From the NCBI RefSeq assembly GCF_016107655.1, contig NZ_JABASX010000005.1:62001-126000 (forward strand): a stretch of DNA of 64,000 nucleotides, given 5' to 3'. Numbering within the stretch: position 1 is the first letter of the stretch; the number at the start of each line of letters is the position of its first letter. The position numbers and the translations under genes are program-made. Positions 1-64,000 of the stretch are shown here, piece after piece. Below the pieces are notes generated by a model. The model saw only the letters and a list, made by a program, of their open reading frames with translations. It made no database searches and was not told the origin of the DNA. Source of the stretch: Brevibacterium antiquum. GTDB lineage: Bacteria > Actinomycetota > Actinomycetes > Actinomycetales > Brevibacteriaceae.

Positions 1-3
1 TTT

Positions 4-176
4 CGTTACATTGGACGAGAAGTTTTCATGGAAGTGTGTAACAGTGCAGGTCAGAAGCCTTCTTAGCGTTGAAGTTTCTGTAACAGTCGCGCGTTTGCCT
101 GGCGTTGCCCGGTGGTGATATGACCTATCTCTCGTCATCTTCCTCGCCTGTATGTAACAAATCGGCCTATGTAACA
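4..176. promoter_or_regulatory. TGTAACA repeat cluster at window start
   Basis: The heptamer TGTAACA occurs four times in the same orientation (37-43, 79-85, 153-159, 170-176), and a one-mismatch inverted copy lies at 4-10. No coding sequence is supported between 1 and 281. Repeated short sites in a non-coding stretch suggest a binding region for a regulator acting on a gene left of the window; the rhodanese gene ends here, so it is not the target. GTAAC-type direct repeats resemble sites reported for the actinobacterial response regulator MtrA, but the spacing (42, 74, 17) is irregular, so this is only a guess. A separate 17-bp near-identical direct repeat lies at 223-239 and 242-258. Confidence 0.4.
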
Positions 177-281
177 GACCGAAAATGACATTTCTGCGAC
201 GAAGGATGCCCACTCGAGAACGAGGGCAGAAGTTCGACTCAAGGGCAGGAGCTCGACTATGCGGGTGAGGCCGGTGGGTCC

Positions 282-1118
282 TCAGGCTCCAGTTGCGACC
301 GGGCGGGCAGGATCGGATGACCAACCCGACCAGCTGGCTGGATAGAGGCTCGTCTCGACACCGAGGGTCGCCAGCGCCAAGGCATTGTGGCAGGCGCTGA
401 CGCCTGAACCGCAGTAGACGCCGACGGGCTGGTCGAGAGCGCCGAGGGCCGAGAAGCGCGATCGCAGGGACTCCTCGTCGAGGAACTTTCCGTCTGCGAT
501 GTTGTCGCTGGCGGGCGCGCTCGTGGCACCGGGAATGTGGCCGGCCTGTGAGTCGAGCGGCTCGGTCTCTCCGCGGAAACGTTCGCCGGCGCGGGCATCG
601 AGCAGGACCCCTGTCCATGCTGCTGCCGCGTCGGCGTCGATGACGGGCATCGAATCAGGGGAGATCGTCACGGTGCTCGGCTGTACGGGGTCACCGGCTC
701 CGGTGGCCAATTCGCCTCCGGCGGCAGCGAAGGCCTGCAGGCCGCCGTCGAGGACACGTGCCTTCATTCCCGCCCACTGCAGCAGCCACCAGGCGCGCGC
801 GGCGCCCTGGCCCGAGTTGTCGTCATAGACGACGACGTCGGTGAGCTGGTCGATGCCCCAGGCCCGGACCTGGTCCTGGAATGCCTCGGCAGTCGGCAGC
901 GGGTGTCGTCCCGCTGTGGGGTCAGTCTCGGAGTGTGCGGCGAGTTCGGTGTCCATGTCGACGTAGATGGCTCCAGGAATGTGCCCGGCGGTGAAGTCGT
1001 CACGGCCATCGGGCTTCTGCAGTGTCCAGCGGACGTCGAGCAGCCTCGGCGTGGATCCGTCATCGGAGAGGCGAGCGAGGAGTTCGTCGGCGGTGATGAG
1101 AACGTCGGAGCGGTTCAT
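282..1118 (-). CDS. sseA: Sulfurtransferase, tandem rhodanese (3-mercaptopyruvate type)
   Basis: A 278-residue protein of two rhodanese domains. The N-terminal domain (about 5-135) is the inactive copy. The C-terminal domain (about 160-275) carries the active-site loop CGSGVS at residues 236-241 with the sulfur-accepting Cys236. A CG(S/T)GV(T/S) loop is typical of 3-mercaptopyruvate sulfurtransferases rather than thiosulfate sulfurtransferases, which usually have CRxGxx. It would move sulfur from mercaptopyruvate or thiosulfate to cyanide or thiol acceptors in the cytoplasm. The ATG at 1118 has an AGGAGA ribosome site about 7 nt upstream. It is convergent with nothing and sits just downstream of the methyltransferase gene on the same strand, 49 nt away. 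Donor preference cannot be settled from sequence. Confidence 0.88.
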   Translation of the reverse strand: MNRSDVLITADELLARLSDDGSTPRLLDVRWTLQKPDGRDDFTAGHIPGAIYVDMDTELAAHSETDPTAGRHPLPTAEAFQDQVRAWGIDQLTDVVVYDDNSGQGAARAWWLLQWAGMKARVLDGGLQAFAAAGGELATGAGDPVQPSTVTISPDSMPVIDADAAAAWTGVLLDARAGERFRGETEPLDSQAGHIPGATSAPASDNIADGKFLDEESLRSRFSALGALDQPVGVYCGSGVSACHNALALATLGVETSLYPASWSGWSSDPARPVATGA

Positions 1119-1167
1119 CGGGGATTCTCCTAGTGAGGTGAAGGGAGTTCAGCAGGGTTGGGGCGGA

Positions 1168-2439
1168 TCAGCAGGGTTGAGTCAGGAGGACGACATGACG
1201 ATCGCCCAGGCGGGTGAAGACCAGCGTCGCCTTGTCTCCGGCCGGCAACTTGAGCTGACGCCTGACCTGGTCAGGAACAATATCAGCTCCGCGCTTCTTG
1301 ATCACGACCGACCCGATGCCGCGGCTGATGAGGGACTTGCGCAGGCTCGGGATCTTCGCCGGCAGCACATCGGTGACCTCATAGGCGGTGACCCCGGCCG
1401 AGGCCGGTCCGCTGGGTTCGACGTCGGTGGTCAGATAGGCGATCTTCGGGTGGACGCGGCGAGCCTGCAAGGGTCCGCACAGGGCGGTGACGAGTCCGGC
1501 GCGCACGATCGCGCCGTCAGGTTCGAGGAGGTACTGACCGGGCTCGCCGACGCCGTCCTCATCGTCGGTGGGAAGATCATCTTCGTGGACGAGGAGTGTG
1601 CGTTCGCCCATGACGAGGGCACTGCGCCCGGGACGCTGCCTGGCCTCGCCGAAGTAGAGGCAGACCTCGACGACTTCGCCGAGGTGGGAGACCCATTGCG
1701 CCTCGGCCTCGTCGGGGATGAGGCTGTGGTCGAGTGCCGGTCCGAGTTTGATGCCTGCGGCCTTCGCCGCGAGCGCCTTGTCGATGACCCAGGACAGAGA
1801 AGGAGAGAAGTCTTCGGGATCGAAGATGCGAGCGGTGGAGCCGCTCGTGGTCCCCTTCCCGACCGTGCGGCGGGCCGGGTCGAACCACAGGGCGTCGAAT
1901 GCAGAGGTATCGATATCTTCGGCGCGGGCGTGCTCGATGCTGGCATTGGCCAGGTGGCGGAGGTTGAAGCTGGCGATGGCGGCAGTGACCTCGTCCGCGT
2001 CGACGGCGGTGACCTGGGCGCCCATCCCGGCGAAGGCGAAGGAGTCGGCGCCGATCCCACAGCCCAGATCCGCGATCGTGGGTGCGGAGTCTGCCGCCTC
2101 GGCATCGGTGTCCTGGCCGCCAGCGGTGTTCGTGTTGCCACCGGTGTCCTTGCCCTCGCCGAGGAGGCGGCGAGCGTGGTGGGCGGCCACCGGCAGCCGT
2201 GTGGCTTGGGCCAGACCGTCACGAGTGAACAGCATGTCCTCGGCGAACGGGCCGAGTTTCTTCACGGCGTCCTTGCGCAGCTGGGCCTGCGTGAGCAGGG
2301 CGGCGGTCACCTCGGCGGAATAGCCCTCCTTGCGCAGCGCCGATGATCGGGCGAGCTCATCGGCAGGCAGGTCCTCGATCCGGTCGAGCCGGTCGAGGAC
2401 GGAGACGTCGAGGAGTTCGGTGAGTGTCTGCGGATCCAT
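1168..2439 (-). CDS. Class I SAM-dependent methyltransferase with THUMP-like C-terminus
   Basis: 423 residues if started at the ATG at 2439; the frame stays open to 2580, but that extension is low in complexity and would overlap the divergent rsmA start. Residues 122-133 (IADLGCGIGADS) form the SAM-binding motif I of a Rossmann methyltransferase, followed by an acidic VDAD loop. A DPARR motif near residue 185 sits where motif IV is expected. The C-terminal 80 residues, with a VVIKKRG segment, resemble the THUMP-like domain of actinobacterial proteins annotated simply as methyltransferases. RNA is the likely substrate, but none is established. The gene is divergent from rsmA, itself an rRNA methyltransferase, with about 160 bp between starts. 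Confidence 0.8.
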   Translation of the reverse strand: MDPQTLTELLDVSVLDRLDRIEDLPADELARSSALRKEGYSAEVTAALLTQAQLRKDAVKKLGPFAEDMLFTRDGLAQATRLPVAAHHARRLLGEGKDTGGNTNTAGGQDTDAEAADSAPTIADLGCGIGADSFAFAGMGAQVTAVDADEVTAAIASFNLRHLANASIEHARAEDIDTSAFDALWFDPARRTVGKGTTSGSTARIFDPEDFSPSLSWVIDKALAAKAAGIKLGPALDHSLIPDEAEAQWVSHLGEVVEVCLYFGEARQRPGRSALVMGERTLLVHEDDLPTDDEDGVGEPGQYLLEPDGAIVRAGLVTALCGPLQARRVHPKIAYLTTDVEPSGPASAGVTAYEVTDVLPAKIPSLRKSLISRGIGSVVIKKRGADIVPDQVRRQLKLPAGDKATLVFTRLGDRHVVLLTQPC

Positions 2440-2601
2440 ACTCTTCACCCTATCGTCCTGGCATCGGTCATCTGACTGCGCTGGCCAGTCGAGAGCCTGC
2501 GCTGCTCGGCCATCTGCCTCCGATGTTGCAGGAGTATAAGGAAACGGCGACAGAGGCGTTCGGTGATTGTGCCTGCTCATGAGTGCTGTAAGTTGTTGGC
2601 T

Positions 2602-3513
2602 GTGACGTTATTGACCGCACGCGACATTCGCGAAATCGCCGCCGACATCGGTCTGCGCCCGACTAAGCAGAAGGGGCAGAACTTCGTCATCGACCCCAAT
2701 ACCGTGCGCTCGATCGTCATGTCCGCGAAGCTTCAGGACCACAGCAGCGTCGTCGAGATCGGTCCCGGCCTGGGGTCGCTGACGCTGGGTCTGCTGGAAG
2801 CCGGCCACCATGTCACCGCTGTTGAGATCGACGATGTCCTGGCCGCCCGCCTGCCTGCCACGGTTGAGAAGTACGGGAAGAGAGCAGAGAAGCACGGTCA
2901 GAGCACAGCCGCTGCCGACGAGACCGCGAACTTCGAACTCGTCAATGCCGATGCTCTCAGAGTCACCGAGTTGCCCACGTCACCCGATGCTCTGGTCGCG
3001 AACCTGCCCTATAACGTTGCGGTCCCGGTGCTGCTGCACTTCCTCGAGATCTTCCCGAGCCTGGAGTCCGTGCTCGTCATGGTCCAACTCGAAGTCGCAG
3101 AACGACTCGCTGCCGGTCCCGGATCACGGACCTACGGTGTGCCCAGCGTCAAGGCCCAGTGGTACGGCGAGGTCACTCTGGCCGGACGCATCGGCAAGAA
3201 TGTGTTCTGGCCGGCACCGAACATCGATTCCGGTCTCGTCCACATCGACGTGACCCGCACTCACCGCGACCCGGAGCAGCGTCGTCGCCTCTTCAGTGTC
3301 GTCGACGCAGCCTTCGCCCAGCGCCGCAAGACCCTGCGCGCCGCCCTGGCGACCTGGGCCGGCAGCCCCCAGCGAGCAGAGGAGCTGCTGCGCGCTGCAG
3401 GCATCGACCCCAAGACGCGCGGCGAAGCCCTCGGCGTCGCAGACTTCGAACGACTCGCCGCAGCGGGTGCCGCACAGGATGAGACTTCCACAACGGGAAG
3501 CGCACAATCATGA
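2602..3513 (+). CDS. rsmA: 16S rRNA (A1518/A1519) dimethyltransferase RsmA/KsgA
   Basis: Dimethylates two adjacent adenines in helix 45 of 16S rRNA during small-subunit maturation. From the GTG at 2602 the protein has 303 residues. Motifs: GQNF (25-28), motif I VEIGPGLGSLT (51-61), acidic loop VEIDD (about 74-78) and catalytic NLPYNVAVP (134-142, the NLPY box of the family). The upstream in-frame ATG at 2563 would add 13 residues without family resemblance. A charged stretch at about 90-112 is longer than in E. coli KsgA. The stop overlaps the start of ispE by 4 nt (ATGA), a rsmA-ispE coupling common in actinobacteria. Confidence 0.95.
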   Translation: MTLLTARDIREIAADIGLRPTKQKGQNFVIDPNTVRSIVMSAKLQDHSSVVEIGPGLGSLTLGLLEAGHHVTAVEIDDVLAARLPATVEKYGKRAEKHGQSTAAADETANFELVNADALRVTELPTSPDALVANLPYNVAVPVLLHFLEIFPSLESVLVMVQLEVAERLAAGPGSRTYGVPSVKAQWYGEVTLAGRIGKNVFWPAPNIDSGLVHIDVTRTHRDPEQRRRLFSVVDAAFAQRRKTLRAALATWAGSPQRAEELLRAAGIDPKTRGEALGVADFERLAAAGAAQDETSTTGSAQS

Positions 3514-4457
3514 GCGCACAGCTGCACTCGTGCCCGAAGACCCTGACACCCGTGAAGGTGCAGGCACCGGGCAAGATCAACGTCCACCTCGGCGTGGGTG
3601 GGGTCGGCGATGACGGATACCACGAACTCGCGACGGTGTTCCAGGCCCTCAACCTCAATGAGACCGTGACCCTCGTCCCCGGCGGCAGCTCCTCGATCGT
3701 CGTCGGCGGTCGCTATGGTGACGCCGAGGTGCCCCAGGGCGAGTCGAACTTCGCCCGCAAGGCCATCAACCTCCTCATCGCAGCCCTCGAAGACGAACGC
3801 GACGTCGACGTCCTGCGCGAGCTCGACATCGTCATCGACAAACAGGTCCCCGTCGCCGGCGGCATGGGCGGGGGATCGGCCGACGCGGCCGCAGCACTGT
3901 GCGGTGCCGCCCACCTCGTCGGGGGAGTCGACGAGTCGATCCTCCACGACTGCGCGGTCGGAGTCGGCGCCGATGTCGCCTTCCTCCTCCATGGGGGAAC
4001 GGCCATCGGCCACGGACGCGGGGAGAAACTCACCCCCGTCCTCACCCGCGGATCATTCCACTGGGTCATGGCCACCTCGGCGGGGCAGCTGTCGACACCG
4101 GCGATGTACTCACGATTCGACGAACTCACCCCGAATCCCGAACCAGCGGTCGTGCCCGCCGAGGTGCTCACGGCGCTCGCCGCCGGCGACCCGGACACCC
4201 TGGCCACAGCGGCCGCCAACGACCTCACCGATGCCGCGATATCGGCCATGCCCGAACTCGCCGAGGTGATGGAGGCCGGGCGTGCAGCCGGTGCCCTCCT
4301 GCCCCTGCTCAGCGGCTCAGGCCCGACGATCGGCTTCCTCGCCCGCGACGCCCATCACGCCCTTGACCTCGCGGTCCTGCTCCAGGCCACGCGCGGAGTC
4401 AAGGAAGCGCTGCGGACCACGGGACCTGCCCCCGGCGCCCACATCATCGAGCACTGA
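3510..4457 (+). CDS. ispE: 4-diphosphocytidyl-2-C-methyl-D-erythritol kinase
   Basis: GHMP-fold kinase of the MEP (non-mevalonate) isoprenoid pathway, phosphorylating the 2-hydroxyl of CDP-methylerythritol. 315 residues, slightly longer than usual because of an N-terminal extension of about 12 residues. The substrate lysine is in APGKINVHL (Lys22). The glycine-rich ATP loop VAGGMGGGSADAA spans 115-127 and holds the catalytic Asp126. A late LLSGSGPTIGFL motif (about 285-296) is the third GHMP motif. The start overlaps rsmA by 4 nt, and its stop shares one base with the next start (TGATG at 4455-4459), so the three genes are likely translationally coupled. Confidence 0.95.
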   Translation: MSAQLHSCPKTLTPVKVQAPGKINVHLGVGGVGDDGYHELATVFQALNLNETVTLVPGGSSSIVVGGRYGDAEVPQGESNFARKAINLLIAALEDERDVDVLRELDIVIDKQVPVAGGMGGGSADAAAALCGAAHLVGGVDESILHDCAVGVGADVAFLLHGGTAIGHGRGEKLTPVLTRGSFHWVMATSAGQLSTPAMYSRFDELTPNPEPAVVPAEVLTALAAGDPDTLATAAANDLTDAAISAMPELAEVMEAGRAAGALLPLLSGSGPTIGFLARDAHHALDLAVLLQATRGVKEALRTTGPAPGAHIIEH

Positions 4458-5185
4458 TGGCCGAAGCGAAGGACAGCGGCAACCTCCACGAACGTCTTCT
4501 CAATTCGATCGGCACTGACATCGTCACCGGTGACCTGGAAGCGGGAACGGTCGTCCGGGCCGAGGAGCTGCGTGTGAGGTACGAAGTCTCGCTCTCGGTG
4601 GTGCGCGAAGTGGTGCGTGTTCTGGAGTCCCTGGGGATGGTCAAGCCGATCCGCCGCTTGGGGCTGGTGATTCTGTCCATGCGGGAATGGACCATACTCG
4701 ACCCTCTGGTGGTGCGGTGGCGAATGGCCGCCACCCCGGCCCTCCAACTGCGTTCCCTGACCGAGCTGAGAGTCGCCATCGAACCTCAGGCAGCACACTT
4801 GGCCGCGGTCCATGCCTCAGCCGATGCGGCCGAGGAGATCATGGGATTGGCCGCCAGAATGCGCACCAGCGGACGCAAGGGCGATGTGGAGGCGGTGCTG
4901 GAAGTCGATATCGCCTATCATCGGGCAGTCCTGAGAGCCGGCGGCAACGAACTCTTCGCTTCCTTCGACTCGGTCGTCGCCGAGATCCTGCGCGGTCGAA
5001 CGCATGCCGGGCTGATGCCGAAGTTCCCCCATCCAGAGGCGCTGCAATGGCACTTCGACGTCGCCGATGCCATCGGCAACGGGGACCCCGATCGAGCTCA
5101 TGCTGCGATGACGAAGATGATGGATCGAGCCTTCGCCGAGATGGAAGATGCGTGGGCGGGCCAGCCGCGCCTCAAGACGGACTGA
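4457..5185 (+). CDS. FadR-type GntR family regulator (FCD domain), probable gluconate regulator
   Basis: 242 residues: an N-terminal winged helix (about 10-75, with LRVRYEVSLSVVREVVRVLE as recognition region) and an all-helical FCD ligand domain (about 95-225). Candidate metal or ligand residues are in YHRAVLRAGGN and in the C-terminal His-Ala repeats (WHFDV, AHAAM). Members of this group sense sugar acids. The gene overlaps ispE by one base but faces the gluconate permease, with gntK and gnd beyond it, so control of the gluconate genes is the natural inference. The N-terminal arm lacks the classic Arg-rich YxxLxxxI start of GntR proteins, so binding specificity cannot be read directly. Confidence 0.82.
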   Translation: MAEAKDSGNLHERLLNSIGTDIVTGDLEAGTVVRAEELRVRYEVSLSVVREVVRVLESLGMVKPIRRLGLVILSMREWTILDPLVVRWRMAATPALQLRSLTELRVAIEPQAAHLAAVHASADAAEEIMGLAARMRTSGRKGDVEAVLEVDIAYHRAVLRAGGNELFASFDSVVAEILRGRTHAGLMPKFPHPEALQWHFDVADAIGNGDPDRAHAAMTKMMDRAFAEMEDAWAGQPRLKTD

Positions 5186-5250
5186 CGAGTCTCCGGACAG
5201 GCGAGGCTGAACGACCCTCAGGACAGGCTGACGACCCTCCAGACAGGCTG
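5185..5250. repeat. Imperfect 20-bp tandem repeats in a convergent intergenic gap
   Basis: Two copies of a 20-nt unit lie back to back at 5211-5230 and 5231-5250 (ACGACCCTCNNGACAGGCTG, two differences). A more diverged copy begins at 5185 (ACGAGTCTCCGGACAGGC). Together they fill nearly the whole gap between the FCD regulator and the convergent gluconate permease. They may be slippage products; no hairpin or terminator is apparent. Confidence 0.7.
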
Positions 5251-5251
5251 G

Positions 5252-6655
5252 TCAGAACGCGCTGACGACACCGTAGAGGGCGAGGCTGAGGGCGAAGCCG
5301 ACCAGACCGAGGATGGTCTGAGCCACGGTCCAGGTCTTCAGAGTGGTCTTCGTGTCCATGCCGAAGAACCGGGAGACCAGCCAGAAGCCCGAATCGTTGA
5401 CGTGGCTGGCGACCACGGAGCCTGCGGCCAGAGACAGCACGATGGCGACGACCTGCAGACTCGAGAAGTCCGGGTTGCCGACGACGACCGGCTGCATGAG
5501 TGCCGCCGCAGTTGTGAGCGCGACCGTGGCTGAACCTTGGGCGATGCGCACGATCGCGGCGATGACGAATCCGGCCACGATGACCGGCAGACCCAGTGCC
5601 GCCAGGGAGTCGGCGATGGAATCTCCGATCCCGCTGGCTCGCAGCACACCGCCGAACATGCCGCCGGCTCCGGTGATGAGGATGATCGAGCAGACTGGGC
5701 CCAGCGCCGAGTCGACGATGTTCTCGACCATGCTGCTGCCCTTCTTCTTCCGCCACCCCAGCAGCCACATGGCCGCCAATACCGTGATGAGCAGGGCGAT
5801 CGGAGTCTCACCGAGCATGCGCAGCGAAGTGACCAGAGTGGACTCGGCATCGACCCAGCCGGCCTCACCGGCGAAGTTGAGGCCGGTGTTGAGGAAGATG
5901 AGCACAAGCGGAAGGGCAAGCAGGACGAGAACCGTAGAGAGTTTGGGCAAGGACCTGAAGTCGGCGAACTCCTCGGCTGGATCGTGGGCCAGGAGCGAGG
6001 GAACCGAGACCTCGATTCGCTTGCCGATGAAGAGCCCGAACAGATACCCGCACAGATACCAGGCGGGGATGGCGATGATCAGACCGCAGATGAGGACGAG
6101 TCCGACGTTCGCGCCCAGAAGCCCGGACGCGGCCACGGGTCCGGGATGCGGAGGGACGAAGATGTGCATGGCCGAGAACGCGATCGCCGATGGCATGGCG
6201 TAGAGAAGCAGAGATCCGCCGAGGCGTTTGGCCACCGTGAAGATGATCGGCAGCATGACGACGAGACCGGCATCGAAGAAGATCGGGAAGCCGAACAGCA
6301 GCGAGGTCAGGCCCAAGGCCAACGGCGCACGCTTCTCTCCGAAAGCCTTGATGAGCGCATCCGTGAGCACCTGTGCCCCGCCCGAGAGTTCAAGCATCCT
6401 CCCGAGCATGGCCCCGAGCCCTACGAGGAGTGCGACGCTGGCCAGGGTGGACCCGAAGCCGTCGTACATGACGGGGACCAGATCCCCGGGGGCGATTCCC
6501 GCGGCCAGGGCGGTGACCACACTGACCACGACGAGCGCGATGAAGGCATGAAGCCTGAAGCGGATGATGAGGACGAGCAGTACGGCGATGGCCGCTGCGG
6601 CGATGCCGAGCAGCGCCGGGGCCGACAGCGTCCAGTTGAGTTCGATCTCAGTCAC
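5252..6655 (-). CDS. gntP: Gluconate permease, GntP/Gnt-H+ symporter family
   Basis: 467-residue membrane protein with about twelve hydrophobic segments and the GntP-family layout: an N-terminal pair of helices, LFGFPIFFDAGLVVMLPI (residues about 120-137, the signature stretch with FFD), FVPPHPGPVA, and a late ITGAGGMFGGVL motif. It would import gluconate or a related sugar acid with protons across the cytoplasmic membrane. It follows gntK on the same strand with a 51-bp gap that contains a repeated TCAGGTGGCAT. The ATG at 6655 gives normal family length (about 440-460). GntP homologues can also take L-idonate or D-serine, but the kinase neighbour makes gluconate most likely. Confidence 0.92.
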   Translation of the reverse strand: MTEIELNWTLSAPALLGIAAAAIAVLLVLIIRFRLHAFIALVVVSVVTALAAGIAPGDLVPVMYDGFGSTLASVALLVGLGAMLGRMLELSGGAQVLTDALIKAFGEKRAPLALGLTSLLFGFPIFFDAGLVVMLPIIFTVAKRLGGSLLLYAMPSAIAFSAMHIFVPPHPGPVAASGLLGANVGLVLICGLIIAIPAWYLCGYLFGLFIGKRIEVSVPSLLAHDPAEEFADFRSLPKLSTVLVLLALPLVLIFLNTGLNFAGEAGWVDAESTLVTSLRMLGETPIALLITVLAAMWLLGWRKKKGSSMVENIVDSALGPVCSIILITGAGGMFGGVLRASGIGDSIADSLAALGLPVIVAGFVIAAIVRIAQGSATVALTTAAALMQPVVVGNPDFSSLQVVAIVLSLAAGSVVASHVNDSGFWLVSRFFGMDTKTTLKTWTVAQTILGLVGFALSLALYGVVSAF

Positions 6656-6685
6656 AATTTCCTCTTCCTTGAGGTTGGGTCGTGG

Positions 6686-6717
6686 TCAGGTGGCATCGGA
6701 CAGTTCTCAGGTGGCAT
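6686..6717. repeat. Direct 11-bp repeat at the gntK-gntP junction
   Basis: TCAGGTGGCAT occurs at 6686-6696 and 6707-6717, exactly 21 bp apart (two helical turns). The right copy includes the gntK stop codon. It may be a small duplication or a paired protein site; I cannot tell which. Confidence 0.55.
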
Positions 6718-7204
6718 GGGGGAGACGCTCGGTGATGTATCGACTCACCTCGGCGGGGGAGAGATCGATGGGTGCGAGGAAATGTGCTTCCTCGACGGTG
6801 AGCGGTTCCAGCGTCTCCAGCTGGGAGTCGACAAGCGTCGGTGACATGAATTCGTGTGAACGGCGCGCGAGATGCTCGACGATGATCTCGCGGTCCCCGG
6901 TGAGATGGACGAAGAAGGTTGCTGGTGCCTGTGTCCTCAGATAGTCCCGATAGCTGCGTCGCAGCGCGGAACAGGCGACGATGGGAGGTGGATTCGAGGT
7001 CAGCTCACTGGCCACGGACTTCAGCCACGGCCACCGGTCCTCATCGTCGAGGGGGACTCCAGCACGCATCTTGGACTTGTTGTCCTGGCTGTGGAGATCG
7101 TCGGCGTCGACGAACGCGGCTCCGAGCTCGGCAGCCAAGCGTCGACCGATCAGTGTCTTCCCCGTGCCGGACACCCCCATGATGACAAGCGGGGGAAGAT
7201 CCAT
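6707..7204 (-). CDS. gntK: Gluconokinase (thermoresistant GntK type)
   Basis: Phosphorylates D-gluconate to 6-phosphogluconate, the substrate of the divergent gnd product. 165 residues from the ATG at 7204, which has GAGAGG 9 nt upstream; the ATG at 7237 would add 11 residues and lacks a ribosome site. The P-loop GVSGTGKT lies at about residues 9-16, followed by the family pattern DADDLHSQDNKSKMRAGVPLDDEDRWPWL (about 33-61) and the CSALRRSYRD box (about 82-91). Length and motifs match the short GntK/IdnK family. It is first in a gntK-gntP unit transcribed leftward. Confidence 0.94.
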   Translation of the reverse strand: MDLPPLVIMGVSGTGKTLIGRRLAAELGAAFVDADDLHSQDNKSKMRAGVPLDDEDRWPWLKSVASELTSNPPPIVACSALRRSYRDYLRTQAPATFFVHLTGDREIIVEHLARRSHEFMSPTLVDSQLETLEPLTVEEAHFLAPIDLSPAEVSRYITERLPHAT

Positions 7205-7398
7205 CTCAGTTGGCCTCTCGTAAAAATATGATGACATTGCTAAACTGCACTCATTAAATCAGATTTATAGAAATCTAAATGAGACGGGTGAAACTGTCAA
7301 CCGCTGCGAGAACCTGTCAGCTGCGAGAATTCGCCGTCACTGGACATTTCGCCGTCACTGACAGCCATGACTAGCAGCCACGAGGAAGAGGATTGGGT
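7205..7398. promoter_or_regulatory. Divergent gluconate promoter region with a 6-4-6 inverted repeat
   Basis: This 194-bp gap separates gntK and gnd. It is clearly AT-rich against its surroundings (about 7220-7285). AGATTT-N4-AAATCT at 7261-7276 is a perfect inverted repeat and the best operator candidate for the FCD regulator encoded at 4457. A smaller ATGACAT palindrome lies nearby (about 7231-7237). I cannot assign -10 and -35 boxes with confidence. Confidence 0.55.
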
Positions 7399-8940
7399 AT
7401 GAGCGCGGAAGTGGGCGTGATCGGCACCGGAGTGATGGGCTCGAACCTCGCACGAAACCTCGCACGGAATCTGACCGGCCGGACCGGAGCGCGAGTCGCC
7501 ATCTACGACCGCGATGTCGACCGAGCTCGAGCACTGGCGGCCGACCATCACGAAGCGGACTTCCTCGTCGCCTCATCGCCGGCGGATCTGGCCAGCAAGC
7601 TGTCGGGTCCACGCGTGGCAATCCTCATGGTCAATGCCGGCCCGGCCACGGACTCGGCGATCAGCGACCTGCTCCAGGTGTTCGAACCCGGAGACATCAT
7701 CGTCGACGGCGGAAACTCGCTGTTCACCGACACCATCGCCCGTGGCGAGAACGCGGCCAAGGCCGGCATCGAGTTCGTCGGGGTCGGCATCTCCGGGGGA
7801 GAGGTCGGTGCGCTTGAGGGGCCATCGATGATGGTCGGCGGCACCGAATCCGCGTGGGCACGACTGCGGCCCATTCTCGAACCCATCGCCGCTCGTGCCG
7901 AACCTATCGCGGCTCGTGCCGAATCCGGCGACGGGCGAAGCGCACAGGCGGACCCGGAATCGTGCATCGCCCATGTGGGCACCGATGGGGCCGGCCACTT
8001 CGTCAAGATGATCCACAATGGGATCGAGTACGCCGACATGCAGCTCATTGCTGAGGCCTTCGCACTGCTGAGGAGCAGGCTCGGTCTCACCCCTCCTGAG
8101 ATCGCAGAGGTCTTGAGAGAATGGAACCGAGGAGATCTCGAGTCCTATCTCATCGAAATCACCGCCGAGGTCCTCGACCACACCGATGCGGCCACAGGCG
8201 AGCCGTTCGTCGACATCATCGCCGATTCCGCCGGAGCCAAGGGGACCGGCGGCTGGACGGTGAAGACCGGACTCGACCTTGGCGTGCCTGTCGCCACCAT
8301 TGCCGAGGCGGTCTCGGCCAGGTCACTGTCCGCGGCCTCCGTACTGCGATCATCCGGGACGACGTTGGACGGTCCTTCGACGCTCACCTCGGCGTTCGAG
8401 GAAGCCCGCGAATCGGCGCTCGACGCTGGCTCCGCCTCGGCGCCGGTCGACCGTGACACGGTCATCGAGACCGTGCGGCAAGCGCTGTTCACGGGAAAGA
8501 TCCTCGCCTATGTGCAGGGCTTCCACGAGATCGCCGCGGGAGCGCGGGAGCACGGCTGGAACACGGAACTCGGAGAAGTGGCCCGGATCTGGAGGGCGGG
8601 CTGCATCATCCGCGCCAGATTCCTCGAACGGATCACGGAAGCCTTCGACGCCGATCCGAATCTGAGCTCACTGTTGGCCGCTCCGTACTTCCGGGATTCA
8701 CTCAACGCCGGGCAGCAGGCTCTGCGGGATACGGTCGCCGATGCCGCCTCCTCGGGCGTGCCGATCCCGGCCCTGGCCTCGGCGCTGTCGTACTTCGACG
8801 GCATCCGCACCTCCCGGGCCTCAGCCGCGCTGGTGCAGGGGCAGCGGGACTTCTTCGGATCTCACACCTACGCGCGCACAGATCGGCCGGGAACCTTCCA
8901 TACGCTGTGGTCGGGTGATCGCAGCGAGGTGCAGCTGTGA
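7399..8940 (+). CDS. gnd: 6-phosphogluconate dehydrogenase, decarboxylating
   Basis: Oxidises 6-phosphogluconate to ribulose 5-phosphate, CO2 and reduced nicotinamide in the oxidative pentose phosphate pathway. 513 residues from the ATG at 7399, preceded by GAGGAAGAGG; the TTG at 7393 is less likely. Rossmann motif GVIGTGVMGSNLA at the N-terminus, substrate motif GISGGEVGALEGPSMM, and catalytic GAGHFVKMIHNGIEY with Lys and Asn. The C-terminus has FHTLWSGDRSEV. Odd features are two small in-frame duplications: 7444-7455/7456-7467 (NLAR repeated) and 7879-7899/7900-7920 (PIAARAE repeated). The second sits in an insertion of about 20 residues relative to the E. coli protein. Divergent from gntK. 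Confidence 0.94.
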   Translation: MSAEVGVIGTGVMGSNLARNLARNLTGRTGARVAIYDRDVDRARALAADHHEADFLVASSPADLASKLSGPRVAILMVNAGPATDSAISDLLQVFEPGDIIVDGGNSLFTDTIARGENAAKAGIEFVGVGISGGEVGALEGPSMMVGGTESAWARLRPILEPIAARAEPIAARAESGDGRSAQADPESCIAHVGTDGAGHFVKMIHNGIEYADMQLIAEAFALLRSRLGLTPPEIAEVLREWNRGDLESYLIEITAEVLDHTDAATGEPFVDIIADSAGAKGTGGWTVKTGLDLGVPVATIAEAVSARSLSAASVLRSSGTTLDGPSTLTSAFEEARESALDAGSASAPVDRDTVIETVRQALFTGKILAYVQGFHEIAAGAREHGWNTELGEVARIWRAGCIIRARFLERITEAFDADPNLSSLLAAPYFRDSLNAGQQALRDTVADAASSGVPIPALASALSYFDGIRTSRASAALVQGQRDFFGSHTYARTDRPGTFHTLWSGDRSEVQL

Positions 8941-9039
8941 TCACCGAGGTCCGTGCCGTTGGAACGTCTCTTCTGCGGCGACGTCTCTTCAGTTGAGCGG
9001 CAGTGGCCCAAACTCGTCGAACATGGCAATGTTGGTGAC

Positions 9040-10182
9040 ATGACTCTGCCACATGAAGATATCGATCCAGACGGCCTGCTCGAATACTCGGTGGTCTTCA
9101 CCGACCGATCACTCAACCACATGTCGGGTCGGTTCGTGTCCGTCATGCAGGACATCAACCGCATCCTGCGCGAGGTCTACGACGCGCACAGCGTCGCCAT
9201 CGTCCCCGGTGGTGGCAGCTATGCCATGGAATCAGTGGCCAGGCAGATCGCGACGGGCAAGAAGTGCCTTGTGGTCCGCAACGGACTGTTCTCCTTCCGC
9301 TGGTCGCAGATCCTCGACGCCGGATCCATCGCCAGCGAGACGACAGTGCTCAAGGCGTCCCCTCTCAGTGACGAGCACCAGTCGGCCTGGGCTCCTGCCC
9401 CCATCGCCGAGGTGGTCGCCGCCATCGAACGCGAGCGCCCGGCCGTCGTGTTCGCTCCGCACATCGAAACCGCCTCCGGCATGCTTCTGCCGGACGACTA
9501 CGTGCGCCAGGTCAGCGACGCGGTTCACGGCGTGGGTGGTGTCTTCGTCCTCGACTGCATCGCCTCGGGTGCAGTCTGGGCCTCACAGGAGAAGCTGGGC
9601 GTCGACGTTCTCATCAGTGCGCCGCAGAAGGGCTGGAGCGGTTCGCCCTGCGCCGGCTACGTCATGCTCAGCGAAGCCGGCCGCGCCGCCGTCGACGAGT
9701 CCACCTCGACGAGCTTCGCCATGGACCTGAAGAAGTGGCTGTTCATCGCCGACGAATACGAAGCAGGCCGGGCGCCGTACCACGCGACCATGCCCACCGA
9801 TTCGCTCGCGCACAATGCCGCTATCATGCTCGAGACGAAGGAACGCGGCTTCGACAAGCTCGCCGCCGCACAGTTCGAACTCGGCGACCGGGTCCGCAAG
9901 GTCTTCGCCGATCGCGGACTGCCTTCGGTTGCGGCACCGGAATTCGCTTCGCCCAGCGTGGTCGTCGTCCACACGGACAACCCGCAGCTGGCCACCGGCG
10001 CTCAGTTCAAGGAAGCCGGAGTCCAGATCGCTGCCGGCGTGCCCCTGCAGTGCGACGAGCTCGAGGACTTCTCCACCTTCCGGATCGGTCTCTTCGGCCT
10101 CGACAAACTCGGCGACATCGACGGATCGATCTCCCGCCTCGAAGCCGCCCTCGACTCGATCGGCGTGACGCCCCAGGGCTGA
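9040..10182 (+). CDS. Class V aminotransferase (alanine-glyoxylate/serine-pyruvate type)
   Basis: 380 residues from the ATG at 9040; the frame opens at 8953, but the first 29 residues do not resemble the family. PLP-dependent fold-type I enzyme. Residues 55-60 (VPGGGS) fit the phosphate-binding turn, LDCIASG holds the Asp that contacts the pyridine nitrogen, and Lys197 in SAPQKGWSG is the Schiff-base lysine. Relatives transfer amino groups between alanine or serine and glyoxylate or related acceptors; the actual donor cannot be read here. No strong ribosome site precedes 9040. The gene follows gnd by about 100 bp and ends before a strong hairpin, so it may be the last gene of that unit. Confidence 0.82.
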   Translation: MTLPHEDIDPDGLLEYSVVFTDRSLNHMSGRFVSVMQDINRILREVYDAHSVAIVPGGGSYAMESVARQIATGKKCLVVRNGLFSFRWSQILDAGSIASETTVLKASPLSDEHQSAWAPAPIAEVVAAIERERPAVVFAPHIETASGMLLPDDYVRQVSDAVHGVGGVFVLDCIASGAVWASQEKLGVDVLISAPQKGWSGSPCAGYVMLSEAGRAAVDESTSTSFAMDLKKWLFIADEYEAGRAPYHATMPTDSLAHNAAIMLETKERGFDKLAAAQFELGDRVRKVFADRGLPSVAAPEFASPSVVVVHTDNPQLATGAQFKEAGVQIAAGVPLQCDELEDFSTFRIGLFGLDKLGDIDGSISRLEAALDSIGVTPQG

Positions 10183-10229
10183 CGCCTCAAGCTGAATCCT
10201 CAGGGACGGTGCCGCAGATCAGGTGCCCC

Positions 10230-10287
10230 CACACCAGGAGCGCTGAAACATCTCGTTGCAACGGGGTGTTTCAGCGCTCCTGGTGTG
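10230..10287. terminator. 21-bp perfect hairpin, probable terminator
   Basis: Arms 10230-10250 and 10267-10287 are perfectly complementary over 21 bp. The 16-nt loop itself contains the palindrome CGTTGCAACG. There is no U-tract. It lies between the aminotransferase stop (10182) and the FNT channel gene (10354), consistent with a U-less actinobacterial-style terminator. Confidence 0.75.
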
Positions 10288-10359
10288 TCTTGAGGCGCGA
10301 ATCGCTCCAGGTGTGCAGCGGGTCCACCAACGCGCAGGTCTCGCGAATACACTGTGACA

Positions 10360-11202
10360 ATGACTCAGAGAGAGCAGCGTCAGCGACTAGGGGCGAATGA
10401 CTTCGACCTCGAAGACGAATTGGTCGATGAGGCAACAGCGACCGTGATCACAGGGGCGAAGCGCCTGAACCGGAAGTGGCCGGAGCTCGTCGTCACCGGG
10501 TTCTTCGGCGGTGTCGACGTGGGCCTGGGCATCCTGGCGATGATTCTGGTCAAGCAGGCGACGGGGTCAGACGTGCTGGCCGGTCTTGCCTTCGGCATTG
10601 GTCTGCTGGCGCTGAAGCTTGCCCACTCAGAGCTGTTCACCGAAGAGTTTCTGCTGCCCATCAATGCCGTGATCGCGGGTCAGGCCAATGTTCTTCAGGT
10701 AGTCCGCCTGTGGGCGGTGACCTTGGTGACCAACCTCGTCGGGGGTCTCGCCTTTGCCGGGCTGATGGTTCTGGCGCTTCCTGACTACCACTCGACGATG
10801 ATCGACACGGCCATGAAGTACATCGACCAACCATCCTTGGTGGTGATGATCGCGCTGTCGCTCTTGGCCGGTGCCACCGTCACCTTGTCCACCCGGATGT
10901 CACAGGGCACCTCGAACGACGTCGTCCTCGCCATCGTCAGCATGGCATCGGGTCTGCTGCTCATCGGCCTCGGCATGCTCCACGGTGCCCTCAACGCGAT
11001 CGTCATCTTCGCGGCCATGGTGGCCGGGGCGGATATCTCGATGCTGGATCTGCTGAAATGGTTTGGAATCGTCATCCCGTTCAACATGCTCGGCGGGCTG
11101 CTGCTCATCACCCTGCCGCGGGTGGTTCGGACCTATCGTGTGCTTCGAGCATTGCGCAAGGGCACGGTTTCCCTCGAAGATCTCGAGACGCAGTCCAGCT
11201 AG
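10360..11202 (+). CDS. Formate/nitrite transporter (FNT) family membrane protein
   Basis: 280 residues from the ATG at 10360; a GTG two codons upstream is also possible. Six hydrophobic segments follow a polar N-terminus of about 45 residues. The sequence LAFGIGLLALKLAHSELFTEE matches the second-helix region of FNT proteins, and GLGMLHGALNAIVIFAAMVAG is the fifth-helix/constriction region. FNT channels pass formate, nitrite, hydrosulfide or similar small anions as pentamers. This branch has a long acidic N-terminal tail and no formate lyase or nitrite reductase neighbour, so the substrate is open. It stands alone between two terminator-like structures. Confidence 0.85.
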   Translation: MTQREQRQRLGANDFDLEDELVDEATATVITGAKRLNRKWPELVVTGFFGGVDVGLGILAMILVKQATGSDVLAGLAFGIGLLALKLAHSELFTEEFLLPINAVIAGQANVLQVVRLWAVTLVTNLVGGLAFAGLMVLALPDYHSTMIDTAMKYIDQPSLVVMIALSLLAGATVTLSTRMSQGTSNDVVLAIVSMASGLLLIGLGMLHGALNAIVIFAAMVAGADISMLDLLKWFGIVIPFNMLGGLLLITLPRVVRTYRVLRALRKGTVSLEDLETQSS

Positions 11203-11254
11203 GCGATGGCCGATGCAGACTCCTTCGTGCAGACGGTGCTGCTGATTGCCTGCC

Positions 11255-12304
11255 TCAGGCGGTGGAGCCGAGCGCGACGACGTTCTTCGCGAGGCGTTCG
11301 TTGTCTCCGTACATGAAATGGTTCTTCATGTTCTCCGAGAACCGGCTGGCATCGGTGGTCAGTCCGACCGCTTCGGCGACCTCACGGATGTGCATCGGAG
11401 TCGCGCCGCAGCACACGCCGATGTAGTTGACGCCCAGGTCATAGACGTCCTTCGCGAAGGCGCCGATCTCGTAGCGATTCGTCTGCAGCGGGTCGAGAGC
11501 TGTGGGGAAGGTGCGACCGTGCGGGGAAGCCACCTCGGCGCGGGGATCGGAGAGGTTGAAGAACGTGGGCTCATCCTCGGTCGTGCGGTAGGGGATGGGC
11601 AGGGCGCCGACGTGACAGGACACTGCCGCGCGAATCTCGTTCAGCCACGGCAGCATCGTCGCGGGTCCACGGAAGCAGTTGAGGCCGACGACGTCGACGC
11701 CCAGCTGTTCGAGCTTCTGTGCGGTCTCGACGATGCCGACGCCATCGGCCATCTCCTGGAAGGCCATGGGGGCGAGGGTGAGGACGACGGGCAGTCCGCT
11801 GGCCTTGGCGATTTCGGCTGCAGCAATGGCTTCGCCGGCGAAGTAGAAGGTCTCACCGATGATGAGGTCGGCGCCTTCATCCACGGCCCAGCCCACCATC
11901 TCGGTGAACATGGCACGGACCTCGGCCTGGCGATCGGTGTTCTCGGGATCCCAGATGTTGGAGTTCGAGATGTTTCCGGCCATGAAGTTGCCGGGCTTGG
12001 CATCGGCAACGCCACGGGCGATCTGCAGGGCGGAGCGGTTGAGGGGTTCGAGCAGATCCTCCTTGCCGATGACCCGCATCTTCTCGCGGTGTCCGTTGTA
12101 GGTGAAGGCCTCGACGATGTCCGAGCCGGCACGCTGGAAATCCACGTGAAGGGAGCGCAGAGCGTCGGGGAACTCGAGGGCGACCTCGGGCACGAACTCT
12201 CCGGCGGACAGGTAGCCGCGCTTTTCGAGTTCGAACAGGAATCCCTCGGCGCAGATCACTGGTCCGGCATCGAGGCGTTGGGTCAATGGGTTGGACTGAG
12301 TCAT
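11255..12304 (-). CDS. Homocysteine S-methyltransferase, betaine-dependent (BHMT) like
   Basis: 349 residues. Zinc ligands are visible as Cys210 (VGLNCFRGP) and Cys298-Cys299 (IGVCCGATP), the three-cysteine set of the homocysteine methyltransferase fold. The N-terminus GFLFELEKRGYL, then PEVALEFPDALRSLHVDFQRAG, resembles vertebrate BHMT more closely than MmuM or MetH, so glycine betaine is the likely methyl donor; S-methylmethionine is the alternative. It forms methionine in the cytoplasm. A 198-bp upstream gap (12305-12502) separates it from the acyltransferase gene. I found no convincing SAM or B12 riboswitch there. The gene is single. Confidence 0.85.
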   Translation of the reverse strand: MTQSNPLTQRLDAGPVICAEGFLFELEKRGYLSAGEFVPEVALEFPDALRSLHVDFQRAGSDIVEAFTYNGHREKMRVIGKEDLLEPLNRSALQIARGVADAKPGNFMAGNISNSNIWDPENTDRQAEVRAMFTEMVGWAVDEGADLIIGETFYFAGEAIAAAEIAKASGLPVVLTLAPMAFQEMADGVGIVETAQKLEQLGVDVVGLNCFRGPATMLPWLNEIRAAVSCHVGALPIPYRTTEDEPTFFNLSDPRAEVASPHGRTFPTALDPLQTNRYEIGAFAKDVYDLGVNYIGVCCGATPMHIREVAEAVGLTTDASRFSENMKNHFMYGDNERLAKNVVALGSTA

Positions 12305-12502
12305 GAGTGCTCTCCGTACGGAAGGTAGAGGACAGGCGATTGAGCTCGCTCAGGCTGGTGGCCCGAACTCTACGCATATAACCATCTTTGGAAATGTTAC
12401 CGACGTCACATCGACTTAATTCTGTCATATGACGCTCAGAATCACTCTCAGCGACTCCGAAGATTCGTTTCGGCGCGGGATTCGTTCCGGTGTGGGATAT
12501 GC

Positions 12503-13579
12503 CTACGAAGAGGCCTTCTCCGAGTGTCTGCCGGGTTTCGGGCGCAATGACGCAAACGGTGCGAGCAGCAACCGGGTCACGGTCGAGGAGTACCAGCGCA
12601 GGGCTTTCTCGAACGGGGCCCACGACAGCACATATGTGGTCAGAAGTGCCACTGCGAGGCAGAGGACGAAGATCAGTGGAGCGCTGATCACGTCCTCGAC
12701 ATCACCGAGGAGAGGTTGGAGACCGCGGACGACGAACCCGTGGAGGACATAGACAGCCAGGCTGTTCCGGCCGATCTTCGCGATGATGGTGTCTTTGTCG
12801 CCGACCCACATGAGCAACGCCAATGTCATCAGCAGTGCGCCGATGTCGACGATGAGGCGGATGCCGACGCCCTCGGGGATGCTGACATCGAAGTGGGCGA
12901 AGTTGAGGCTGCCGTAGAACCACTTGTAGTAGACCTCATCGAGGTAGAAGTAGCCGATCGCGCCGAAAGCAGTCGCCGTGAAGAACAGCTTCTGCCAGAT
13001 GCGCAGGCTGCCGGCCCAGTTGAGAATCTGCTTGCCGTAGAGCTTGCCGATGACGAAGAAGGGCCAGAAGATCATGGACCGTGACGCCGAGAGTTCCGTG
13101 TCGAGGATCGGCAGAATTCCACCGAAGAGCCCCACCACCACCGAGGTGACAAGGATCGTTCGTGGGAATCGTTCGATGAACGGCACGGTGATGATCCAGC
13201 ACGCCATCGACAGCAGGAACCATGTGTACCAGAACGGGGTGAGGAAACTGTAGTCAGGATTGAGGTCGAAGACCCACATCCATCCCCACATCAGAGGCAG
13301 GACGGTGAACAGCAGGACTAGGAAGGTCAGGACGCGTTCGGGCAGCCTCGTCGACTTCGCTGTGATGCCGGCCAGGAAGACGAAGGCCGGCATGTGGAAC
13401 GAATAGATGAGGTACATCGGCGCACGAAGGACATCGTCACCCCACGGTGATGTCCTGGCCAGCAGGTGGCCGAGGACGACAGTGAAGATGAGGATGCCTT
13501 TGGCGCGGTCCAGTCGGTGATCTCGTATGGGCACCACGCCACGATAGCGTGTCCGTGCCTCGAAGCAGAAAGATCTCAT
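12503..13579 (-). CDS. Acyltransferase-3 family membrane protein (O-acetyltransferase-like)
   Basis: 358 residues from the ATG at 13579; GTG codons near 13534-13537 could be the true start, since the first 15 residues are unlike the family. The product has about ten transmembrane helices. After the polar start come RLDRAKGILIFTVVLGHLL and YSFHMPAFVFLAG, which carry the conserved His pair of acyltransferase-3 proteins (the latter as the FHMPxF motif). Such enzymes O-acetylate surface sugars, peptidoglycan or small molecules using acetyl-CoA. The closest general type is the NolL/fucose-4-O-acetylase group. No sugar-polymer genes are nearby, so the substrate is unknown. Confidence 0.8.
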   Translation of the reverse strand: MRSFCFEARTRYRGVVPIRDHRLDRAKGILIFTVVLGHLLARTSPWGDDVLRAPMYLIYSFHMPAFVFLAGITAKSTRLPERVLTFLVLLFTVLPLMWGWMWVFDLNPDYSFLTPFWYTWFLLSMACWIITVPFIERFPRTILVTSVVVGLFGGILPILDTELSASRSMIFWPFFVIGKLYGKQILNWAGSLRIWQKLFFTATAFGAIGYFYLDEVYYKWFYGSLNFAHFDVSIPEGVGIRLIVDIGALLMTLALLMWVGDKDTIIAKIGRNSLAVYVLHGFVVRGLQPLLGDVEDVISAPLIFVLCLAVALLTTYVLSWAPFEKALRWYSSTVTRLLLAPFASLRPKPGRHSEKASS

Positions 13580-13608
13580 CGCGCCCTAAGACGGAATCCA
13601 GGGGCTGT

Positions 13609-13953
13609 TCAGCTTGCGCAGGCGACGCAGGTCGGCGCGTAGGGCCGAATCTCCAACCGCACCTCGGGGATGGGGTTTCCGCAGTTCGTGCAGATTCCGA
13701 AGGTGCCGCGCTCAAGCCTCTGCTCCGCCTCGGCGATGGCGATCAGGCGCTCCTCGGACTGGCGCAGCAAGGTGTCCGCCTGTGATCGTTCGAAGGCGAG
13801 AGTCGAACCTTCAGGGTCGTGCTCGTCGTCGCTGTTGTCACCCTCGCGTGCCGCCGAGAGATCTTTGATGTCCGAGGACAGTGTGGCGATGAGCCGCCTG
13901 GTCGCGGCATCTTCTGCATGCAGGAGCTCCCGCACTCGATCGGAATCGGCCAT
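13609..13953 (-). CDS. DksA/TraR-type C4 zinc-finger protein
   Basis: 114 residues. A helical N-terminal half with many charged residues (coiled-coil-like, 10-80) precedes a zinc finger with Cys88, Cys91, Cys109 and Cys112 (CTNC...CVAC). The spacing matches DksA/TraR proteins, which reach into the RNA polymerase secondary channel. Actinobacterial members are shorter than E. coli DksA (151 residues) and are usually uncharacterised. The acidic tip of DksA that contacts the active site is not obvious; a DDEHDPEGS stretch at 42-50 is a candidate. It lies just upstream of the acyltransferase gene and 22 nt after the ABC-F gene, all on the minus strand. Confidence 0.85.
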   Translation of the reverse strand: MADSDRVRELLHAEDAATRRLIATLSSDIKDLSAAREGDNSDDEHDPEGSTLAFERSQADTLLRQSEERLIAIAEAEQRLERGTFGICTNCGNPIPEVRLEIRPYAPTCVACAS

Positions 13954-13975
13954 CAGCCCTCCTCGCCGTTCATCA

Positions 13976-15805
13976 TCAGGCGTCCAGAGCCTCGTTGGCT
14001 TCGAGCCAGCGCTCCTCCAACTCGGTCATTTCGTCCTTGAGCTCCTGCAGGGAAGAGGTGAGCTTCTGCAGCCCTTCGAAGTCGGTCTGGTCGTGGTCGG
14101 CCATCTCATCGTGGGCACGGGCGATGCGCTTGCTCAGCTTGTCCATACGACGCTCGATCGAGGAGACTTCCTTCTTCGCCGCTCGGGCCTCGGCTCCGGA
14201 GAGAGCGTCTGCGCCCGAATCAGCAGACGAATTCGCACTGCCCGAGCCGGAGTTCCCTGCACCTCGACCGGTGACAGTTCCCTTCGATCCGCCGGATTTG
14301 GCGTCCTCAGCGCGCAGCTTCAGATATTCGTCGACGCCGCCGGGCACGTGCCGCAGACCGTGATCGAGGATCGCGTACTGCTGATCGGTGACGCGTTCGA
14401 GCAGGTACCTATCGTGGGAGACGACGATCAGGGTAGCCGGCCAGGAGTCGAGGAGGTCCTCCATCGCCGCCAACATATCGGAGTCGACGTCGTTGGTGGG
14501 CTCATCGAGGATGATGACATTGGGTTCGGACATGAGCAGCAGCAAGAGCTGCAGGCGGCGCTTCTGCCCTCCGGAGAGTTCCTTGACTCGGGCCGAGAGA
14601 TGCTCTTTGGCAAAGCCGAGGCGCTCCAGCAGCTGTGCCGGTGTGTAGTCCTTGCCCTCGATGTTGAAGCTCGTCTTCGACTCCGACAGCACCTCGCGGA
14701 CCTTCTGTCCGGCGATGGCGTCGAGTTCCTTGAACTGCTGGTCGAGGACACCTACCTTCACGGTCTTCCCGCGCTTGACTCTGCCCTCATCCGGTTCGAG
14801 TTCACCGGAGATGAGGCTGAGCAGGGTCGACTTGCCGGCACCGTTGGGCCCCAGGATTCCGGTGCGTTCGCCGGGGCCGATGCGCCAGGTGACATTGTCA
14901 AGGATCTGCTGATCCCCGAAGCTCAGTGACACATCGAGGAGGTCGACGACGTCCTTACCGAGTCGGGCCGTCGCCATCTTCTTCAGTTCGATCGGATTGC
15001 GCACCTCCGGGACATCGGCGATGAGCTGGTTTGCCGCCTCGATCCGGAACTTCGGCTTCGAAGTCCGGGCTGGAGCACCTCGGCGCAGCCATGCCAGTTC
15101 TTTGCGCATGAGGTTCTGGCGCTTCTGTTCGGTTGCGGCAGCGATTCGGTCGCGTTCGACGCGTTGGAGGACATAGGCGGCGTATCCGCCTTCGAAGGGT
15201 TCGACGATCTGGTCGTGGACTTCCCACGTCTTGTTGCAGACCTCGTCGAGGAACCACCGGTCGTGAGTCACCAGCAGCAGAGCACCGGAGTTCTTCGACC
15301 AGCGGTTCCTGATGTGCTTGGCCAGCCACGAGATGCCGTCGACGTCGAGGTGGTTGGTGGGCTCATCGAGGATGAGCAGGTCCCAGTCTTCGATGAGCAG
15401 TGCCGCCAGAGCCACTCGTCGGCGCTGGCCTCCGGAGAGGCTGCCGACTGTGGCGTTCCAGTCCAGGTCGGCGATGAGACCGGCGATGATGTCGCGGGCT
15501 TTGGCGTCGCGGGCCCATTCGTGGTCGTCCATGTCGCCGACGACGGAATAGCCGACGGTCGCTTCGGAGTCCATGGTGTCGCGCTGGCTGAGCATGCCCA
15601 GGCGCATTCCGCCGCGGTAGGTCACGCGGCCGGAATCGGGTTCGATGGTGCCGGCGAGCATGCCCAACAGGCTGGACTTGCCGTCGCCGTTGCGGCCGAC
15701 GATGCCGATCATGTCTCCGGCGTCGACACCGAGCGTAACCGAGTCGAAGACGATGCGGGTGGGGTATTCGAGGTGCAGGGCTTCAGCCCCGAGAAGATGT
15801 GCCAT
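13976..15805 (-). CDS. uup: ABC-F ATPase, Uup-type, with C-terminal coiled coil
   Basis: 609 residues from the ATG at 15805; an in-frame extension to 15943 lacks homology. Two nucleotide-binding domains with no membrane segments: Walker A GRNGDGKS (37-44) and GPNGAGKS (319-326), signature LSGGQ (123-127, 410-414), Walker B plus DEPTN (146-151, 434-438). The inter-domain linker runs about 205-270. After residue 502 comes a Gly/Ser-rich spacer, then a coiled coil (545-605) typical of Uup. ABC-F proteins act on ribosomes; Uup-like ones also touch branched DNA or stalled ribosome rescue. An antibiotic-resistance role is not indicated. Divergent from the nucleoside uptake operon. Confidence 0.88.
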   Translation of the reverse strand: MAHLLGAEALHLEYPTRIVFDSVTLGVDAGDMIGIVGRNGDGKSSLLGMLAGTIEPDSGRVTYRGGMRLGMLSQRDTMDSEATVGYSVVGDMDDHEWARDAKARDIIAGLIADLDWNATVGSLSGGQRRRVALAALLIEDWDLLILDEPTNHLDVDGISWLAKHIRNRWSKNSGALLLVTHDRWFLDEVCNKTWEVHDQIVEPFEGGYAAYVLQRVERDRIAAATEQKRQNLMRKELAWLRRGAPARTSKPKFRIEAANQLIADVPEVRNPIELKKMATARLGKDVVDLLDVSLSFGDQQILDNVTWRIGPGERTGILGPNGAGKSTLLSLISGELEPDEGRVKRGKTVKVGVLDQQFKELDAIAGQKVREVLSESKTSFNIEGKDYTPAQLLERLGFAKEHLSARVKELSGGQKRRLQLLLLLMSEPNVIILDEPTNDVDSDMLAAMEDLLDSWPATLIVVSHDRYLLERVTDQQYAILDHGLRHVPGGVDEYLKLRAEDAKSGGSKGTVTGRGAGNSGSGSANSSADSGADALSGAEARAAKKEVSSIERRMDKLSKRIARAHDEMADHDQTDFEGLQKLTSSLQELKDEMTELEERWLEANEALDA

Positions 15806-16120
15806 ATCGCCTTCTAGTTTAGTGCACAAGGGGGCCGGGGCCAGCATGGGCGGGCAGTCGGGGGACCGGGGACGGAGTCGGTGCCCGGGATGGTCGAGCG
15901 CCGGGTGAGGCAGAGCGAACATGAAGTTATGTTGCGTTTTCATATCGGTGTCGACGATTCAGATGCTAGTGGACCCTGTTATCGGTCTGAGGTGAATTAG
16001 ACTGACGGAAAATTCATTGAAATATGAGTGATCATCCAGTGGTTTCACAAATTCGGCGGAGGACTCTGTGCCTCGATCGACACCATTGTTGGTCGTGAGA
16101 AACTTGAGAAAAGAGTAAAC
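15806..16120. promoter_or_regulatory. Intergenic region upstream of the nucleoside transport operon
   Basis: 315 bp between the divergent uup and BMP lipoprotein genes. The left half is GC-rich. From about 15930 to 16030 it becomes AT-rich and is the most likely promoter zone. I see no known purine riboswitch core and no coding sequence with support. The in-frame ATG at 16028 would prepend 31 residues that spoil the lipoprotein signal, so this stretch is probably a 5' leader. Confidence 0.45.
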
Positions 16121-17191
16121 GTGAAGAAGCTCGTATCTGCGGTGTCGATTGCCGCCGCATCTGCCCTCGTGCTCTCTGCCTGTGGCTCGGGAGACAGCGG
16201 CGACTCAAAGGCTGAGGACTTCCTTGGCTGCATGGTCTCGGACTCCGGTGGCTGGGACGACCAGTCGTTCAACCAGTCCGGCAAGGAGGGCCTGGAGAAC
16301 GCGGTGAAGAACCTCGGTATCGAGGAGAAGGACGCGGAGTCTCAGGGCGACGCGGACTTCAAGCCCAACGTCGACAACATGGTCCAGGCCGGCTGCAACC
16401 TCACCTTCGGTGTCGGGTTCCTGCTCGAGGACGCGATCCAAGAGGCTGCTGAGGCCAATACTGACCTCAACTTCGCTCTCATCGACTCCACCTTCTCCGA
16501 TGCTGACGGCAATCCAGTCACCATCGACAACGCCAAGCCTGTTGTCTTCAACACGGCTGAGGCCGCCTACCTCGCCGGCTATGTGGCTGCGGCTTCGTCG
16601 GAGTCCGGCAAGGTCGGCACCTTCGGCGGCATTCAGATCCCCTCGGTCACCATCTTCATGGACGGGTTCGCTGACGGTGTCAAGAAATTCAACGAAGAGA
16701 ACAAGAAGGACGTCAAGCTCCTCGGCTGGAACAAGGAGAAGCAGGACGGCTCGTTCTCCGGTGACTTCGAGAACCAAGGGCAGGGCCAGGCGCTGACCAA
16801 GCAGCTCATCTCTCAGGGCGCCGACGTCGTCATGCCCGTCGCCGGTCCTGTCGGACTGGGTGCAGCCGCGGCTGCGAAGGAAGCCAAGGACGTCAAACTC
16901 ATCTGGGTCGACTCCGACGGATACGAATCCACGGAATACGGTGACATCATCCTCACCTCGGTGGTCAAGCAGATCGCCAACGCGGTCGAGGACACCGTCG
17001 CCGAAGCCCAGAAGGACAAGTTCAGCTCCGAGCCCTACGTCGGCACGCTGGAGAACGAAGGCGTCGGACTTGCTCCCTACCACGACTTCGAGGACAAGGT
17101 TCCCGAGGACGTGAAGAAGAAGGTCGAAGAGCTCAAGAAGCAGATCATCGACGGATCGCTGACCGTGGAATCCGAGAGCACACCCAAATAA
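16121..17191 (+). CDS. BMP-family nucleoside-binding lipoprotein
   Basis: 356 residues from the GTG at 16121. The signal peptide (KK at 2-3, hydrophobic core 5-18) ends in lipobox LSAC with lipidated Cys21, so it is tethered outside the membrane. The mature part has the basic-membrane-protein fold: SDSGGWDDQSFNQSGKEGLE, VGFLLEDAI and GTFGGIQIPSVTIFMDGF are typical. Members bind purine or pyrimidine nucleosides for a dedicated ABC importer. A strong hairpin sits just downstream, before the ATPase gene, which would keep expression of this binding protein above that of the membrane parts. Confidence 0.92.
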   Translation: MKKLVSAVSIAAASALVLSACGSGDSGDSKAEDFLGCMVSDSGGWDDQSFNQSGKEGLENAVKNLGIEEKDAESQGDADFKPNVDNMVQAGCNLTFGVGFLLEDAIQEAAEANTDLNFALIDSTFSDADGNPVTIDNAKPVVFNTAEAAYLAGYVAAASSESGKVGTFGGIQIPSVTIFMDGFADGVKKFNEENKKDVKLLGWNKEKQDGSFSGDFENQGQGQALTKQLISQGADVVMPVAGPVGLGAAAAAKEAKDVKLIWVDSDGYESTEYGDIILTSVVKQIANAVEDTVAEAQKDKFSSEPYVGTLENEGVGLAPYHDFEDKVPEDVKKKVEELKKQIIDGSLTVESESTPK

Positions 17192-17202
17192 GCGAATAGG
17201 TT

Positions 17203-17238
17203 AAACTGCAGGGCCGAGTGGTTTCGGCCCTGCAGTTT
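17203..17238 (+). terminator. Intra-operon hairpin with short T-run (attenuator)
   Basis: Arms 17203-17217 and 17224-17238 pair over 15 bp (AAACTGCAGGGCCGA with its complement), ending in TTTT. It lies between the BMP gene stop and the ABC ATPase start and probably terminates part of the transcripts. The ribosome site of the ATPase gene (GAGGAG, about 17249) lies outside it. Confidence 0.85.
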
Positions 17239-17265
17239 TCGAATTTGTGAGGAGTACCGGAAGCA

Positions 17266-18864
17266 GTGAAACTCGAGCTTCGCGGGATGACGAAGGTGTT
17301 CGGATCGTTCGTGGCCAACGACCACATCGATCTCACCATCGAACCGGGCGAGATCCACGCCCTGTTGGGTGAGAACGGCGCCGGAAAATCCACCATGATG
17401 AACGTCCTCTATGGACTCTACGACGCCGACGGGGGAGAGATCCTCCTCGACGACAAGCCTGTGACCTTCGCCGGTCCGGGTGATGCTGTGGCTGCCGGGA
17501 TCGGCATGGTCCACCAGCACTTCATGCTTGTGCCCGTGTTCACCGTCGCCGAGTCGGTGGCGTTGGGCTATGAGCCGACGAAGTCCATGGGACTCATCGA
17601 CCTCGCCGAGGCGCGGAAGAAGGTCCGGGAGATCTCTTCCCGCTTCAACTTCAACATCGACCCCGACGCCCTCATCGAGGACCTCCCGGTCGGTGCCCAG
17701 CAGCGTGTGGAGATCATCAAGGCTCTGTCGCGCAACGCGAAGATCCTCATCCTCGATGAGCCCACCGCGGTGCTCACCCCGCAGGAGACCGATGAGCTCA
17801 TCTCGATCATGCGCCAGCTCAAGGAGCAGGGCACCTCGATCGTGTTCATCACCCACAAACTGCGTGAGGTCCGGGCGATCGCGGACTCCATCACCGTCAT
17901 CCGCCGCGGCAAGATCACAGGCGTTGCCTCCCCTGATTCCACCGAGGCGGAGCTGGCCAGCCAGATGGTCGGCCGTCACGTATCCCTGACGACAGAGAAG
18001 GATGCCGCCGATCCCGGTGACGCCACCTTCCAGGTCCGCAGTCTGACCGTCGTCGACAAGGCCGAGAACGTCGTCGTCGACGATGTCAGCTTCGACGTCC
18101 GCCGTGGTGAGATCCTCGCCGTCGCCGGCGTCCAGGGCAATGGTCAGACGGAGTTGGCCGAAACGATCATCGGGTTGACAGATCCCAGATTGGGTTCGAT
18201 CACCCTCGATGGGAAGGACCTCGTCGGCAAGTCCGTCAAGGACCGTCTGGGTTCTGGCATCGGCTTCGTTCCTGAGGATCGGTCCACCGACGGCATCATC
18301 GCCGAGTTCACGATCCGCGAGAACATGATCCTCGACGTCTACGACCGTCCTCCCTACGCCAAGGGCCTCAACCTCAAGTCCGCGGTCATCAATGACGAGG
18401 CGAAGAAGAAGGTCGAGGAGTTCGACATCCGCCTCGGCAGCGTCGTCGACCCGATCGCGACGCTGTCGGGAGGCAACCAGCAGAAGGTCGTCCTCTCCCG
18501 TGAGCTCGGCCGCGACCTGCGCCTCTTCATCGCCAGCCAGCCCACCCGTGGCCTCGACGTCGGTTCGATCGAATTCGTCCACAAACGTGTCATCGCCGAA
18601 CGCGATGCCGGCACACCATGCCTCATCGTCTCGACGGAACTCGATGAGGTCTACGGACTCGCCGATCGGATCGCGGTCATGTACTCGGGTCGCATCGTCG
18701 GCATCGTCGGTGCCGAGACCTCACGTGAAGCCCTGGGCCTGATGATGGCAGGCGTCCCTGCAGACGAAGCCCTCGCCGCCACCGCGGCACCTGAGAAGAG
18801 CGACGCCGCCACCGCGGCACCTGAAGAGAACTCAGCCACCACCTCGGCGGAGGAGACGAAATGA
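17266..18864 (+). CDS. Nucleoside ABC transporter ATPase (tandem NBD, RbsA/NupA type)
   Basis: 532 residues from the GTG at 17266, with GAGGAG upstream. Two fused ATPase domains. The first has a full Walker A GENGAGKST (35-43), a Q-loop region and LDEPTAVLTPQE. The second has the degenerate GVQGNGQTE loop usual in this class, with LSGGNQQK as signature and SQPTRGLD in place of Walker B DEPT. It energises the two permeases encoded next. The C-terminal 35 residues are an Ala/Glu-rich tail with a repeated DAATAAPE unit, an in-frame 27-nt duplication. The stop overlaps the permease start by 4 nt (ATGA). Confidence 0.92.
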   Translation: MKLELRGMTKVFGSFVANDHIDLTIEPGEIHALLGENGAGKSTMMNVLYGLYDADGGEILLDDKPVTFAGPGDAVAAGIGMVHQHFMLVPVFTVAESVALGYEPTKSMGLIDLAEARKKVREISSRFNFNIDPDALIEDLPVGAQQRVEIIKALSRNAKILILDEPTAVLTPQETDELISIMRQLKEQGTSIVFITHKLREVRAIADSITVIRRGKITGVASPDSTEAELASQMVGRHVSLTTEKDAADPGDATFQVRSLTVVDKAENVVVDDVSFDVRRGEILAVAGVQGNGQTELAETIIGLTDPRLGSITLDGKDLVGKSVKDRLGSGIGFVPEDRSTDGIIAEFTIRENMILDVYDRPPYAKGLNLKSAVINDEAKKKVEEFDIRLGSVVDPIATLSGGNQQKVVLSRELGRDLRLFIASQPTRGLDVGSIEFVHKRVIAERDAGTPCLIVSTELDEVYGLADRIAVMYSGRIVGIVGAETSREALGLMMAGVPADEALAATAAPEKSDAATAAPEENSATTSAEETK

Positions 18865-20093
18865 CAACTGACATCTCCCCGGCGGCACCATCGCCGGCTC
18901 CACCACCGAGCGCCGAAGCGGAACCGGGCAAGGAACCGAATCTGCTGCAGGACGTCCTGTCCGGTTCCTGGTTGGTCTCGGTGCTGGCCATCGTGGTCGC
19001 TCTCCTCCTCGGCGGAGTCCTCATCGCCGTGTCGAACGCGGAAGTCGTCGAAGCGGCGATGAACATCTTCGCCGCCCCCGGGGTCTTCTTCTCGACCCTG
19101 TTCTCCACTGTCGGGGAAGCCTATTCGGCGCTGTTTCGCGGCGCGATCTTCGACTGGGATGCCCGCACCACAGAACGTGCGATCCGCCCCCTGACCGAAT
19201 CCCTGGTCAGCGGCACCCCGCTCATCCTCACAGGCCTCGGCATCGCCCTGGCCTTCCGCTCGGGACTATTCAACATCGGCGGTCAGGGCCAGGTCATCCT
19301 CGGCGCCACCATCGCCGGTTACCTCGGCTATGCCCTCCACCTGCCACCCGTCGTGCATATGCTCATCGCAGCCATCGGCGGCATGATCGGCGGTGCGATC
19401 TGGGCCGGCATCGCGGGTGTGCTCAAGGCACGCACCGGAGCCAACGAGGTGATCGTGACGATCATGCTCAACTCCATCGCCGGCTACCTGTTGGGCTACC
19501 TGCTCAAGCAGAGCTGGTTCACCCACACCAACTCGGCGAACCCGCAGTCGCGGATGCTTGACGATTCGTCACAGATGTTCCTGCTGCTGCCGCCACCCTT
19601 CCGTCTGCATGTCGGATTCATCATCGCCATCCTGGCAACGATCTTCGTGTGGTGGCTGCTCGAACGCTCAACGATCGGCTTCGAGTTCAAGGCCGTCGGT
19701 GCCAACCCGCACGCGGCGCGAACCGCAGGTATCTCCGTGTCGAAGGTGACGATCCTCGTGATGATCGTCGCCGGCGCACTCGCCGGACTCGGCGGAGCGG
19801 CTCAGGTACTCGGCACGGAATTCAAACTCACCGGCGGAATCAGCGGGTCGATCGGCTTCGACGCCATCACCGTGGCCCTGCTGGGACGGTCCAAACCCTT
19901 GGGGACGTTCCTGGCAGGTCTCCTGTTCGGCGCATTCAAGGCCGGCGGCTACCTCATGCAGTCCCAGACCGGGACGCCGATCGACATCGTTCTCGTCGTG
20001 CAGTCCGTCATCGTCCTGCTCATCGCGGCACCACCACTCGTGAGGTCGATCTTCCGGTTGCCCACACCGGTGCTCAAGCGGAAGGAGGCCTGA
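18861..20093 (+). CDS. Nucleoside ABC transporter permease (BPD_transp_2), first subunit
   Basis: 410 residues with about nine or ten membrane segments after a polar, proline-rich N-terminus of roughly 35 residues. GLGIALAFRSGLFNIGGQGQVILGA is the hallmark of inner-membrane permeases of the ribose/nucleoside class, and TGANEVIVTIMLNSIAGYLL follows. The EAA-like coupling region is near VGANPHAARTAGISV. Resembles YufP/NupB. Overlaps the ATPase gene by 4 nt and is separated from the second permease by one base. Confidence 0.9.
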   Translation: MTTDISPAAPSPAPPPSAEAEPGKEPNLLQDVLSGSWLVSVLAIVVALLLGGVLIAVSNAEVVEAAMNIFAAPGVFFSTLFSTVGEAYSALFRGAIFDWDARTTERAIRPLTESLVSGTPLILTGLGIALAFRSGLFNIGGQGQVILGATIAGYLGYALHLPPVVHMLIAAIGGMIGGAIWAGIAGVLKARTGANEVIVTIMLNSIAGYLLGYLLKQSWFTHTNSANPQSRMLDDSSQMFLLLPPPFRLHVGFIIAILATIFVWWLLERSTIGFEFKAVGANPHAARTAGISVSKVTILVMIVAGALAGLGGAAQVLGTEFKLTGGISGSIGFDAITVALLGRSKPLGTFLAGLLFGAFKAGGYLMQSQTGTPIDIVLVVQSVIVLLIAAPPLVRSIFRLPTPVLKRKEA

Positions 20094-20094
20094 C

Positions 20095-21393
20095 ATGAGC
20101 GCTCAGAACACCGCCGCTGCGACACCGGCAGCGAAGTCCTCGGCACAGTCCAAGGCACTGACCCCGATCGCGTGGAAGTTCCCGATCACCTACTCGATCC
20201 TGGCCCTCGTCTCGCTCATCTTCTTCGGCCTCATCGGCCGTGACGGAGAGACGACATTCCGGATCGCGACCGGCGGAGACCTCTTCGCCATTCCCGATGT
20301 CGTCGTGTCCTCGACCGTAGCCGGACTGGTCCTCTCGCTCATCCTCGTGGTCATGGCCGCAGCCTCGATCTACCTCGCCCTGAAGCGGATCACCCTGGCC
20401 GGATGGTTCCCGATGGTCTTCGGCATCCTCTTCGTCGTGTCCTTCCTGGCCTGGGCAGGCGGCGGCAGCGGCGGCGTGATCCCCCTGACCACGCTGCTGG
20501 CTGGCGCCCTGGCACTGTCCGTGCCGCTGATCTTCGGCGCCATGTGCGGGCTCGTCGGCGAACGCTCCGGCATCATCAACATCGCCATCGAAGGTCAGCT
20601 GCTGGCCGGTGCCTTCCTCGCCGCGGTCGTCGCCTCAGTGGTCAAGAACCCCTATGCGGGTCTGCTTGCAGCCCCGATCGCCGGCGCGCTGGTGGCTGTG
20701 GTCCTCACATTCTTCGCGGTGAAGTACTGGGTCAACCAGATCATCATCGGCGTCGTACTCAACGTCCTCGTCGTCGGTGTCACCAGCTTCCTCTACTCGA
20801 CGGTCCTCACACAGAACCCGGGCCTGTGGAACTCCCGGCAGCAGCTGCCTAACCTGCCGATCCCGCTGCTGTCGGACATCCCCATCCTGGGGCGGGTGCT
20901 CTTCGACCAGAACATCCTCGTCTACATCATGTACGTCGTCGTCATCGCCCTCCAGATCTTCGTGTTCCGCTCGAAGTGGGGGCTGCGGATGCGGGCCGTG
21001 GGCGAACACCCGAAGGCAGCCGACACAGTGGGCATCAAGGTCAACTTCACCCGCGTGCGCAATACCCTCATGGCCGGTGCCATCGCAGGCCTAGGCGGTG
21101 CCTTCTTCACCGTCGGATCGGGCCTGGCATTCGGCAAAGAGATGTCGGCCGGACAGGGATACATCGCCCTTGCGGCGATGATCCTGGGCAAGTGGAACCC
21201 GAAGGGTGCCCTGCTTGCTGCCCTGCTGTTCGGCTTCTCCAAGAGCTTGGGCAACACTCTGCAGTCCATCGGAACTCCGGTGGCCAACGAGCTGCTGCTC
21301 ATGCTTCCCTACATCGTCACGGTTCTCGCCGTCGCCGGTTTCGTCGGCCGGGTTCGCCCACCGGCGGCCGAAGGCGTGCCGTACGTGAAATAG
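20095..21393 (+). CDS. Nucleoside ABC transporter permease, second subunit
   Basis: 432 residues with around ten membrane segments; paralogue of the preceding permease. The motif GLVGERSGIINIAIEGQLLAGAF matches YufQ/NupC of the BMP-type importers, and VGEHPKAADTVGIKV is the ATPase-contact loop. With its partner it forms the heterodimeric channel. It is followed at 28 nt by cdd, so uptake and first catabolic step are co-transcribed. Confidence 0.9.
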   Translation: MSAQNTAAATPAAKSSAQSKALTPIAWKFPITYSILALVSLIFFGLIGRDGETTFRIATGGDLFAIPDVVVSSTVAGLVLSLILVVMAAASIYLALKRITLAGWFPMVFGILFVVSFLAWAGGGSGGVIPLTTLLAGALALSVPLIFGAMCGLVGERSGIINIAIEGQLLAGAFLAAVVASVVKNPYAGLLAAPIAGALVAVVLTFFAVKYWVNQIIIGVVLNVLVVGVTSFLYSTVLTQNPGLWNSRQQLPNLPIPLLSDIPILGRVLFDQNILVYIMYVVVIALQIFVFRSKWGLRMRAVGEHPKAADTVGIKVNFTRVRNTLMAGAIAGLGGAFFTVGSGLAFGKEMSAGQGYIALAAMILGKWNPKGALLAALLFGFSKSLGNTLQSIGTPVANELLLMLPYIVTVLAVAGFVGRVRPPAAEGVPYVK

Positions 21394-21420
21394 TCCAACC
21401 CTAAGAGAGAGGTATCCCCT

Positions 21421-21915
21421 ATGACTTCTGCAGATGTCGAAGCCTCTGAACACGTGTGGAGCGTGGAACCCACCCCCGTTTCGGTCGACGACCTGAGCGA
21501 GGGCACCTGGTCGCTGCTGCGAGATGAGGCGATGAGAGCGATGCGCTGCGCATACGTTCCGTATTCGTCCTATCCCGTGGGCGCGGCCGCACTCGTCGAT
21601 GACGGTCGAATCGTCAGCGGCGCCAATATCGAGAATGCCTCGTTCGGGGTGACGCTGTGTGCAGAATGCTCACTCGTCTCCGATCTGTTCATGTCCGGCG
21701 GAGGCCGGATCGTGGCATTCGACTGCGTCGATGGTGCGGGGGCGACCTTGGCCCCGTGCGGACGCTGCCGGCAGCTCCTGTTCGAACACGGCGGCACCGA
21801 GATGATGCTCAACATGCCCAGCGGCAGGGCTCCCATGTCAGTTGTGCTGCCCGATGCCTTCGGACCAGATCATCTGAGCGGTGATGCGCCGGGCGCAGGC
21901 TCCGCCAAGCACTGA
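21421..21915 (+). CDS. cdd: Cytidine deaminase (tetrameric type)
   Basis: Converts cytidine and deoxycytidine to uridine and deoxyuridine. 164 residues, somewhat longer than the usual 130-140 because of an N-terminal extension of about 28. Zinc and catalytic residues are Cys80 and Glu82 (CAE), with Cys113 and Cys116 in PCGRCRQ. The substrate loop YPVGAAALVDDG and GANIENASFG are standard. Three-cysteine coordination marks the small tetrameric class. AGAGAGGTAT lies upstream as ribosome site. Fits directly behind a nucleoside importer and ahead of deoA. Confidence 0.94.
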   Translation: MTSADVEASEHVWSVEPTPVSVDDLSEGTWSLLRDEAMRAMRCAYVPYSSYPVGAAALVDDGRIVSGANIENASFGVTLCAECSLVSDLFMSGGGRIVAFDCVDGAGATLAPCGRCRQLLFEHGGTEMMLNMPSGRAPMSVVLPDAFGPDHLSGDAPGAGSAKH

Positions 21916-21922
21916 CCCCGAT

Positions 21923-21964
21923 ATCGCCGAGGTGGCCCCGCGATCCCAGCGCCACCTCGGCGAT
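21923..21964. terminator. Hairpin after cdd
   Basis: ATCGCCGAGGTGG at 21923-21935 pairs perfectly with 21952-21964 (13 bp, 16-nt loop). No U-tract. It sits between cdd and deoA and could reduce read-through or stabilise the upstream message. Confidence 0.6.
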
Positions 21965-22062
21965 CAATGGTGACCACCAGAACGGTCACCCCAGTGGCCG
22001 GCACTTCGGCCACCCCAGTGGCCGGGTCGTCGGCCACACTCGAAGAACGAAGGACTGACACT

Positions 22063-23352
22063 GTGAGCGTAGAGGCATTCGATGCCGTCGACGTCATCGC
22101 CGCCAAGCGCGATGGCCGCACCCTGAGCAGAGAGCAGATCGACTGGGTGATCGATGCCTACACCCGCGGTGTCGTCGCCGATGAGCAGATGGCCGCGCTG
22201 GCCATGACGATCTTCATCAACGACATGGAACCTCGCGAGATCGCGGACTGGACGCAGGCGATGATCGCCTCGGGCGAGCGGATGGATTTCTCATCCCTGT
22301 CACGCCCGACCTCGGACAAGCATTCGACAGGGGGTGTCGGGGACAAGATCACCCTGCCTCTCGCTCCACTCGTCGCCGTCTTCGACGTCGCCGTCCCACA
22401 GCTCTCGGGTCGCGGTTTGGGCCACACCGGGGGCACCCTGGACAAGCTCGAGTCCATTCCCGGCTGGCAGGCGGGTCTGAGCAATGAGGCCATCCTCGAC
22501 CAGCTCGAGGACCTCGGCGCGGTCATCTGCGCCGCAGGCTCCGGCTTAGCTCCTGCGGACAAGAAGCTCTATGCACTGCGCGACACCACCGCAACGGTCG
22601 ACTGCATTCCACTTATCGCCTCCTCGATCATGTCGAAGAAGATCGCGGAGGGCACCGAGGGCCTCGTCCTCGACGTCAAGGTGGGATCCGGAGCCTTCAT
22701 GAAAGACCTGGCCAAGGCACAGAAGCTGGCACGGACCATGGTCGATCTGGGTCAGGCGGCCGGGGTCAGGACCTCGGCGCTGCTGACCGACATGTCCACA
22801 CCCCTGGGGCTCACAGTCGGCAACGCCCTCGAGGTCCGTGAGTCCGTCGAGGTCCTCGCCGGCGGCGGACCCTCCGACGTCGTGGACCTGACTGTGGCCC
22901 TGGCCGAGGAGATGCTGCGTCTGGCCGGTAAGACCGACGTCGATGTGCGCGCTGCACTGGGTGACGGTCGGGCGATGGACATGTGGAAGAAGATGATCCG
23001 GGCCCAGAACGGTGACCCCGACGCCGCGCTGCCCGTCGCCGAGCACACCGAAGTCATCACGGCGCCTGCGTCCGGCGTCCTCAGTCGGCTCGATGCACTG
23101 TCCGTGGGAGTCGCCTCCTGGCGCCTGGGTGCCGGACGAGCACGCAAGGAGGACCCGGTCCAGGACGTGGCCGGCATCGAACTCCACGCCAAACCCGGAG
23201 ATGCAGTGCGCGCGGGCCAGCCGCTGATGACCCTGCACACGGCGACCCCGGAACGCTTCGCCCGAGCGATCGAATCTCTCGAGGATGCCGTCGAGATCGG
23301 AGGCGACCTCAGCGCGGTCTCCGAGACGATCGTGCTCGAGAAGATCACCTGA
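22063..23352 (+). CDS. deoA: Thymidine (pyrimidine-nucleoside) phosphorylase
   Basis: Phosphorolyses thymidine or deoxyuridine to the base and deoxyribose 1-phosphate. 429 residues from the GTG at 22063, which has AAGGA 8 nt upstream; the ATG at 21967 would put the start inside the cdd hairpin and add a repeat-bearing tail (24-nt period at 21987-22025). Signature [20 protein letters not shown] carries the phosphate-binding residues, and [11 protein letters not shown] is the second conserved block. A C-terminal PYNP domain begins near residue 330. Actinobacterial forms may accept both thymidine and uridine, so the precise EC class is open. Confidence 0.92.
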
Positions 23353-23437
23353 GCCGCCGTCACGCGCATTGCATCACCGTAGTACCAACTCATGCAGTAC
23401 GAATCACACCGCACCATCCACCTTGGAGGACAACCAC

Positions 23438-24091
23438 ATGACCAGCAGAGCCGAAGTCGCAGCGATCATCGACCACACGCTGCTCAAGCCCGAAGCCACG
23501 CCTGCAGATGTGGAAGCACTCGTGTCGGAGGCGAAGGACCTCGGTGTGCTCGCGATCTGCGTCTCCCCGTCGATGCTTCCCGTCACCGATTCCGGCGACC
23601 TCGTCGTCGCCACGGTCGTCGGTTTCCCCAGCGGTCAGGTCAAGCCAGAGATCAAGGCCGCCGAGGCTGCCCAAGCCGTTTCCGAGGGTGCCGACGAAGT
23701 CGACATGGTCATCAACATCGGTCAGGCCATCGCTGGTGACTTCCATGCGCTGGAGGCCGATATCCGCGGAGTCGTCGATGCCAGCGGAAAGGCCCTGGTC
23801 AAAGTCATCATCGAGTCCGCGGCGCTCAGCGACGAGCAGATCGTCGAGGCCTGCCGCCGCGCCGAAGCTGCAGGGGCAGGCTTCGTCAAGACCTCCACCG
23901 GCTTCCACCCCGCAGGCGGAGCCAGCGCACACGCGGTCTCGCTCATGCGCGAAACCGTGGGCGATCGCCTCGGCGTCAAGGCCTCAGGCGCGATCCGCAC
24001 CGTCGAAGCCGCAGAAGAGATGATCGCCGCGGGAGCCTCGCGTCTCGGGCTGTCGGGATCCGCTGGGATCCTCGGAGGACTCAGCGACTGA
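23438..24091 (+). CDS. deoC: Deoxyribose-phosphate aldolase
   Basis: Cleaves 2-deoxyribose 5-phosphate into glyceraldehyde 3-phosphate and acetaldehyde. 217 residues from the ATG at 23438 (GGAGGA upstream). TIM-barrel aldolase. [11 protein letters not shown] at the N-terminus, the Schiff-base lysine in [10 protein letters not shown], and the second lysine in [10 protein letters not shown]. It closes the route deoxynucleoside uptake, deamination, phosphorolysis, aldol cleavage. No separate phosphopentomutase gene is seen in the operon; the phosphomutase at 29.1 kb belongs to the hexose-type family. Confidence 0.94.
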
Positions 24092-24125
24092 GCGTTTCCA
24101 AGGCGGCTCCTGCCCGCGCGCTTTC

Positions 24126-24181
24126 TACAGTCGAAGTCAGATTGAGTTGGTTGCAACCAACTCAATCTGACTTCGACTGTA
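24126..24181. terminator. 56-bp perfect palindrome downstream of deoC
   Basis: Every base of 24126-24181 pairs with its mirror; the centre is TTG/CAA at 24153/24154. As RNA it would fold into a stem of about 26 bp with a minimal loop. No U-tract follows. It lies 34 bp after deoC and is most simply a strong terminator. The remaining gap (24182-24390) shows no coding sequence I trust. Confidence 0.75.
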
Positions 24182-24390
24182 TGTGTCCGGGCTGCGGCTG
24201 CTGTTCCCCGCTCGCTGCGCCTACACTCAGAGCCCGAAGAAGTCCTGCCACGCCATCAGACGGATGGAGACGCTCACCACCGGTGGTGAGCCGAGTGGCA
24301 CTTTGTTCACCGACGTTCCGGCCATTGATCATTCCGAAGGCGGAGGGCCTCTGGAGGTGGCGGATGCGGCTGCGTCCGTAGAGCTCGATT

Positions 24391-24426
24391 TTGCTCGCTC
24401 CTGAACAGTGTTCAATAATTGGTTCA
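24391..24426 (+). promoter_or_regulatory. bioB promoter with BioQ-like operator; probable leaderless start
   Basis: TGAACAGTGTTCA (24402-24414) is a perfect 5-3-5 palindrome matching the TGAAC-N3-GTTCA type of site recognised by the TetR-family biotin repressor BioQ of corynebacteria and mycobacteria. AATAAT at 24414-24419 is a good -10, with TTGCTC (24391-24396) as a weak -35 at 17 bp. A start site about 7 nt after the -10 falls on the ATG at 24426, giving a leaderless transcript repressed by an operator overlapping the promoter spacer and -10. Confidence 0.75.
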
Positions 24427-25676
24427 TGGTCAACTACTTGTCACTCGCCGAGCGTGTGCTCTCCGGCACCCCGGCCACCGCCTCCGATGCCCGCGCGATC
24501 CTGTCGTCCCCGAATGAGGATCTGCTCGACATCGTCGCAGCCGCAGCCCGGCTGCGACGCGAGCACTTCGGCAAGCGCATCAAGGTCAACTACCTCGTCA
24601 ACCTCAAGTCCGGGCTGTGTCCGGAGGACTGCAGCTACTGCTCGCAGCGCCTAGGCTCCGAAGCGGAGATCCTCAAGTATTCCTGGCTGCCCAAGGAGGA
24701 GGCCAAGCGCCAGGCGGAGTTCGGCCTGGCTGGAGGTGCCTCGCGCGTCTGTCTCGTCGCCTCCGGCCGCGGTCCGTCGAACCGGGATGTCGAGCGCGTC
24801 TCGGGAATGGTCGAGGAGATCAAATCTGCCACTCCCGACGTCGAGGTCTGCGCTTGTCTCGGATTCCTCAAGGATGGCCAGGCGCAGCGCCTCAAAGAGG
24901 CCGGGGTCGATGCTTATAACCACAACCTCAACACCGCTGAGTCCCTCTACGCCGACATCTGCTCGACGCACACCTTTGCCGACCGGGTCGACACCGTCGA
25001 CAGGGCTCGCGGCGCCGGGCTCTCCCCGTGCTCGGGACTCCTCGTCGGTTTGGGCGAGACGAACGACCAGATCATCGAGGCGATCGAATCGCTCAAGGCC
25101 GTCGACTCCGACTCGATCCCGGTCAACTTCCTCATCCCCTTCGACGGCACCCCGTTAGAGGGCACCAACACGTTGACCCCGCAGCACTGCGTGAGGATTC
25201 TGTGCGCTGTGCGCTTCCTGTGCCCGGATCGCGAACTGCGCATCGCCGGCGGCCGCGAATTGCACCTGCGTTCGCTGCAGTCGCTGTCGCTGAATGTGGC
25301 CAATTCGCTGTTCCTCGGCGACTACCTCACTTCGGAGGGTCAGGCTGCCGAAGAGGATCTCGACATGATCGTCGACGGCGGGTTCGAGATCGTCGGCACC
25401 GAGAGTGCCCAGCAGCTGCGTGACGAGCTCAAGGCCCACCGGGCAGCCCATCAGGCTGCCTTCGACGGCGAAGCACCCGGCCATGCGAACGGCGAAGGTG
25501 CGTCCGCTGCCGGCACCGGCGCATCGTACGAGACTGCACCGGCACCAGTCGCAGCTGGCACACTGCCGTGCGGCAAACCGCTGGCGCCTGTCGGTTACGA
25601 GGCTGGCAACTCGGGCGTGACGATTCCGACGATCCGTCGCCGCGGTGCTGGCACAGAGGTCTCTCCCAATGCCTGA
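24426..25676 (+). CDS. bioB: Biotin synthase
   Basis: Radical-SAM enzyme inserting sulfur into dethiobiotin. 416 residues from the ATG at 24426; the GTG at 24408 lies inside the operator and is rejected. The [4Fe-4S] motif is CPEDCSYC in GLCPEDCSYCSQRLGS, and YNHNLNT, CSGLLVGLGE and RIAGGRELHLR are family blocks. After about residue 345 comes a tail of some 70 residues rich in Ala, Gly and Pro. It ends in IPTIRRRGAGTEVSPNA and contains an extra Cys (LPCGKP). Comparable RRRGAGT tails occur in other actinobacterial BioB proteins; their role is unknown to me. First gene of bioBAFD. Confidence 0.95.
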   Translation: MVNYLSLAERVLSGTPATASDARAILSSPNEDLLDIVAAAARLRREHFGKRIKVNYLVNLKSGLCPEDCSYCSQRLGSEAEILKYSWLPKEEAKRQAEFGLAGGASRVCLVASGRGPSNRDVERVSGMVEEIKSATPDVEVCACLGFLKDGQAQRLKEAGVDAYNHNLNTAESLYADICSTHTFADRVDTVDRARGAGLSPCSGLLVGLGETNDQIIEAIESLKAVDSDSIPVNFLIPFDGTPLEGTNTLTPQHCVRILCAVRFLCPDRELRIAGGRELHLRSLQSLSLNVANSLFLGDYLTSEGQAAEEDLDMIVDGGFEIVGTESAQQLRDELKAHRAAHQAAFDGEAPGHANGEGASAAGTGASYETAPAPVAAGTLPCGKPLAPVGYEAGNSGVTIPTIRRRGAGTEVSPNA

Positions 25677-27003
25677 GTCGGCACGGTCAGGCCCCCAGAG
25701 CACGCTGGAGAGGGATGCCGGTCTCCTGTGGCACCCCTATGGTCCGCTCGATTCTGGGGCGCATTTTTCAGTTACAGGTGCGGCCGGTCCCTACGTGGAA
25801 CTGTGTGATGCGTCCGGCACGACACATCGGCTCCTGGACGGAATGAGCTCGTGGTGGGCGGTTGTCCACGGCTACAGACACCCGGTCATGGACGCGGCAC
25901 TGACAGCCCAAGTTCGCTCGTTCTCGCATGTCATGTTCGGCGGTCTGACTCACGGGCCGGCCGTCGACCTGGCCGAGCGTCTCGTCGCGGTCACACCGGC
26001 CGGACTTGACCATGTCTACCTGGCCGACTCGGGCTCAGTCTCGGTCGAGGTCGCGCTCAAGCTCGCCATCCAGTACCAACGGGCTCGCGGACGCGACCGA
26101 GGACGTTTCCTCGCCCTCGACGGCGCCTATCACGGTGACACGAGCGGAGCGATGAGCGTATGTGATCCGGTTGGCGGGATGCACGCCGATTTTGCCGGAC
26201 TGCTGGCCTCTCAGCTGTTCCTGCCACGCCCTCCGCTGCCCGAGGCTTCCACCACCGAAGTCGAGGCATGGGTGGCCCGGGCCGAGAACCTCGTCGACGC
26301 GCATGGGTCCGAACTCGCCGGTATCATCGTCGAGCCCCTCTTTCAGGGCGCTGGCGGTATGCGCCCCTATCATCCGGCCGCCTTGCGGGCGCTCCGGCGG
26401 CTCGCCACCGAGATCGACGCTGTGCTCATCGCCGATGAGATCGCCACCGGCTTCGGCCGCACCGGCGCCGATTTCGCCTGCCGGTCGGCCGGCATCACCC
26501 CGGATGTCATGTGCCTGGGCAAAGCGCTGACCGGCGGCTATCTTACGCTGGCAGCCCTCATGTGCAGCGGCCCGATAGCCGAGGTCATCACCGCCTCCTC
26601 TCACCGGGCGCTCATGCACGGACCGACCTTCATGGCCAATCCGCTGGCCTGCGCGGCAGCCACCGCCTCGGTCGGGCTGCTCTTCGCCGATGACACGAGC
26701 GGCTGGGAACCGGCCATCGCCCGCATCTCTCCGGCTCTCGAATCCGGTCTCGCCCCGGCGCGACAGCTGGCGCACGTCACCGAGGCGCGTGTGACCGGTG
26801 GCATCGGCGTCATCGAACTCGACCGCCCGGTCGATGTCGGACTCACCACGCGCATCGCCGCAGAGCATGGCGTGTGGCTGCGGCCCTTCCGGCAGCACAT
26901 CTACACGATGCCGCCCTACATTTCGACGCCGGAGACGATGGAGACGATCACAGCAGCGATGGTCGCAACCGCCGCGGCGCACTCCGAAGGAGAGCTGCAG
27001 TGA
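25669..27003 (+). CDS. bioA: Adenosylmethionine-8-amino-7-oxononanoate aminotransferase
   Basis: Makes 7,8-diaminopelargonate using SAM as amino donor. 444 residues from the ATG at 25669, overlapping the bioB stop by 8 nt with AGAGG upstream. LLWHPYGPLDS and SWWAVVHGYRHP are typical of BioA and contain the aromatic residues that shape the SAM site. LIADEIATGFGRTG holds the PLP Asp, and CLGKALTGGYLTLAAL holds the Schiff-base Lys. The order bioB-bioA-bioF-bioD with overlaps points to one tightly coupled operon. Confidence 0.95.
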   Translation: MPESARSGPQSTLERDAGLLWHPYGPLDSGAHFSVTGAAGPYVELCDASGTTHRLLDGMSSWWAVVHGYRHPVMDAALTAQVRSFSHVMFGGLTHGPAVDLAERLVAVTPAGLDHVYLADSGSVSVEVALKLAIQYQRARGRDRGRFLALDGAYHGDTSGAMSVCDPVGGMHADFAGLLASQLFLPRPPLPEASTTEVEAWVARAENLVDAHGSELAGIIVEPLFQGAGGMRPYHPAALRALRRLATEIDAVLIADEIATGFGRTGADFACRSAGITPDVMCLGKALTGGYLTLAALMCSGPIAEVITASSHRALMHGPTFMANPLACAAATASVGLLFADDTSGWEPAIARISPALESGLAPARQLAHVTEARVTGGIGVIELDRPVDVGLTTRIAAEHGVWLRPFRQHIYTMPPYISTPETMETITAAMVATAAAHSEGELQ

Positions 27004-28133
27004 ATGCCATTGCCTCCCGCCTTGCCGCTGCAGCCGAACGCCGCAGGTCCGCCGATCTGGACCGCAATGATCTGGCGCTCAACGGACTTGACCTCGCCTC
27101 CAACGACTACCTGGGCCTCTCGCAGCATCCGATCGTGCGTGCGGCGGCGATCGAGGCGATCGAACGCTATGGCACCTCAGCCAGGGCCTCGCGACTCGTC
27201 ACCGGAACCACACCCGCCCATCATCGGTTGGAAGCCGCGCTGGCCGAACGGCTGTGCCACCCGGCATGTGTGACGTTCTCCAGCGGATATCTGGCCAACA
27301 TCGCCGCGGTCACGACCTTGGCCGGGCCGGACACACTCATCGTCTCCGACGCCCATAATCACGCCTCACTTATCGACGCCTGTCGCCTGACGAAGGCCTC
27401 GCTGACCGTCGTTGCCCACAACGATCCGAGCGCCGTCGAAACCGCCTTGGCCGATCGTGAGCAGGCAGAGGCACTCGTGATCGTCGAATCGATCTACTCC
27501 GTCCTCGGCGACGCAGCCGATCTGCCGCGACTGCTTCAACTCTGCGCCCGCTACGATGCTCTGCTGCTCGTTGACGAGGCTCACGGGATCGGCGTGGCCG
27601 GTGTCGAGGCACACAGCGGAATGGGCGCCGCCGCAGGCCTGAGCGAACACCGTGACCGGCTCGTCGTCACTGCGACCCTGTCGAAGTCGCTCGGCTCCCA
27701 GGGAGGAGCGCTGCTGGGTTCCGAGCTCATCCGCGATGCCGCCGTCAACACTGCCCGCTCCTTCATCTTCGACACCGGGCTCGCCCCGGCCAATGCGGCA
27801 GCTGCCCATGCAGCGCTTGGCCTCATCACTCGCGACAAGGTGGCATCGATGGAAGTTGCGCGCGCCCAACTCGCAACTGCGCTTGACGTGCCGATTCCTG
27901 CCGGCGCTGTGCTCTCAGTGCCGATGCCGACTCCGGAATCCGGAGTGCGAGCCCGCGCTCTGCTGCGTAGGGAGGGGATCCTTGTCGGCTGCTTCCGCCC
28001 GCCATCCGTCCCTGATGGGATCACGCGGGTGCGGCCGACCGCGCGTGCTGGTCTGAGCTCCGATGATCTGGCCCATGCCTGTGAGCGGATCCGGTCGATC
28101 ACCGACGCCTGCGGTTCGACGGCAGCACAGTGA
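27000..28133 (+). CDS. bioF: 8-amino-7-oxononanoate synthase
   Basis: PLP-dependent condensation of pimeloyl thioester with alanine. 377 residues from the GTG at 27000, which overlaps the bioA stop by 4 nt (GTGA) and has AAGGAG just upstream. LASNDYLGLSQHP, GTSARASRLVTGTTPAHHRLE and LVDEAHGIGVAG are standard for alpha-oxoamine synthases; the Schiff-base Lys lies in ATLSKSLGSQGGALLGS. No bioC/bioH-type pimeloyl genes are seen, so the acyl precursor is made elsewhere or imported. Confidence 0.94.
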   Translation: MNAIASRLAAAAERRRSADLDRNDLALNGLDLASNDYLGLSQHPIVRAAAIEAIERYGTSARASRLVTGTTPAHHRLEAALAERLCHPACVTFSSGYLANIAAVTTLAGPDTLIVSDAHNHASLIDACRLTKASLTVVAHNDPSAVETALADREQAEALVIVESIYSVLGDAADLPRLLQLCARYDALLLVDEAHGIGVAGVEAHSGMGAAAGLSEHRDRLVVTATLSKSLGSQGGALLGSELIRDAAVNTARSFIFDTGLAPANAAAAHAALGLITRDKVASMEVARAQLATALDVPIPAGAVLSVPMPTPESGVRARALLRREGILVGCFRPPSVPDGITRVRPTARAGLSSDDLAHACERIRSITDACGSTAAQ

Positions 28134-28897
28134 TTCCGCGCTTCCTGCTCGTCACGGGAACGGACACCGGTGTCGGCAAGACTATCGCTGCTGCGGCGCT
28201 GGCCGCGACGCTGACAGCCGCCGGGCGGCGGGTCGTCATGTGCAAGCCGATCCAGACGGGGCACATCGGCTCTGACGACCCTCAGCGTGAGCAGCTTGAA
28301 GCCGACTACAGCGATGTCGTCACCGAATCCGACGCTCAGATCATTGCCCGGCTGACCGGAATCCATACGTTCACGAATATCACACTGCGTCTGCCGATGG
28401 CTCCGCTTCCGGCTGCCCGCGTGGAGTCGGCCGGATCTGTGTCTTCTGCTGCCGGCGCAGTTTCGATCCTGCCCAGCGCAGCCGAGCATGCAGAGCTCAT
28501 CCGCACAGTTGCCGAACGCACCAGTGCTGACCACGTCCTCATCGAAGGCTCAGGGGGAGTGCTCGTCGACTTCGGAGGCCATACCGCCGCCGACATCGTC
28601 GCCTGCCTATCGGCCGACAGAGACTCCATCGGTGCCGTCATCGTCGCCCGCTCGCGCCTGGGCACCCTCAACCACACCGCTCTGACCGCCGAAGCGCTCA
28701 GGAGTCGGCAGATTCCGGTCACCGGCATCATCATCGGCTCGTGGCCCGAGCCTGCGCCGATGGTCGACCGTGACAATCGCTCTGCGCTGTCCGCTATCGC
28801 CACCATCCTCGGCGCGGTTCCTGTCGGAGCCGGTCACTGCCTCGGGCGCGGCGAGTTCACTGCACAAGCACCCGGTTGGCTCCATCTGCCTCAGTGA
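28130..28897 (+). CDS. bioD: Dethiobiotin synthetase
   Basis: ATP-dependent carboxylation of diaminopelargonate. 255 residues from the GTG at 28130, overlapping bioF by 4 nt (GTGA). P-loop GTDTGVGKT at 10-18; CKPIQTG follows with the catalytic Lys; EGSGGVLVDF is the conserved central block. Between about 90 and 120 the usual LxxPxxPH segment is replaced by a longer Ala/Ser-rich loop (AARVESAGSVSSAAGAV). Last gene of the operon. Confidence 0.92.
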   Translation: MIPRFLLVTGTDTGVGKTIAAAALAATLTAAGRRVVMCKPIQTGHIGSDDPQREQLEADYSDVVTESDAQIIARLTGIHTFTNITLRLPMAPLPAARVESAGSVSSAAGAVSILPSAAEHAELIRTVAERTSADHVLIEGSGGVLVDFGGHTAADIVACLSADRDSIGAVIVARSRLGTLNHTALTAEALRSRQIPVTGIIIGSWPEPAPMVDRDNRSALSAIATILGAVPVGAGHCLGRGEFTAQAPGWLHLPQ

Positions 28898-28995
28898 GAA
28901 AGATATGACTGCGCTGCTTCACACGTGTATCAGGCAGGTTCGAGCCACCTTCTGAATTGGCGCTGGTCGTCATTGCACTCAACCTCGCAGGAGCC

Positions 28996-29026
28996 GCGGC
29001 AGTCCTGACTGGGGAGGGGCTGCCGC
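28996..29026. terminator. Weak hairpin between bioD and the phosphomutase
   Basis: GCGGCAG (28996-29002) pairs with CTGCCGC (29020-29026) around a 17-nt loop. It lies in the 212-bp gap between two convergent genes. A short stem and no U-tract make this tentative. Nothing else was found in that gap. Confidence 0.3.
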
Positions 29027-29109
29027 TTCCAAGCCACTGGAGATGCGCCCAATCCTCGAGGCACTCACCATGATCAGAATTTGTGCCAACATCCGGGTCA
29101 GGTATCGGA

Positions 29110-31008
29110 TCAGAGACCGAAGAAGGCCTTGAGCTCGGTGCTGATAGAGGTCAGACGCTCCGTCAGGGCCGGTGTGAGGGAGGCACTCGCCGAGGTGACC
29201 GGCAGCCGCATCCCTGCACTGACCGCGGCCCGGGTGTCGGCGTGGATCGAGGCCTCCAGCTCGGAGGGTTCGGCGACGACCTCGAGGTAGCACTTGAGCT
29301 TCGGCTCCGTGCCCGAAGGCCGGATGATGACTCGGGAGTTCGACTCCGAGAGCAGCAGGATCCCGTCGGTGGGAGGAATGTCTCCGTAACCGGCTGAGAG
29401 GTCGTGGATTTCGACGACGGGAGACCCGGCCAGGGACACCGGCGGATTCTCCCGCAGCTTCGCCATGGCCGTAGCGATGAGAGAGACATCGTCGAGGCGA
29501 AAGCTCAGCGGGGCGGTGGCGAAGAAGCCGTCGCGCTTCCGGATCCGATCGAGTTCTGCCTCGATGCTCGACCCGTGTTCCTTCAGCCTCGAGACCAGCG
29601 CTGCGAAGGTTACGGCCGCGGAGATTCCATCCTTGTCGCGCACCGCAGACGGGTCGACGCAGTAGCCCAGCGCCTCCTCGTAGCCGAAGACGAGGCCGTC
29701 GACGCGGGAGATCCACTTGAACCCGGTGAGCGTGTTCGCCGCCGCGAAGCCATGACTGGCGGCAGCTGAGGCCAGCCCTCGAGAGGACACAATCGAGTTC
29801 GCAAACACCAGAGCAGGTGATTCCGCACCCCCGCCAACGACGTCCGATGCCTCGGTTTCGACCGAATCCGAGGCGCCGGGCGAGGATCCGAGCTGTGCCG
29901 CATGATGCGTCCCGGCAGCCAGCCGGACCGCGGCATCCTCGCCCAGCAGCAGACCCACCTCGTCGCCGGACAGCTGCCGGTACCCGGACGCAGTCGAGGC
30001 ATCCGGAATGGCCGCGGAGAACCGGTCGGCATCGGGGTCGTTGGCGATGACGAGTTCGGCACCGACCTCGCGGGCCAGCGCATAGGATTCGTCGAGGGCC
30101 CCCGCCTCCTCGGGGTTGGGGAACGAGACCGTCGGGAAGTCCGGATCCGGAGCCTGCTGCGAGGGCACCGGGTGCACATCGGTGAAACCGGTGCGTGTCA
30201 GAGCCGCCTCGGCGACGGAGGCTCCGACACCGTGGAGCGAGGTGAGTACGATAGACAGCTCTGACTCTGCTCTCACCCCCAGAGCATCGATGCGAGCCAG
30301 GTAGGTCTCGACGATTGAGTCATCGAGGTGTTCCCAACCGGACTCGGCACGCGGGACCGAGGCCACAGATTCGACTGCCGCGATCTGCTCAGCGATGAGA
30401 GCATCAGCGGGACTGACGATCTGAGCACCGGCACCAGCCTGGGCGGCGGACGGATTGGTCTCGATCGCCAGCAGCGGACGCTGGCCCAGGTAGACCTTGT
30501 AGCCATTGTCAGTAGGCGGATTGTGGCTGGCGGTGACCATGACACCGGCATCGGCCTGCAGGTGGGACAGGGCGAAGGCGAGCAGCGGAGTGGGCAGCTG
30601 ATCGGGCAGTTGGATGGCGGTACCGCCGGCCGCCGTGACGACGGCGGCTGTGTCGGTCGCGAAGTCTGAGGACTTGTAGCGAGCATCGCATCCGATGACG
30701 ACAGTGAATCCCTCGCCCACGGTGTTCAGGAGGAAACGGGAGAGACCTGCTGCGGCGCGGATGACGACGGCGCGGTTCATCCGGTTCGGTCCGGCCGCGA
30801 TCTCTCCACGCAGGCCCGCGGTGCCGAAGGTCAGGGGGCCGGCGAAGCGATCTTCGAGGTCGGCCAGAGCCGTTTCGTCACCGGTCGTCGCGGCGGTGAG
30901 GATTGTGCGCAGGGTGGTTGCTGTCTGCTGGTCGGGGTCGTCGGCGATCCATGCCTCGACGACGTCGGCATCGAATCCGTTGCTGAAGCGATCGGCTACT
31001 CGGGTCAT
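29110..31008 (-). CDS. Phosphoglucomutase/phosphomannomutase family (PgmB2/ManB-like)
   Basis: 632 residues, four-domain alpha-D-phosphohexomutase. The phosphoserine loop TASHNPP is at 159-165 (Ser161), the metal loop is in ANDPDADRF near 315, a GFKWISRVDG sugar loop follows, and the phosphate-binding RPSGTEPKLKCYLEV is near the C-terminus. The long form (over 550 residues) includes enzymes that act on phosphopentoses as well as glucose 1-phosphate. The neighbour on the same strand is purine nucleoside phosphorylase, whose product is ribose 1-phosphate, so phosphopentomutase activity is plausible here. An acidic insertion around 370-400 (VETEASDVVGGGAES) is unusual. Confidence 0.85.
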   Translation of the reverse strand: MTRVADRFSNGFDADVVEAWIADDPDQQTATTLRTILTAATTGDETALADLEDRFAGPLTFGTAGLRGEIAAGPNRMNRAVVIRAAAGLSRFLLNTVGEGFTVVIGCDARYKSSDFATDTAAVVTAAGGTAIQLPDQLPTPLLAFALSHLQADAGVMVTASHNPPTDNGYKVYLGQRPLLAIETNPSAAQAGAGAQIVSPADALIAEQIAAVESVASVPRAESGWEHLDDSIVETYLARIDALGVRAESELSIVLTSLHGVGASVAEAALTRTGFTDVHPVPSQQAPDPDFPTVSFPNPEEAGALDESYALAREVGAELVIANDPDADRFSAAIPDASTASGYRQLSGDEVGLLLGEDAAVRLAAGTHHAAQLGSSPGASDSVETEASDVVGGGAESPALVFANSIVSSRGLASAAASHGFAAANTLTGFKWISRVDGLVFGYEEALGYCVDPSAVRDKDGISAAVTFAALVSRLKEHGSSIEAELDRIRKRDGFFATAPLSFRLDDVSLIATAMAKLRENPPVSLAGSPVVEIHDLSAGYGDIPPTDGILLLSESNSRVIIRPSGTEPKLKCYLEVVAEPSELEASIHADTRAAVSAGMRLPVTSASASLTPALTERLTSISTELKAFFGL

Positions 31009-31110
31009 GTCTGTCCTTGTCCGGTGTTGTCGGCGAGAGGGATGCGGTTGGGCGGGCGAGTGATGCCGGTGCGTCTTCGGGCAGCAGCTGCTCAGAGTGT
31101 CCGGGCTCGC

Positions 31111-31920
31111 TCAGAGCTTCGAGACGATGTCGGCGAGCAGCTGTGAGATCCGCGGTGCGGCTGCGACTCCGGCCTCGATGACCTCGGCATGGGAGAGCGG
31201 GGTCTCCTGGATGCCGGCGGCCAGGTTCGTGACCAGAGAGATGCCCATGAGTTCCAGACCGGCCTGACGTGCGGCGATGGCCTCCAACGAGGTCGACATT
31301 CCAACGAGGTCGGCGCCGAGGACTCCGGCCATGCGCACCTCGGCGGGAGTTTCGTAGTGCGGTCCCCGGAACTGTGCGTAGACGCCCTCGTCGAGGCTGG
31401 GGTCGATCTCTTTCGCGATGGCACGCATGCGCGGGGAGTACAGATCGGTGAGGTCGACGAAGTTCGCACCTTCGATGGGGGAGGTGCCGGTGAGGTTGAG
31501 GTGGTCGGAGATGAGGACCGGGGTGCCGGCGGCCCAATTGCGATTGAGCCCTCCACAGCCGTTGGTGAGCACCAGGTTCTCACAGCCGGCGGCAGCGGCG
31601 GTGCGGACCCCGTGGGCGACGGCGCGCACGCCCTTGCCCTCGTAGTAGTGGGTGCGGGAACCGAGGACGAGAGCGTGCTTGCCGCTGGCTTCGATCCGGA
31701 TCGTGCGCAGGGTGGCGCCGTGCCCTTCGACGGCGGGCGCGTGGAAGCCGGGGACGTCCGCGGCCGAGATCTCGCTGATCGTCTCGCCGAGGAGCTCCGC
31801 TGCTCCGCCCCATCCCGAACCGAGAACGAGAGCAATGTCATGGGCCTCGATGCCGGCTTTGGAGTTGATGGTCGTGGCTGCGGCGCGGGCGGCGGCGGTA
31901 GGATCGCTTAAGTCAGTCAT
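31111..31920 (-). CDS. punA: Purine nucleoside phosphorylase (trimeric, PNP class)
   Basis: Phosphorolyses guanosine, inosine and deoxy forms to base and (deoxy)ribose 1-phosphate. 269 residues. LVLGSGWGG (about 31-39) binds phosphate; TNGCGGLN and GPHYETPAEVRMAGVLGADLVGMSTSLEAIAAR are the trimeric-PNP signature with the purine-site Glu and Asn nearby. In actinobacteria the gene is often called punA or deoD. It sits 102 bp ahead of the phosphomutase gene on the same strand and 46 bp from the divergent GNAT gene, so the promoter is compact. Confidence 0.92.
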   Translation of the reverse strand: MTDLSDPTAAARAAATTINSKAGIEAHDIALVLGSGWGGAAELLGETISEISAADVPGFHAPAVEGHGATLRTIRIEASGKHALVLGSRTHYYEGKGVRAVAHGVRTAAAAGCENLVLTNGCGGLNRNWAAGTPVLISDHLNLTGTSPIEGANFVDLTDLYSPRMRAIAKEIDPSLDEGVYAQFRGPHYETPAEVRMAGVLGADLVGMSTSLEAIAARQAGLELMGISLVTNLAAGIQETPLSHAEVIEAGVAAAPRISQLLADIVSKL

Positions 31921-31966
31921 GACGCCAAGATTATCAAGTTCTCGACCCGTTCAAGGAGCGCACACA

Positions 31967-32968
31967 ATGCCGATCAGAGATCTGACCGATGGTGACGACC
32001 TGCGGTTGAACGAGGTGTTCGCCGACGCCGATACGCCGGCCGCTCATATGGCCAGGTCCCTGTTCCGCCCGTCCTCGGATTCACCCCTGCTGCGATCCGT
32101 CATCGCCGAGGTGGTGCCCGAGGTGCCCGTCGGCGCGGCCGCGATCGCGCAGTCCCCGCTCCACCCCTACCGGGCGTGGGTCCACGTCGAGGTCGCGAGC
32201 GAGGAACAGGGCCACGGTCAGGGACGAGAACTCTTCGAAGCAGTGTGTGCCGAGACCGTCGGGACTGCCCTGGAAGGACTTGACCTGCGCACACGTGTAC
32301 AGGCCGGGAGCCCAGGTGCGGGATTCGCACAGGCCCTCGGCTTCGCACCGCTGACGACGACACGGGTGATCAAGGTCGCCGCCGGTGCGCTGCCGCCCAG
32401 CGGAGGTGGACGTGCCGAAGACCTCGAGATCGTGGCCACCGGATCAGTCAAGCTCACGAAGGCCTTCCTCGCGTGGTACACCGCTGTGAACAAGGACGAC
32501 GCTGTCGGTCCGCTAACGATCGGTCAGGTCAACAACGCGTTCCTCTCCGAAGCTGCCGGTGCCCACGGTGCCGCTCTGCTGGGCGGTGACGCCGGCTCGT
32601 CCGACGACTCTGGACTCAGCGCCTTCGCCGTCTCCTACGCTCGCGAGGCCGACCAGACTGGTGTCGAGATCACGGATGCCATGCCGGCACCAGGCGATGA
32701 CGAAGAGGCCCCCACCGAACTCATCATCGGGTCGATGTTCGAAACCCGCGAGGAAGCCGCCGACACGACGAGCGAGCTGTTCAGGGCAGCGATCGCTGAC
32801 GCCGAGCTTCTCCTCGCCCGACTCTCCGTCGATGCCGACGTCGTCCTCGAAGTCACAAGTGGCATGCCGGTGGTCTCCGCCCTGGCAGACCGTCTCCTCG
32901 AAGCCGGCCAGGCGAGCGAACTCTACCGCTACGAAACACTCACGGGTCCTCCTGCCGACCCTCGCTGA
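31967..32968 (+). CDS. GNAT-family N-acetyltransferase
   Basis: 333 residues from the ATG at 31967 with AAGGAG 8 nt upstream. The central GNAT acetyl-CoA motif is in EVASEEQGHGQGRELFEAV (about 65-85), the Q/R-x-x-G-x-G pattern with a Gly-rich turn. A second, poorer GNAT half follows, with weaker motifs, so the protein is probably a tandem pseudo-dimer. The substrate is not evident. Divergent from punA; the next gene is an amino-acid permease 44 nt downstream, possibly co-transcribed. Confidence 0.75.
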   Translation: MPIRDLTDGDDLRLNEVFADADTPAAHMARSLFRPSSDSPLLRSVIAEVVPEVPVGAAAIAQSPLHPYRAWVHVEVASEEQGHGQGRELFEAVCAETVGTALEGLDLRTRVQAGSPGAGFAQALGFAPLTTTRVIKVAAGALPPSGGGRAEDLEIVATGSVKLTKAFLAWYTAVNKDDAVGPLTIGQVNNAFLSEAAGAHGAALLGGDAGSSDDSGLSAFAVSYAREADQTGVEITDAMPAPGDDEEAPTELIIGSMFETREEAADTTSELFRAAIADAELLLARLSVDADVVLEVTSGMPVVSALADRLLEAGQASELYRYETLTGPPADPR

Positions 32969-33012
32969 GTCGAGACTGCTGCCGGGAGAATTTGAGAGAA
33001 AGTAGGACACCC

Positions 33013-34488
33013 GTGCCTTCAGCTGACAGTGGGAGCAGAGAGACGATCACCCCTGACACTCACACAGAGAACGTGGGCCTGCGCAGGGGACTGACGGCCC
33101 GGCACATCCGCTTCATGGCTTTGGGTTCGGCCATCGGCACGGGGCTGTTCATGGGGTCCTCGGAGTCGATCCAGGCCGCAGGCCCGTCCGTGCTGGTGGC
33201 CTACATCATCGGCGGTGCCGCCGTCTTCATGGTGATGCGTGCGCTGGGCGAAATGCTGGTCCGCCACCCCGTCTCGGGATCCTTCGGCCAGTTCGCCTCG
33301 CACTATCTCCACCCATTCGCCGGTTTTCTCGTCGGCTGGACCTTCGTCTTCGAGATGATCCTTGTCGCCGTCTTCGACGCCACCGCCATCGGCGTGTACA
33401 TGGGCTTCTGGTTCTCTGGAGTACCGCGCTGGACCTGGGTACTGGCCGTTGTGCTCTTCATCGCCGCGATCAACATGATCGGCGTCAAGGTCTTCGGCGA
33501 GCTGGAGTTCTGGTTCGCACTCATCAAAATCGTTGCGATCATCGCCCTCATCGGCGCCGGCGTGGCCATCATCATCTTCGGCTTCGGCATCGCTGACCAC
33601 AATCAGATGGGTCCGCGTGCGTTGGTCGACCACGGGGGTGCGTTTCCGCACGGACTCTGGGGTTTCCTCTCATCATTCACGATCGTGATGTTCGCCTTCG
33701 GCGGCATCGAAATCATCGGAGTCACCGCCGGCGAGGCGCAGAACCCGAAGAAGGTGCTGCCGGCCGCCATCAACTCGGTGCCGGTGCGCATCCTGCTCTT
33801 CTACGTGCTCACCCTCGGCGTGATCATGTGCATCCTGCCCTGGAACCAGATCACCTCGGATATCAGTCCCTTCGTCGCGATCTTCGACTCCGTCGGCTTC
33901 AACGCGGCAGCCGCCATCCTCCAGGTTGTGCTCATCACGGCGGCGCTCTCGGCCATCAACGCCGATATCTTCGGTGCTGGTCGGATGCTCCACGGTCTGG
34001 CAGAACAGGGGCAGGCGCCGCGTTCCTTTGCCCACACCACTCGCAACGGAGTGCCGGTGATGACGGTGATCACGATGATCGTGGCACTGCTCGTCGGCGT
34101 GCTCCTCAACTACCTCTACCCCGACCAGGCCCTGTTCCTGCTCGGCGCATTGGCGACGTTTGCGACAGTCTTGGTGTGGCTGGTCATCCTCGCGGCTCAT
34201 ATTCGGATGAAACGGGTGCTGGCGCAGGAGAACCGACTGCGCAGTGAGTTCCCGATGCCGTTGTGGCCAGTGGGGTCCTGGGGCACGGTGGCATTCATCC
34301 TCTTCGTCATCGTCATGGTCGGAATCGTTCCTGATTCCCGTCCGGCACTGTGGGTAGGTCTTCTCTGGGTCGGCGCGCTGTGGCTGTGCTACTTCGCCTT
34401 CGTCCGGGGTGAGGGTCGCCGACACTACCAGCTCATCGACCACACCGAGCCACTGCCTGCAGGCAGGCACAAGGAGAGTACTGACTGA
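33013..34488 (+). CDS. Amino-acid permease, APC superfamily (AAT family)
   Basis: 491 residues from the GTG at 33013 (AGGAC upstream); a TTG at 32992 is less likely. Twelve predicted membrane helices. The opening LTARHIRFMALGSAIGTGLFMGSS is the AAT-family signature for amino-acid:proton symporters, followed by MRALGEMLVRHPVSGSFGQFA. Overall resemblance is to the ProY/CycA/GabP branch, so proline, alanine, GABA or aromatic amino acids are possible; specificity cannot be read. Convergent with the EssC-like gene; stops are 23 bp apart. Confidence 0.87.
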   Translation: MPSADSGSRETITPDTHTENVGLRRGLTARHIRFMALGSAIGTGLFMGSSESIQAAGPSVLVAYIIGGAAVFMVMRALGEMLVRHPVSGSFGQFASHYLHPFAGFLVGWTFVFEMILVAVFDATAIGVYMGFWFSGVPRWTWVLAVVLFIAAINMIGVKVFGELEFWFALIKIVAIIALIGAGVAIIIFGFGIADHNQMGPRALVDHGGAFPHGLWGFLSSFTIVMFAFGGIEIIGVTAGEAQNPKKVLPAAINSVPVRILLFYVLTLGVIMCILPWNQITSDISPFVAIFDSVGFNAAAAILQVVLITAALSAINADIFGAGRMLHGLAEQGQAPRSFAHTTRNGVPVMTVITMIVALLVGVLLNYLYPDQALFLLGALATFATVLVWLVILAAHIRMKRVLAQENRLRSEFPMPLWPVGSWGTVAFILFVIVMVGIVPDSRPALWVGLLWVGALWLCYFAFVRGEGRRHYQLIDHTEPLPAGRHKESTD

Positions 34489-34514
34489 TCGTCAGCTCGA
34501 ATCGAGATCGGTCA
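34482..34514. terminator. Hairpin spanning two convergent stop codons
   Basis: TGACTGATC (34482-34490) pairs with GATCGGTCA (34506-34514), one G-U in RNA, around a 15-nt loop. It includes the stop of the permease gene and the last codon area of the EssC-like gene, so it could terminate transcription from both sides. Confidence 0.5.
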
Positions 34515-37500
34515 GACGACTTCCACCGTGAGATCAGCGGTTCTCTCAGCTGAGAAGAGCCTCACTGCCTGAGTTCGCTGCTCGGTGACGAACCATGCTG
34601 TCCCCGGATCCCCGTCGAGTGGCGGCAGCCGAAGCAGACCCAGATTGCTGAGGTCCTGCCTACTGTGGGCACCGAGGATCAGCATCGGCCCCAGGCCCTG
34701 TGCCTTGGCTAACGCGGAACCGTAGCCGGGAGTGAACCGCACCGGCATCGTCACGACGTGCAGGCCACCATCGAGGAGATCGAAGGCGTCCGGTTTCGTC
34801 TCCAGATGCGCATCGTCATGGACAGTGAGCGCTTCCCTGCTGGCTGTTGCTGCAGAGGAGCACGTCTGCTGAAGCATGGCCGCGGTCGCACTCTTGCCAG
34901 ACTGCGGTGATCCTCTGACACTGAGAACCTCTCCGTCACGGACCGGATTCCACACGACGAGCGTCCCGAAGGGGTCGATTCCCAGCGGGATCCCCGTGCT
35001 CGCCGGATCCAGTCGCGCGGCCACGTGTCCCGGGGCCTCCGTGCGTCCCGGTGCCGCCATGTGTCCTGGTGCCGCCGTGAGTCCGCGCCAGCGTGGTCCG
35101 AAGCTTTCGCGCCCGTCATCGGCGTCGTCCGCCCGGGCGATATTCTGACGGTGCGGCACCAACTGCACGTCGGCGCCGTCACCGCCGGCCTCCTGTGCAC
35201 TGGGGCCGACGAGCACTGCCCTGTATTCGGGCCATGTTCCGACGAACCGCTGCCGAGACAGTCCGACGCTGAGTCCATCACCTCCTGTACCGGGCGGGAA
35301 GATCAACTGTGATGTGAAGGCCGCGCTTGTGCTCGTAGACGTGCGGCATCCGGCCAACAGGAACGTCAACCCCAACCCAGATCCGTGTTTGAGCAGCCGT
35401 TCCGTCTCGGCGGCCATCTGGTGGTCCATGGAGTCGATGAACTCATTCCAGTTGCTGCAGACAATGATCGTGGCCGGCAGGTCTGCGCCGGTGGGACCGT
35501 CTCCTCCTGCAGGAGTACGGTGCAGATGGTCGAGGATCGTGTGGAACCGCCATCCGGTGTCCATTCCGCAGGTGACTTCGGCTCTGCCCATAGACGCTGC
35601 GATGCGTCCCAGCGCCACGATGCGGTGAGTCGCAGCGGCACTGGATGCCATTCGTCGCATGACTGACGTGATGACATCAGGATCGGTGCCGACGATGATG
35701 GTCGAGCCATCGACAGCAGGAGAATATGACCAGGTGCTCTGCTTCTGGTGGCTGGGAATGTCCACGATCCCGGTCACCGTGGTGCCCGTCACCCCTGGAT
35801 CATTCTCTTCTGAGCCACCCTCACCAGACAACGATGAGAGCAGCACAGGGACATTCTCAGGATCGGGCAGTGGTGGGAGAACCACAGGAGGAAGTGGATG
35901 AGGCGATAGCTGTGATTGCTCGCAGGCCTCACGATGGGCCTGGTGGAGATTGCCGACGCGGATTCCGTTGACGCTGTGTTGGGTGGGAAGACCTCGGCCG
36001 GGCTCCCACGGTCGGAGACGAGGCCGATGACGCACCTCGGCGGCGGCAGAAGTGGAGGTGGGGACCGCGACCCGGAACTCAACGACCGACGAACCCGAGT
36101 CGAGGCACGCCGCTCCCGGTCTGTCCGGCGGCAGATGTGCGGCATCGTTGACACCGATGACGTCGAAGGAGTCCGCATCCTCGCGCACGCGCAGGCACAC
36201 CCTGATGTTGATATTGGCCTTCATCTGTCCGGTGACGACGCCGAGCGGGCGCTGCGTGGCGAGGATCAGATGCACTCCCAAGGACCGGCCCAGCGCTGTC
36301 AGGTGCTCCAGCAGATCAGCTGCCTTCGGATGGGTCGCCATGAGTGCGTGGAATTCGTCGATGACGACGACCAGCCTCGGCGGGGGATCGTCGAGTTCGA
36401 GGACATCGGAGCATCCGTGATCGGCCACGAGCCGTTCGCGTCGGGTGATCTCGGCACGGATGGAGACCAATGCGCGGAAGGCCGCTGCCGAATCGAAATC
36501 ATCGAGGACGCTGTCCGTGTGCGGCAGATCCTCCAACGGGGCAAATGTCGCCCCACCCTTGAAATCGATGAGGACGAACGTCAGCCGCCGAGGTGGGTGT
36601 TCCAGGGCCATTGCAAGCAGCCAGGTCTGGAGCAGAATGGATTTCCCGCTGCCGGTTGTGCCCGCCACGAGGGCGTGGGGACCGTCGTTGAAGAGGTCGA
36701 GGGTGACGTCCCCGTCTTGTCCGCGTCCGATCGTCACCGGCCCGGGAGGAGTTCGTGCCCAGCGGTGGCGAATGGCTTGTCGCCCGTCATCGTAGAGGTC
36801 GCCGAGGCCGTGGTTCGGCAGCCTCTCGGCCCCGGTTCTGCTCACCTGTCGTTGGTCGAGGGTGAGGTACCGGCCGGGTGGCATGAGTGCGGCGATGAGC
36901 GTTCTGCCCGGCACTGGGCCGTCTGCTGCCGATGAGTCGTCGGTGCGTGCCTGGGCCAGACTGCCCAGGGACAGCGAGATCGATGCGGTGGGCGCAGGTG
37001 CGTGCAGCTGCAGCGTCGTCGGATTCTGGTCGGATAACCGCACGCCGATCGTCGACTCGCTGTGGTCCTCGTGGCGGCTTCCCTGCAGCTCCGGCAGTCG
37101 GAGCAGTTCAGGAGAGGGGCGCCAGTCGTAGGTGGAGTCGGCCAACCAGGACAGGGCCATGCGACGCAGCTGTTCGTGATCGCCTGTGACAGTCACCGAG
37201 GTTGTGCGCGGGTCGATGCGAAGCGGCACGTCGTCGATGATGACCGCTCCATCGAAATGGTTGGTGCCCTCGCGGAGTTCATCGGCAATGGTGATGGGGC
37301 TGCGAGCAGATCCGAAGCCGAGGCACAGACCCGAACTGGTCTGCAGCCAGAGTCTGTGTTCGGCGACCAGGGTGGCCAAGCTCTGCCGTGCTGTCTCGAC
37401 CGCTGCTCGTCGGTCGATGACACATCGGGCGCAATCGCGGACGTACCGACGTTTCTCCATGATGTAGGCGACGTATCCGGAGATGGGTGCGGAGACGCTG

Positions 37501-38198
37501 AAGAGGAGGAACCACCACATTCCGGTGACGAGCGCGAGCACTCCACCGATGGCGATGGGGATGAGGAATGCCCACCATTGGGGAGGTTTCGCGGGGCGAG
37601 GGTCGTCGATGGCTGCGGGCGCCACGTGTGTGGGCTCCCGCCTGGGGCTGGTGGGAGCTCGAGGAAGGGGAGGTCGTGAGTGGGCTTCACCGGCCTGGTT
37701 TCTGGCAGGGTAGGTCGGTGCGAAGATCGTGGTGCCCAACGACGAGAACGTCTGTTCTCTGGCAGGACCCAGCTCCAGTCGCGCCGGCTGGCGGGACATG
37801 CAGGGGTCGATGATGGTCAGACAGTCGGGATGGCTGATGCGGCTGAGCAGAGGGGAGCGGGGGTCGATGCCGATCGTGAACCCCGAATCGGGCCCCGCGA
37901 GCACTGAGACGGAAGCAGATCCGGATCCGCGACAGAGAGGGAGCACTCCGAGAACTGTGACAGGGTTCAGCGACTGCCACCGCCCCCAAGCCATCGATCT
38001 CACCATGGTCTCCGGGTTCTCTCGTGTGCCGGAGTCCCTCGGCAGTCGGTTGCCTGCGACGAGGTCGGCCGAGGTCAGGATAGGACCGAAGACGGTGCGA
38101 AATACCTCGAGGACTGGCAGCTCAGAGTCTGCCTCGATCACATCGGTGCGAATGTTCGCATTGGCGTCGATGCGATGAATGAGGCCGCGCGTGTTCAT
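34512..38198 (-). CDS. EssC/EccC-like FtsK-SpoIIIE ATPase with N-terminal FHA-like domain
   Basis: 1228 residues. Residues about 96-150 resemble an FHA domain (GFTIGIDPRS...DPCMSRQPARL), as at the N-terminus of Firmicutes EssC. A Pro-rich linker leads to two membrane helices (about 207-245). The first FtsK domain is intact: Walker A GTTGSGKS (513-520), Walker B VVVIDEF (610-616), and LATQRP (about 646-651). The second domain (about 820-1010) has no Walker A. The third has GSPQSGKS (1096-1103) but little else. PGH(M/V)A-type repeats lie at 1043-1060. Such proteins drive type VII secretion of WXG100 proteins, yet none is found here. It lies 142 bp after the Tad genes on the same strand. Confidence 0.82.
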   Translation of the reverse strand: MNTRGLIHRIDANANIRTDVIEADSELPVLEVFRTVFGPILTSADLVAGNRLPRDSGTRENPETMVRSMAWGRWQSLNPVTVLGVLPLCRGSGSASVSVLAGPDSGFTIGIDPRSPLLSRISHPDCLTIIDPCMSRQPARLELGPAREQTFSSLGTTIFAPTYPARNQAGEAHSRPPLPRAPTSPRREPTHVAPAAIDDPRPAKPPQWWAFLIPIAIGGVLALVTGMWWFLLFSVSAPISGYVAYIMEKRRYVRDCARCVIDRRAAVETARQSLATLVAEHRLWLQTSSGLCLGFGSARSPITIADELREGTNHFDGAVIIDDVPLRIDPRTTSVTVTGDHEQLRRMALSWLADSTYDWRPSPELLRLPELQGSRHEDHSESTIGVRLSDQNPTTLQLHAPAPTASISLSLGSLAQARTDDSSAADGPVPGRTLIAALMPPGRYLTLDQRQVSRTGAERLPNHGLGDLYDDGRQAIRHRWARTPPGPVTIGRGQDGDVTLDLFNDGPHALVAGTTGSGKSILLQTWLLAMALEHPPRRLTFVLIDFKGGATFAPLEDLPHTDSVLDDFDSAAAFRALVSIRAEITRRERLVADHGCSDVLELDDPPPRLVVVIDEFHALMATHPKAADLLEHLTALGRSLGVHLILATQRPLGVVTGQMKANINIRVCLRVREDADSFDVIGVNDAAHLPPDRPGAACLDSGSSVVEFRVAVPTSTSAAAEVRHRPRLRPWEPGRGLPTQHSVNGIRVGNLHQAHREACEQSQLSPHPLPPVVLPPLPDPENVPVLLSSLSGEGGSEENDPGVTGTTVTGIVDIPSHQKQSTWSYSPAVDGSTIIVGTDPDVITSVMRRMASSAAATHRIVALGRIAASMGRAEVTCGMDTGWRFHTILDHLHRTPAGGDGPTGADLPATIIVCSNWNEFIDSMDHQMAAETERLLKHGSGLGLTFLLAGCRTSTSTSAAFTSQLIFPPGTGGDGLSVGLSRQRFVGTWPEYRAVLVGPSAQEAGGDGADVQLVPHRQNIARADDADDGRESFGPRWRGLTAAPGHMAAPGRTEAPGHVAARLDPASTGIPLGIDPFGTLVVWNPVRDGEVLSVRGSPQSGKSATAAMLQQTCSSAATASREALTVHDDAHLETKPDAFDLLDGGLHVVTMPVRFTPGYGSALAKAQGLGPMLILGAHSRQDLSNLGLLRLPPLDGDPGTAWFVTEQRTQAVRLFSAERTADLTVEVV

Positions 38199-38247
38199 GC
38201 TCTCAGGATCACGAGCTGTGCCGCACCGGGCAAGGAGTTCTCACGCT

Positions 38248-38278
38248 CCTGTGGACAAGAAGCCTGTGTCCACAGGCT
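38248..38278. promoter_or_regulatory. Overlapping alternative hairpins between tadG-like and EssC-like genes
   Basis: CCTGTGGACA (38248-38257) pairs with TGTCCACAGG (38267-38276), while AGCCTGTG (38261-38268) pairs with CACAGGCT (38271-38278). The two stems exclude each other. They lie in the 142-bp gap (38199-38340) and may form a terminator or a switch between the Tad genes and the ATPase gene. Confidence 0.45.
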
Positions 38279-38340
38279 ATTCGAGCAGAAGTGAGGGAGA
38301 CATCAACAGGAGAACACGTCGGAGTCGTTGGATTGGAGCC

Positions 38341-38781
38341 TCACGAAATGCGCAGCGAACCACGAGCGTATGCGGTGGCCTGAAGCTCGATGAGGTCGGG
38401 GACGAAACGTGACAGCAGCGCGGGCGTGTAGTCGGCACGCAGTCGGATCACGACCGAATGCTGTCCGTCCGCATCGGCACTGAGCTCCACATTGTGCAGT
38501 CCCTGCGGGGTCGGCACCGCGGCGACATAGCGACTGGCAGCTCGTTTCGCAGCAGGTGGTGAGAACACGAGCCCGGGCTCACTGCCGGGAGCCGGTTCGA
38601 ACGAGTCGGAGGCGGCCAGCGCCGCAGAATCCGCCACGCTCTGCAATTCTCGTCTGGTCATGTGCAGATCCGTCAGCGCTGCGATGAGGAAGGCCAGCAG
38701 CAGGGCGATGACGACGAAGCCGATCGCCAGTGGAGTGATCGACCCTTCATCGGCGTGGCCCCGATGCTGCTTTGGCATCAT
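38341..38781 (-). CDS. TadG-like pilus-assembly protein
   Basis: 146 residues from the ATG at 38781 (a second ATG follows at once). A short polar N-terminus (MMPKQHRGHADEGSITPLAIG) precedes one membrane helix (about 20-40), then RRELQSVADSAALAASDS, the recognised start of the Flp-assembly TadG-like N-terminal domain. The rest is an extracytoplasmic domain. Starts directly after the TadE-like gene, whose end supplies GAGG as ribosome site. Last gene of the Tad set. Confidence 0.8.
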   Translation of the reverse strand: MMPKQHRGHADEGSITPLAIGFVVIALLLAFLIAALTDLHMTRRELQSVADSAALAASDSFEPAPGSEPGLVFSPPAAKRAASRYVAAVPTPQGLHNVELSADADGQHSVVIRLRADYTPALLSRFVPDLIELQATAYARGSLRIS

Positions 38782-38782
38782 C

Positions 38783-39229
38783 TCAGGCCTCACCTGCGGT
38801 GGCGACGACATCCGTGTGGGTGGCACGAAGAGTGATGTGCGGCGAATGCTTGGTGCCGAAGAGGAGCGGGAACCCGGGCAGAGACACCTTCGTCTCGACC
38901 CGTGCGGTGATGAGGGAACCTGCCTGTCCACAGGGTCCAGAGCATGAGTAGTCGATGGTGATGGGGACACCAGTGAGTCCGAAATCGGTGAAATGCATGT
39001 CGGCAACTTGATGGGCCCTGCGTTCGGAGGGGTCGGCATCGCGGGCGGCGATCCGGGAGGCCGAGATCGCCGTCGACGTGGTGGCATAGCTGGCGGCCTG
39101 CAGCTGGGAGATCGCGAGCATGAGATAGACGACGGGGATGAGCAGCACGATCGAGGCGAAGATGAATTCGATGACGGCCGTGCCCGCATCGGGGTGGTCC
39201 TCCGGCATCTGCGCGTCAGTCTCAGTCAC
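38783..39229 (-). CDS. TadE-like minor pilin, second copy
   Basis: 148 residues from the GTG at 39229, with GAGGA 9 nt upstream; a TTG at 39244 is the alternative. AGTAVIEFIFASIVLLIPVVYLMLAIS is the TadE-type helix with the conserved Glu at +5 of the prepilin-like segment (VIEF). The exported part has two Cys (YSCSGPCGQ) that may form a disulfide. Overlaps the upstream TadE-like gene by 8 nt. Confidence 0.82.
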   Translation of the reverse strand: MTETDAQMPEDHPDAGTAVIEFIFASIVLLIPVVYLMLAISQLQAASYATTSTAISASRIAARDADPSERRAHQVADMHFTDFGLTGVPITIDYSCSGPCGQAGSLITARVETKVSLPGFPLLFGTKHSPHITLRATHTDVVATAGEA

Positions 39230-39626
39230 TGTCGACGTCCTCAACGATGGACCGTCCGCTCAGATCCCACACCTCGGCGGGACCCCACAGGCCGAGGACG
39301 GGCAACGGCGTCCGCACTCGGACCTCGACGATGTCGACTTGACCGCGTTTCCCCGTTGTGACGGTGATCGACTGAGCATAGCGCTCGCCCACAGATACGG
39401 TGATGAGCTCGGAAGCCAGGCGTTTGCCGTCTGCCATTGACTGATCGGCGAGGCTGGCTTGGCGGGCACCGGCGATGGCCGAATCGATGACGGTGTTGCG
39501 GACGTGGATGACCAGACCGATCTGCAGGGTTCCAGCCAACACGAGCGCCAGGAGCGAACCGATGAGGGCGAACTCGGCGATCGCGGAACCGGAATCAGCC
39601 CGAGCTTCGCAGTCCTGGTGACTCAC
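39222..39626 (-). CDS. TadE-like minor pilin, first copy
   Basis: 134 residues from the GTG at 39626, which overlaps the DUF4244 stop by 4 nt (GTGA). SGSAIAEFALIGSLLALVLAGTLQIGLVI is the TadE helix with the AEF prepilin-like motif. The exported region (about 45-134) is rich in beta-type sequence. TadE proteins form minor pilins or pilus-assembly pseudopilins in the Tad system and are processed by a prepilin peptidase that is not encoded in this window. Confidence 0.82.
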   Translation of the reverse strand: MSHQDCEARADSGSAIAEFALIGSLLALVLAGTLQIGLVIHVRNTVIDSAIAGARQASLADQSMADGKRLASELITVSVGERYAQSITVTTGKRGQVDIVEVRVRTPLPVLGLWGPAEVWDLSGRSIVEDVDSD

Positions 39627-39856
39627 CCGGCGCCCCGAACCTTGTTCATCGCGTCCTGGAACATCGAGGTGAAGGCTTCGCCGGCCAATGCCCACAAAGC
39701 GACGACCAAACCAGCTGTCATCAGCGTGATGAGGACCCAGCCGGGAACGTCACCGCGGTCCGGTCGGTCATCTCGGCGCTCGCCTCGGCGGTCTGGGTCG
39801 TCAGTTGAGAGGCCGAGGACGAACACAGCGAATCGGTTCATCAGGTGGTGGAACAT
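39623..39856 (-). CDS. Flp-pilin-like small protein (DUF4244)
   Basis: 77 residues from the ATG at 39856, which has AAGGAGA 5 nt upstream; the longer frame to 39895 is rejected. Mostly polar N-terminus rich in Arg and Asp (about 18-36), then one hydrophobic helix (PGWVLITLMTAGLVVALWALAG) and a short amphipathic tail ending FTSMFQDAMNKVRG. Placement between tadC and tadE and this layout match the actinobacterial DUF4244 proteins taken to be the major pilin of the Tad system. The hydrophobic stretch lacks the classical G-A-x-x-x-E prepilin cleavage motif, so processing is uncertain. Confidence 0.75.
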   Translation of the reverse strand: MFHHLMNRFAVFVLGLSTDDPDRRGERRDDRPDRGDVPGWVLITLMTAGLVVALWALAGEAFTSMFQDAMNKVRGAG

Positions 39857-39954
39857 GGTGTCTCCTTCTGCAGTGCAATCGGTTGGCGGGCTCATCAGAT
39901 GGTGAGGCGATCAGACGGTGGCAGGACCGGGCTGAGAGTGCGCGTCGGCTCAGG

Positions 39955-40893
39955 TCATGGGCTCAGATCGAGGACGGTGAGTGAGGGAAAGACGGCGAAG
40001 ATGACGGTCACCGGGAGCACGAAGACGACCACAGGCACCAACATTCCAATCTCCTTCTTCCCCGACAGTTCGAGCAGACGACGGCGTGACTGTTCCCGCA
40101 CATCGGCAGCTTGGGCGCGGAGGACCTCCGCCAGCGGGGTTCCGCGGGTCATCGACACGGCCAGACCGTCCACGAACTGCACGATCTCGGGGATGGCGAT
40201 CCTGGTGGCCATCGAGTCGAGCGCATCGACGAGCGGTGTCCCGGTTCGCGTCGTCGCCAGGGCTGTGCGCAGTTCATCGATGAGGTCTCCCGAACAGGTG
40301 CGGCACACCCGTTCGAGTGCTTCGACGATTCCCTCACCAGCGGTGATGGACAGAGCAAGGAGTTCGGCGACGGTGGGGAATTCTGCGAGGACACGCGACT
40401 CGTGACGAGCGATGGCTTGGCTCAGACGCCAGTCGTTGGTGATGTGTCCGGCGATGCCGCCGCTGATGATGAGAACGAGGGTGACAACGGGGGAGAAGCC
40501 GCGTTGTGCCGAGAGCAGGCCGGCCACGCATCCCGCGGCGATCATGCCTGCCAGAATGCTCAGAACCTGGCTGATGCGGAAGCGCTCCAGGGATGCACCC
40601 CCGCCGAGACGGTTGATCCGCAGGTTCAATGTGGCGTCGGTGGTGATCCGGGATGTCACCCACATGGTGGTGCCGAACGTGGCGGACTTGAGCAGTCCCA
40701 GCAGCCCGTCCTTGCGGGGAGTCGGCGGAGCGTAGATGTCGACCAGTGATTCCTGATCACGCAGATACGGTGCGATGCGAGATGACAGCGTTGGTCGGCG
40801 CAGAGGCGGCAGGGAGAGGACGAAGACGCAGAGTGCGAGCCCGTTGAAAGCCCCGAGAGCAAGGATTGTGAGCGGATCGGTCAGCGCGCTCAC
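39955..40893 (-). CDS. tadC: TadC-like type II secretion system F protein
   Basis: 312 residues with three or four membrane helices and a T2SSF domain (about 175-300). LAEFPTVAELLALSITAGEGIVEALERVC is the characteristic cytoplasmic helix bundle of TadB/TadC proteins. Acts as inner-membrane platform for pilus assembly with TadB. Overlaps tadB by 4 nt. A 98-bp gap separates it from the DUF4244 gene. Confidence 0.85.
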   Translation of the reverse strand: MSALTDPLTILALGAFNGLALCVFVLSLPPLRRPTLSSRIAPYLRDQESLVDIYAPPTPRKDGLLGLLKSATFGTTMWVTSRITTDATLNLRINRLGGGASLERFRISQVLSILAGMIAAGCVAGLLSAQRGFSPVVTLVLIISGGIAGHITNDWRLSQAIARHESRVLAEFPTVAELLALSITAGEGIVEALERVCRTCSGDLIDELRTALATTRTGTPLVDALDSMATRIAIPEIVQFVDGLAVSMTRGTPLAEVLRAQAADVREQSRRRLLELSGKKEIGMLVPVVVFVLPVTVIFAVFPSLTVLDLSP

Positions 40894-41819
40894 AGCACCT
40901 CACTGCCTTCGGCCGAGCGGCGGAACGACGAGGAGGACAGGGAAGATCCTTCAATGACACGCGGTTCTTGCGGGAGCCTGCCGATCCGCTTCATCGCCTG
41001 ATATGCCAGCAGCGAGACAACGAATCCGGAGGCCAGGAGAAGCAGACCGGTCTGGGAGTTGTAGGCAGCCGCTGTCTCCGGCCTGGTCGACAGGAACGCG
41101 AGCACCACCCAGGGAGCGGCCACCGCCAGCCGAGCACCGTTGACCGTCCACTGCTGCCGGGCGGAGAGTTCATTGCGGGTGCGGGCATCGTCGCGGACGA
41201 ACTGGGCGAGGGCTCGCAGCATCGTGCCGAGGTCACTTCCGCCGACCTGCCTGGTCACGCTGAGTGCGACGACGATCCGGTCGGCCACAGGGTCGGCGCT
41301 GACCTGGCGGAAGCGTTCAAGGGCGATGGCGAAAGAGCCGCTGGCCCGGTACTCCTCTGCGAAGACCTCGAACAGCGGTCGCAGAGGTTCAGGCCCCCGG
41401 TGGGCCAGCGAACTCAGAGCCTCGGGCAGTGACAGGCCGGCGCGCACACCGGAATTGAGATGGTCAAGGGTCTCGGGCCACAGTTCGCGGCGCATCACCT
41501 GTTTGCTCCGAGCCCGATGTTGAAGCAGTCTGTGCGGCAGCCACGAGGCGAAGAGACCGAAGCACAAAGCGATCGCCCAGGAGCCGGTGAGGACAGTGGC
41601 GACGACGCTGACGATGATGAAGACGGCGATCGAGATGAGGATCAGGTGGCTCGGGTGCAGCCGTGGGAAGCCGGCCCCGGTGAGCATGTCGTCGAGTTCG
41701 CGTACCCATCGTCGCTGCACCCGTCTCGTCGACTGTTTCTGCCACAGCGACATCCACAGTAGGAAGAGACCGGCGCCGAAGCACGCGCCGATGAGAAGAC
41801 TGAATTGGGAATAGCTCAT
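40890..41819 (-). CDS. tadB: TadB-like type II secretion system F protein
   Basis: 309 residues. Membrane helices near 5-25, 60-100 and in the C-terminal third; the F domain has ELWPETLDHLNSGVRAGLSLPEALSSLA and RIVVALSVTRQVGGSDLGTMLRALAQFV. Pairs with TadC. Four-base overlaps at both ends (ATGA with tadA at 41816-41819) show translational coupling of tadA-tadB-tadC. Confidence 0.87.
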   Translation of the reverse strand: MSYSQFSLLIGACFGAGLFLLWMSLWQKQSTRRVQRRWVRELDDMLTGAGFPRLHPSHLILISIAVFIIVSVVATVLTGSWAIALCFGLFASWLPHRLLQHRARSKQVMRRELWPETLDHLNSGVRAGLSLPEALSSLAHRGPEPLRPLFEVFAEEYRASGSFAIALERFRQVSADPVADRIVVALSVTRQVGGSDLGTMLRALAQFVRDDARTRNELSARQQWTVNGARLAVAAPWVVLAFLSTRPETAAAYNSQTGLLLLASGFVVSLLAYQAMKRIGRLPQEPRVIEGSSLSSSSFRRSAEGSEVL

Positions 41820-43039
41820 GCGGCTTCCAGAATGGAATGGAGATCCTTGCCGATGGCGGCGAATCGTTCGCCGAGGTGGCCGAACCCCTGTCCACGAACC
41901 AGCTGTCCCTGAGGCGAATGGAAGATCGTGTCGAGTTCGACGACGTCGCCTTCGACGCCACCGGGGACGGCGCAGATCTCACTGACGAGGCGGGTCCCGT
42001 TCGCGTCACGTCGCAGGTGGACGACGACGTCGATGCTCACTGCCACGGTGGGGACGACGAAGGAGGAGGAGATGTTGGCTCCGGCCAGAAGCGGCAGAGT
42101 GCAGATCTTCGTGATCGCGGCGCGGGCGGAGTTCGCGTGGATCGTTCCCATGCCGGGCAGGCCCGAATTCAAGGCCACGAGCAGGTCGAGGCTCTCGGCC
42201 TCACGGACCTCCCCGACGATCATGCGGGTCGGTCGCATGCGCAGAGCTTCCTTGACCAGAGAGCGCAGGGTGACCTCGCCGGTGCCCTCAAGAGACGGCT
42301 GGCGACACTGCATCGGAACCCAGTCGCGGCTGGGCAGGTTGAGTTCGAAGACCTCTTCACAGGAGATGATGCGCTCTCTGGCGGAAATGGAACCGGCCAG
42401 AGCATTGAGCATGGTGGTCTTGCCGGCCTGGGTTGCCCCGGAGACTAAGATATTCGCACCGCTGGCTACTGCCGCATCAAGGAATCTGGCGGCCGCTGGT
42501 GTCAGGGATCCCTGGGCGACGAGGCCGGCGAGGTTGCGCGGGCGCTGAATGAATTTGCGAATGTTGACCGCAGGAAAGGAACGGGTGATATCGGGCAGGA
42601 CGACATGGAGTCGGGAGCCGTCGGGAAGCATGGCATCGACGAATGGCTGTGACAGGTCGACCCGTCGGCCTGAGGTGCGCAGCATTCTCTCGATGAGATC
42701 ATCGAGTTCACCTGCGGTCAGTTTCGTCGTCGTCAGCTGATGGAGCCCGTCGATGGCGATGAAGACTTCGCTGGGGCTGTTGACCCAGATCTCTTCGACC
42801 CGGGGATCATCGAAATAGTCTTGCAGCGCACCGAAGCCCGAAAGCTGGTTGTCGATGGAGCGAAACGTGGCTTCCTTGTCTTCCAAGGGCGGAAGATCCG
42901 CGACCAGGCTGCGCTCGTCGTACTCAGAGATGACAGTGCGAATGACCTCTCGCGAGCGTTGCATATCGGCGCGAGGGTCCACGTCGAGGTCTCTGATCCT
43001 CTTATGAACTTCGCTCTTGATGACCTCGGTGGCTTCCAC
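41816..43039 (-). CDS. tadA: TadA/CpaF pilus-assembly ATPase
   Basis: 407 residues from the GTG at 43039. Type II/IV secretion ATPase powering Tad pilin assembly. N-terminal helical part, then WVNSPSEVFIA; Walker A is GATQAGKTT (201-209) rather than the usual GGTGSGKTT; the acidic box is ISCEEVFEL; Walker B area is TRMIVGEVR (272-280); and the histidine box is MGTIHANSA (about 297-305). The substitution in the Walker A loop keeps the GKT core, so activity is likely retained. No tadZ/cpaE-like gene sits upstream, as it often does in actinobacteria. Confidence 0.9.
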   Translation of the reverse strand: MEATEVIKSEVHKRIRDLDVDPRADMQRSREVIRTVISEYDERSLVADLPPLEDKEATFRSIDNQLSGFGALQDYFDDPRVEEIWVNSPSEVFIAIDGLHQLTTTKLTAGELDDLIERMLRTSGRRVDLSQPFVDAMLPDGSRLHVVLPDITRSFPAVNIRKFIQRPRNLAGLVAQGSLTPAAARFLDAAVASGANILVSGATQAGKTTMLNALAGSISARERIISCEEVFELNLPSRDWVPMQCRQPSLEGTGEVTLRSLVKEALRMRPTRMIVGEVREAESLDLLVALNSGLPGMGTIHANSARAAITKICTLPLLAGANISSSFVVPTVAVSIDVVVHLRRDANGTRLVSEICAVPGGVEGDVVELDTIFHSPQGQLVRGQGFGHLGERFAAIGKDLHSILEAA

Positions 43040-43446
43040 ATTGAACCCCTGGCGTCCAGAATACGAATCATGTTTCTAACAGCTGGATTTGTTTTTAACC
43101 TATATGTAGTCGAATCAAGAATCCAGTGATTTCTCGAATCTGTGGATAACTCTCTTCGTGGCGGGAAAATGTCATAACTGTAGTTTCAGCGCGTAGACTC
43201 CGAGTCGACTCGTCACTGCATCCGCATTGCACATTCCCGTAATCGGGTATAGATTCTCATCACTGTTGCAGGGCTTTCCGCTCAAGCCTCGCGCTCTACG
43301 GACCGCGTCACCGGCGGGATGACTTGATCTCCTGCCGGTGGCGCTCAACTGTTCCGGTGCCCACCCGATCCCGGCGCCGGTCGTCGCTGGGGATCAGGGG
43401 CGAGGATTCAAGCCTGAGGGCCGCGATGCACTAGGCTTGACTCATT
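43040..43446. promoter_or_regulatory. Divergent region between the Tad cluster and prfB
   Basis: 407 bp without a supported gene. The left part (about 43060-43250) is AT-rich, with several A/T runs, and is the likely promoter zone of the tad operon and possibly prfB. An imperfect hairpin at 43309-43340 (11 bp including one G-U pair, 10-nt loop) lies about 110 bp before prfB. Its function is unknown. Confidence 0.45.
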
Positions 43447-44565
43447 ATGGCCACTGATTATTCTGCTGAAATCGCCAACCTCCGTCAGACCTACAAGGCG
43501 ATCCTGGATGTGTCTGATCTGGACAACCTTCGCTCCGAGGTCGCCGAGATGACGGAGCAGGCATCGGCGCCGTCCTTCTGGGACGATCCGGACTCGGCGC
43601 AGAAGATCTCGGCCACGCTCTCGCACAAGCAGGGAACCCTGGAGAAGCTCGAGAAGTTCGGTGAACGCATCGACGATGCCGAGCTGCTCATCGAGATGTC
43701 CGAGGACGAGGGCGATGAGGACTCGAAGGTCGAAGCCGAGCGTGACCTCAAGAAGCTTCACGACCAGTTGGCCGAGCTCGAGATCTCGACGCTGCTCAAC
43801 CACGAATACGACGAGCGTTCGGCCGTCGTGACTGTGCGATCCGGCGCCGGCGGCGACGACGCCACCGACTGGGCGCAGATGCTCATCCGCATGTACATCC
43901 GCTGGGGCGAGAACCGCGGGTACAACGTGCAGCAGCTGGACACCTCCTACGCTGAGGGCGCGGGCATCAAGTCCGCCACGATCCAGGTCAACGCCCCCTA
44001 CGCTTACGGAACACTTTCTGTGGAAGCCGGCACCCACCGTCTCGTGCGTATCAGTCCCTTCGACAACCAGGGGCGTCGCCAGACTTCCTTCGCCGCCGTC
44101 GAGGTTGTGCCGCTCATCGAATCCACCGACCACGTCGAAATCGATGAGAACGATCTGCGCATCGACGTCTACCGGTCTTCGGGCCCCGGCGGTCAGTCCG
44201 TGAATACAACCGACTCGGCCGTGCGCATCACGCACGAGCCCACCGGCGTCGTCGTGAGCATGCAGAACGAGAAGTCTCAGATCCAGAACCGTGAAGCCGC
44301 GATGCGGGTGCTGCAGTCACGCCTCCTTGACCTCAAGCGTAAGGAAGAAGCGGCGCAGAAGAAGGAACTGGCCGGTGACATCAAGGCCAGCTGGGGTGAC
44401 CAGATGCGCTCCTACGTCACCCACCCGTACCAGATGGTCAAGGACCTGCGCACAGGCTACGAGGTCAACAACCCCTCGAACGTCTTCGACGGTGACCTCG
44501 ACGGCCTCATCGAAGCCGGAATCCGCTGGCGCAAGGAGCAGGAGATGGCCGAAGAGGCTTCCTGA
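43447..44565 (+). CDS. prfB: Peptide chain release factor 2
   Basis: Terminates translation at UGA and UAA. 372 residues. Codon-recognition motif SPF at 203-205 (RF2 type, not PxT of RF1) and catalytic GGQ at 248-250 in [12 protein letters not shown]. The reading frame is continuous, so the autoregulatory +1 frameshift of E. coli prfB is absent, as in many actinobacteria. It heads a stretch leading to ftsE, but a 22-bp hairpin lies between them, so co-transcription is unlikely. Confidence 0.97.
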
Positions 44566-44635
44566 CCTCTGGCCGCAGCAAGCTGGCCCTCAGCCACAAC
44601 AGGCGGGTTTCAGTGACAATTGCGTGACTGACAGC

Positions 44636-44695
44636 GTTGAGTGTGGGCTTGCGTTCGTTTTTCTCGAGGAATTCGAACGCAAGCCCACACTCAAC
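44636..44695. terminator. 22-bp perfect hairpin after prfB
   Basis: Arms 44636-44657 and 44674-44695 are perfectly complementary over 22 bp, with a 16-nt loop that begins TTTTT. No U-tract follows the stem. Between it and ftsE are two 19-bp near-identical direct repeats (44726-44744 and 44753-44771, CTCCAGCGG core). The gap from 44566 to 44895 contains no other feature I can support. Confidence 0.75.
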
Positions 44696-44895
44696 TGCCG
44701 TCGAAAGCTGTCGGCGATAGCTCCGCCTCCAGCGGGGCCAGCGAAAGTGCCTCCTCCAGCGGAGCCGGCGACCGCCTCGGCGGCTGTGAACTTCCTCCGA
44801 TGCGCAACACACGCCCTTGAGCCTCCCAGAACATGACGGAGCTGTTACGTACAGTGGAAGCGGCCGAGCCATCCGCGACATGATTGAAGACCCTC

Positions 44896-45585
44896 TTGAT
44901 CAAATTCGACTCAGTTTCGAAGTCCTACGACGCGCGCTCCCGCAGAGCACTCGACGACATCTCGTTCGAGGCCGAGCGTGGAGAATTCGTGTTCCTCGTC
45001 GGGGCTTCGGGCTCGGGTAAGTCCACGGTCATCCGCCTCATCCTGCGCGAAGAGGTCCCTAGCACCGGGCGCATCCACATCGCCGGAAAATCGGTCGTGA
45101 AGATGCCCAGCTGGAAGGTGCCCTACCTGCGGCGGGGGATCGGCACAGTATTCCAGGACTTCCGCCTGCTGCCGAACAAGACCGTCTTCGCCAACGTCGC
45201 CTTCGCCCTCCAGGTCATCGGCAAATCCCGGGCGTCCATGTCGACCCTGGTCCCCGATGTGCTCGAGACCGTCGGACTGGCCGGCAAAGAGAAGCGCTAC
45301 CCCAACGAACTCTCCGGCGGTGAGCAGCAGCGCGTGGCCATTGCCCGTGCCGTCGTCAACAAGCCGGGTATCCTGCTCGCCGATGAGCCCACAGGCAACC
45401 TCGACCCGACCACAAGCGCCGACATCATGTCGGTACTTGAGAAGATCAACCGCAACGGAACCACAGTGCTCATGGCCACTCACGATGGAGAGATCGTCAA
45501 CCGGATGCGAAAACGAGTCATCGAACTCTCCGAGGGGATCATCGTCCGCGACGTCGAAGAGGGCACCTACGGAGTCGCCTCATGA
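44896..45585 (+). CDS. ftsE: Cell-division ABC ATPase FtsE
   Basis: 229 residues from the TTG at 44896 (GAAGA 5 nt upstream), the usual family length starting (M)[10 protein letters not shown]; a TTG at 44884 would add four residues. Walker [11 protein letters not shown]-loop VFQDFRLL, signature [14 protein letters not shown], Walker [12 protein letters not shown], and H-loop ATHDG. With FtsX it forms the divisome-linked ABC unit that, in mycobacteria and others, activates a peptidoglycan hydrolase rather than moving a substrate. Overlaps ftsX by 4 nt (ATGA). Confidence 0.93.
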
Positions 45586-46496
45586 GAGCCGGATTCATCC
45601 TCTCCGAGGTCTGGTCAGGGCTGCGCAAGAACGTGTCCATGGTCCTGTCCGTGGTGCTCGTGACCTTTGTGTCCCTGCTCTTCGTCGGCGCCGCGATCCT
45701 GCTGCAGATGCAGGTGGGCCAGATGAAGGACTATTGGTACGACCGCGTCCAGGTCTCCGTCTTCCTGTGCCCACCCGACTCCGAAGCCACCAACTGCGTC
45801 GAAGGCGAAGCCACCGATACGCAGAAGAAGAACATCGAAGACCAGCTGAGCAGCTCAGAGCTTGCCCCCTACGTCGACGAGGTCTACTTCGAAGACAAGG
45901 GTGAGGCCTTCGAGCACTTCCAGGACCAGTTCAAGGGCACCAGCCTCGAAGGCACCGTTCCCGAAGACGAGATGAACGAGTCGTTCAGGGTCAAACTCAA
46001 GGACGCCGAGAAGTACGACATCATCAAGGAATCGTTCTCCTCGACCCAGGGCGTCGAAGAGGTCGTTGACCAGAATCAGCTGCTCGACCGTCTCTTCAGT
46101 GTCCTCAACATCGCCACCGTCGTCGCGGTTGCGATCGCCGGGATCATGCTGCTGTGTGCCATGCTGCTCATCGCCACGACCATCCGGCTCTCCGCATTCT
46201 CCCGCCGGCGCGAAACGGGAATCATGCGCCTGGTGGGTGCGTCGAACACCTTTATCCAACTCCCGTTCCTGCTTGAGGGCGTCATCGCCTCGGCGATCGG
46301 TGCGACCCTGTCCGCCGGTGCACTGGGGCTCCTCGTCCACTTCGGTGTCAGCGGCTGGCTGGAGGGGCAGGCCACGGGCTTCAGCCTGATCTCCGGGGTC
46401 AATGTCCTCATTGTGGCCCCGATTCTCATCGCCATCGGTGTGATCATGGCCGGCGCATCGTCCCTGATCACCCTGAATAAGTACACGAAGGTCTGA
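45582..46496 (+). CDS. ftsX: Cell-division protein FtsX
   Basis: 304 residues. One helix near 20-42, a large extracellular domain (about 45-170), then three helices (about 180-205, 228-250, 275-298), the FtsX/MacB-permease layout. Cys63 and Cys72 lie in the external loop ([12 protein letters not shown]) and could form a disulfide. The external domain is expected to bind the hydrolase partner encoded one base downstream. [11 protein letters not shown] is the cytoplasmic coupling helix toward FtsE. Confidence 0.93.
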
Positions 46497-46497
46497 G

Positions 46498-47727
46498 ATG
46501 AAGCGCAGGCTCGGTTTGGTTCTCACAGCGGCAGTGCTGGCCGTCGTCTTGCCCGTCACCTCGGCGGGGGCCAATCCCCGCGATGACAAGAGCAAGGTCG
46601 ATGACCGGGTCAAAGAACTCCAGCAGGAGTTCGAGGGCCTCGACGAGGACCTGGCCCGAGTCATCGCCGAACGCGACGCGGCGGAAGAGAAGCTGCCCGA
46701 CGCTGAGGCCGCGTCGAAGAAGGCCGACGATGCTCTGAGTGAGGCCATCGAGAAGGATGACGCCATGGCCGCTCGGCTCACCTCGGCGGAGAATGCACAG
46801 TCGGATCTCAAGACCTCGATCAAGGATGGCGCGGAGGAGATCGACAAACACAAGACCTCGGCCGCGCGCATCGGGCGTCAGGCGTACCAGAATTCGGGCA
46901 TCACCTCTGACCTGGCGATGCTGCTGCAGATGGCCGAGGGGACAAGCGCCGACGGTGGAATCGGGCGCGTGGACTCCGCCGTCCGGTCACAGCAGCGCAC
47001 GATCGACAACCTCTCCGAGCAGCGAGCGGTCAACAAGAACAACGAAGAGCGCCTCTCGGGTGTCACCGATGAGATCTCGGACCTGAAGGACGAAGCCGCC
47101 GAGGCGGTGCTGGCCAAAGAGGCCGCACAGATCGATGCGAAGAAGAAGTCCGACAGCCTGGCCGACATCATCTCCGCGAAGGACGATGCGGAGAAGACGA
47201 TCTCTGATAACAAAGCCACGACCGAGGAGCAGCTGAAGAAGGAACAGGACGAGCAGGACCGGCTGGCGAAGAAGGTTCGCGAGTGGGAGAAGGAGCAGGA
47301 GAAGAAGGGCAAGTTCGTCTATGGAGACGGCGAGCTGGCCAATCCGGCCAAGGGCTATCCCATCACCTCGCCCTTCGGCTATCGGATCCACCCGATCACC
47401 GGGGCCAAGAAGCTGCACTCGGGCACCGACTTCGGCGTCCCCTGCGGCACCCCGATCAGGGCTGCCGGCGACGGCATCGTCGTAACCTCGGGATGGACAG
47501 GCGGCTACGGCAACCGTGTCGTGATCTCCCACGGAAAGATCAAGGGCGACTCCATCGCCTCGACGTACAACCACAACACGGACCTCAAGGTCCACGATGG
47601 GCAGAAGGTGAAGAAGGGCCAGGTCATCTCGGATTCGGGGACGACCGGCGCATCCACCGGCTGCCACCTGCACTTCGAGGTCATGAAGAACGGCGGATAC
47701 GTCGATCCGATGCCCTACATCTCCTGA
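46498..47727 (+). CDS. Secreted coiled-coil LytM (M23) endopeptidase, probable FtsEX partner
   Basis: 409 residues. Signal peptide 1-25 (KRR, hydrophobic core, TSAGA), then a long coiled coil (about 28-290) with heptad-like charged sequence as in EnvC and PcsB, then an M23 domain. Zinc and catalytic residues are all present: His307 and Asp311 (HSGTDFG), His359 (YNHNTD), His390 and His392 (CHLHFEV). The spacing matches LytM. Unlike E. coli EnvC, which lacks active-site residues and only activates amidases, this protein should cleave peptidoglycan stems itself. It starts one base after ftsX, so FtsEX control by coiled-coil rearrangement is the natural model. Confidence 0.88.
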   Translation: MKRRLGLVLTAAVLAVVLPVTSAGANPRDDKSKVDDRVKELQQEFEGLDEDLARVIAERDAAEEKLPDAEAASKKADDALSEAIEKDDAMAARLTSAENAQSDLKTSIKDGAEEIDKHKTSAARIGRQAYQNSGITSDLAMLLQMAEGTSADGGIGRVDSAVRSQQRTIDNLSEQRAVNKNNEERLSGVTDEISDLKDEAAEAVLAKEAAQIDAKKKSDSLADIISAKDDAEKTISDNKATTEEQLKKEQDEQDRLAKKVREWEKEQEKKGKFVYGDGELANPAKGYPITSPFGYRIHPITGAKKLHSGTDFGVPCGTPIRAAGDGIVVTSGWTGGYGNRVVISHGKIKGDSIASTYNHNTDLKVHDGQKVKKGQVISDSGTTGASTGCHLHFEVMKNGGYVDPMPYIS

Positions 47728-47920
47728 GTGTGTTCAGCATCCGGTCCGTTGGGCGCTGACCTCGCCGAGGCGGCCCCTGGGTGGCCGTCAGCGTGGCCTT
47801 TCGTACGCGATACCATTGAGCTAGAGTAGTTGGTCTGCGTGTCTACGCGATTGAGCAGTCCGATGGGGCTGATAATCGTGGCCGGGCACGGTGAACCGAG
47901 ACACAGGAAGGAGGCCGGAC

Positions 47921-48391
47921 ATGCCGAAGGAAACTGGCAAGAAAGTCATTGCGAGGAACCGCAAGGCGCGCCACGACTATCTCATCGAAGATACGTGGGA
48001 GGCCGGTCTCGTGCTGAGCGGAACCGAAGTGAAGTCACTGCGAGAGGGCAGGGCGTCGCTGACCGACGGGTTCGCGCTGATCTTCCAGAATGAAGCGTGG
48101 CTTGAGGGTGTCTACATTCCCGAATACGCACAGGGGACATGGACGAACCACACTGCTCGCCGACGCCGGAAACTGCTGCTGCACCGCGAGGAGATTCTCC
48201 GGCTGTCGCAGAAGGTCAAGGAGTCGGGGCGCACCCTCATTCCGCTGGAGCTGTACTTCGACGGATCGCGCGTCAAGGTCGAGATCGCGTTGGCCAAGGG
48301 CAAGCGTGAATGGGACAAGCGTCAGGCCCTGCGTGAGGCGCAGGACAAGCGCGAGGCAGAGCGGGCGATCAAGTCCAAGCAGTTCCTCTGA
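47921..48391 (+). CDS. smpB: SsrA-binding protein SmpB
   Basis: 156 residues from the ATG at 47921 with AGGAGG 7 nt upstream; the in-frame start at 47891 is rejected. Binds tmRNA and brings it to stalled ribosomes for trans-translation. [34 protein letters not shown] is the canonical OB-fold opening, and the basic C-terminal tail ([24 protein letters not shown]) enters the mRNA channel. Immediately upstream of ssrA, as in many bacteria. Confidence 0.97.
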
Positions 48392-48545
48392 ATCTGCTCC
48401 GCTGACACCAACGATCTGACTGATTTCCCGTCCGCGGGAATGCAATTGGGTCGTGTGGTGTTGTGGGAGTATGCTGGTTATTCTGGTCGGCGCATGAGCC
48501 TGTTTGTGCAGGTGGATGCGCTGGGCAGATTTGGTAACAGAATAT

Positions 48546-48919
48546 GGGGATGATCGGTTTCGACGTCGGACACTGCGACGGGAGAAGCGGGCCGAGAATG
48601 TAGAGTCATCTCGTTAATGTCCTCTGCAAAACAATAGGTGCTAAGTCTAATAACCGCACCGATTTCGCCCTCGCTGCCTGATTAGGCCGAGCTGCGAATC
48701 CGTCAGTCTAGAGTTGCTTCCACTCTAGGTCCTGGCGTCGCTTAGGGAGCCACTGCTTCAGATATTCGTTGAGGGTATCTGAGGGACTTTTACTCAACTC
48801 CGTTCGTTGGTCCACATGTTCGTGTGAGGGCCAGAACCTAAGAAACTACTTCACGAACTGCGCCCGGAGAAGTCCTGACAATCTGCCGACGGACGCGGGT
48901 TCGATTCCCGCCATCTCCA
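48546..48919 (+). ncRNA. ssrA: Transfer-messenger RNA (tmRNA)
   Basis: The 5' end GGGGATG pairs with CATCTCC at 48912-48918, with A48919 as discriminator; CCA is not encoded. GGACGCGGGTTCGATTCCCGCC before the 3' end is the T arm. The tag open frame runs 48640-48681 (GCT AAG ... GCC TGA) and encodes AKSNNRTDFALAA, with the conserved ALAA end recognised by ClpXP-type proteases. The 3' end is about 155 nt after smpB begins its gap, and a terminator follows at once. I found no duplicated 3' segment that would mark an integrated element. Confidence 0.96.
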
Positions 48920-48928
48920 CAGATAGTC

Positions 48929-48975
48929 AAGCCCCGCTGGCCCAGTGATTCACTGGGCGAGCGGGGCTTTTCTTG
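48929..48975 (+). terminator. tmRNA terminator
   Basis: AAGCCCCGCT (48929-48938) pairs with AGCGGGGCTT (48960-48969), with an inner CCCAGTGATTCACTGGG stem, followed by a T-rich TTTTCTT. A canonical factor-independent terminator. Confidence 0.93.
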
Positions 48976-49172
48976 TGTCCGGAATCTGCCGCTGCCCAAA
49001 TCTTGCCCACACTTCATTTCAGCGGGACGCCGCCCGAGCCGCGTCCAGGGCGCGCTGTTCCAAGGTTGGCTCGTGCGTCATCGATACCGCACGTCCAAGT
49101 CAGGGGCAGCCAAATCCTGGCAGGTCGGCGGCTAAGATTGAATCAGTCATCAACTCAGTCAGGACCAAACGG

Positions 49173-49445
49173 ATGCAGGTGCAAGATATGGCGACCGTCC
49201 AGCGTGAGCGATTCCTCTCAAAGACGGAATGGAAGTTCATCGGCTTCCTCGCACTCGCATTTGTGTTGACCCCGATCTTCTACGGTCTGCCCTTGCTTAG
49301 CCCCTTGTTTGCTTTGGGCACGAGCGTCCGCTCGCATAAGGCAAAGATGGTGTGGCTCTGGGTGATCTCATCGGTTCTGGTTCTGATGTCGATCGCACCG
49401 TTCATCCTAAGGATGGCTGGCCTGAGCAACTTCATCGTCGAATGA
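49173..49445 (+). CDS. Small membrane protein of unknown function
   Basis: 90 residues from the ATG at 49173 (AGGAC 8 nt upstream), or 85 from the ATG at 49188. A polar N-terminus (MQVQDMATVQRERFLSKTEWK) precedes two hydrophobic helices (about 22-46 and 58-80) with a short basic loop (RSHKAKM). A strong hairpin follows at 49509, which supports a real transcription unit. I recognise no family. It stands alone between tmRNA and the ThDP enzyme genes. Confidence 0.6.
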   Translation: MQVQDMATVQRERFLSKTEWKFIGFLALAFVLTPIFYGLPLLSPLFALGTSVRSHKAKMVWLWVISSVLVLMSIAPFILRMAGLSNFIVE

Positions 49446-49508
49446 CATTGTGAGGCACCAGGCTTCGATCGAGCCTCGGCGCGTATCCTCCTTTTGTTGG
49501 AAGTCGAA

Positions 49509-49547
49509 GCAAACAGCCCCTGAGCCTGAATGGCCGGGGCTGTTTGC
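49509..49547. terminator. Terminator after the small membrane protein gene
   Basis: GCAAACAGCCCC (49509-49520) pairs with GGGGCTGTTTGC (49536-49547), 12 bp with a 15-nt loop. It could serve the small membrane-protein gene on the plus strand and the GAF fragment on the minus strand. Confidence 0.75.
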
Positions 49548-49578
49548 GTTCATCAACTTGCGCTCAGATTCTCGCGTG

Positions 49579-49884
49579 TCATCTCCGGTAACTCTCCCGT
49601 GTCCGCTCGCATGCTTCGTGCATGATAGTTCGCCACCTCACCGCCGAGGCAGCGCGTCCGCCGATCCCGTCGCCCACGGCCAGACGCCACGTGACAGACA
49701 TCTCGGGTGTTCTCACACCATGGTGCGCACCCATGTGGAGCAGATCATCGTTTGCAATCAGTCCGGTCCAAGAAATGTCACACTGCAGTGCGGCACTGAC
49801 GTGTTCGACTGCTGCCTGCATCGCCAGCGCTGTGTCTTTTGCGGTCATCAAGGCTGAAAGGAAGTGCCCCAAACCAGCAGTCAT
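49579..49884 (-). pseudogene. GAF-domain remnant
   Basis: 101 residues from the ATG at 49884. Residues about 15-85 resemble the first half of a GAF domain of the actinobacterial regulator type: the stretch from DISWTGLI through HHGVRTPEMSVTWRLAVGDGIGGRAAS is characteristic. It ends with a non-homologous tail (HEACERTRESYRR) and has no output domain. The gene is therefore probably a truncated regulator, perhaps of the adjacent ThDP enzyme gene, or decayed by frameshift. A functional small GAF protein is less likely. Confidence 0.55.
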
Positions 49885-49963
49885 GAATGTTCGATCTTCC
49901 GTGAGATGTCCGTGAGTAGTCCATCTTAGGAGAGCTGCGCGACTTCCATTGCTGACGGCGAGC

Positions 49964-51616
49964 CTACGAGTTCACGCGAATAACTTCCTCCTGATACGGC
50001 GCAATGACCGCGCCCGAGATCCGCAGATCGAGGACCAGGAACTTCCGTTCGGCGACCGGTGTCGCCTTCCACTCGTTGACCACCTCGAGGTCGGCCAGCG
50101 AATGGACGGCAACACCGTGCCCTCCTGCCGCACTGCCCAGCGCCGCGAAGTCGATCTCATCGATGAGCATCGGTGCCTTATTCAATCCCTTGAGTCCGTA
50201 CAGATTCACCTCGGCACCATAGGCGGCATCATTGAACACGACGGCCATGCCGCGGCCTCCGGCTGAACGGATTGCGGTGTCGAGGTCTGACAGGGCCATG
50301 GCGCCGCCCCCGTCGCCGGTGGTGAGAACGATCGTCGAATCCTGATTGGCGCGTGCCGCACCTGCAACGCTGTGCCAGCCGAGACCGATCGACTGGAACG
50401 CAGTGCCGACCATCGCCAGACGATCGGGTGCGCTGGGCTCCCAGAACATGTTCGCCCACGCGATGAAGTGACCGCCGTCGGAGACGACGACTCGGTCCTC
50501 GGGCATCAGCTCACCGAGGCGTGCCGCCGCAGCACGTGGATCCAGGCGACCATCCTCGGCGAATTCCGTACCCATTTCGTAGGCCCGGTCGGCAGCCGTA
50601 TCCACGGTCTCGCGCCACCCGCTCGCTACCGCACCCGAGGCCTCCAGTCGTGTGACCAGCTCGCCCGCAGCAAGCTTCACATCGCCGCGGATGAAACCCC
50701 CGACCCGGGCATTCGTGGCCCGATCATCGGTGTCGATCTGCCAGACCGCAGTCGATGGGTGGAACAGCTCGCCGAAGCGCATCGTGAACTGGTTGAGCGA
50801 AGCCCCGAAGACGACGGCGAGGTCAGCCTCACGGATTCGCTCCATGGCCTCAGGGGCACCGAACCCTCCGGCCACGCCGAGGTCATGGTCGGCGTCTGGG
50901 AAGACATTGCGGCCAAGAGCGGTCGTCGTAGTCAACGCCCCTGTGGCTTCTGCCAGGGCGCCGAGCTCGGCCTCTGCACCGGCCAACCACGCTCCTCGGC
51001 CGGCCAGCAGGATCGGTCGTTCCGCCTCGGCGAGGGCAGCCGTCAGACGATCGAGCGAGGTCTGTGAGAACTCGGACGAGGGTGCCAGGGGAGTGGGTCG
51101 TCCGGGTCCTGGAACCGAGGGAACCTCCCCGATGTCGAGGGTTGCGACATCGTAGGGGATCGCGAGGACGACGGGCACTCGGTACGTCAGCGCGTGCTCG
51201 ATTGCGGTGACTGTCGCGGCCGCCGCATCGACGCGTCCGACGGTATAGGTGCGCACACCCACCGCCGAGGCCATAGCGATCTGGTCGACGTCCCAGGGAC
51301 GCGGCCCGGACGTGGGTTCGTCACCGACGACAAGGACGAGGGGAACATTGGCCTGCGCAGCCTCGGCCAGCGCAGTGAGGGTGTTCGTGAACCCGGCGCC
51401 GTAGGTGGTGGTGGCCGCAGCGATTCTACCGGAGGTGCGGAAGTGCGCATCGGCGGCGACGACGGCGCCGGCTTCGTGTCGAACGGCAGTGTAGGTCGCC
51501 GAGGTGGAGGTCAGCAGAGCATCGAGGAAGTAGGCGTTGCCGTTGCCCATGAGTCCGAAGACTTCATCGATGTGGTGGGCCAGAGTGTGGGCGACGTGTG
51601 CCGAAGTGTGAGCCAT
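49964..51616 (-). CDS. Thiamine-diphosphate enzyme (acetolactate synthase-like), second paralogue
   Basis: 550 residues of the three-domain ThDP fold. RHEAGAVVAADAHF holds the catalytic Glu of the pyrimidine domain. The ThDP/metal motif begins GDGGGAMALSDLDTAIR and ends VFNDAAYG in place of the usual GDG...NN. The FAD-domain sequence is weak. Related enzymes are 2-oxo-acid decarboxylases, sulfoacetaldehyde acetyltransferases and acetolactate synthases; valine/isoleucine synthesis is unlikely without a small subunit. The ATG at 51616 has AAAGG upstream. It follows the symporter gene on the minus strand but is separated by a 325-bp gap with a hairpin. Confidence 0.75.
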   Translation of the reverse strand: MAHTSAHVAHTLAHHIDEVFGLMGNGNAYFLDALLTSTSATYTAVRHEAGAVVAADAHFRTSGRIAAATTTYGAGFTNTLTALAEAAQANVPLVLVVGDEPTSGPRPWDVDQIAMASAVGVRTYTVGRVDAAAATVTAIEHALTYRVPVVLAIPYDVATLDIGEVPSVPGPGRPTPLAPSSEFSQTSLDRLTAALAEAERPILLAGRGAWLAGAEAELGALAEATGALTTTTALGRNVFPDADHDLGVAGGFGAPEAMERIREADLAVVFGASLNQFTMRFGELFHPSTAVWQIDTDDRATNARVGGFIRGDVKLAAGELVTRLEASGAVASGWRETVDTAADRAYEMGTEFAEDGRLDPRAAAARLGELMPEDRVVVSDGGHFIAWANMFWEPSAPDRLAMVGTAFQSIGLGWHSVAGAARANQDSTIVLTTGDGGGAMALSDLDTAIRSAGGRGMAVVFNDAAYGAEVNLYGLKGLNKAPMLIDEIDFAALGSAAGGHGVAVHSLADLEVVNEWKATPVAERKFLVLDLRISGAVIAPYQEEVIRVNS

Positions 51617-51840
51617 CAGGGGCCTTTCGCGGATGAGAGATATGGAAGAGAACGATCCATATGTGTCTCACACGCGATTTCCGCGGCTTCGCGCTCCTTT
51701 TTCGAGCGCCGGCTGTTCGGCAGCAACCGGATTCGACGTTGGCACCGGCCTGACCATTCGAATATAGATCACGGCAGGCCGGTCGGCAAAGTTCTGCTGG
51801 TCCACATGGACCTGCTGCACCGAGAAACGGGCCGAACGTC

Positions 51841-51887
51841 GAAAAACGCACGCGCGCATGAGAGATTCGACGCAGCGTGCGTTTCTC
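51841..51887. terminator. Hairpin between symporter and second ThDP gene
   Basis: 13-nt arms 51841-51853 and 51875-51887 pair with one mismatch around a 21-nt loop. They lie in the 325-bp gap (51617-51941) after the symporter stop on the minus strand. The rest of that gap, which contains the probable promoter of the ThDP gene, shows nothing else I can support. Confidence 0.6.
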
Positions 51888-51941
51888 GATGGCAGCTCCG
51901 CAGCGCAGCCAGCTGTGGGGTTGCTGGTGGCTGGGTGCCTG

Positions 51942-53459
51942 CTACCGGTTCAGGCGTTCCTTCCATGCGGCCATGACCTCCGGTGGTGTCGGCTTCGATG
52001 CCAGGGAGCCGATGACGTAGCCGAGCAGTGAGGCGATGAGACCCAGGTAGATGGCCTCGTTCGAGTAGATTCCCATGGTGATCATGATGACGATCGTGGT
52101 GAGTGAACCCAGGATCATGCCCGCCATGACGCCGATGATGTTGCCGCGTTTGAAGATCAGCCCACCGAGGATCGGGATGAACAGTCCCGCTACCAGCAGG
52201 TTGTAGGCGACCGTCAGTGCCTCGACGACACTGGGCATGATCATCGCAAGGATGAGGGTGACGACGCCGAGTCCGATGAGGTAGATGCGAGAATCACGGA
52301 TCTCGTCTCCGGTCTCGCGGACCAGGGACTTCACCAGCGTCGACTTCCTCGCCCCGCCGGAGCTGAGAGGAGAATCGTCGCCGTGCACCGAATCGGCGTC
52401 ACCGGCCGATTCGGCAGTCACCGGAACGATGTCCTTGCGAGCAAGCAGGGGTTCGACGATGTCCTGACGGCACACCGTCGCAGCCGCCATGAGCGAGCCC
52501 GACGCCGTTGACATCATGGCTGCCAGTGCCGCGGCGAGGACGAGTCCGCCCAGCAGCGGCGACATCGCAGCGTCGACGACGGCGACGAACACATCGTCTT
52601 GGACTTCGATGCCGGGAACGATCTTCGTGGCGGCCATGCCGATGAGCGCACCGGCCACAGCGTAGAGCAGGCAGTAGATGCCTGCGGAGAGCCCACCCCA
52701 CCTGGCCACGCCCGGGCTGCGCGCGGTGAACACTCGCTGCCAGATGTCCTGGCCGATGAGCAGTCCCAGTGTGTAGATGAGGATGTAGCCCAGTATCGCC
52801 TGCCAGCCGATGCCGACCGGACTGGTCTGCTCGGCAGGCATCGAGGCGAACAGTTCGGTGATGCCACCGGACTTGTTCAGCACGATCGGCAGCATGATGA
52901 GGAAGATGCCGATGGTCTGGATGAAGAACTGCACGAAGTCGGTCAGCGTGATCGACCACATTCCGCCGAGCATCGAATAGAGGATGACGATTCCGCCGCC
53001 GATGAGCACCGACCAGAACTTATTGATGTCGAAGAGCGCGTGGAAGATCGTCGCATAGGCGACCGTCGACGTCGTCGAGATCATCAGCCCGTAGGCGGTC
53101 ATGATCGCGCCCGAGACCAGGCGGGAGCCTTTTCCGTACCGCAGCTCCAGCATCTGCGAGACCGTGTAGATCTCCAGCTTCTGGATCCTCGGAGCGAAGA
53201 ACAGCGAGAGCGCGATGATGCCCAGGCCGATGCTGAAGACGAGCCACATCCCCGACAGCCCCGAGGTGTAGCCGAGGCCGACGCCGCCGATCGTCGAGGC
53301 CCCGCCGAGAACGACGGCGGACATCGTGCCCGTGTACAGCCACCCGCCCAGGCGGCGGCCTGCGACCAGGAAATCGTCCTGATTCTTCGCCTTGTACCGG
53401 CCCCAGATTCCGAATCCCACCATTGCGGCGAGATAGATGATGACGACTAGAGAGTCCAC
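51942..53459 (-). CDS. Sodium:solute symporter (SSS family)
   Basis: 505 residues from the GTG at 53459 (AAAGGG upstream). About thirteen helices. FGIWGRYKAKNQDDFLVAGRRLGGWLYTGTMSAVVLGGASTIGGVGLGY is the N-terminal SSS signature, with the sodium-binding region of LeuT-fold transporters. A cytoplasmic insertion (about 345-375) is acidic and serine-rich. It would import an organic substrate with Na+. Its position between two ThDP genes and a ureohydrolase suggests a guanidino or amino compound, but SSS substrates cannot be read from sequence. Confidence 0.87.
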   Translation of the reverse strand: MDSLVVIIYLAAMVGFGIWGRYKAKNQDDFLVAGRRLGGWLYTGTMSAVVLGGASTIGGVGLGYTSGLSGMWLVFSIGLGIIALSLFFAPRIQKLEIYTVSQMLELRYGKGSRLVSGAIMTAYGLMISTTSTVAYATIFHALFDINKFWSVLIGGGIVILYSMLGGMWSITLTDFVQFFIQTIGIFLIMLPIVLNKSGGITELFASMPAEQTSPVGIGWQAILGYILIYTLGLLIGQDIWQRVFTARSPGVARWGGLSAGIYCLLYAVAGALIGMAATKIVPGIEVQDDVFVAVVDAAMSPLLGGLVLAAALAAMMSTASGSLMAAATVCRQDIVEPLLARKDIVPVTAESAGDADSVHGDDSPLSSGGARKSTLVKSLVRETGDEIRDSRIYLIGLGVVTLILAMIMPSVVEALTVAYNLLVAGLFIPILGGLIFKRGNIIGVMAGMILGSLTTIVIMITMGIYSNEAIYLGLIASLLGYVIGSLASKPTPPEVMAAWKERLNR

Positions 53460-53508
53460 GTCGACCCTTTCATGATTGATTGCGCGGGCAATCGGCTAAG
53501 TGGGTGCC

Positions 53509-55194
53509 TCAGCACCCGACGGTGATGTGAATGGTGGTGGGAATGGTCCGATCGAGCGCCTCGGCGACGGCGGTCGGGAGCAGCTCGTCGATGTCGGACT
53601 CAGCAATCGTGACTCCGGCCCCGCCCATGGACTGGCCCAGGGCCGCGAAGTCGGGACGGGCGAGTCTGACTGCGAACGGCTCGATCGTCCGGTCGACCAT
53701 CTGAGCTTCGATTTCGGCGTATCCGCCGTTGTCGACGATGACGAAGGGAATCCCCAACCCCAGTTCGCCCGCCGTCATCAGCTCCTGGATGGAGAACATG
53801 GCAGCTCCGTCTCCGAGGATGCAGGCAACCGGACGCGCACTGTCGGCCAGCTTTGCCCCGATGGCCGCAGGAATTCCATAGCCCAAGGTCGCAAAACCGG
53901 GCATGTAGAGCAGCTGGTCGGGTGTGCTGGCCGTGAGCGCGTGCACCGATCCGTCGTACGTGACCTGGGACGAGTCCCCGGCGATGACCACGGACGGTCC
54001 CGCGCCCTGTTCGACGAGGCGAGTGACACGAGCGCCGATGGACTCGAAGTCGAAGTCCGAACCCCAGGAGGCTCGGATCTCCTGAACGCGTTCGGCTCCG
54101 CTTCCGGTGGAGGTGACTTCTCTCGCCGAGGTGGTCGTGGGCGCGTTCTCGTCCAGCTCGGTCATCAGTGCGGTGAGGAATTCCCCTGCATCGGCGCAGG
54201 CGAGGATGTCCCCGCCGAGGTTCTTGCCCAGCTGATCGGGGTCGATATCGCAGCGGATGACGACCTGAGTGGAGGCCTCGTCGCGGATGCCAGCCGATGT
54301 CTGGGCGCCGATGAGTCCGCCCCAGAGGTCGGAGTCGGCGAGTTCGGAGCCGAGGACGATGAGCACATCGGCTGACGCGGACTCGGCTTGAACGCTGGGG
54401 AAGCGAACGTTGGAGCCCAAGGACAGCGGGTGGTCCTCGGAGATGATGCCCTTGCCATTGGCGGTTGTGGCCACAGGGGCCTCGAGTTCCTCCGCGAATG
54501 CCCTGACCTCGGCGCTCGCCTTGCGGGCCCCGCCACCGGCGATGATGAGCGGACGACTTGCACTGCCCACCGCCTCGGCGGCACGGGAGACTACTCGTGG
54601 ATCCAGGCCCGGACGGCGGCCCGGGATCTGCGTCGGCACACTGCCGTTCCAGACGCCTTCGAGCACGTCGAGGGGAACCTCGATGTGCACGGGACCGGGA
54701 CGTGAGGAGGAGAACATGGCGAACGCTTCGGCGACGGCCTGCGCAGCACCCTCGGCCGTGCGGGTGCGCTGAGAGGAGACCAACAGGCGGTTCAGCGCCC
54801 CGGAGGAGTCCTTTGTCTCATGGAGCATTCCGACATCGGCGCGCTCGAGCCCGGTGGGAACACCGGGGGAGAGGATGAGCATCGGGCGTGACTCCGCATA
54901 GGCGGTCGCCGCGGCCGTGATGACATTCGTCAGCCCCGGACCCGAGGTGGTGATGACGACTCCGGGTTTGCCGGAGACGAGGAAATATCCGTCGGCACCG
55001 TAGCCGGCACCCTGCTCGTGGCGTGGTGTGATGGCACGGATGCCGAATTCGCTCAGGTGTCGGTAGAACTCGAGGTTGTGTGTGCCGGGAATTCCGAAGA
55101 TCGTGTCGACGCCGTGCGCGGCCAGGGTCGCGATGACGGCCCGGCCGCCGTTGCGGAACTCCTCGCCGGGCGTGGTGTTCTTGTCATCTGCCAT
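53509..55194 (-). CDS. Thiamine-diphosphate-dependent enzyme, AruI/acetolactate synthase-like
   Basis: 561 residues from the ATG at 55194, two bases from the end of the ureohydrolase gene. The catalytic Glu is in PRHEQGAGYGADGYF; FGIPGTHNLEFYRHL is typical of the family; the ThDP motif runs GDGAAMFSIQELMTAGELGLGIPFVIVDNGGY. No acetolactate synthase regulatory subunit is nearby. Coupling to a ureohydrolase fits 2-ketoarginine decarboxylase (AruI) of the arginine transaminase route, which makes 4-guanidinobutyraldehyde. That activity is inferred from context; pyruvate or other keto acids cannot be excluded. Confidence 0.78.
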   Translation of the reverse strand: MADDKNTTPGEEFRNGGRAVIATLAAHGVDTIFGIPGTHNLEFYRHLSEFGIRAITPRHEQGAGYGADGYFLVSGKPGVVITTSGPGLTNVITAAATAYAESRPMLILSPGVPTGLERADVGMLHETKDSSGALNRLLVSSQRTRTAEGAAQAVAEAFAMFSSSRPGPVHIEVPLDVLEGVWNGSVPTQIPGRRPGLDPRVVSRAAEAVGSASRPLIIAGGGARKASAEVRAFAEELEAPVATTANGKGIISEDHPLSLGSNVRFPSVQAESASADVLIVLGSELADSDLWGGLIGAQTSAGIRDEASTQVVIRCDIDPDQLGKNLGGDILACADAGEFLTALMTELDENAPTTTSAREVTSTGSGAERVQEIRASWGSDFDFESIGARVTRLVEQGAGPSVVIAGDSSQVTYDGSVHALTASTPDQLLYMPGFATLGYGIPAAIGAKLADSARPVACILGDGAAMFSIQELMTAGELGLGIPFVIVDNGGYAEIEAQMVDRTIEPFAVRLARPDFAALGQSMGGAGVTIAESDIDELLPTAVAEALDRTIPTTIHITVGC

Positions 55195-55196
55195 CG

Positions 55197-56207
55197 TCAG
55201 ACTCCGAGTGCTTCGCCGCTGGGGCCCGACGGTCCGGTGAGACCATTGGCCTCGGCGGCCCACAGGGAGAGCATTTCGTAGCCGACGTGGGCGGCGGCGA
55301 GTCCGGTGATCTCGGCATGGTCATAGGCGGGCGCCACTTCGACGATCTCGGCTCCGACGACGTTGAGTCCCTGCAGTCCGCGAATCGAGTTGAGCAGTTC
55401 GCGGCTCGTCATGCCGCCGGCCTCGGGGGTGCCTGTGCCAGGGGCGGCAGCAGGGTCGAGGACGTCGATGTCGACCGACAGGTAGACGGGTGCATCGCCG
55501 AGTCGTCTGCGCATCCGTGCCACGACTTCCTGGACGGACGTGAACTGGTAGTCGTCGCTGCGGATGATCTGGAATCCGAGCACAGCATCGTCTTCTAGGT
55601 CCTTTTCGCCGTAGAGGGGTCCGCGGATGCCGACATGCATGCAGGACTCGAGGTCGAGCAGGCCTTCTTCGCTGGCACGGCGGAACGGGGTGCCGTGCGT
55701 GTACGGGGCACCGAAGTAGGTGTCCCAGGTGTCGAGGTGGGCGTCGAAGTGCAGGACCGCGATCTTACCGTGCGTCTTGTGCAGGGACCGCAGGTTCGGC
55801 AGGGCCAGTGTGTGGTCGCCGCCGAGTGTGAGCAGCTTCGCCCCATCGGCGCGCATCTCATCGGCGGTCCGTTCGACTTCGGTGATGGCCTCTTCGATGT
55901 CGAAGGGGTTGACGCCCAGGTCACCGCAGTCGGCGACCTGCTGCCAGGTGAACGCGTGGACGTTCGTTGCCTGGTTGTAGGGGCGCAGCAGCTTGGAGGA
56001 CTGGCGGATGTGGGCGGGGCCGAATCGTGCTCCCGGACGGTAGCTGACGCCGGCGTCGAAGGGGACTCCGAGGATCTTGACGTCGATCTTCTCACCCGGT
56101 CGCTGTGCTTCGACCTCGTCGATGCGCGGGAGCAGGCCGAAGGTCGGTGGCCCCGCGAAACGTGGTGTCTGGCTGTAATCGGCTGGTCCAATGGGCTGAG
56201 TCGACAT
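55197..56207 (-). CDS. Ureohydrolase (agmatinase/guanidinobutyrase family)
   Basis: 336 residues. Binuclear manganese signatures: [22 protein letters not shown] (the DAHxD box) and [29 protein letters not shown] (the DxDxxDP box). The start ATG at 56207 has AGAGGAGAG upstream. The family covers agmatinase, 4-guanidinobutyrase, proclavaminate amidinohydrolase and arginase; the GTGTPEAGG sequence favours the agmatinase/guanidinobutyrase branch. Products would be urea and putrescine, or urea and GABA. It is first in a minus-strand set with the ThDP enzyme and symporter, and divergent from the PucR gene. Confidence 0.87.
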
Positions 56208-56285
56208 CGGCTCTCCTCTGAATTCGTGAGTGTTCTCGGTGGTGTGTGATTGCCATCAGCCTAGGACGTGGCTCACACAACGCGA

Positions 56286-56335
56286 ATATCCATCATGGTG
56301 TATTTGGAAAAACGGATATCCATTGCGGATAGTAT
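56286..56335 (+). promoter_or_regulatory. Divergent promoter with ATATCCAT repeats before pucR-like gene
   Basis: ATATCCAT occurs at 56286-56293 and 56316-56323, exactly 30 bp apart (three helical turns); an inverted, shorter ATGGAT follows at 56334. GGATATCC (56314-56321) is an 8-bp palindrome. TAGTAT (56330-56335) is a plausible -10 for the plus strand, placing the start site near the ATG at 56343. These are candidate PucR-type sites governing both genes. Confidence 0.5.
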
Positions 56336-56342
56336 GGATCTC

Positions 56343-57806
56343 ATGGTCACCTTGGGTCAGCTCTGGGCACGTCAGGAACTCGCGCTCGACGTCGTCGTCG
56401 ATTCGCCGAGCGCCGGATCGGCCGACGTTACGATCGTGCACTCCTCGGAGCTGCCCGCGGTCGACGAATGGTTGGCCGGGGGAGAGGTCCTGCTCACGAT
56501 CGGCGTCGGCCAGGACCTCGGCGGCGAGGGCGTGGGTGACTATGTCCGGCGCCTCAAGCGTGTGGGTGTCCTTGCACTCGGCATCGGCCTGGGTTCCGCT
56601 TTGCCGTGGCAGGCGCTTCCACCGGCACTGATCGAGCACGCAGAAGCTCACGGGCTTCCACTGTTCGGGGTCCCCGAACCTGTTCCGTTCGTCGCAGTCG
56701 TCGATGCCTTCACGAGAATGCGTGAGGAGGAGACGAACCGAGAGCTCACCCGGGCCAGCAGTGCGGGGCGGCGGTTCGCCACCGACCTCGCACACCAGGG
56801 GCCCGCCGCGCTTGTCGCTGATCTGGCCAGCACTTTGGGCACGGACGTTCGGTTCGTCTCACCCACAGGCAGGGGACTGACCGGCACCGATGCCGAGAAC
56901 CTTGTGCGTCATGACCTGATTGCCGAAGCTCTCAAACCCTCGATGGCCCCACGTCTTCTGCGTACTGAGCTGGGAATCGTCGAAGCCGTTCCGGTCGGAG
57001 ACGAGCAGGTTCGAGGATGGATCCTCGCCCCCGCCGAGGTGACCGGCAATCCGCGCACCCGTGGCCTGCTGCTGTCCACTGCAGCGGCACTGCTGAGTCT
57101 GAGCATCACAGAGGTCCCACCTCGGCGATCGGATTCAGAGCTCTTCACGACTCCCTTGACGGCAGGACAGGCTCGGGCCGAGTGGGTGCGTGAGACCGGC
57201 CTGGCTCCGGTCTCGCGAGTGAAGTTCACGGTCTTCGGCAATGTGCGTGGCGGGGACCCGGAGACGCTGCTGGGTGATCTGGGTGATGGAACACTCCTGG
57301 TCCGCGCCGGTTCGATGCTCGGGGTCATCGAACCCGGTACTCAGAGTGCGGACCCGGGCCGCCTCGATGCGGCCGAACTGGCAGCGGATCATGCCAGTAC
57401 GGTCGATCGGGTTGCGGAGGTCACCGGACTCGAGAGGCTGTTTGCGAAGATGATCCCACTGACCCAGGTCCACCACACCTGGACCGTATGGCGAACGCAG
57501 CACGAAAGCGCGACCTCGGATGTGCGGGCGCTGCTGTCGTCGATCGATGAGTCAGCGGCGCAGAGATTCGTCGACCGAGTACTGGGCACACTCCTGGCCT
57601 CACGCGACGAACAGGACCTGCTGCTGACGCTGCGATCGTTCATCGCAGCAGGAGGAGTGCGGGATGCGATCGCTGCTGAACTCGGCATCCACCGCCACAC
57701 AGTGCGTGCACGGATGGCAAAGATCGAGACGCTGTTGGGCCGCGACCTGAACCAGGCCGAATCGGTCCAAGCCGTAGCCTTGGCCCTTGAGCTTGCAGAA
57801 CTCTGA
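56343..57806 (+). CDS. PucR-family transcriptional regulator
   Basis: 487 residues from the ATG at 56343; ATG 56334 and GTG 56268 are alternatives. The N-terminal PucR domain (about 5-125) has IVHSSELPAVDEWLAGGEVLLTIGVG, the family's ligand-sensing region. A middle GGDEF-like part is weak. The C-terminal helix-turn-helix has RSFIAAGGVRDAIAAELGIHRHTVRARMAKIETLLGRDL (HTH_30). Known members control purine, polyamine, GABA or proline catabolism, usually as activators responding to the substrate. Divergent orientation to the ureohydrolase gene makes that cluster the likely target. Confidence 0.87.
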   Translation: MVTLGQLWARQELALDVVVDSPSAGSADVTIVHSSELPAVDEWLAGGEVLLTIGVGQDLGGEGVGDYVRRLKRVGVLALGIGLGSALPWQALPPALIEHAEAHGLPLFGVPEPVPFVAVVDAFTRMREEETNRELTRASSAGRRFATDLAHQGPAALVADLASTLGTDVRFVSPTGRGLTGTDAENLVRHDLIAEALKPSMAPRLLRTELGIVEAVPVGDEQVRGWILAPAEVTGNPRTRGLLLSTAAALLSLSITEVPPRRSDSELFTTPLTAGQARAEWVRETGLAPVSRVKFTVFGNVRGGDPETLLGDLGDGTLLVRAGSMLGVIEPGTQSADPGRLDAAELAADHASTVDRVAEVTGLERLFAKMIPLTQVHHTWTVWRTQHESATSDVRALLSSIDESAAQRFVDRVLGTLLASRDEQDLLLTLRSFIAAGGVRDAIAAELGIHRHTVRARMAKIETLLGRDLNQAESVQAVALALELAEL

Positions 57807-57842
57807 GAGGTGTCCCGGGCCAGCCCAGCCAGCTCGATGTGC

Positions 57843-58952
57843 TCAGCCGACGTGCTCGGAGTAGAAGGCTGCGGCGACCGCGAGGACACGGTCGAGACCT
57901 TCTTGTTCACCGATGCTGATACGCACCCCGTCGCCGAGGTTGCGCACCGCAACGGCCTGCTCGACGCAGGCATCTTCAAAGGCTGCCGACAGCTGGCCAA
58001 GTGGCAGCCACACGAAGTTCCCCTGCGCCTCAGGTACGTCCCACCCCTGGTCGCGCAGCGCGTGGGCGAAGCCGTCGCGAACGGCTGCGATCTCCTTGGC
58101 TCGGACGTCGACTTCATCGCTGTGGCGCAGTGATTCCAGAGCGGCCGCCTGGCTGATATCGGTGACACCGAAGGGGATGACGGCCTTCAGCAGCCCTTGG
58201 ATCACGGCGGTGCGAGCGAGGGCGTATCCGACTCGCAGGCCTGCCAGGGCATGAGCCTTGGAGAAGGTCCTGACCAGGACGACATTGGGATGATCGGCCA
58301 CAAGGTCGACGCCATTGACGACGCCCTCGGCGGTGGCGAACTCCCAATAGGCCTCGTCGAGGGCGATGAGCACATGGTCTGGCACCTGTGTGAGGAACCG
58401 GCGGACCTCATCGTCGCGAAGTGCTGGTCCCGTCGGATTGTTCGGGGAACAGAGAATGATGAGAGTGGTTCGATCGGTGATCGCCGCCGCCATGGCGTCC
58501 AGATCGTGTCGACCGTCGTCGCGCACCGGCACCTCGATCCGTTTCGAGCCGGCCAGCCCTGTCGTCTGGGGATACATTTCGAATGACGGCCAGGGGTAGA
58601 TCGCTTCCGTGGTGGCGTCCGAAGTGATCTGGGTCAGTGCCACGAGCAGTTCGCTGGCGCCGGTGGTCACGACGAGTTCATCGATGCTCACGCCGAGGCG
58701 CTCGGCCAGCTCGGTGCGCAGCGCCAGTGCTCCGTCATCGGGGTACAGAGCCGGGTTCTTCGCGTGAGCGACCATGGCGTCGGTGACCGCCGGCAGCGGC
58801 TCGAGGTAGTTTTCGTTCGAGGACAGCTTGAACGAGGCGAGCCCGTCGATTCGCTTGGGCGCCTTCCCCGGAACGTACGGCGGGAATGTTGTCAGCGAGG
58901 CCCGCAGCCGCGGGGTCGAAGTGCTGCCAGCAGAGGTGTCCGGAGAGTTCAT
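57843..58952 (-). CDS. HisC/Pat-like class I/II aminotransferase
   Basis: 369 residues, fold-type I PLP enzyme. LSSNENYLEPLPAV matches the HisC start (SxNExPxGP-like); CSPNNPTGPALRDDEV and LIALDEAYWEF hold the Asn, Asp and Tyr contacts; the Schiff-base Lys is in VRTFSKAHALAGLRVGY. In actinobacteria this subgroup includes histidinol-phosphate aminotransferase and the aromatic aminotransferase Pat. Without his genes nearby Pat is more likely. Convergent with the PucR gene by 36 bp. A role as the amino-acid transaminase of the neighbouring island is possible but unproven. Confidence 0.84.
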   Translation of the reverse strand: MNSPDTSAGSTSTPRLRASLTTFPPYVPGKAPKRIDGLASFKLSSNENYLEPLPAVTDAMVAHAKNPALYPDDGALALRTELAERLGVSIDELVVTTGASELLVALTQITSDATTEAIYPWPSFEMYPQTTGLAGSKRIEVPVRDDGRHDLDAMAAAITDRTTLIILCSPNNPTGPALRDDEVRRFLTQVPDHVLIALDEAYWEFATAEGVVNGVDLVADHPNVVLVRTFSKAHALAGLRVGYALARTAVIQGLLKAVIPFGVTDISQAAALESLRHSDEVDVRAKEIAAVRDGFAHALRDQGWDVPEAQGNFVWLPLGQLSAAFEDACVEQAVAVRNLGDGVRISIGEQEGLDRVLAVAAAFYSEHVG

Positions 58953-58975
58953 GGACTCATGATTTCACAGGTGCC

Positions 58976-59770
58976 TCACCACGGTTTGTCCGGGGCGGAA
59001 CGGCCCCCGTCTCCGCCGGGGCCCTGCTGGCGCTGCTGACGTTCAGAGTCCTCGCCGCGCTCCTTCAGCTTGTCGCGCTTCTTCTCCTCTTCGGATTTGC
59101 CTTCCGAGCCGTCGGATTTCTCCTCGCCTTCGCCGGAGTCCTGACCTTCGTCCTTCTTCTTCGAGTCATCTCCGGAGTCACCGTTCTTCGGATCCTCGCC
59201 CTCGGAGCCATCTGAGTCGTCGCTCTCGGTGCCTTCCTGCTTCGACTTCTCTCCGGCCTTCTTGTCCTCGACGCGCTTCTTCGCCTCGTCGCTCTTCTGC
59301 TTCTCGTCGCTCTTCTTGGGCTGGCATTCCTTCGGAGCATCTTCCAAGGTCTGCAGCGACTGGTCGTAGAGTTCGTCCGACTGTCCTGGATCTTGGTCCG
59401 CGACCTCGTCGGCGAGCTTCTCATACACGTAGGACAGGTTGATCCTCACGGCACATTCGTCACTGACAGGGGTGATCTCAAGGGCGGATTCGAGGTCTGC
59501 CTGCGCCGGTTCGAAATCGCCGACGGCCGCCTCTGCGGTGCCGCGGTTGTAGTAGCCGATATGGCGTTGGATCGGGCTGAGTGTCAGGAACGCGGTCGAG
59601 GCATTCTTCGCTCCCGGGAAATCATTCGACGCATAGCGAACCTGAGAAGCCGCGCCGAAGTAGAGGGTCACAGCCACATAACCGAACACGAGGAGGAGGA
59701 CGGATCCGATGATGAGGTTGACGCGAGAGAGCCTGCGCATCGTCGACCAACTGCGAGTGATCCGGTTCAT
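58976..59770 (-). CDS. TPR-like membrane protein with highly charged tail (Bat-operon end gene)
   Basis: 264 residues. One membrane helix (about 18-38), then a tetratricopeptide-like part (about 45-145; ASNDFPGAKNASTAF, HIGYYNRGTAEAAVGDFEPAQADLESALE). The last 110 residues are almost all Lys, Glu, Asp, Ser and Gly, with little order predicted. Similar to TPR proteins in MoxR-VWA operons, which may scaffold the complex. Starts in a 4-nt overlap (ATGA) with the VWA gene. The tail may have been enriched by repeat expansion. Confidence 0.75.
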   Translation of the reverse strand: MNRITRSWSTMRRLSRVNLIIGSVLLLVFGYVAVTLYFGAASQVRYASNDFPGAKNASTAFLTLSPIQRHIGYYNRGTAEAAVGDFEPAQADLESALEITPVSDECAVRINLSYVYEKLADEVADQDPGQSDELYDQSLQTLEDAPKECQPKKSDEKQKSDEAKKRVEDKKAGEKSKQEGTESDDSDGSEGEDPKNGDSGDDSKKKDEGQDSGEGEEKSDGSEGKSEEEKKRDKLKERGEDSERQQRQQGPGGDGGRSAPDKPW

Positions 59771-60849
59771 GACCGTCCTCCTCGTGGTGTGGGCGCAATC
59801 GTGCGCAGCCGCAGCAGCTCGCGGACCCCGAAGACCATTTCGACCGCGATCCAGGCGAACACGAGAAGCAGAGGGACCCAGAAGTATTCGTCGACGGTGA
59901 CCCGCCCATCCTTCTTGACCAGCGTCTGATCGTACTTCGGTGCTGTGTACACGCTCGACATCGAGGCTCCGCCGTCACGGTGGTGGTACTTCACACCGAG
60001 GTCGTCAGCGATCTGTCTGAGGTTCGTCTCGTCGATCGTTGAGATCCCAGGATTTCCCTGTCCGTCGAGGATGTACTCGTCGTCCGTTCCGGCGGACCCG
60101 GCACCATCCCCGGTCCCGCCGGTGTCACCAGGATCACCGAGGCCGGGGTCCCCGCCTGGACCCGCACCGTAGCCGAAGGGCCGGGACTCCTTCATCTTTC
60201 CGCCCTGAGACGTTCCGTATCCGAACACCGCGCCGCTGTCGATGCGGGAGGCGAAGGATGACCACGAATCGACGGGGGACTCGGCGGTCTGCTCGCCGTC
60301 GCCGAAATAGAAGACGAGGCTCTTGTTGTCCGGACGATCCTCCTGATTGGACTTCATCCGCTTGTCCAGCTCAGCACCCGCCTCGGTGATGGAGGATCCG
60401 TTCGAGTTCACTGACATCTCCGGACTGAGGACGTCCACGGCCGAAGCGAACGCCGCGTGGTCGGTCGTCAGGGGCATGACCGTCGATGCGGTCGAGGCGA
60501 AGGAGATGATGCTCATCCTGGTGCCGGGGAACTGCTCTGCCAGCTCCAACATGTCCTTCTTCACCCCTTCCAAGCGGGTCGTGTCACCGTCATAGTCCTC
60601 GGCGGCCATCGAGGTGGTCGTATCGACGAGGAAGTAGACGTCGGCGGCTGCCTCGTATTCCTCGGTCGAGGATTTGATGGGAATGCCCGGGCGGGCCAGC
60701 GCGAGTGCGAGCACGGCGACGATGCCCATGCGTGCGAACCATTTCCAGCGAGGTCCGTCACCGCGCACTGCTGGGATGATGCACACGGTCAGCAGGGCGA
60801 GGACGAGGAAGCCCCATCCGAACCAGGTGAAGACGGGATCGAAGATCAT
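59767..60849 (-). CDS. VWA-domain membrane protein (BatB-like)
   Basis: 360 residues from the ATG at 60849, which has GGAGGA 7 nt upstream; the TTG at 60864 is rejected. Two N-terminal helices (about 10-30, 40-56), then a VWA domain with a MIDAS of DTTTS (Asp76-Ser80) rather than DxSxS in the order of its neighbour; a C-terminal helix (about 325-345). A Gly/Asp-rich linker (about 235-265, PGDTGGTGDG) splits the domain. Overlaps the preceding VWA gene by 4 nt. Confidence 0.8.
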   Translation of the reverse strand: MIFDPVFTWFGWGFLVLALLTVCIIPAVRGDGPRWKWFARMGIVAVLALALARPGIPIKSSTEEYEAAADVYFLVDTTTSMAAEDYDGDTTRLEGVKKDMLELAEQFPGTRMSIISFASTASTVMPLTTDHAAFASAVDVLSPEMSVNSNGSSITEAGAELDKRMKSNQEDRPDNKSLVFYFGDGEQTAESPVDSWSSFASRIDSGAVFGYGTSQGGKMKESRPFGYGAGPGGDPGLGDPGDTGGTGDGAGSAGTDDEYILDGQGNPGISTIDETNLRQIADDLGVKYHHRDGGASMSSVYTAPKYDQTLVKKDGRVTVDEYFWVPLLLVFAWIAVEMVFGVRELLRLRTIAPTPRGGRS

Positions 60850-61820
60850 GATTTCGTCCTCCAAGCCAGAACGAAGACACCGGCGAGGCCGAAGACCGCG
60901 ATTCCGAGAGGAACTGCGGGCATGTCATGGACGACGGTGTAGGAACGGCCCGGAGTGTTCTCGGCCTCCTGACTCTGGATCTCTGCGACGATCCGATCGA
61001 TCGTCGATGCCGAACCCATGTCGAACTGTTTGCCGCCGGTGCGATCAGAGACCGACTTCAGTTCCTTGGTCTGCGGGTTCGTGAGCACCGACGGGGGAGA
61101 GAGGCTGTAGACCCTGACCTCGGAGTCCACAGCGATGTCGGTAGCTTCGTCGAGGTCGAACAGAGGGTCGCCAGCAAGCATGTTGTCGGTGGCGAAGATG
61201 ATCGAACGAGACCGATCTTCGTCCTGACGATCGAAATTGTCCACGCAGGAGACGAGTCCGTCTCCGATGAGGGAGGAACCGCCGATGTTGGGAGGCGAGG
61301 TCGACCAGGAGTAATCGGTGCCTTCAGAGCCCCAGGTGCGGAAGCCCTCCTCGGCTTCCTCGAGATAGTTCTGGACCATGTCGTAGTCATCGGTGAGAGG
61401 GAAGGCGGAGACGGCGGTCGAGTTGAACACGGTCATTCCGATGCGTTCACCGTCGAATCGGTCGACGAGCTCCTGGTAGGCCTCGAGGAGGTCGGCGTCA
61501 TAGCCGAGCATCGAACCGGACACGTCGAGGCAGAGCATGACATCTCGCAGCTTCTTCTCCGGATTGACGGTCTCGACCCAAGCGGGGCGAGAGATCCCTG
61601 CAAGGGTGGAGAGACCGGTGAGCGCGATGACGGCGAGGAAGGCGACGGTTGTCATCAGACGGGTCCGCATGGCTTTGCGGAAGCTGGGCAGGCTTGTCAT
61701 ACGACCGCTGTGCGCCACGGCCAGTGACGACGCGGTGGCCTTGGGTCTGCGGAAGAAGAAGACTGCTGCCGTGGCAAGCACGAGGAGGATGAGGGCCAGC
61801 CACCAGAACATCAGGACCAT
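60846..61820 (-). CDS. VWA-domain membrane protein (BatA-like)
   Basis: 324 residues. Helices near 5-24 and 55-75, a VWA domain with MIDAS DVSGSM (99-104), and a C-terminal helix (about 300-320). The large external or cytoplasmic VWA domain is likely to bind metal and a partner protein; BatA-like proteins are thought to work with MoxR ATPases in assembling or activating periplasmic or surface complexes. Overlaps the upstream small gene by 10 nt and the downstream VWA gene by 4 nt. Confidence 0.84.
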   Translation of the reverse strand: MVLMFWWLALILLVLATAAVFFFRRPKATASSLAVAHSGRMTSLPSFRKAMRTRLMTTVAFLAVIALTGLSTLAGISRPAWVETVNPEKKLRDVMLCLDVSGSMLGYDADLLEAYQELVDRFDGERIGMTVFNSTAVSAFPLTDDYDMVQNYLEEAEEGFRTWGSEGTDYSWSTSPPNIGGSSLIGDGLVSCVDNFDRQDEDRSRSIIFATDNMLAGDPLFDLDEATDIAVDSEVRVYSLSPPSVLTNPQTKELKSVSDRTGGKQFDMGSASTIDRIVAEIQSQEAENTPGRSYTVVHDMPAVPLGIAVFGLAGVFVLAWRTKS

Positions 61821-62263
61821 CGGGTCACCAGCTTTTTGGCACCGGCGATCTGGGGTCCCAGATCATTGGCATCGTCCTCGGCGAACTCTGCTTCGTAGAG
61901 GCCGGACAAGGACTCCGCAAGGTCGTCGAGACCGGCCACAGCCGCATCTCGGTAGGTGAGGTGTTCGGCCTTGACGCCCCATGCGTGATGGGCGAACTCG
62001 CGCACGATCTTCGCCAGTTCCCGAGCCGAATCGCGGACATCGGCTTCGCCCGCATCCAGTTTCGACTCGACCGCGGCGATCCGAGACATGAAGGTGCTGC
62101 GGACAGGGATGGGAATCCGCGGTCGGGACTTCATCCCTGATCCCGCCGCCGCGCGCAGCAGCGGAGCGAACAGGTTGAGGACGGCGGCCAGCAGAATCAC
62201 GGCGGCGGCGACATACCACCAGACCGAGATCTGCAGGGGGCCGACGAGCTCAGCGGGGCCCAC
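61811..62263 (-). CDS. Small membrane protein of the MoxR operon (DUF4381-like)
   Basis: 150 residues. An N-terminal membrane helix (about 15-38, VWWYVAAAVILLAAVLNLFAPLL), then a mostly helical cytoplasmic part with IPIPVRSTFMSRIAAVESKLDAGEADVRDSARELAKIVREFAHHAWG. Position between DUF58 and VWA genes matches the DUF4381 slot; sequence evidence for the family is weak. Overlaps DUF58 by 14 nt. Confidence 0.65.
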   Translation of the reverse strand: MGPAELVGPLQISVWWYVAAAVILLAAVLNLFAPLLRAAAGSGMKSRPRIPIPVRSTFMSRIAAVESKLDAGEADVRDSARELAKIVREFAHHAWGVKAEHLTYRDAAVAGLDDLAESLSGLYEAEFAEDDANDLGPQIAGAKKLVTRWS

Positions 62264-63134
62264 GGCGGTGCCTCAGCAGAAGAGTGTGGAGGTTGCCCAG
62301 GGCTTGGTCCGGATGGGCGATTTCGGTGTGTGAGATTCCGAGCTTCGAGAGCAGGTCGATTCGATGCTGCTTGCGGCTTGCTTCTGCGGCGAGGAATTCA
62401 TTGCGTACGTTCGGGTTGGCCATCACGGAGGTGGGCAGGCCGACATCAGGACGGGAGACGTCGAACGGCGCCGAGGTGGCCGGCAGCTGTGCCAGGTCCG
62501 CATCGGTGATCGTAATCCACAGGATCTCGTGCTGGGCACGCAGCCGTTTGATTGTGGCTTCCTCCTTCGCGCCGAGCGGAGCCTGGTCGGAGATGACGAC
62601 CACAAGCATCCGGTGGTTGATGTGCGAGGCGATCCACTGCAGCTGTTCATCGATCGAACCGTCTCTATCGGTGCCCGCCTCGGCGAGGATCTGCTGCAGG
62701 AGGTTCTCCAAGTGGGCTTCGCTGCCCTTGCGGGGGGACGCAGTGGTGCGCTGTGCGCTGCCATGGATGAGCATCACGTCATCACCATGGCGTACGGCGA
62801 GGTATCCGGTCATGCCGGCCATGAGGATCGCGAGCTGTCGCTTATCGACCCCAGCCGAAGTCACGGCGTCGAAGTTCCGGGACGAGTCGACGACCAGCGC
62901 GAGAATGTGCCTGCGGTGGGCGACATAGCGTTTGACCAGCGGGTTCGAGTGTCGGGCCGTGGCCTTCCAGTCGATGTCGCGGATCTCGTCGCCGGGAATG
63001 TAGTCGCGCAGATCGTCGAAGTCGAGGCTGTGCCCGTGGAAGACGGAGGAGTAGTCCCCGTCGAGGAGCCTGCGGGTTCGACGGTGCGCGTGGATGGTCA
63101 TCCGCGCTTTGATCCGATTGAGCAGAGCAGTCAT
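62250..63134 (-). CDS. DUF58 protein
   Basis: 294 residues. The conserved DUF58 block is present: GHSLDFDDLRDYIPGDEIRDIDWKATAR (about 33-60), then NPLVKRYVAHRRHILALVVDSSRNFD, a vWA-like fold in DUF58. No membrane helix, so it should be cytoplasmic. Always found near MoxR ATPases; function uncharacterised. Begins 12 nt after the MoxR gene. Confidence 0.87.
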   Translation of the reverse strand: MTALLNRIKARMTIHAHRRTRRLLDGDYSSVFHGHSLDFDDLRDYIPGDEIRDIDWKATARHSNPLVKRYVAHRRHILALVVDSSRNFDAVTSAGVDKRQLAILMAGMTGYLAVRHGDDVMLIHGSAQRTTASPRKGSEAHLENLLQQILAEAGTDRDGSIDEQLQWIASHINHRMLVVVISDQAPLGAKEEATIKRLRAQHEILWITITDADLAQLPATSAPFDVSRPDVGLPTSVMANPNVRNEFLAAEASRKQHRIDLLSKLGISHTEIAHPDQALGNLHTLLLRHRRGPR

Positions 63135-63146
63135 CGATGCACCCGA

Positions 63147-64000
63147 TCAGGGAGTGGGGACGGCCATGAGGAGGGCATCGACAACCTGTGCGCTCGTGAT
63201 GTTCTCCGCTGCGGCTTCGAAGTTGAGTTGGATGCGGTGAGCGAGGATTCGGTGGGCCAGATCCTTGATGTCTTCGGGGATGACGTAGTTGCGGCCACGG
63301 ATCATCGCCAGAGCCCGTCCCGCGTTGGTGAAGGCGATCGAGGCGCGGGGGCTGGCGCCATATTCGATGAAGGGAGCCAGGCGACCCAGATACTTCGTGG
63401 TGTTCCTTGTCGCATGGACGAGCTCGACGAGGTATCGGGTGATCGACGGGTCGACATAGATGGTGCGCGCATATTGCTGCAGCGTCTCCACATCCTCGAG
63501 GCTGCACGAGGGCTTCGGGACAGAATCGCGATCGAAGACACCCGAATCGAGTCGCGACAGGATCTCCATCTCCTCATTGGGATTCGGATGGGTCAGGAGG
63601 TCTTTGATCATGAACCGATCGAGTTGAGCTTCGGGCAGCTGGTAGGTGCCCTCCTGTTCGATCGGGTTCTGCGTGGCCATGACGAGGAAAGGACGGGGAA
63701 GGTCGAACCGCTGGCCGCCGATCGTCGTCTGCTTCTCCTGCATCGCCTCGAGCATGGCGCTCTGCGTCTTCGCCGACGAGCGGTTGATCTCATCGAGGAG
63801 GACGATGTTGGCGTGCACAGGGCCGAGGACTGTATTGAAAGAGCCTTCGTGGGCGTTATAGATCTGCGAGCCGATGATGTCTGCAGGCAGCAGGTCGGGC
63901 GTGCACTGGATGCGGGAGAACTTTCCATCCACAGCATTGGCCAGCGCCGCCGCCGCAGTTGTCTTGGCAAGCCCGGGAACACTCTCCAGGAGAAGGTGGC
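63147..64000 (-). CDS. MoxR-family AAA+ ATPase, 5' end beyond window
   Basis: Partial, 284 codons visible; the N-terminal portion lies beyond base 64000. The first visible codons (from 63998) read HLLLESVPGLAKTTAAAALA, with the end of Walker A as GLAKT. IVLLDEINRSSAKTQSAML is Walker B, MATQNPIEQEGTYQLPEAQLDRF is the sensor 1/Arg-finger region, and GASPRASIAFTNAGRALAMIRGR is sensor 2. A GTG at 63932 is not a real start because the frame and motifs continue upstream. MoxR proteins are chaperone-like ATPases that act with VWA partners, here encoded next. Confidence 0.92.
   Translation of the reverse strand, partial: HLLLESVPGLAKTTAAAALANAVDGKFSRIQCTPDLLPADIIGSQIYNAHEGSFNTVLGPVHANIVLLDEINRSSAKTQSAMLEAMQEKQTTIGGQRFDLPRPFLVMATQNPIEQEGTYQLPEAQLDRFMIKDLLTHPNPNEEMEILSRLDSGVFDRDSVPKPSCSLEDVETLQQYARTIYVDPSITRYLVELVHATRNTTKYLGRLAPFIEYGASPRASIAFTNAGRALAMIRGRNYVIPEDIKDLAHRILAHRIQLNFEAAAENITSAQVVDALLMAVPTP

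Follow-up and report, generated by a model that had tools for sequence, protein, structure and literature searches.

A probable guanidino acid operon in Brevibacterium with a paired inverted repeat beside its PucR-type regulator

Known guanidino acid clusters and the Brevibacterium locus

In Pseudomonas aeruginosa the arginine transaminase route runs through AruH/AruI; Sinorhizobium meliloti has AspC/IlvB1 with SpeB2 in this role (PMC7268258). In P. aeruginosa the gbu cluster (L124) comprises a LysR gene, gbuA, an SSS symporter, an NF005712 ThDP enzyme and an FAD oxidoreductase; its ureohydrolase equals the 3nio GbuA at 304/304 printed residues, and no aldehyde dehydrogenase is annotated in the displayed stretch. 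Arthrobacter sp. KUJ 8602 also has an actinobacterial guanidinobutyrase, a Zn enzyme identical with its D-arginase (PMC11271267).

We analysed a 64,000-nt stretch of Brevibacterium antiquum DNA (the window) in which an earlier note had placed a ureohydrolase, two ThDP enzymes, an SSS symporter, a PucR regulator and an aminotransferase. Profile matches confirmed all of these genes in their order and places:

49964..51616, minus strand: ThDP enzyme 2 (ThDP2), a separate unit, probably outside the pathway
51839..51889, minus strand: terminator-like hairpin with U run, 3' of the symporter (folding versus shuffles)
51942..53459, minus strand: SSS-family symporter, probable guanidino-acid importer (SSF profile, 103 bits, and identity)
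53509..55194, minus strand: ThDP enzyme 1 (ThDP1), AruI-like 2-keto acid decarboxylase (profile scores and tree)
55197..56207, minus strand: ureohydrolase, a probable hydrolase of guanidino acids, most likely 4-guanidinobutyrate (PF00491, model scores and trees)
56258..56263, minus strand: TAGGCT, probable -10 box, 23 nt past the proximal repeat
56287..56301, no strand: proximal inverted repeat; the window's copy is imperfect (9/12 positions; motif scoring)
56317..56331, no strand: distal inverted repeat, TATCCGCAATGGATA in ureohydrolase-ward reading (motif scoring)
56343..57806, plus strand: PucR-type regulator (start moved from GTG 56268)
57843..58952, minus strand: HisC/Pat-like aminotransferase, a neighbour of uncertain relevance

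The real unit is the triad of ureohydrolase, ThDP1 and symporter on the minus strand, divergent from PucR. A 2-nt gap separates the ureohydrolase stop from the ThDP1 ATG (55194), as the earlier note had described; a longer ThDP1 ORF reaching 55263 was rejected as an artefact of an upstream GTG. The symporter follows after 49 nt. ThDP2, which the earlier note had placed next in the row, lies 325 nt past the symporter and behind a strong hairpin (-39.7 kcal/mol, z -4.1, 1/200 shuffles as good), and is therefore not simply the operon's last gene. A plain promoter/terminator scan gave no signal above chance.

The arrangement is more than coincidence. The ureohydrolase adjoins ThDP1 in all 38 named loci found with ThDP1, and the symporter comes next in 37/37 named loci extending that far (L090 ends inside ThDP1); a counter-example is genome G016 (L047, ThDP1 61% identical), in which the symporter was not matched. 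ThDP1 matches with at least 57% identity occur in 46/49 Brevibacterium genomes, and a search at E 1e-60 gave none among 30 genomes from other families of the order. It counts against the operon reading that only 7 of 27 other actinobacterial ureohydrolase places (55–66% identity) adjoin a ThDP gene, in two genera; a Pseudonocardia locus has both the triad and PucR.

The idea that a divergent PucR gene flanks an operon for guanidino acids which includes an importer is supported by gene content matching the P. aeruginosa gbu cluster: a GbuA-like ureohydrolase, an SSS symporter (46.9% identical), an AruI-like ThDP enzyme and a divergent regulator. However, the regulator is PucR rather than LysR, the ureohydrolase and ThDP enzyme belong to another clade (42% identity) and another subclade (37%), and the operon lacks a cytosine permease or FAD oxidoreductase. 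In an actinobacterial genus with genomes of 7–10 Mb, loci L160, L181, L182 and L185 likewise combine a divergent PucR with the same three gene types, but in SSS-first order, with a distant ThDP clade (~32% identity) and another conserved promoter element. With the arginine transaminase route the operon may share a ThDP decarboxylase and a ureohydrolase acting on arginine-derived compounds (PMC7268258), but it contains no dedicated transaminase or aldehyde dehydrogenase. We put the probability that the triad is one operon for arginine-derived guanidino acid catabolism, activated by the divergent PucR, at roughly 60%.

The ureohydrolase and its ThDP partner

The ureohydrolase matches PF00491 (311 bits), and its translation contains the metal-ligand motifs GGDH, DAHxD and DIDxxD. 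It passes the agmatinase model TIGR01230 (221 bits, cut-off 174.3), yet E. coli SpeB falls outside its clade, a separate actinobacterial group (IQ-TREE bootstrap 98) that also excludes GbuA, GpuA and PAH; the enzyme is probably no agmatinase. The earlier note had offered phylogeny as the check on its assignment. On one side the outcome agrees: SpeB is distant, as is arginase by model score (77.9 bits, cut-off 227.6; the trees contained no arginase), and there is no robust grouping with proclavaminate hydrolase. PAH adjoins the actinobacterial clade in FastTree (0.98), whereas in IQ-TREE it adjoins GbuA/GpuA (69) with the actinobacterial clade separate (98). On the other side, the expected grouping with characterised GbuA did not appear in the trees, and neither did one with GpuA, although the Brevibacterium enzyme shares the Tyr at the GpuA Tyr157 column. 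L076, which has no called ureohydrolase ORF, was left out of one tree. A clavulanate-like CeaS/PAH system was rejected on scores; ThDP1 is not nearest to carboxyethylarginine synthase (1upa, 105.5 bits, versus 192.3 for its best PDB hit).

Identity to reference enzymes is 44% for GpuA, 42% for GbuA and 40% for PAH. The Met at GbuA position 161 in the substrate loop is absent and replaced by Tyr, as in GpuA; the role of this residue has been described for GbuA Met161 versus GpuA Tyr157 (PMC10833137). Because this Tyr matches GpuA despite 4-guanidinobutyrate-type neighbours, the substrate is proposed rather than assigned. The Tyr, the slightly higher identity to GpuA and the symporter, which is nearly as similar (46.2%) to one that accompanies beta-alanine-type genes and a GpuA-like ureohydrolase as to the gbu one, could indicate that the operon serves a different linear guanidino acid, above all 3-guanidinopropionate, or a wide range that includes taurocyamine. 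Breakdown would then yield beta-alanine and urea, and ThDP1 would act on a different keto acid. We consider this unlikely: the Aspergillus niger guanidinobutyrase is likewise described with Tyr at this position, beta-alanine genes did not turn up next to the triad, and a four-carbon chain is indicated both by the AruI-like ThDP partners and by the amidase/oxidoreductase genes that accompany clade mates. These clade mates, supported at 97–99, adjoin an amidase in Embleya, and an amidase plus an L-amino acid oxidase/monooxygenase relative in Tsukamurella, which fits 4-guanidinobutyrate. The ureohydrolase is probably a guanidino acid hydrolase, with 4-guanidinobutyrate the likeliest substrate.

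ThDP1 and ThDP2 each have three TPP domains. In ThDP1 the catalytic Glu (RHEQG) and the GDG-N motif (GDGAAM...VDN) are present, and in the tree it falls together with the ThDP enzymes that gbu-type clusters encode (bootstrap 99), while IlvB, Gcl, Oxc and ThDP2 lie elsewhere. Two observations count against the operon reading: ThDP1's best NCBIfam model, NF005712 ('5-guanidino-2-oxopentanoate decarboxylase'), scores 446.5 bits, under the cut-off of 500, and its closest relatives in the tree, Pseudonocardia aside, adjoin amidohydrolases, not ureohydrolases. In favour of the reading, the ureohydrolase–ThDP pair of Roseateles/Shinella plasmids has an aldehyde dehydrogenase gene next in line and, two genes further on, those for a D-amino acid dehydrogenase, a racemase and RidA. 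The sub-threshold score would also suit a reversed order, in which the ureohydrolase acts first, on 2-ketoarginine or 4-guanidinobutyraldehyde, and ThDP1 then decarboxylates 5-amino-2-oxopentanoate. In its favour, SpeB2 of S. meliloti is reported to accept all three guanidino compounds and IlvB1 to prefer the amino keto acid; the sevenfold preference of the S. meliloti AruI homologue for 5-amino-oxopentanoate counts against the operon reading (PMC7268258). We regard the reversed order as distinctly improbable, however, since the ureohydrolases of this clade from Tsukamurella and Embleya adjoin an amidase, with no ThDP gene next to them, and there most simply act on the acid.

A paired inverted repeat beside PucR

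The regulator matches PF07905 at its N terminus (74 bits) and PF13556 (HTH_30) at its C terminus (58 bits). Its start, listed as GTG 56268, is probably ATG 56343, the position kept across a 15-locus alignment; the ureohydrolase/PucR intergenic region is therefore 135 nt. In it lie two inverted repeats of 15 bp, TATCCANNNTGGATA, 30–31 bp apart. All 31 Brevibacterium loci with an adjacent PucR gene have the pair, with a TAGGCT-like, -10-like hexamer 23–24 nt downstream of the proximal repeat; by our estimate the -10 pattern alone is expected by chance in ~1/10 sequences. In 7/7 loci lacking PucR the pair scored under the cut-off, as it did in each of the 4656 background windows (2328 stretches on both strands, the motif itself being palindromic). 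These 31 loci come from one genus, and the motif was derived from an alignment of 15 of them with 7 more regions displayed alongside, so only 9/31 were unseen before scoring.

Repeat pair and spacing are retained even where PucR is only 35–42% identical (L077, L081, L083). An exact pair pattern matches 28/57 genus genomes and misses the window itself because the proximal repeat is imperfect there. The palindrome TRTCCRNNNYGGAYA occurs at five places in the genome, with TATCC only at the triad copy; the one inspected among the other four (C20:41405) lies inside a called ORF. The motif was not seen in PucR regions of Pseudonocardia, Embleya and the other actinobacterial loci compared, and the Pseudonocardia locus, with PucR and triad but a pair below cut-off, counts against the reading of a PucR-activated operon. 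The pair is probably the switch of the operon.

What is new is the pair itself and its occurrence together with a neighbouring PucR gene; the pathway type was already known. Within a literature search that covered a minority of subscription journals, we found no paper joining guanidinobutyrate with PucR or Brevibacterium with guanidinobutyrate, and none on the PucR family with an inverted repeat and operator. To a fuller proposal we would give even odds: that the PucR-family protein senses guanidino acids and activates the operon through two 15-bp operators that lie immediately ahead of the promoter, some three helical turns from each other, that this arrangement is kept across the genus, and that a gbu-type operon was assembled here separately from Pseudomonas, with another ureohydrolase clade, ThDP subclade and regulator.

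Neighbouring genes and the proposed pathway

The earlier note had read the two ThDP paralogues as a sign of two keto-acid substrates. ThDP2 is only distantly related to ThDP1 (23% identity) and forms its own unit, no operator motif was found near it, and it is not conserved with the triad; a single pathway handling two keto acids is therefore unsupported, and ThDP2 is probably a neighbour rather than a pathway member. The HisC/Pat-like gene, suggested as a transaminase source, is a class I/II aminotransferase of uncertain relevance that passes NF002878 (408.7 bits, cut-off 374) and is missing beside the triad in 5/38 loci. A five- to six-gene pathway including both genes could draw on the HisC/Pat-like gene lying directly upstream of the triad, on the same strand, in 6/7 PucR-less loci, and on ThDP2 directly following the symporter in 18 of 33 testable loci (L064, L068, L070, L075 and L090 end ahead of ThDP2). 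We think it very improbable: ThDP2 sits behind the hairpin, is 3.7–4.7 kb off in 5/33 testable loci and was not found in 10/33; two better HisC matches exist elsewhere in the genome; and in genome G053 a ThDP2 relative lies on a different contig from the ureohydrolase, next to an Lrp/AsnC regulator, an amino acid permease and an NF002878-type aminotransferase of its own.

For the triad, gene content, spacing, conservation and the repeat pair that accompanies PucR are observed; the substrates, which of the two enzymes acts first, PucR binding and its direction of control, and the source of 2-ketoarginine are what the following model of a guanidino acid operon proposes. PucR would bind the two repeats on one DNA face, 30 bp apart; with TAGGCT taken as the -10 box, their centres would fall near -43 and -73. 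In the presence of a guanidino acid, or of one of its products, PucR would recruit RNA polymerase. Uptake of the guanidino acid would fall to the symporter; ThDP1 would decarboxylate 2-ketoarginine (or 5-amino-2-oxopentanoate) to a four-carbon aldehyde, which a dehydrogenase encoded elsewhere would oxidize to the acid; and the ureohydrolase, whose likeliest substrate is 4-guanidinobutyrate, would release urea and leave GABA for a GABA transaminase encoded elsewhere. A GABA transaminase scores above cut-off in the genome (602 bits). The operon does lack an aldehyde dehydrogenase, as the earlier note had remarked, but this is no objection, because the genome has 23 ALDH-like places and the P. 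aeruginosa cluster stretch has none annotated. A search for an arginine monooxygenase in the genome, with the Tsukamurella enzyme as query and no positive control, gave 0 matches at 1e-20. Judged from sequence, guanidino acids derived from arginine are probably the compounds that the gene set takes up and degrades to urea and GABA.

Names in the ureohydrolase family are often wrong. A cyanobacterial enzyme once predicted to be a guanidinobutyrase proved to be a guanidine hydrolase. That prediction was made in PMC2242806, and the human 'agmatinase' is reported to be a guanidino acid hydrolase (PMC9772407). The Brevibacterium locus is a clean test case, with a probable non-agmatinase that passes an agmatinase model beside a ThDP partner of debatable name. 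The operator motif offers a ready handle on what such PucR proteins sense, and predicts, locus by locus, which Brevibacteria retain the switch and which have lost it.

Gene arrangement and conservation of the triad

The genes under study are listed below by window position; the window covers 62001-126000 of contig C20 in a genome of 4.25 Mb, and the last line is a second module on contig C5 of that genome.

49964-51616, minus strand: ThDP2, 325 nt beyond the symporter
Inside those 325 nt, between symporter and ThDP2: terminator-like hairpin
51942-53459, minus strand: SSS symporter, 49-nt gap after ThDP1
53509-55194, minus strand: ThDP1, 2-nt gap after the ureohydrolase
55197-56207, minus strand: ureohydrolase, first gene of the triad
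Probably from ATG 56343, divergent from the triad: PucR, 487 aa
57843-58952, convergent to PucR: HisC/Pat-like aminotransferase
L033:7877-12992 (contig C5): second ureohydrolase-ThDP module, genes overlapping by 4 nt

The earlier note had described the genes and their arrangement correctly, with PucR divergent from the four minus-strand genes. The GTG start listed for PucR is probably wrong, since relatives conserve ATG 56343 as the start. Shortly past ThDP2 lies a tmRNA gene (48546-48920; tag AKSNNRTDFALAA).

Of 49 Brevibacterium genomes, 46 contain a ThDP1 match with 57% identity or more; 30 genomes from the order's other families contain none at E 1e-60. Across 38 loci collected via ThDP1 (37 Brevibacterium and one Pseudonocardia nigra), the ureohydrolase always adjoins ThDP1, and the symporter comes next in all 37 loci extending that far; at the ThDP1 locus of genome G016 the symporter was not found. 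PucR is adjacent in 30/37 Brevibacterium loci and also, at 35% identity, in Pseudonocardia. A HisC-like gene was found in the stretch examined around the triad in 33 of the 38 loci, and ThDP2 in 23 of 33 testable loci, in five of them 3.7-4.7 kb past the symporter. The conserved unit is the triad, not a larger gene set.

Relatives of the triad and the guanidino-acid reading

The solved proteins closest to the ureohydrolase are guanidinobutyrase (GbuA, 272 bits) and 3-guanidinopropionase (GpuA, 256 bits). Its identity in an alignment of 31 sequences is 42% with GbuA, 44% with GpuA, 40% with proclavaminate amidinohydrolase (PAH) and 46% with a segment of agmatinase (SpeB). IQ-TREE placed it within an actinobacterial clade of 22 sequences (support 98), with a proteobacterial GbuA and GpuA clade (88), PAH and SpeB all outside. 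The phylogenetic check proposed earlier thus separates the enzyme from SpeB but does not put it within the GbuA/GpuA clade, and PAH moves with the program, lying beside the actinobacterial clade in FastTree (0.98) and beside GbuA/GpuA in IQ-TREE (69). These trees contained no arginase; the arginase model scored 77.9 bits against the enzyme. The ureohydrolase retains Arg at GbuA position 72 and has Tyr in the GbuA Met161 column, which corresponds to Tyr157 in GpuA and Tyr218 in the A. niger guanidinobutyrase, residues whose roles are described in PMC10833137.

Neighbours of its clade mates from Embleya and Tsukamurella (97 in the IQ-TREE tree; 0.99 in the tree of the 31-sequence alignment) give hints of function. 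The Tsukamurella locus encodes the ureohydrolase, a permease, a carbon-nitrogen hydrolase and an amine oxidoreductase whose match to the L-amino acid oxidase/monooxygenase 3we0 reaches 677 bits; in Embleya, a cytosine-type permease, carbon-nitrogen hydrolase and ureohydrolase lie divergent from a PucR relative. One route of arginine degradation leads through 4-guanidinobutyramide and 4-guanidinobutyrate to GABA, and both neighbourhoods fit it. No relative of the Tsukamurella amine oxidoreductase was found in the B. antiquum genome. Among 27 other actinobacterial ureohydrolase places outside this genome (55-66% identity), seven have an adjacent ThDP gene, six from one genus and one from another; the symporter is also present in five of the seven, as is PucR in five. 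On the Arthrobacter NicSoilB11 plasmid (L123:189-10725), symporter, cupin regulator, ureohydrolase and ThDP genes occur in two inverted copies, one with an apparently broken ureohydrolase and symporter.

The best model for ThDP1 is the 5-guanidino-2-oxopentanoate decarboxylase (AruI) model NF005712, at 446.5 bits, below the cut-off of 500, whereas the ThDP enzymes of the P. aeruginosa gbu cluster and Roseateles score 883.5 and 733.3 bits. In a 28-sequence tree ThDP1 joins these two enzymes with support of 99, and IlvB, Gcl, Oxc and ThDP2 fall outside. Its subclade (100) is nevertheless a different one from theirs and also includes enzymes adjoining amidohydrolases or an acyl-CoA dehydrogenase. 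From the tree and the neighbourhoods together, therefore, ThDP enzymes of three clades occur next to ureohydrolases. ThDP1 relatives (44-46%) at L051:7752-12118 and L125:4158-10252 lie with amidohydrolases and a C-terminal-binding-type dehydrogenase, a setting that we read as an undescribed pathway using ThDP1's enzyme clade. Plasmids of Roseateles (L126:3822-17203) and Shinella (L175) share almost the same cluster of Lrp, permease, ureohydrolase and ThDP genes, followed by an aldehyde dehydrogenase (ALDH), two other genes, D-amino acid dehydrogenase, racemase and RidA, likely the whole route from arginine to GABA. More than one order of enzyme steps is possible: according to PMC7268258, the AruI homologue of S. 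meliloti has sevenfold higher activity with 5-amino-oxopentanoate, and this species' SpeB2 accepts three guanidino substrates. In genome G053 (L155:8106-13097) a ThDP2 relative adjoins an Lrp/AsnC regulator, an NF002878-type aminotransferase and an amino acid permease; with the aminotransferase it possibly forms an amino acid transaminase-decarboxylase pair.

Among plasmid records from outside Actinomycetota, the symporter most resembles that of the P. aeruginosa gbu cluster (46.9%), followed by one (46.2%) whose neighbours include a GpuA-like ureohydrolase, an omega-aminotransferase and a methylmalonate-semialdehyde dehydrogenase. Streptomyces plasmid relatives (L172 and L173; ~51%) adjoin a thioesterase and a 3-keto-5-aminohexanoate cleavage protein, one of the two with a divergent PucR. 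The likely cargo is a guanidino acid or an amino acid related to one.

Elsewhere in the genome, a GABA transaminase exceeds its cut-off (602 bits, C16:437924), and none of 23 ALDH-like places exceeds the PatD cut-off. The sole other ureohydrolase place (C5:12153) is 52% identical to the window enzyme, and its ThDP neighbour, at 471.8 bits to NF005712 (under the cut-off), groups with the P. aeruginosa type; an MFS-type transporter lies upstream, and one gene of the module is Lrp-like by eye. The C5 pair overlaps and the window pair adjoins, and therefore both ureohydrolases have a ThDP partner. The pathway for guanidino compounds put forward in the earlier note is, as a guanidino-acid reading of the triad, well supported by gene context, although we infer its exact substrate and step order.

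A repeat pair between the ureohydrolase and PucR genes

Two inverted repeats with the pattern TATCCANNNTGGATA lie in the 135-nt region between the ureohydrolase and PucR genes. For the window and each of the 38 loci, we took the 300 bp upstream of the ureohydrolase and scored the best pair of repeats separated by 29-32 bp (maximum 24). All 31 Brevibacterium loci with an adjacent PucR reached at least 17/24, as did none of the seven without PucR (top score 16, L082) and none of 4,656 background windows (top 16). The Pseudonocardia locus, where PucR is present, scored only 12. In six of the seven PucR-less loci a HisC-like gene lies immediately upstream of the ureohydrolase. Of the 31 loci, 28 have the repeats 30 bp apart and three have them 31 bp apart. 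Beyond the proximal repeat (nearer the ureohydrolase) comes a TAGGCT-like hexamer, at a distance of 23 nt in 29 loci and 24 nt in the other two. If this hexamer is the -10 box, the centres of the repeats would fall at about -43 and -73, a classical activator location.

ThDP2 and the HisC/Pat-like gene, suggested earlier as members of the pathway, probably lie outside the operon. For ThDP2 this rests on the preceding hairpin, its presence in part of the loci and the lack of a repeat site: with up to two mismatches, the single match in the window was the distal repeat, nearer PucR.

One Brevibacterium genome (G327) has a second copy of the pair (L208:7805-7849) between a MatC/CitMHS-type carrier and a cytosine-type permease, possibly indicating a wider regulon. 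Five actinobacterial PucR regions (L160, L181, L182, L183 and L185) share another element, AACGTACACTTC (GAANNGTACNNTTC in four of five), shortly upstream of a TAG-type box. The new finding is the conserved repeat pair adjoining PucR, a predicted operator.
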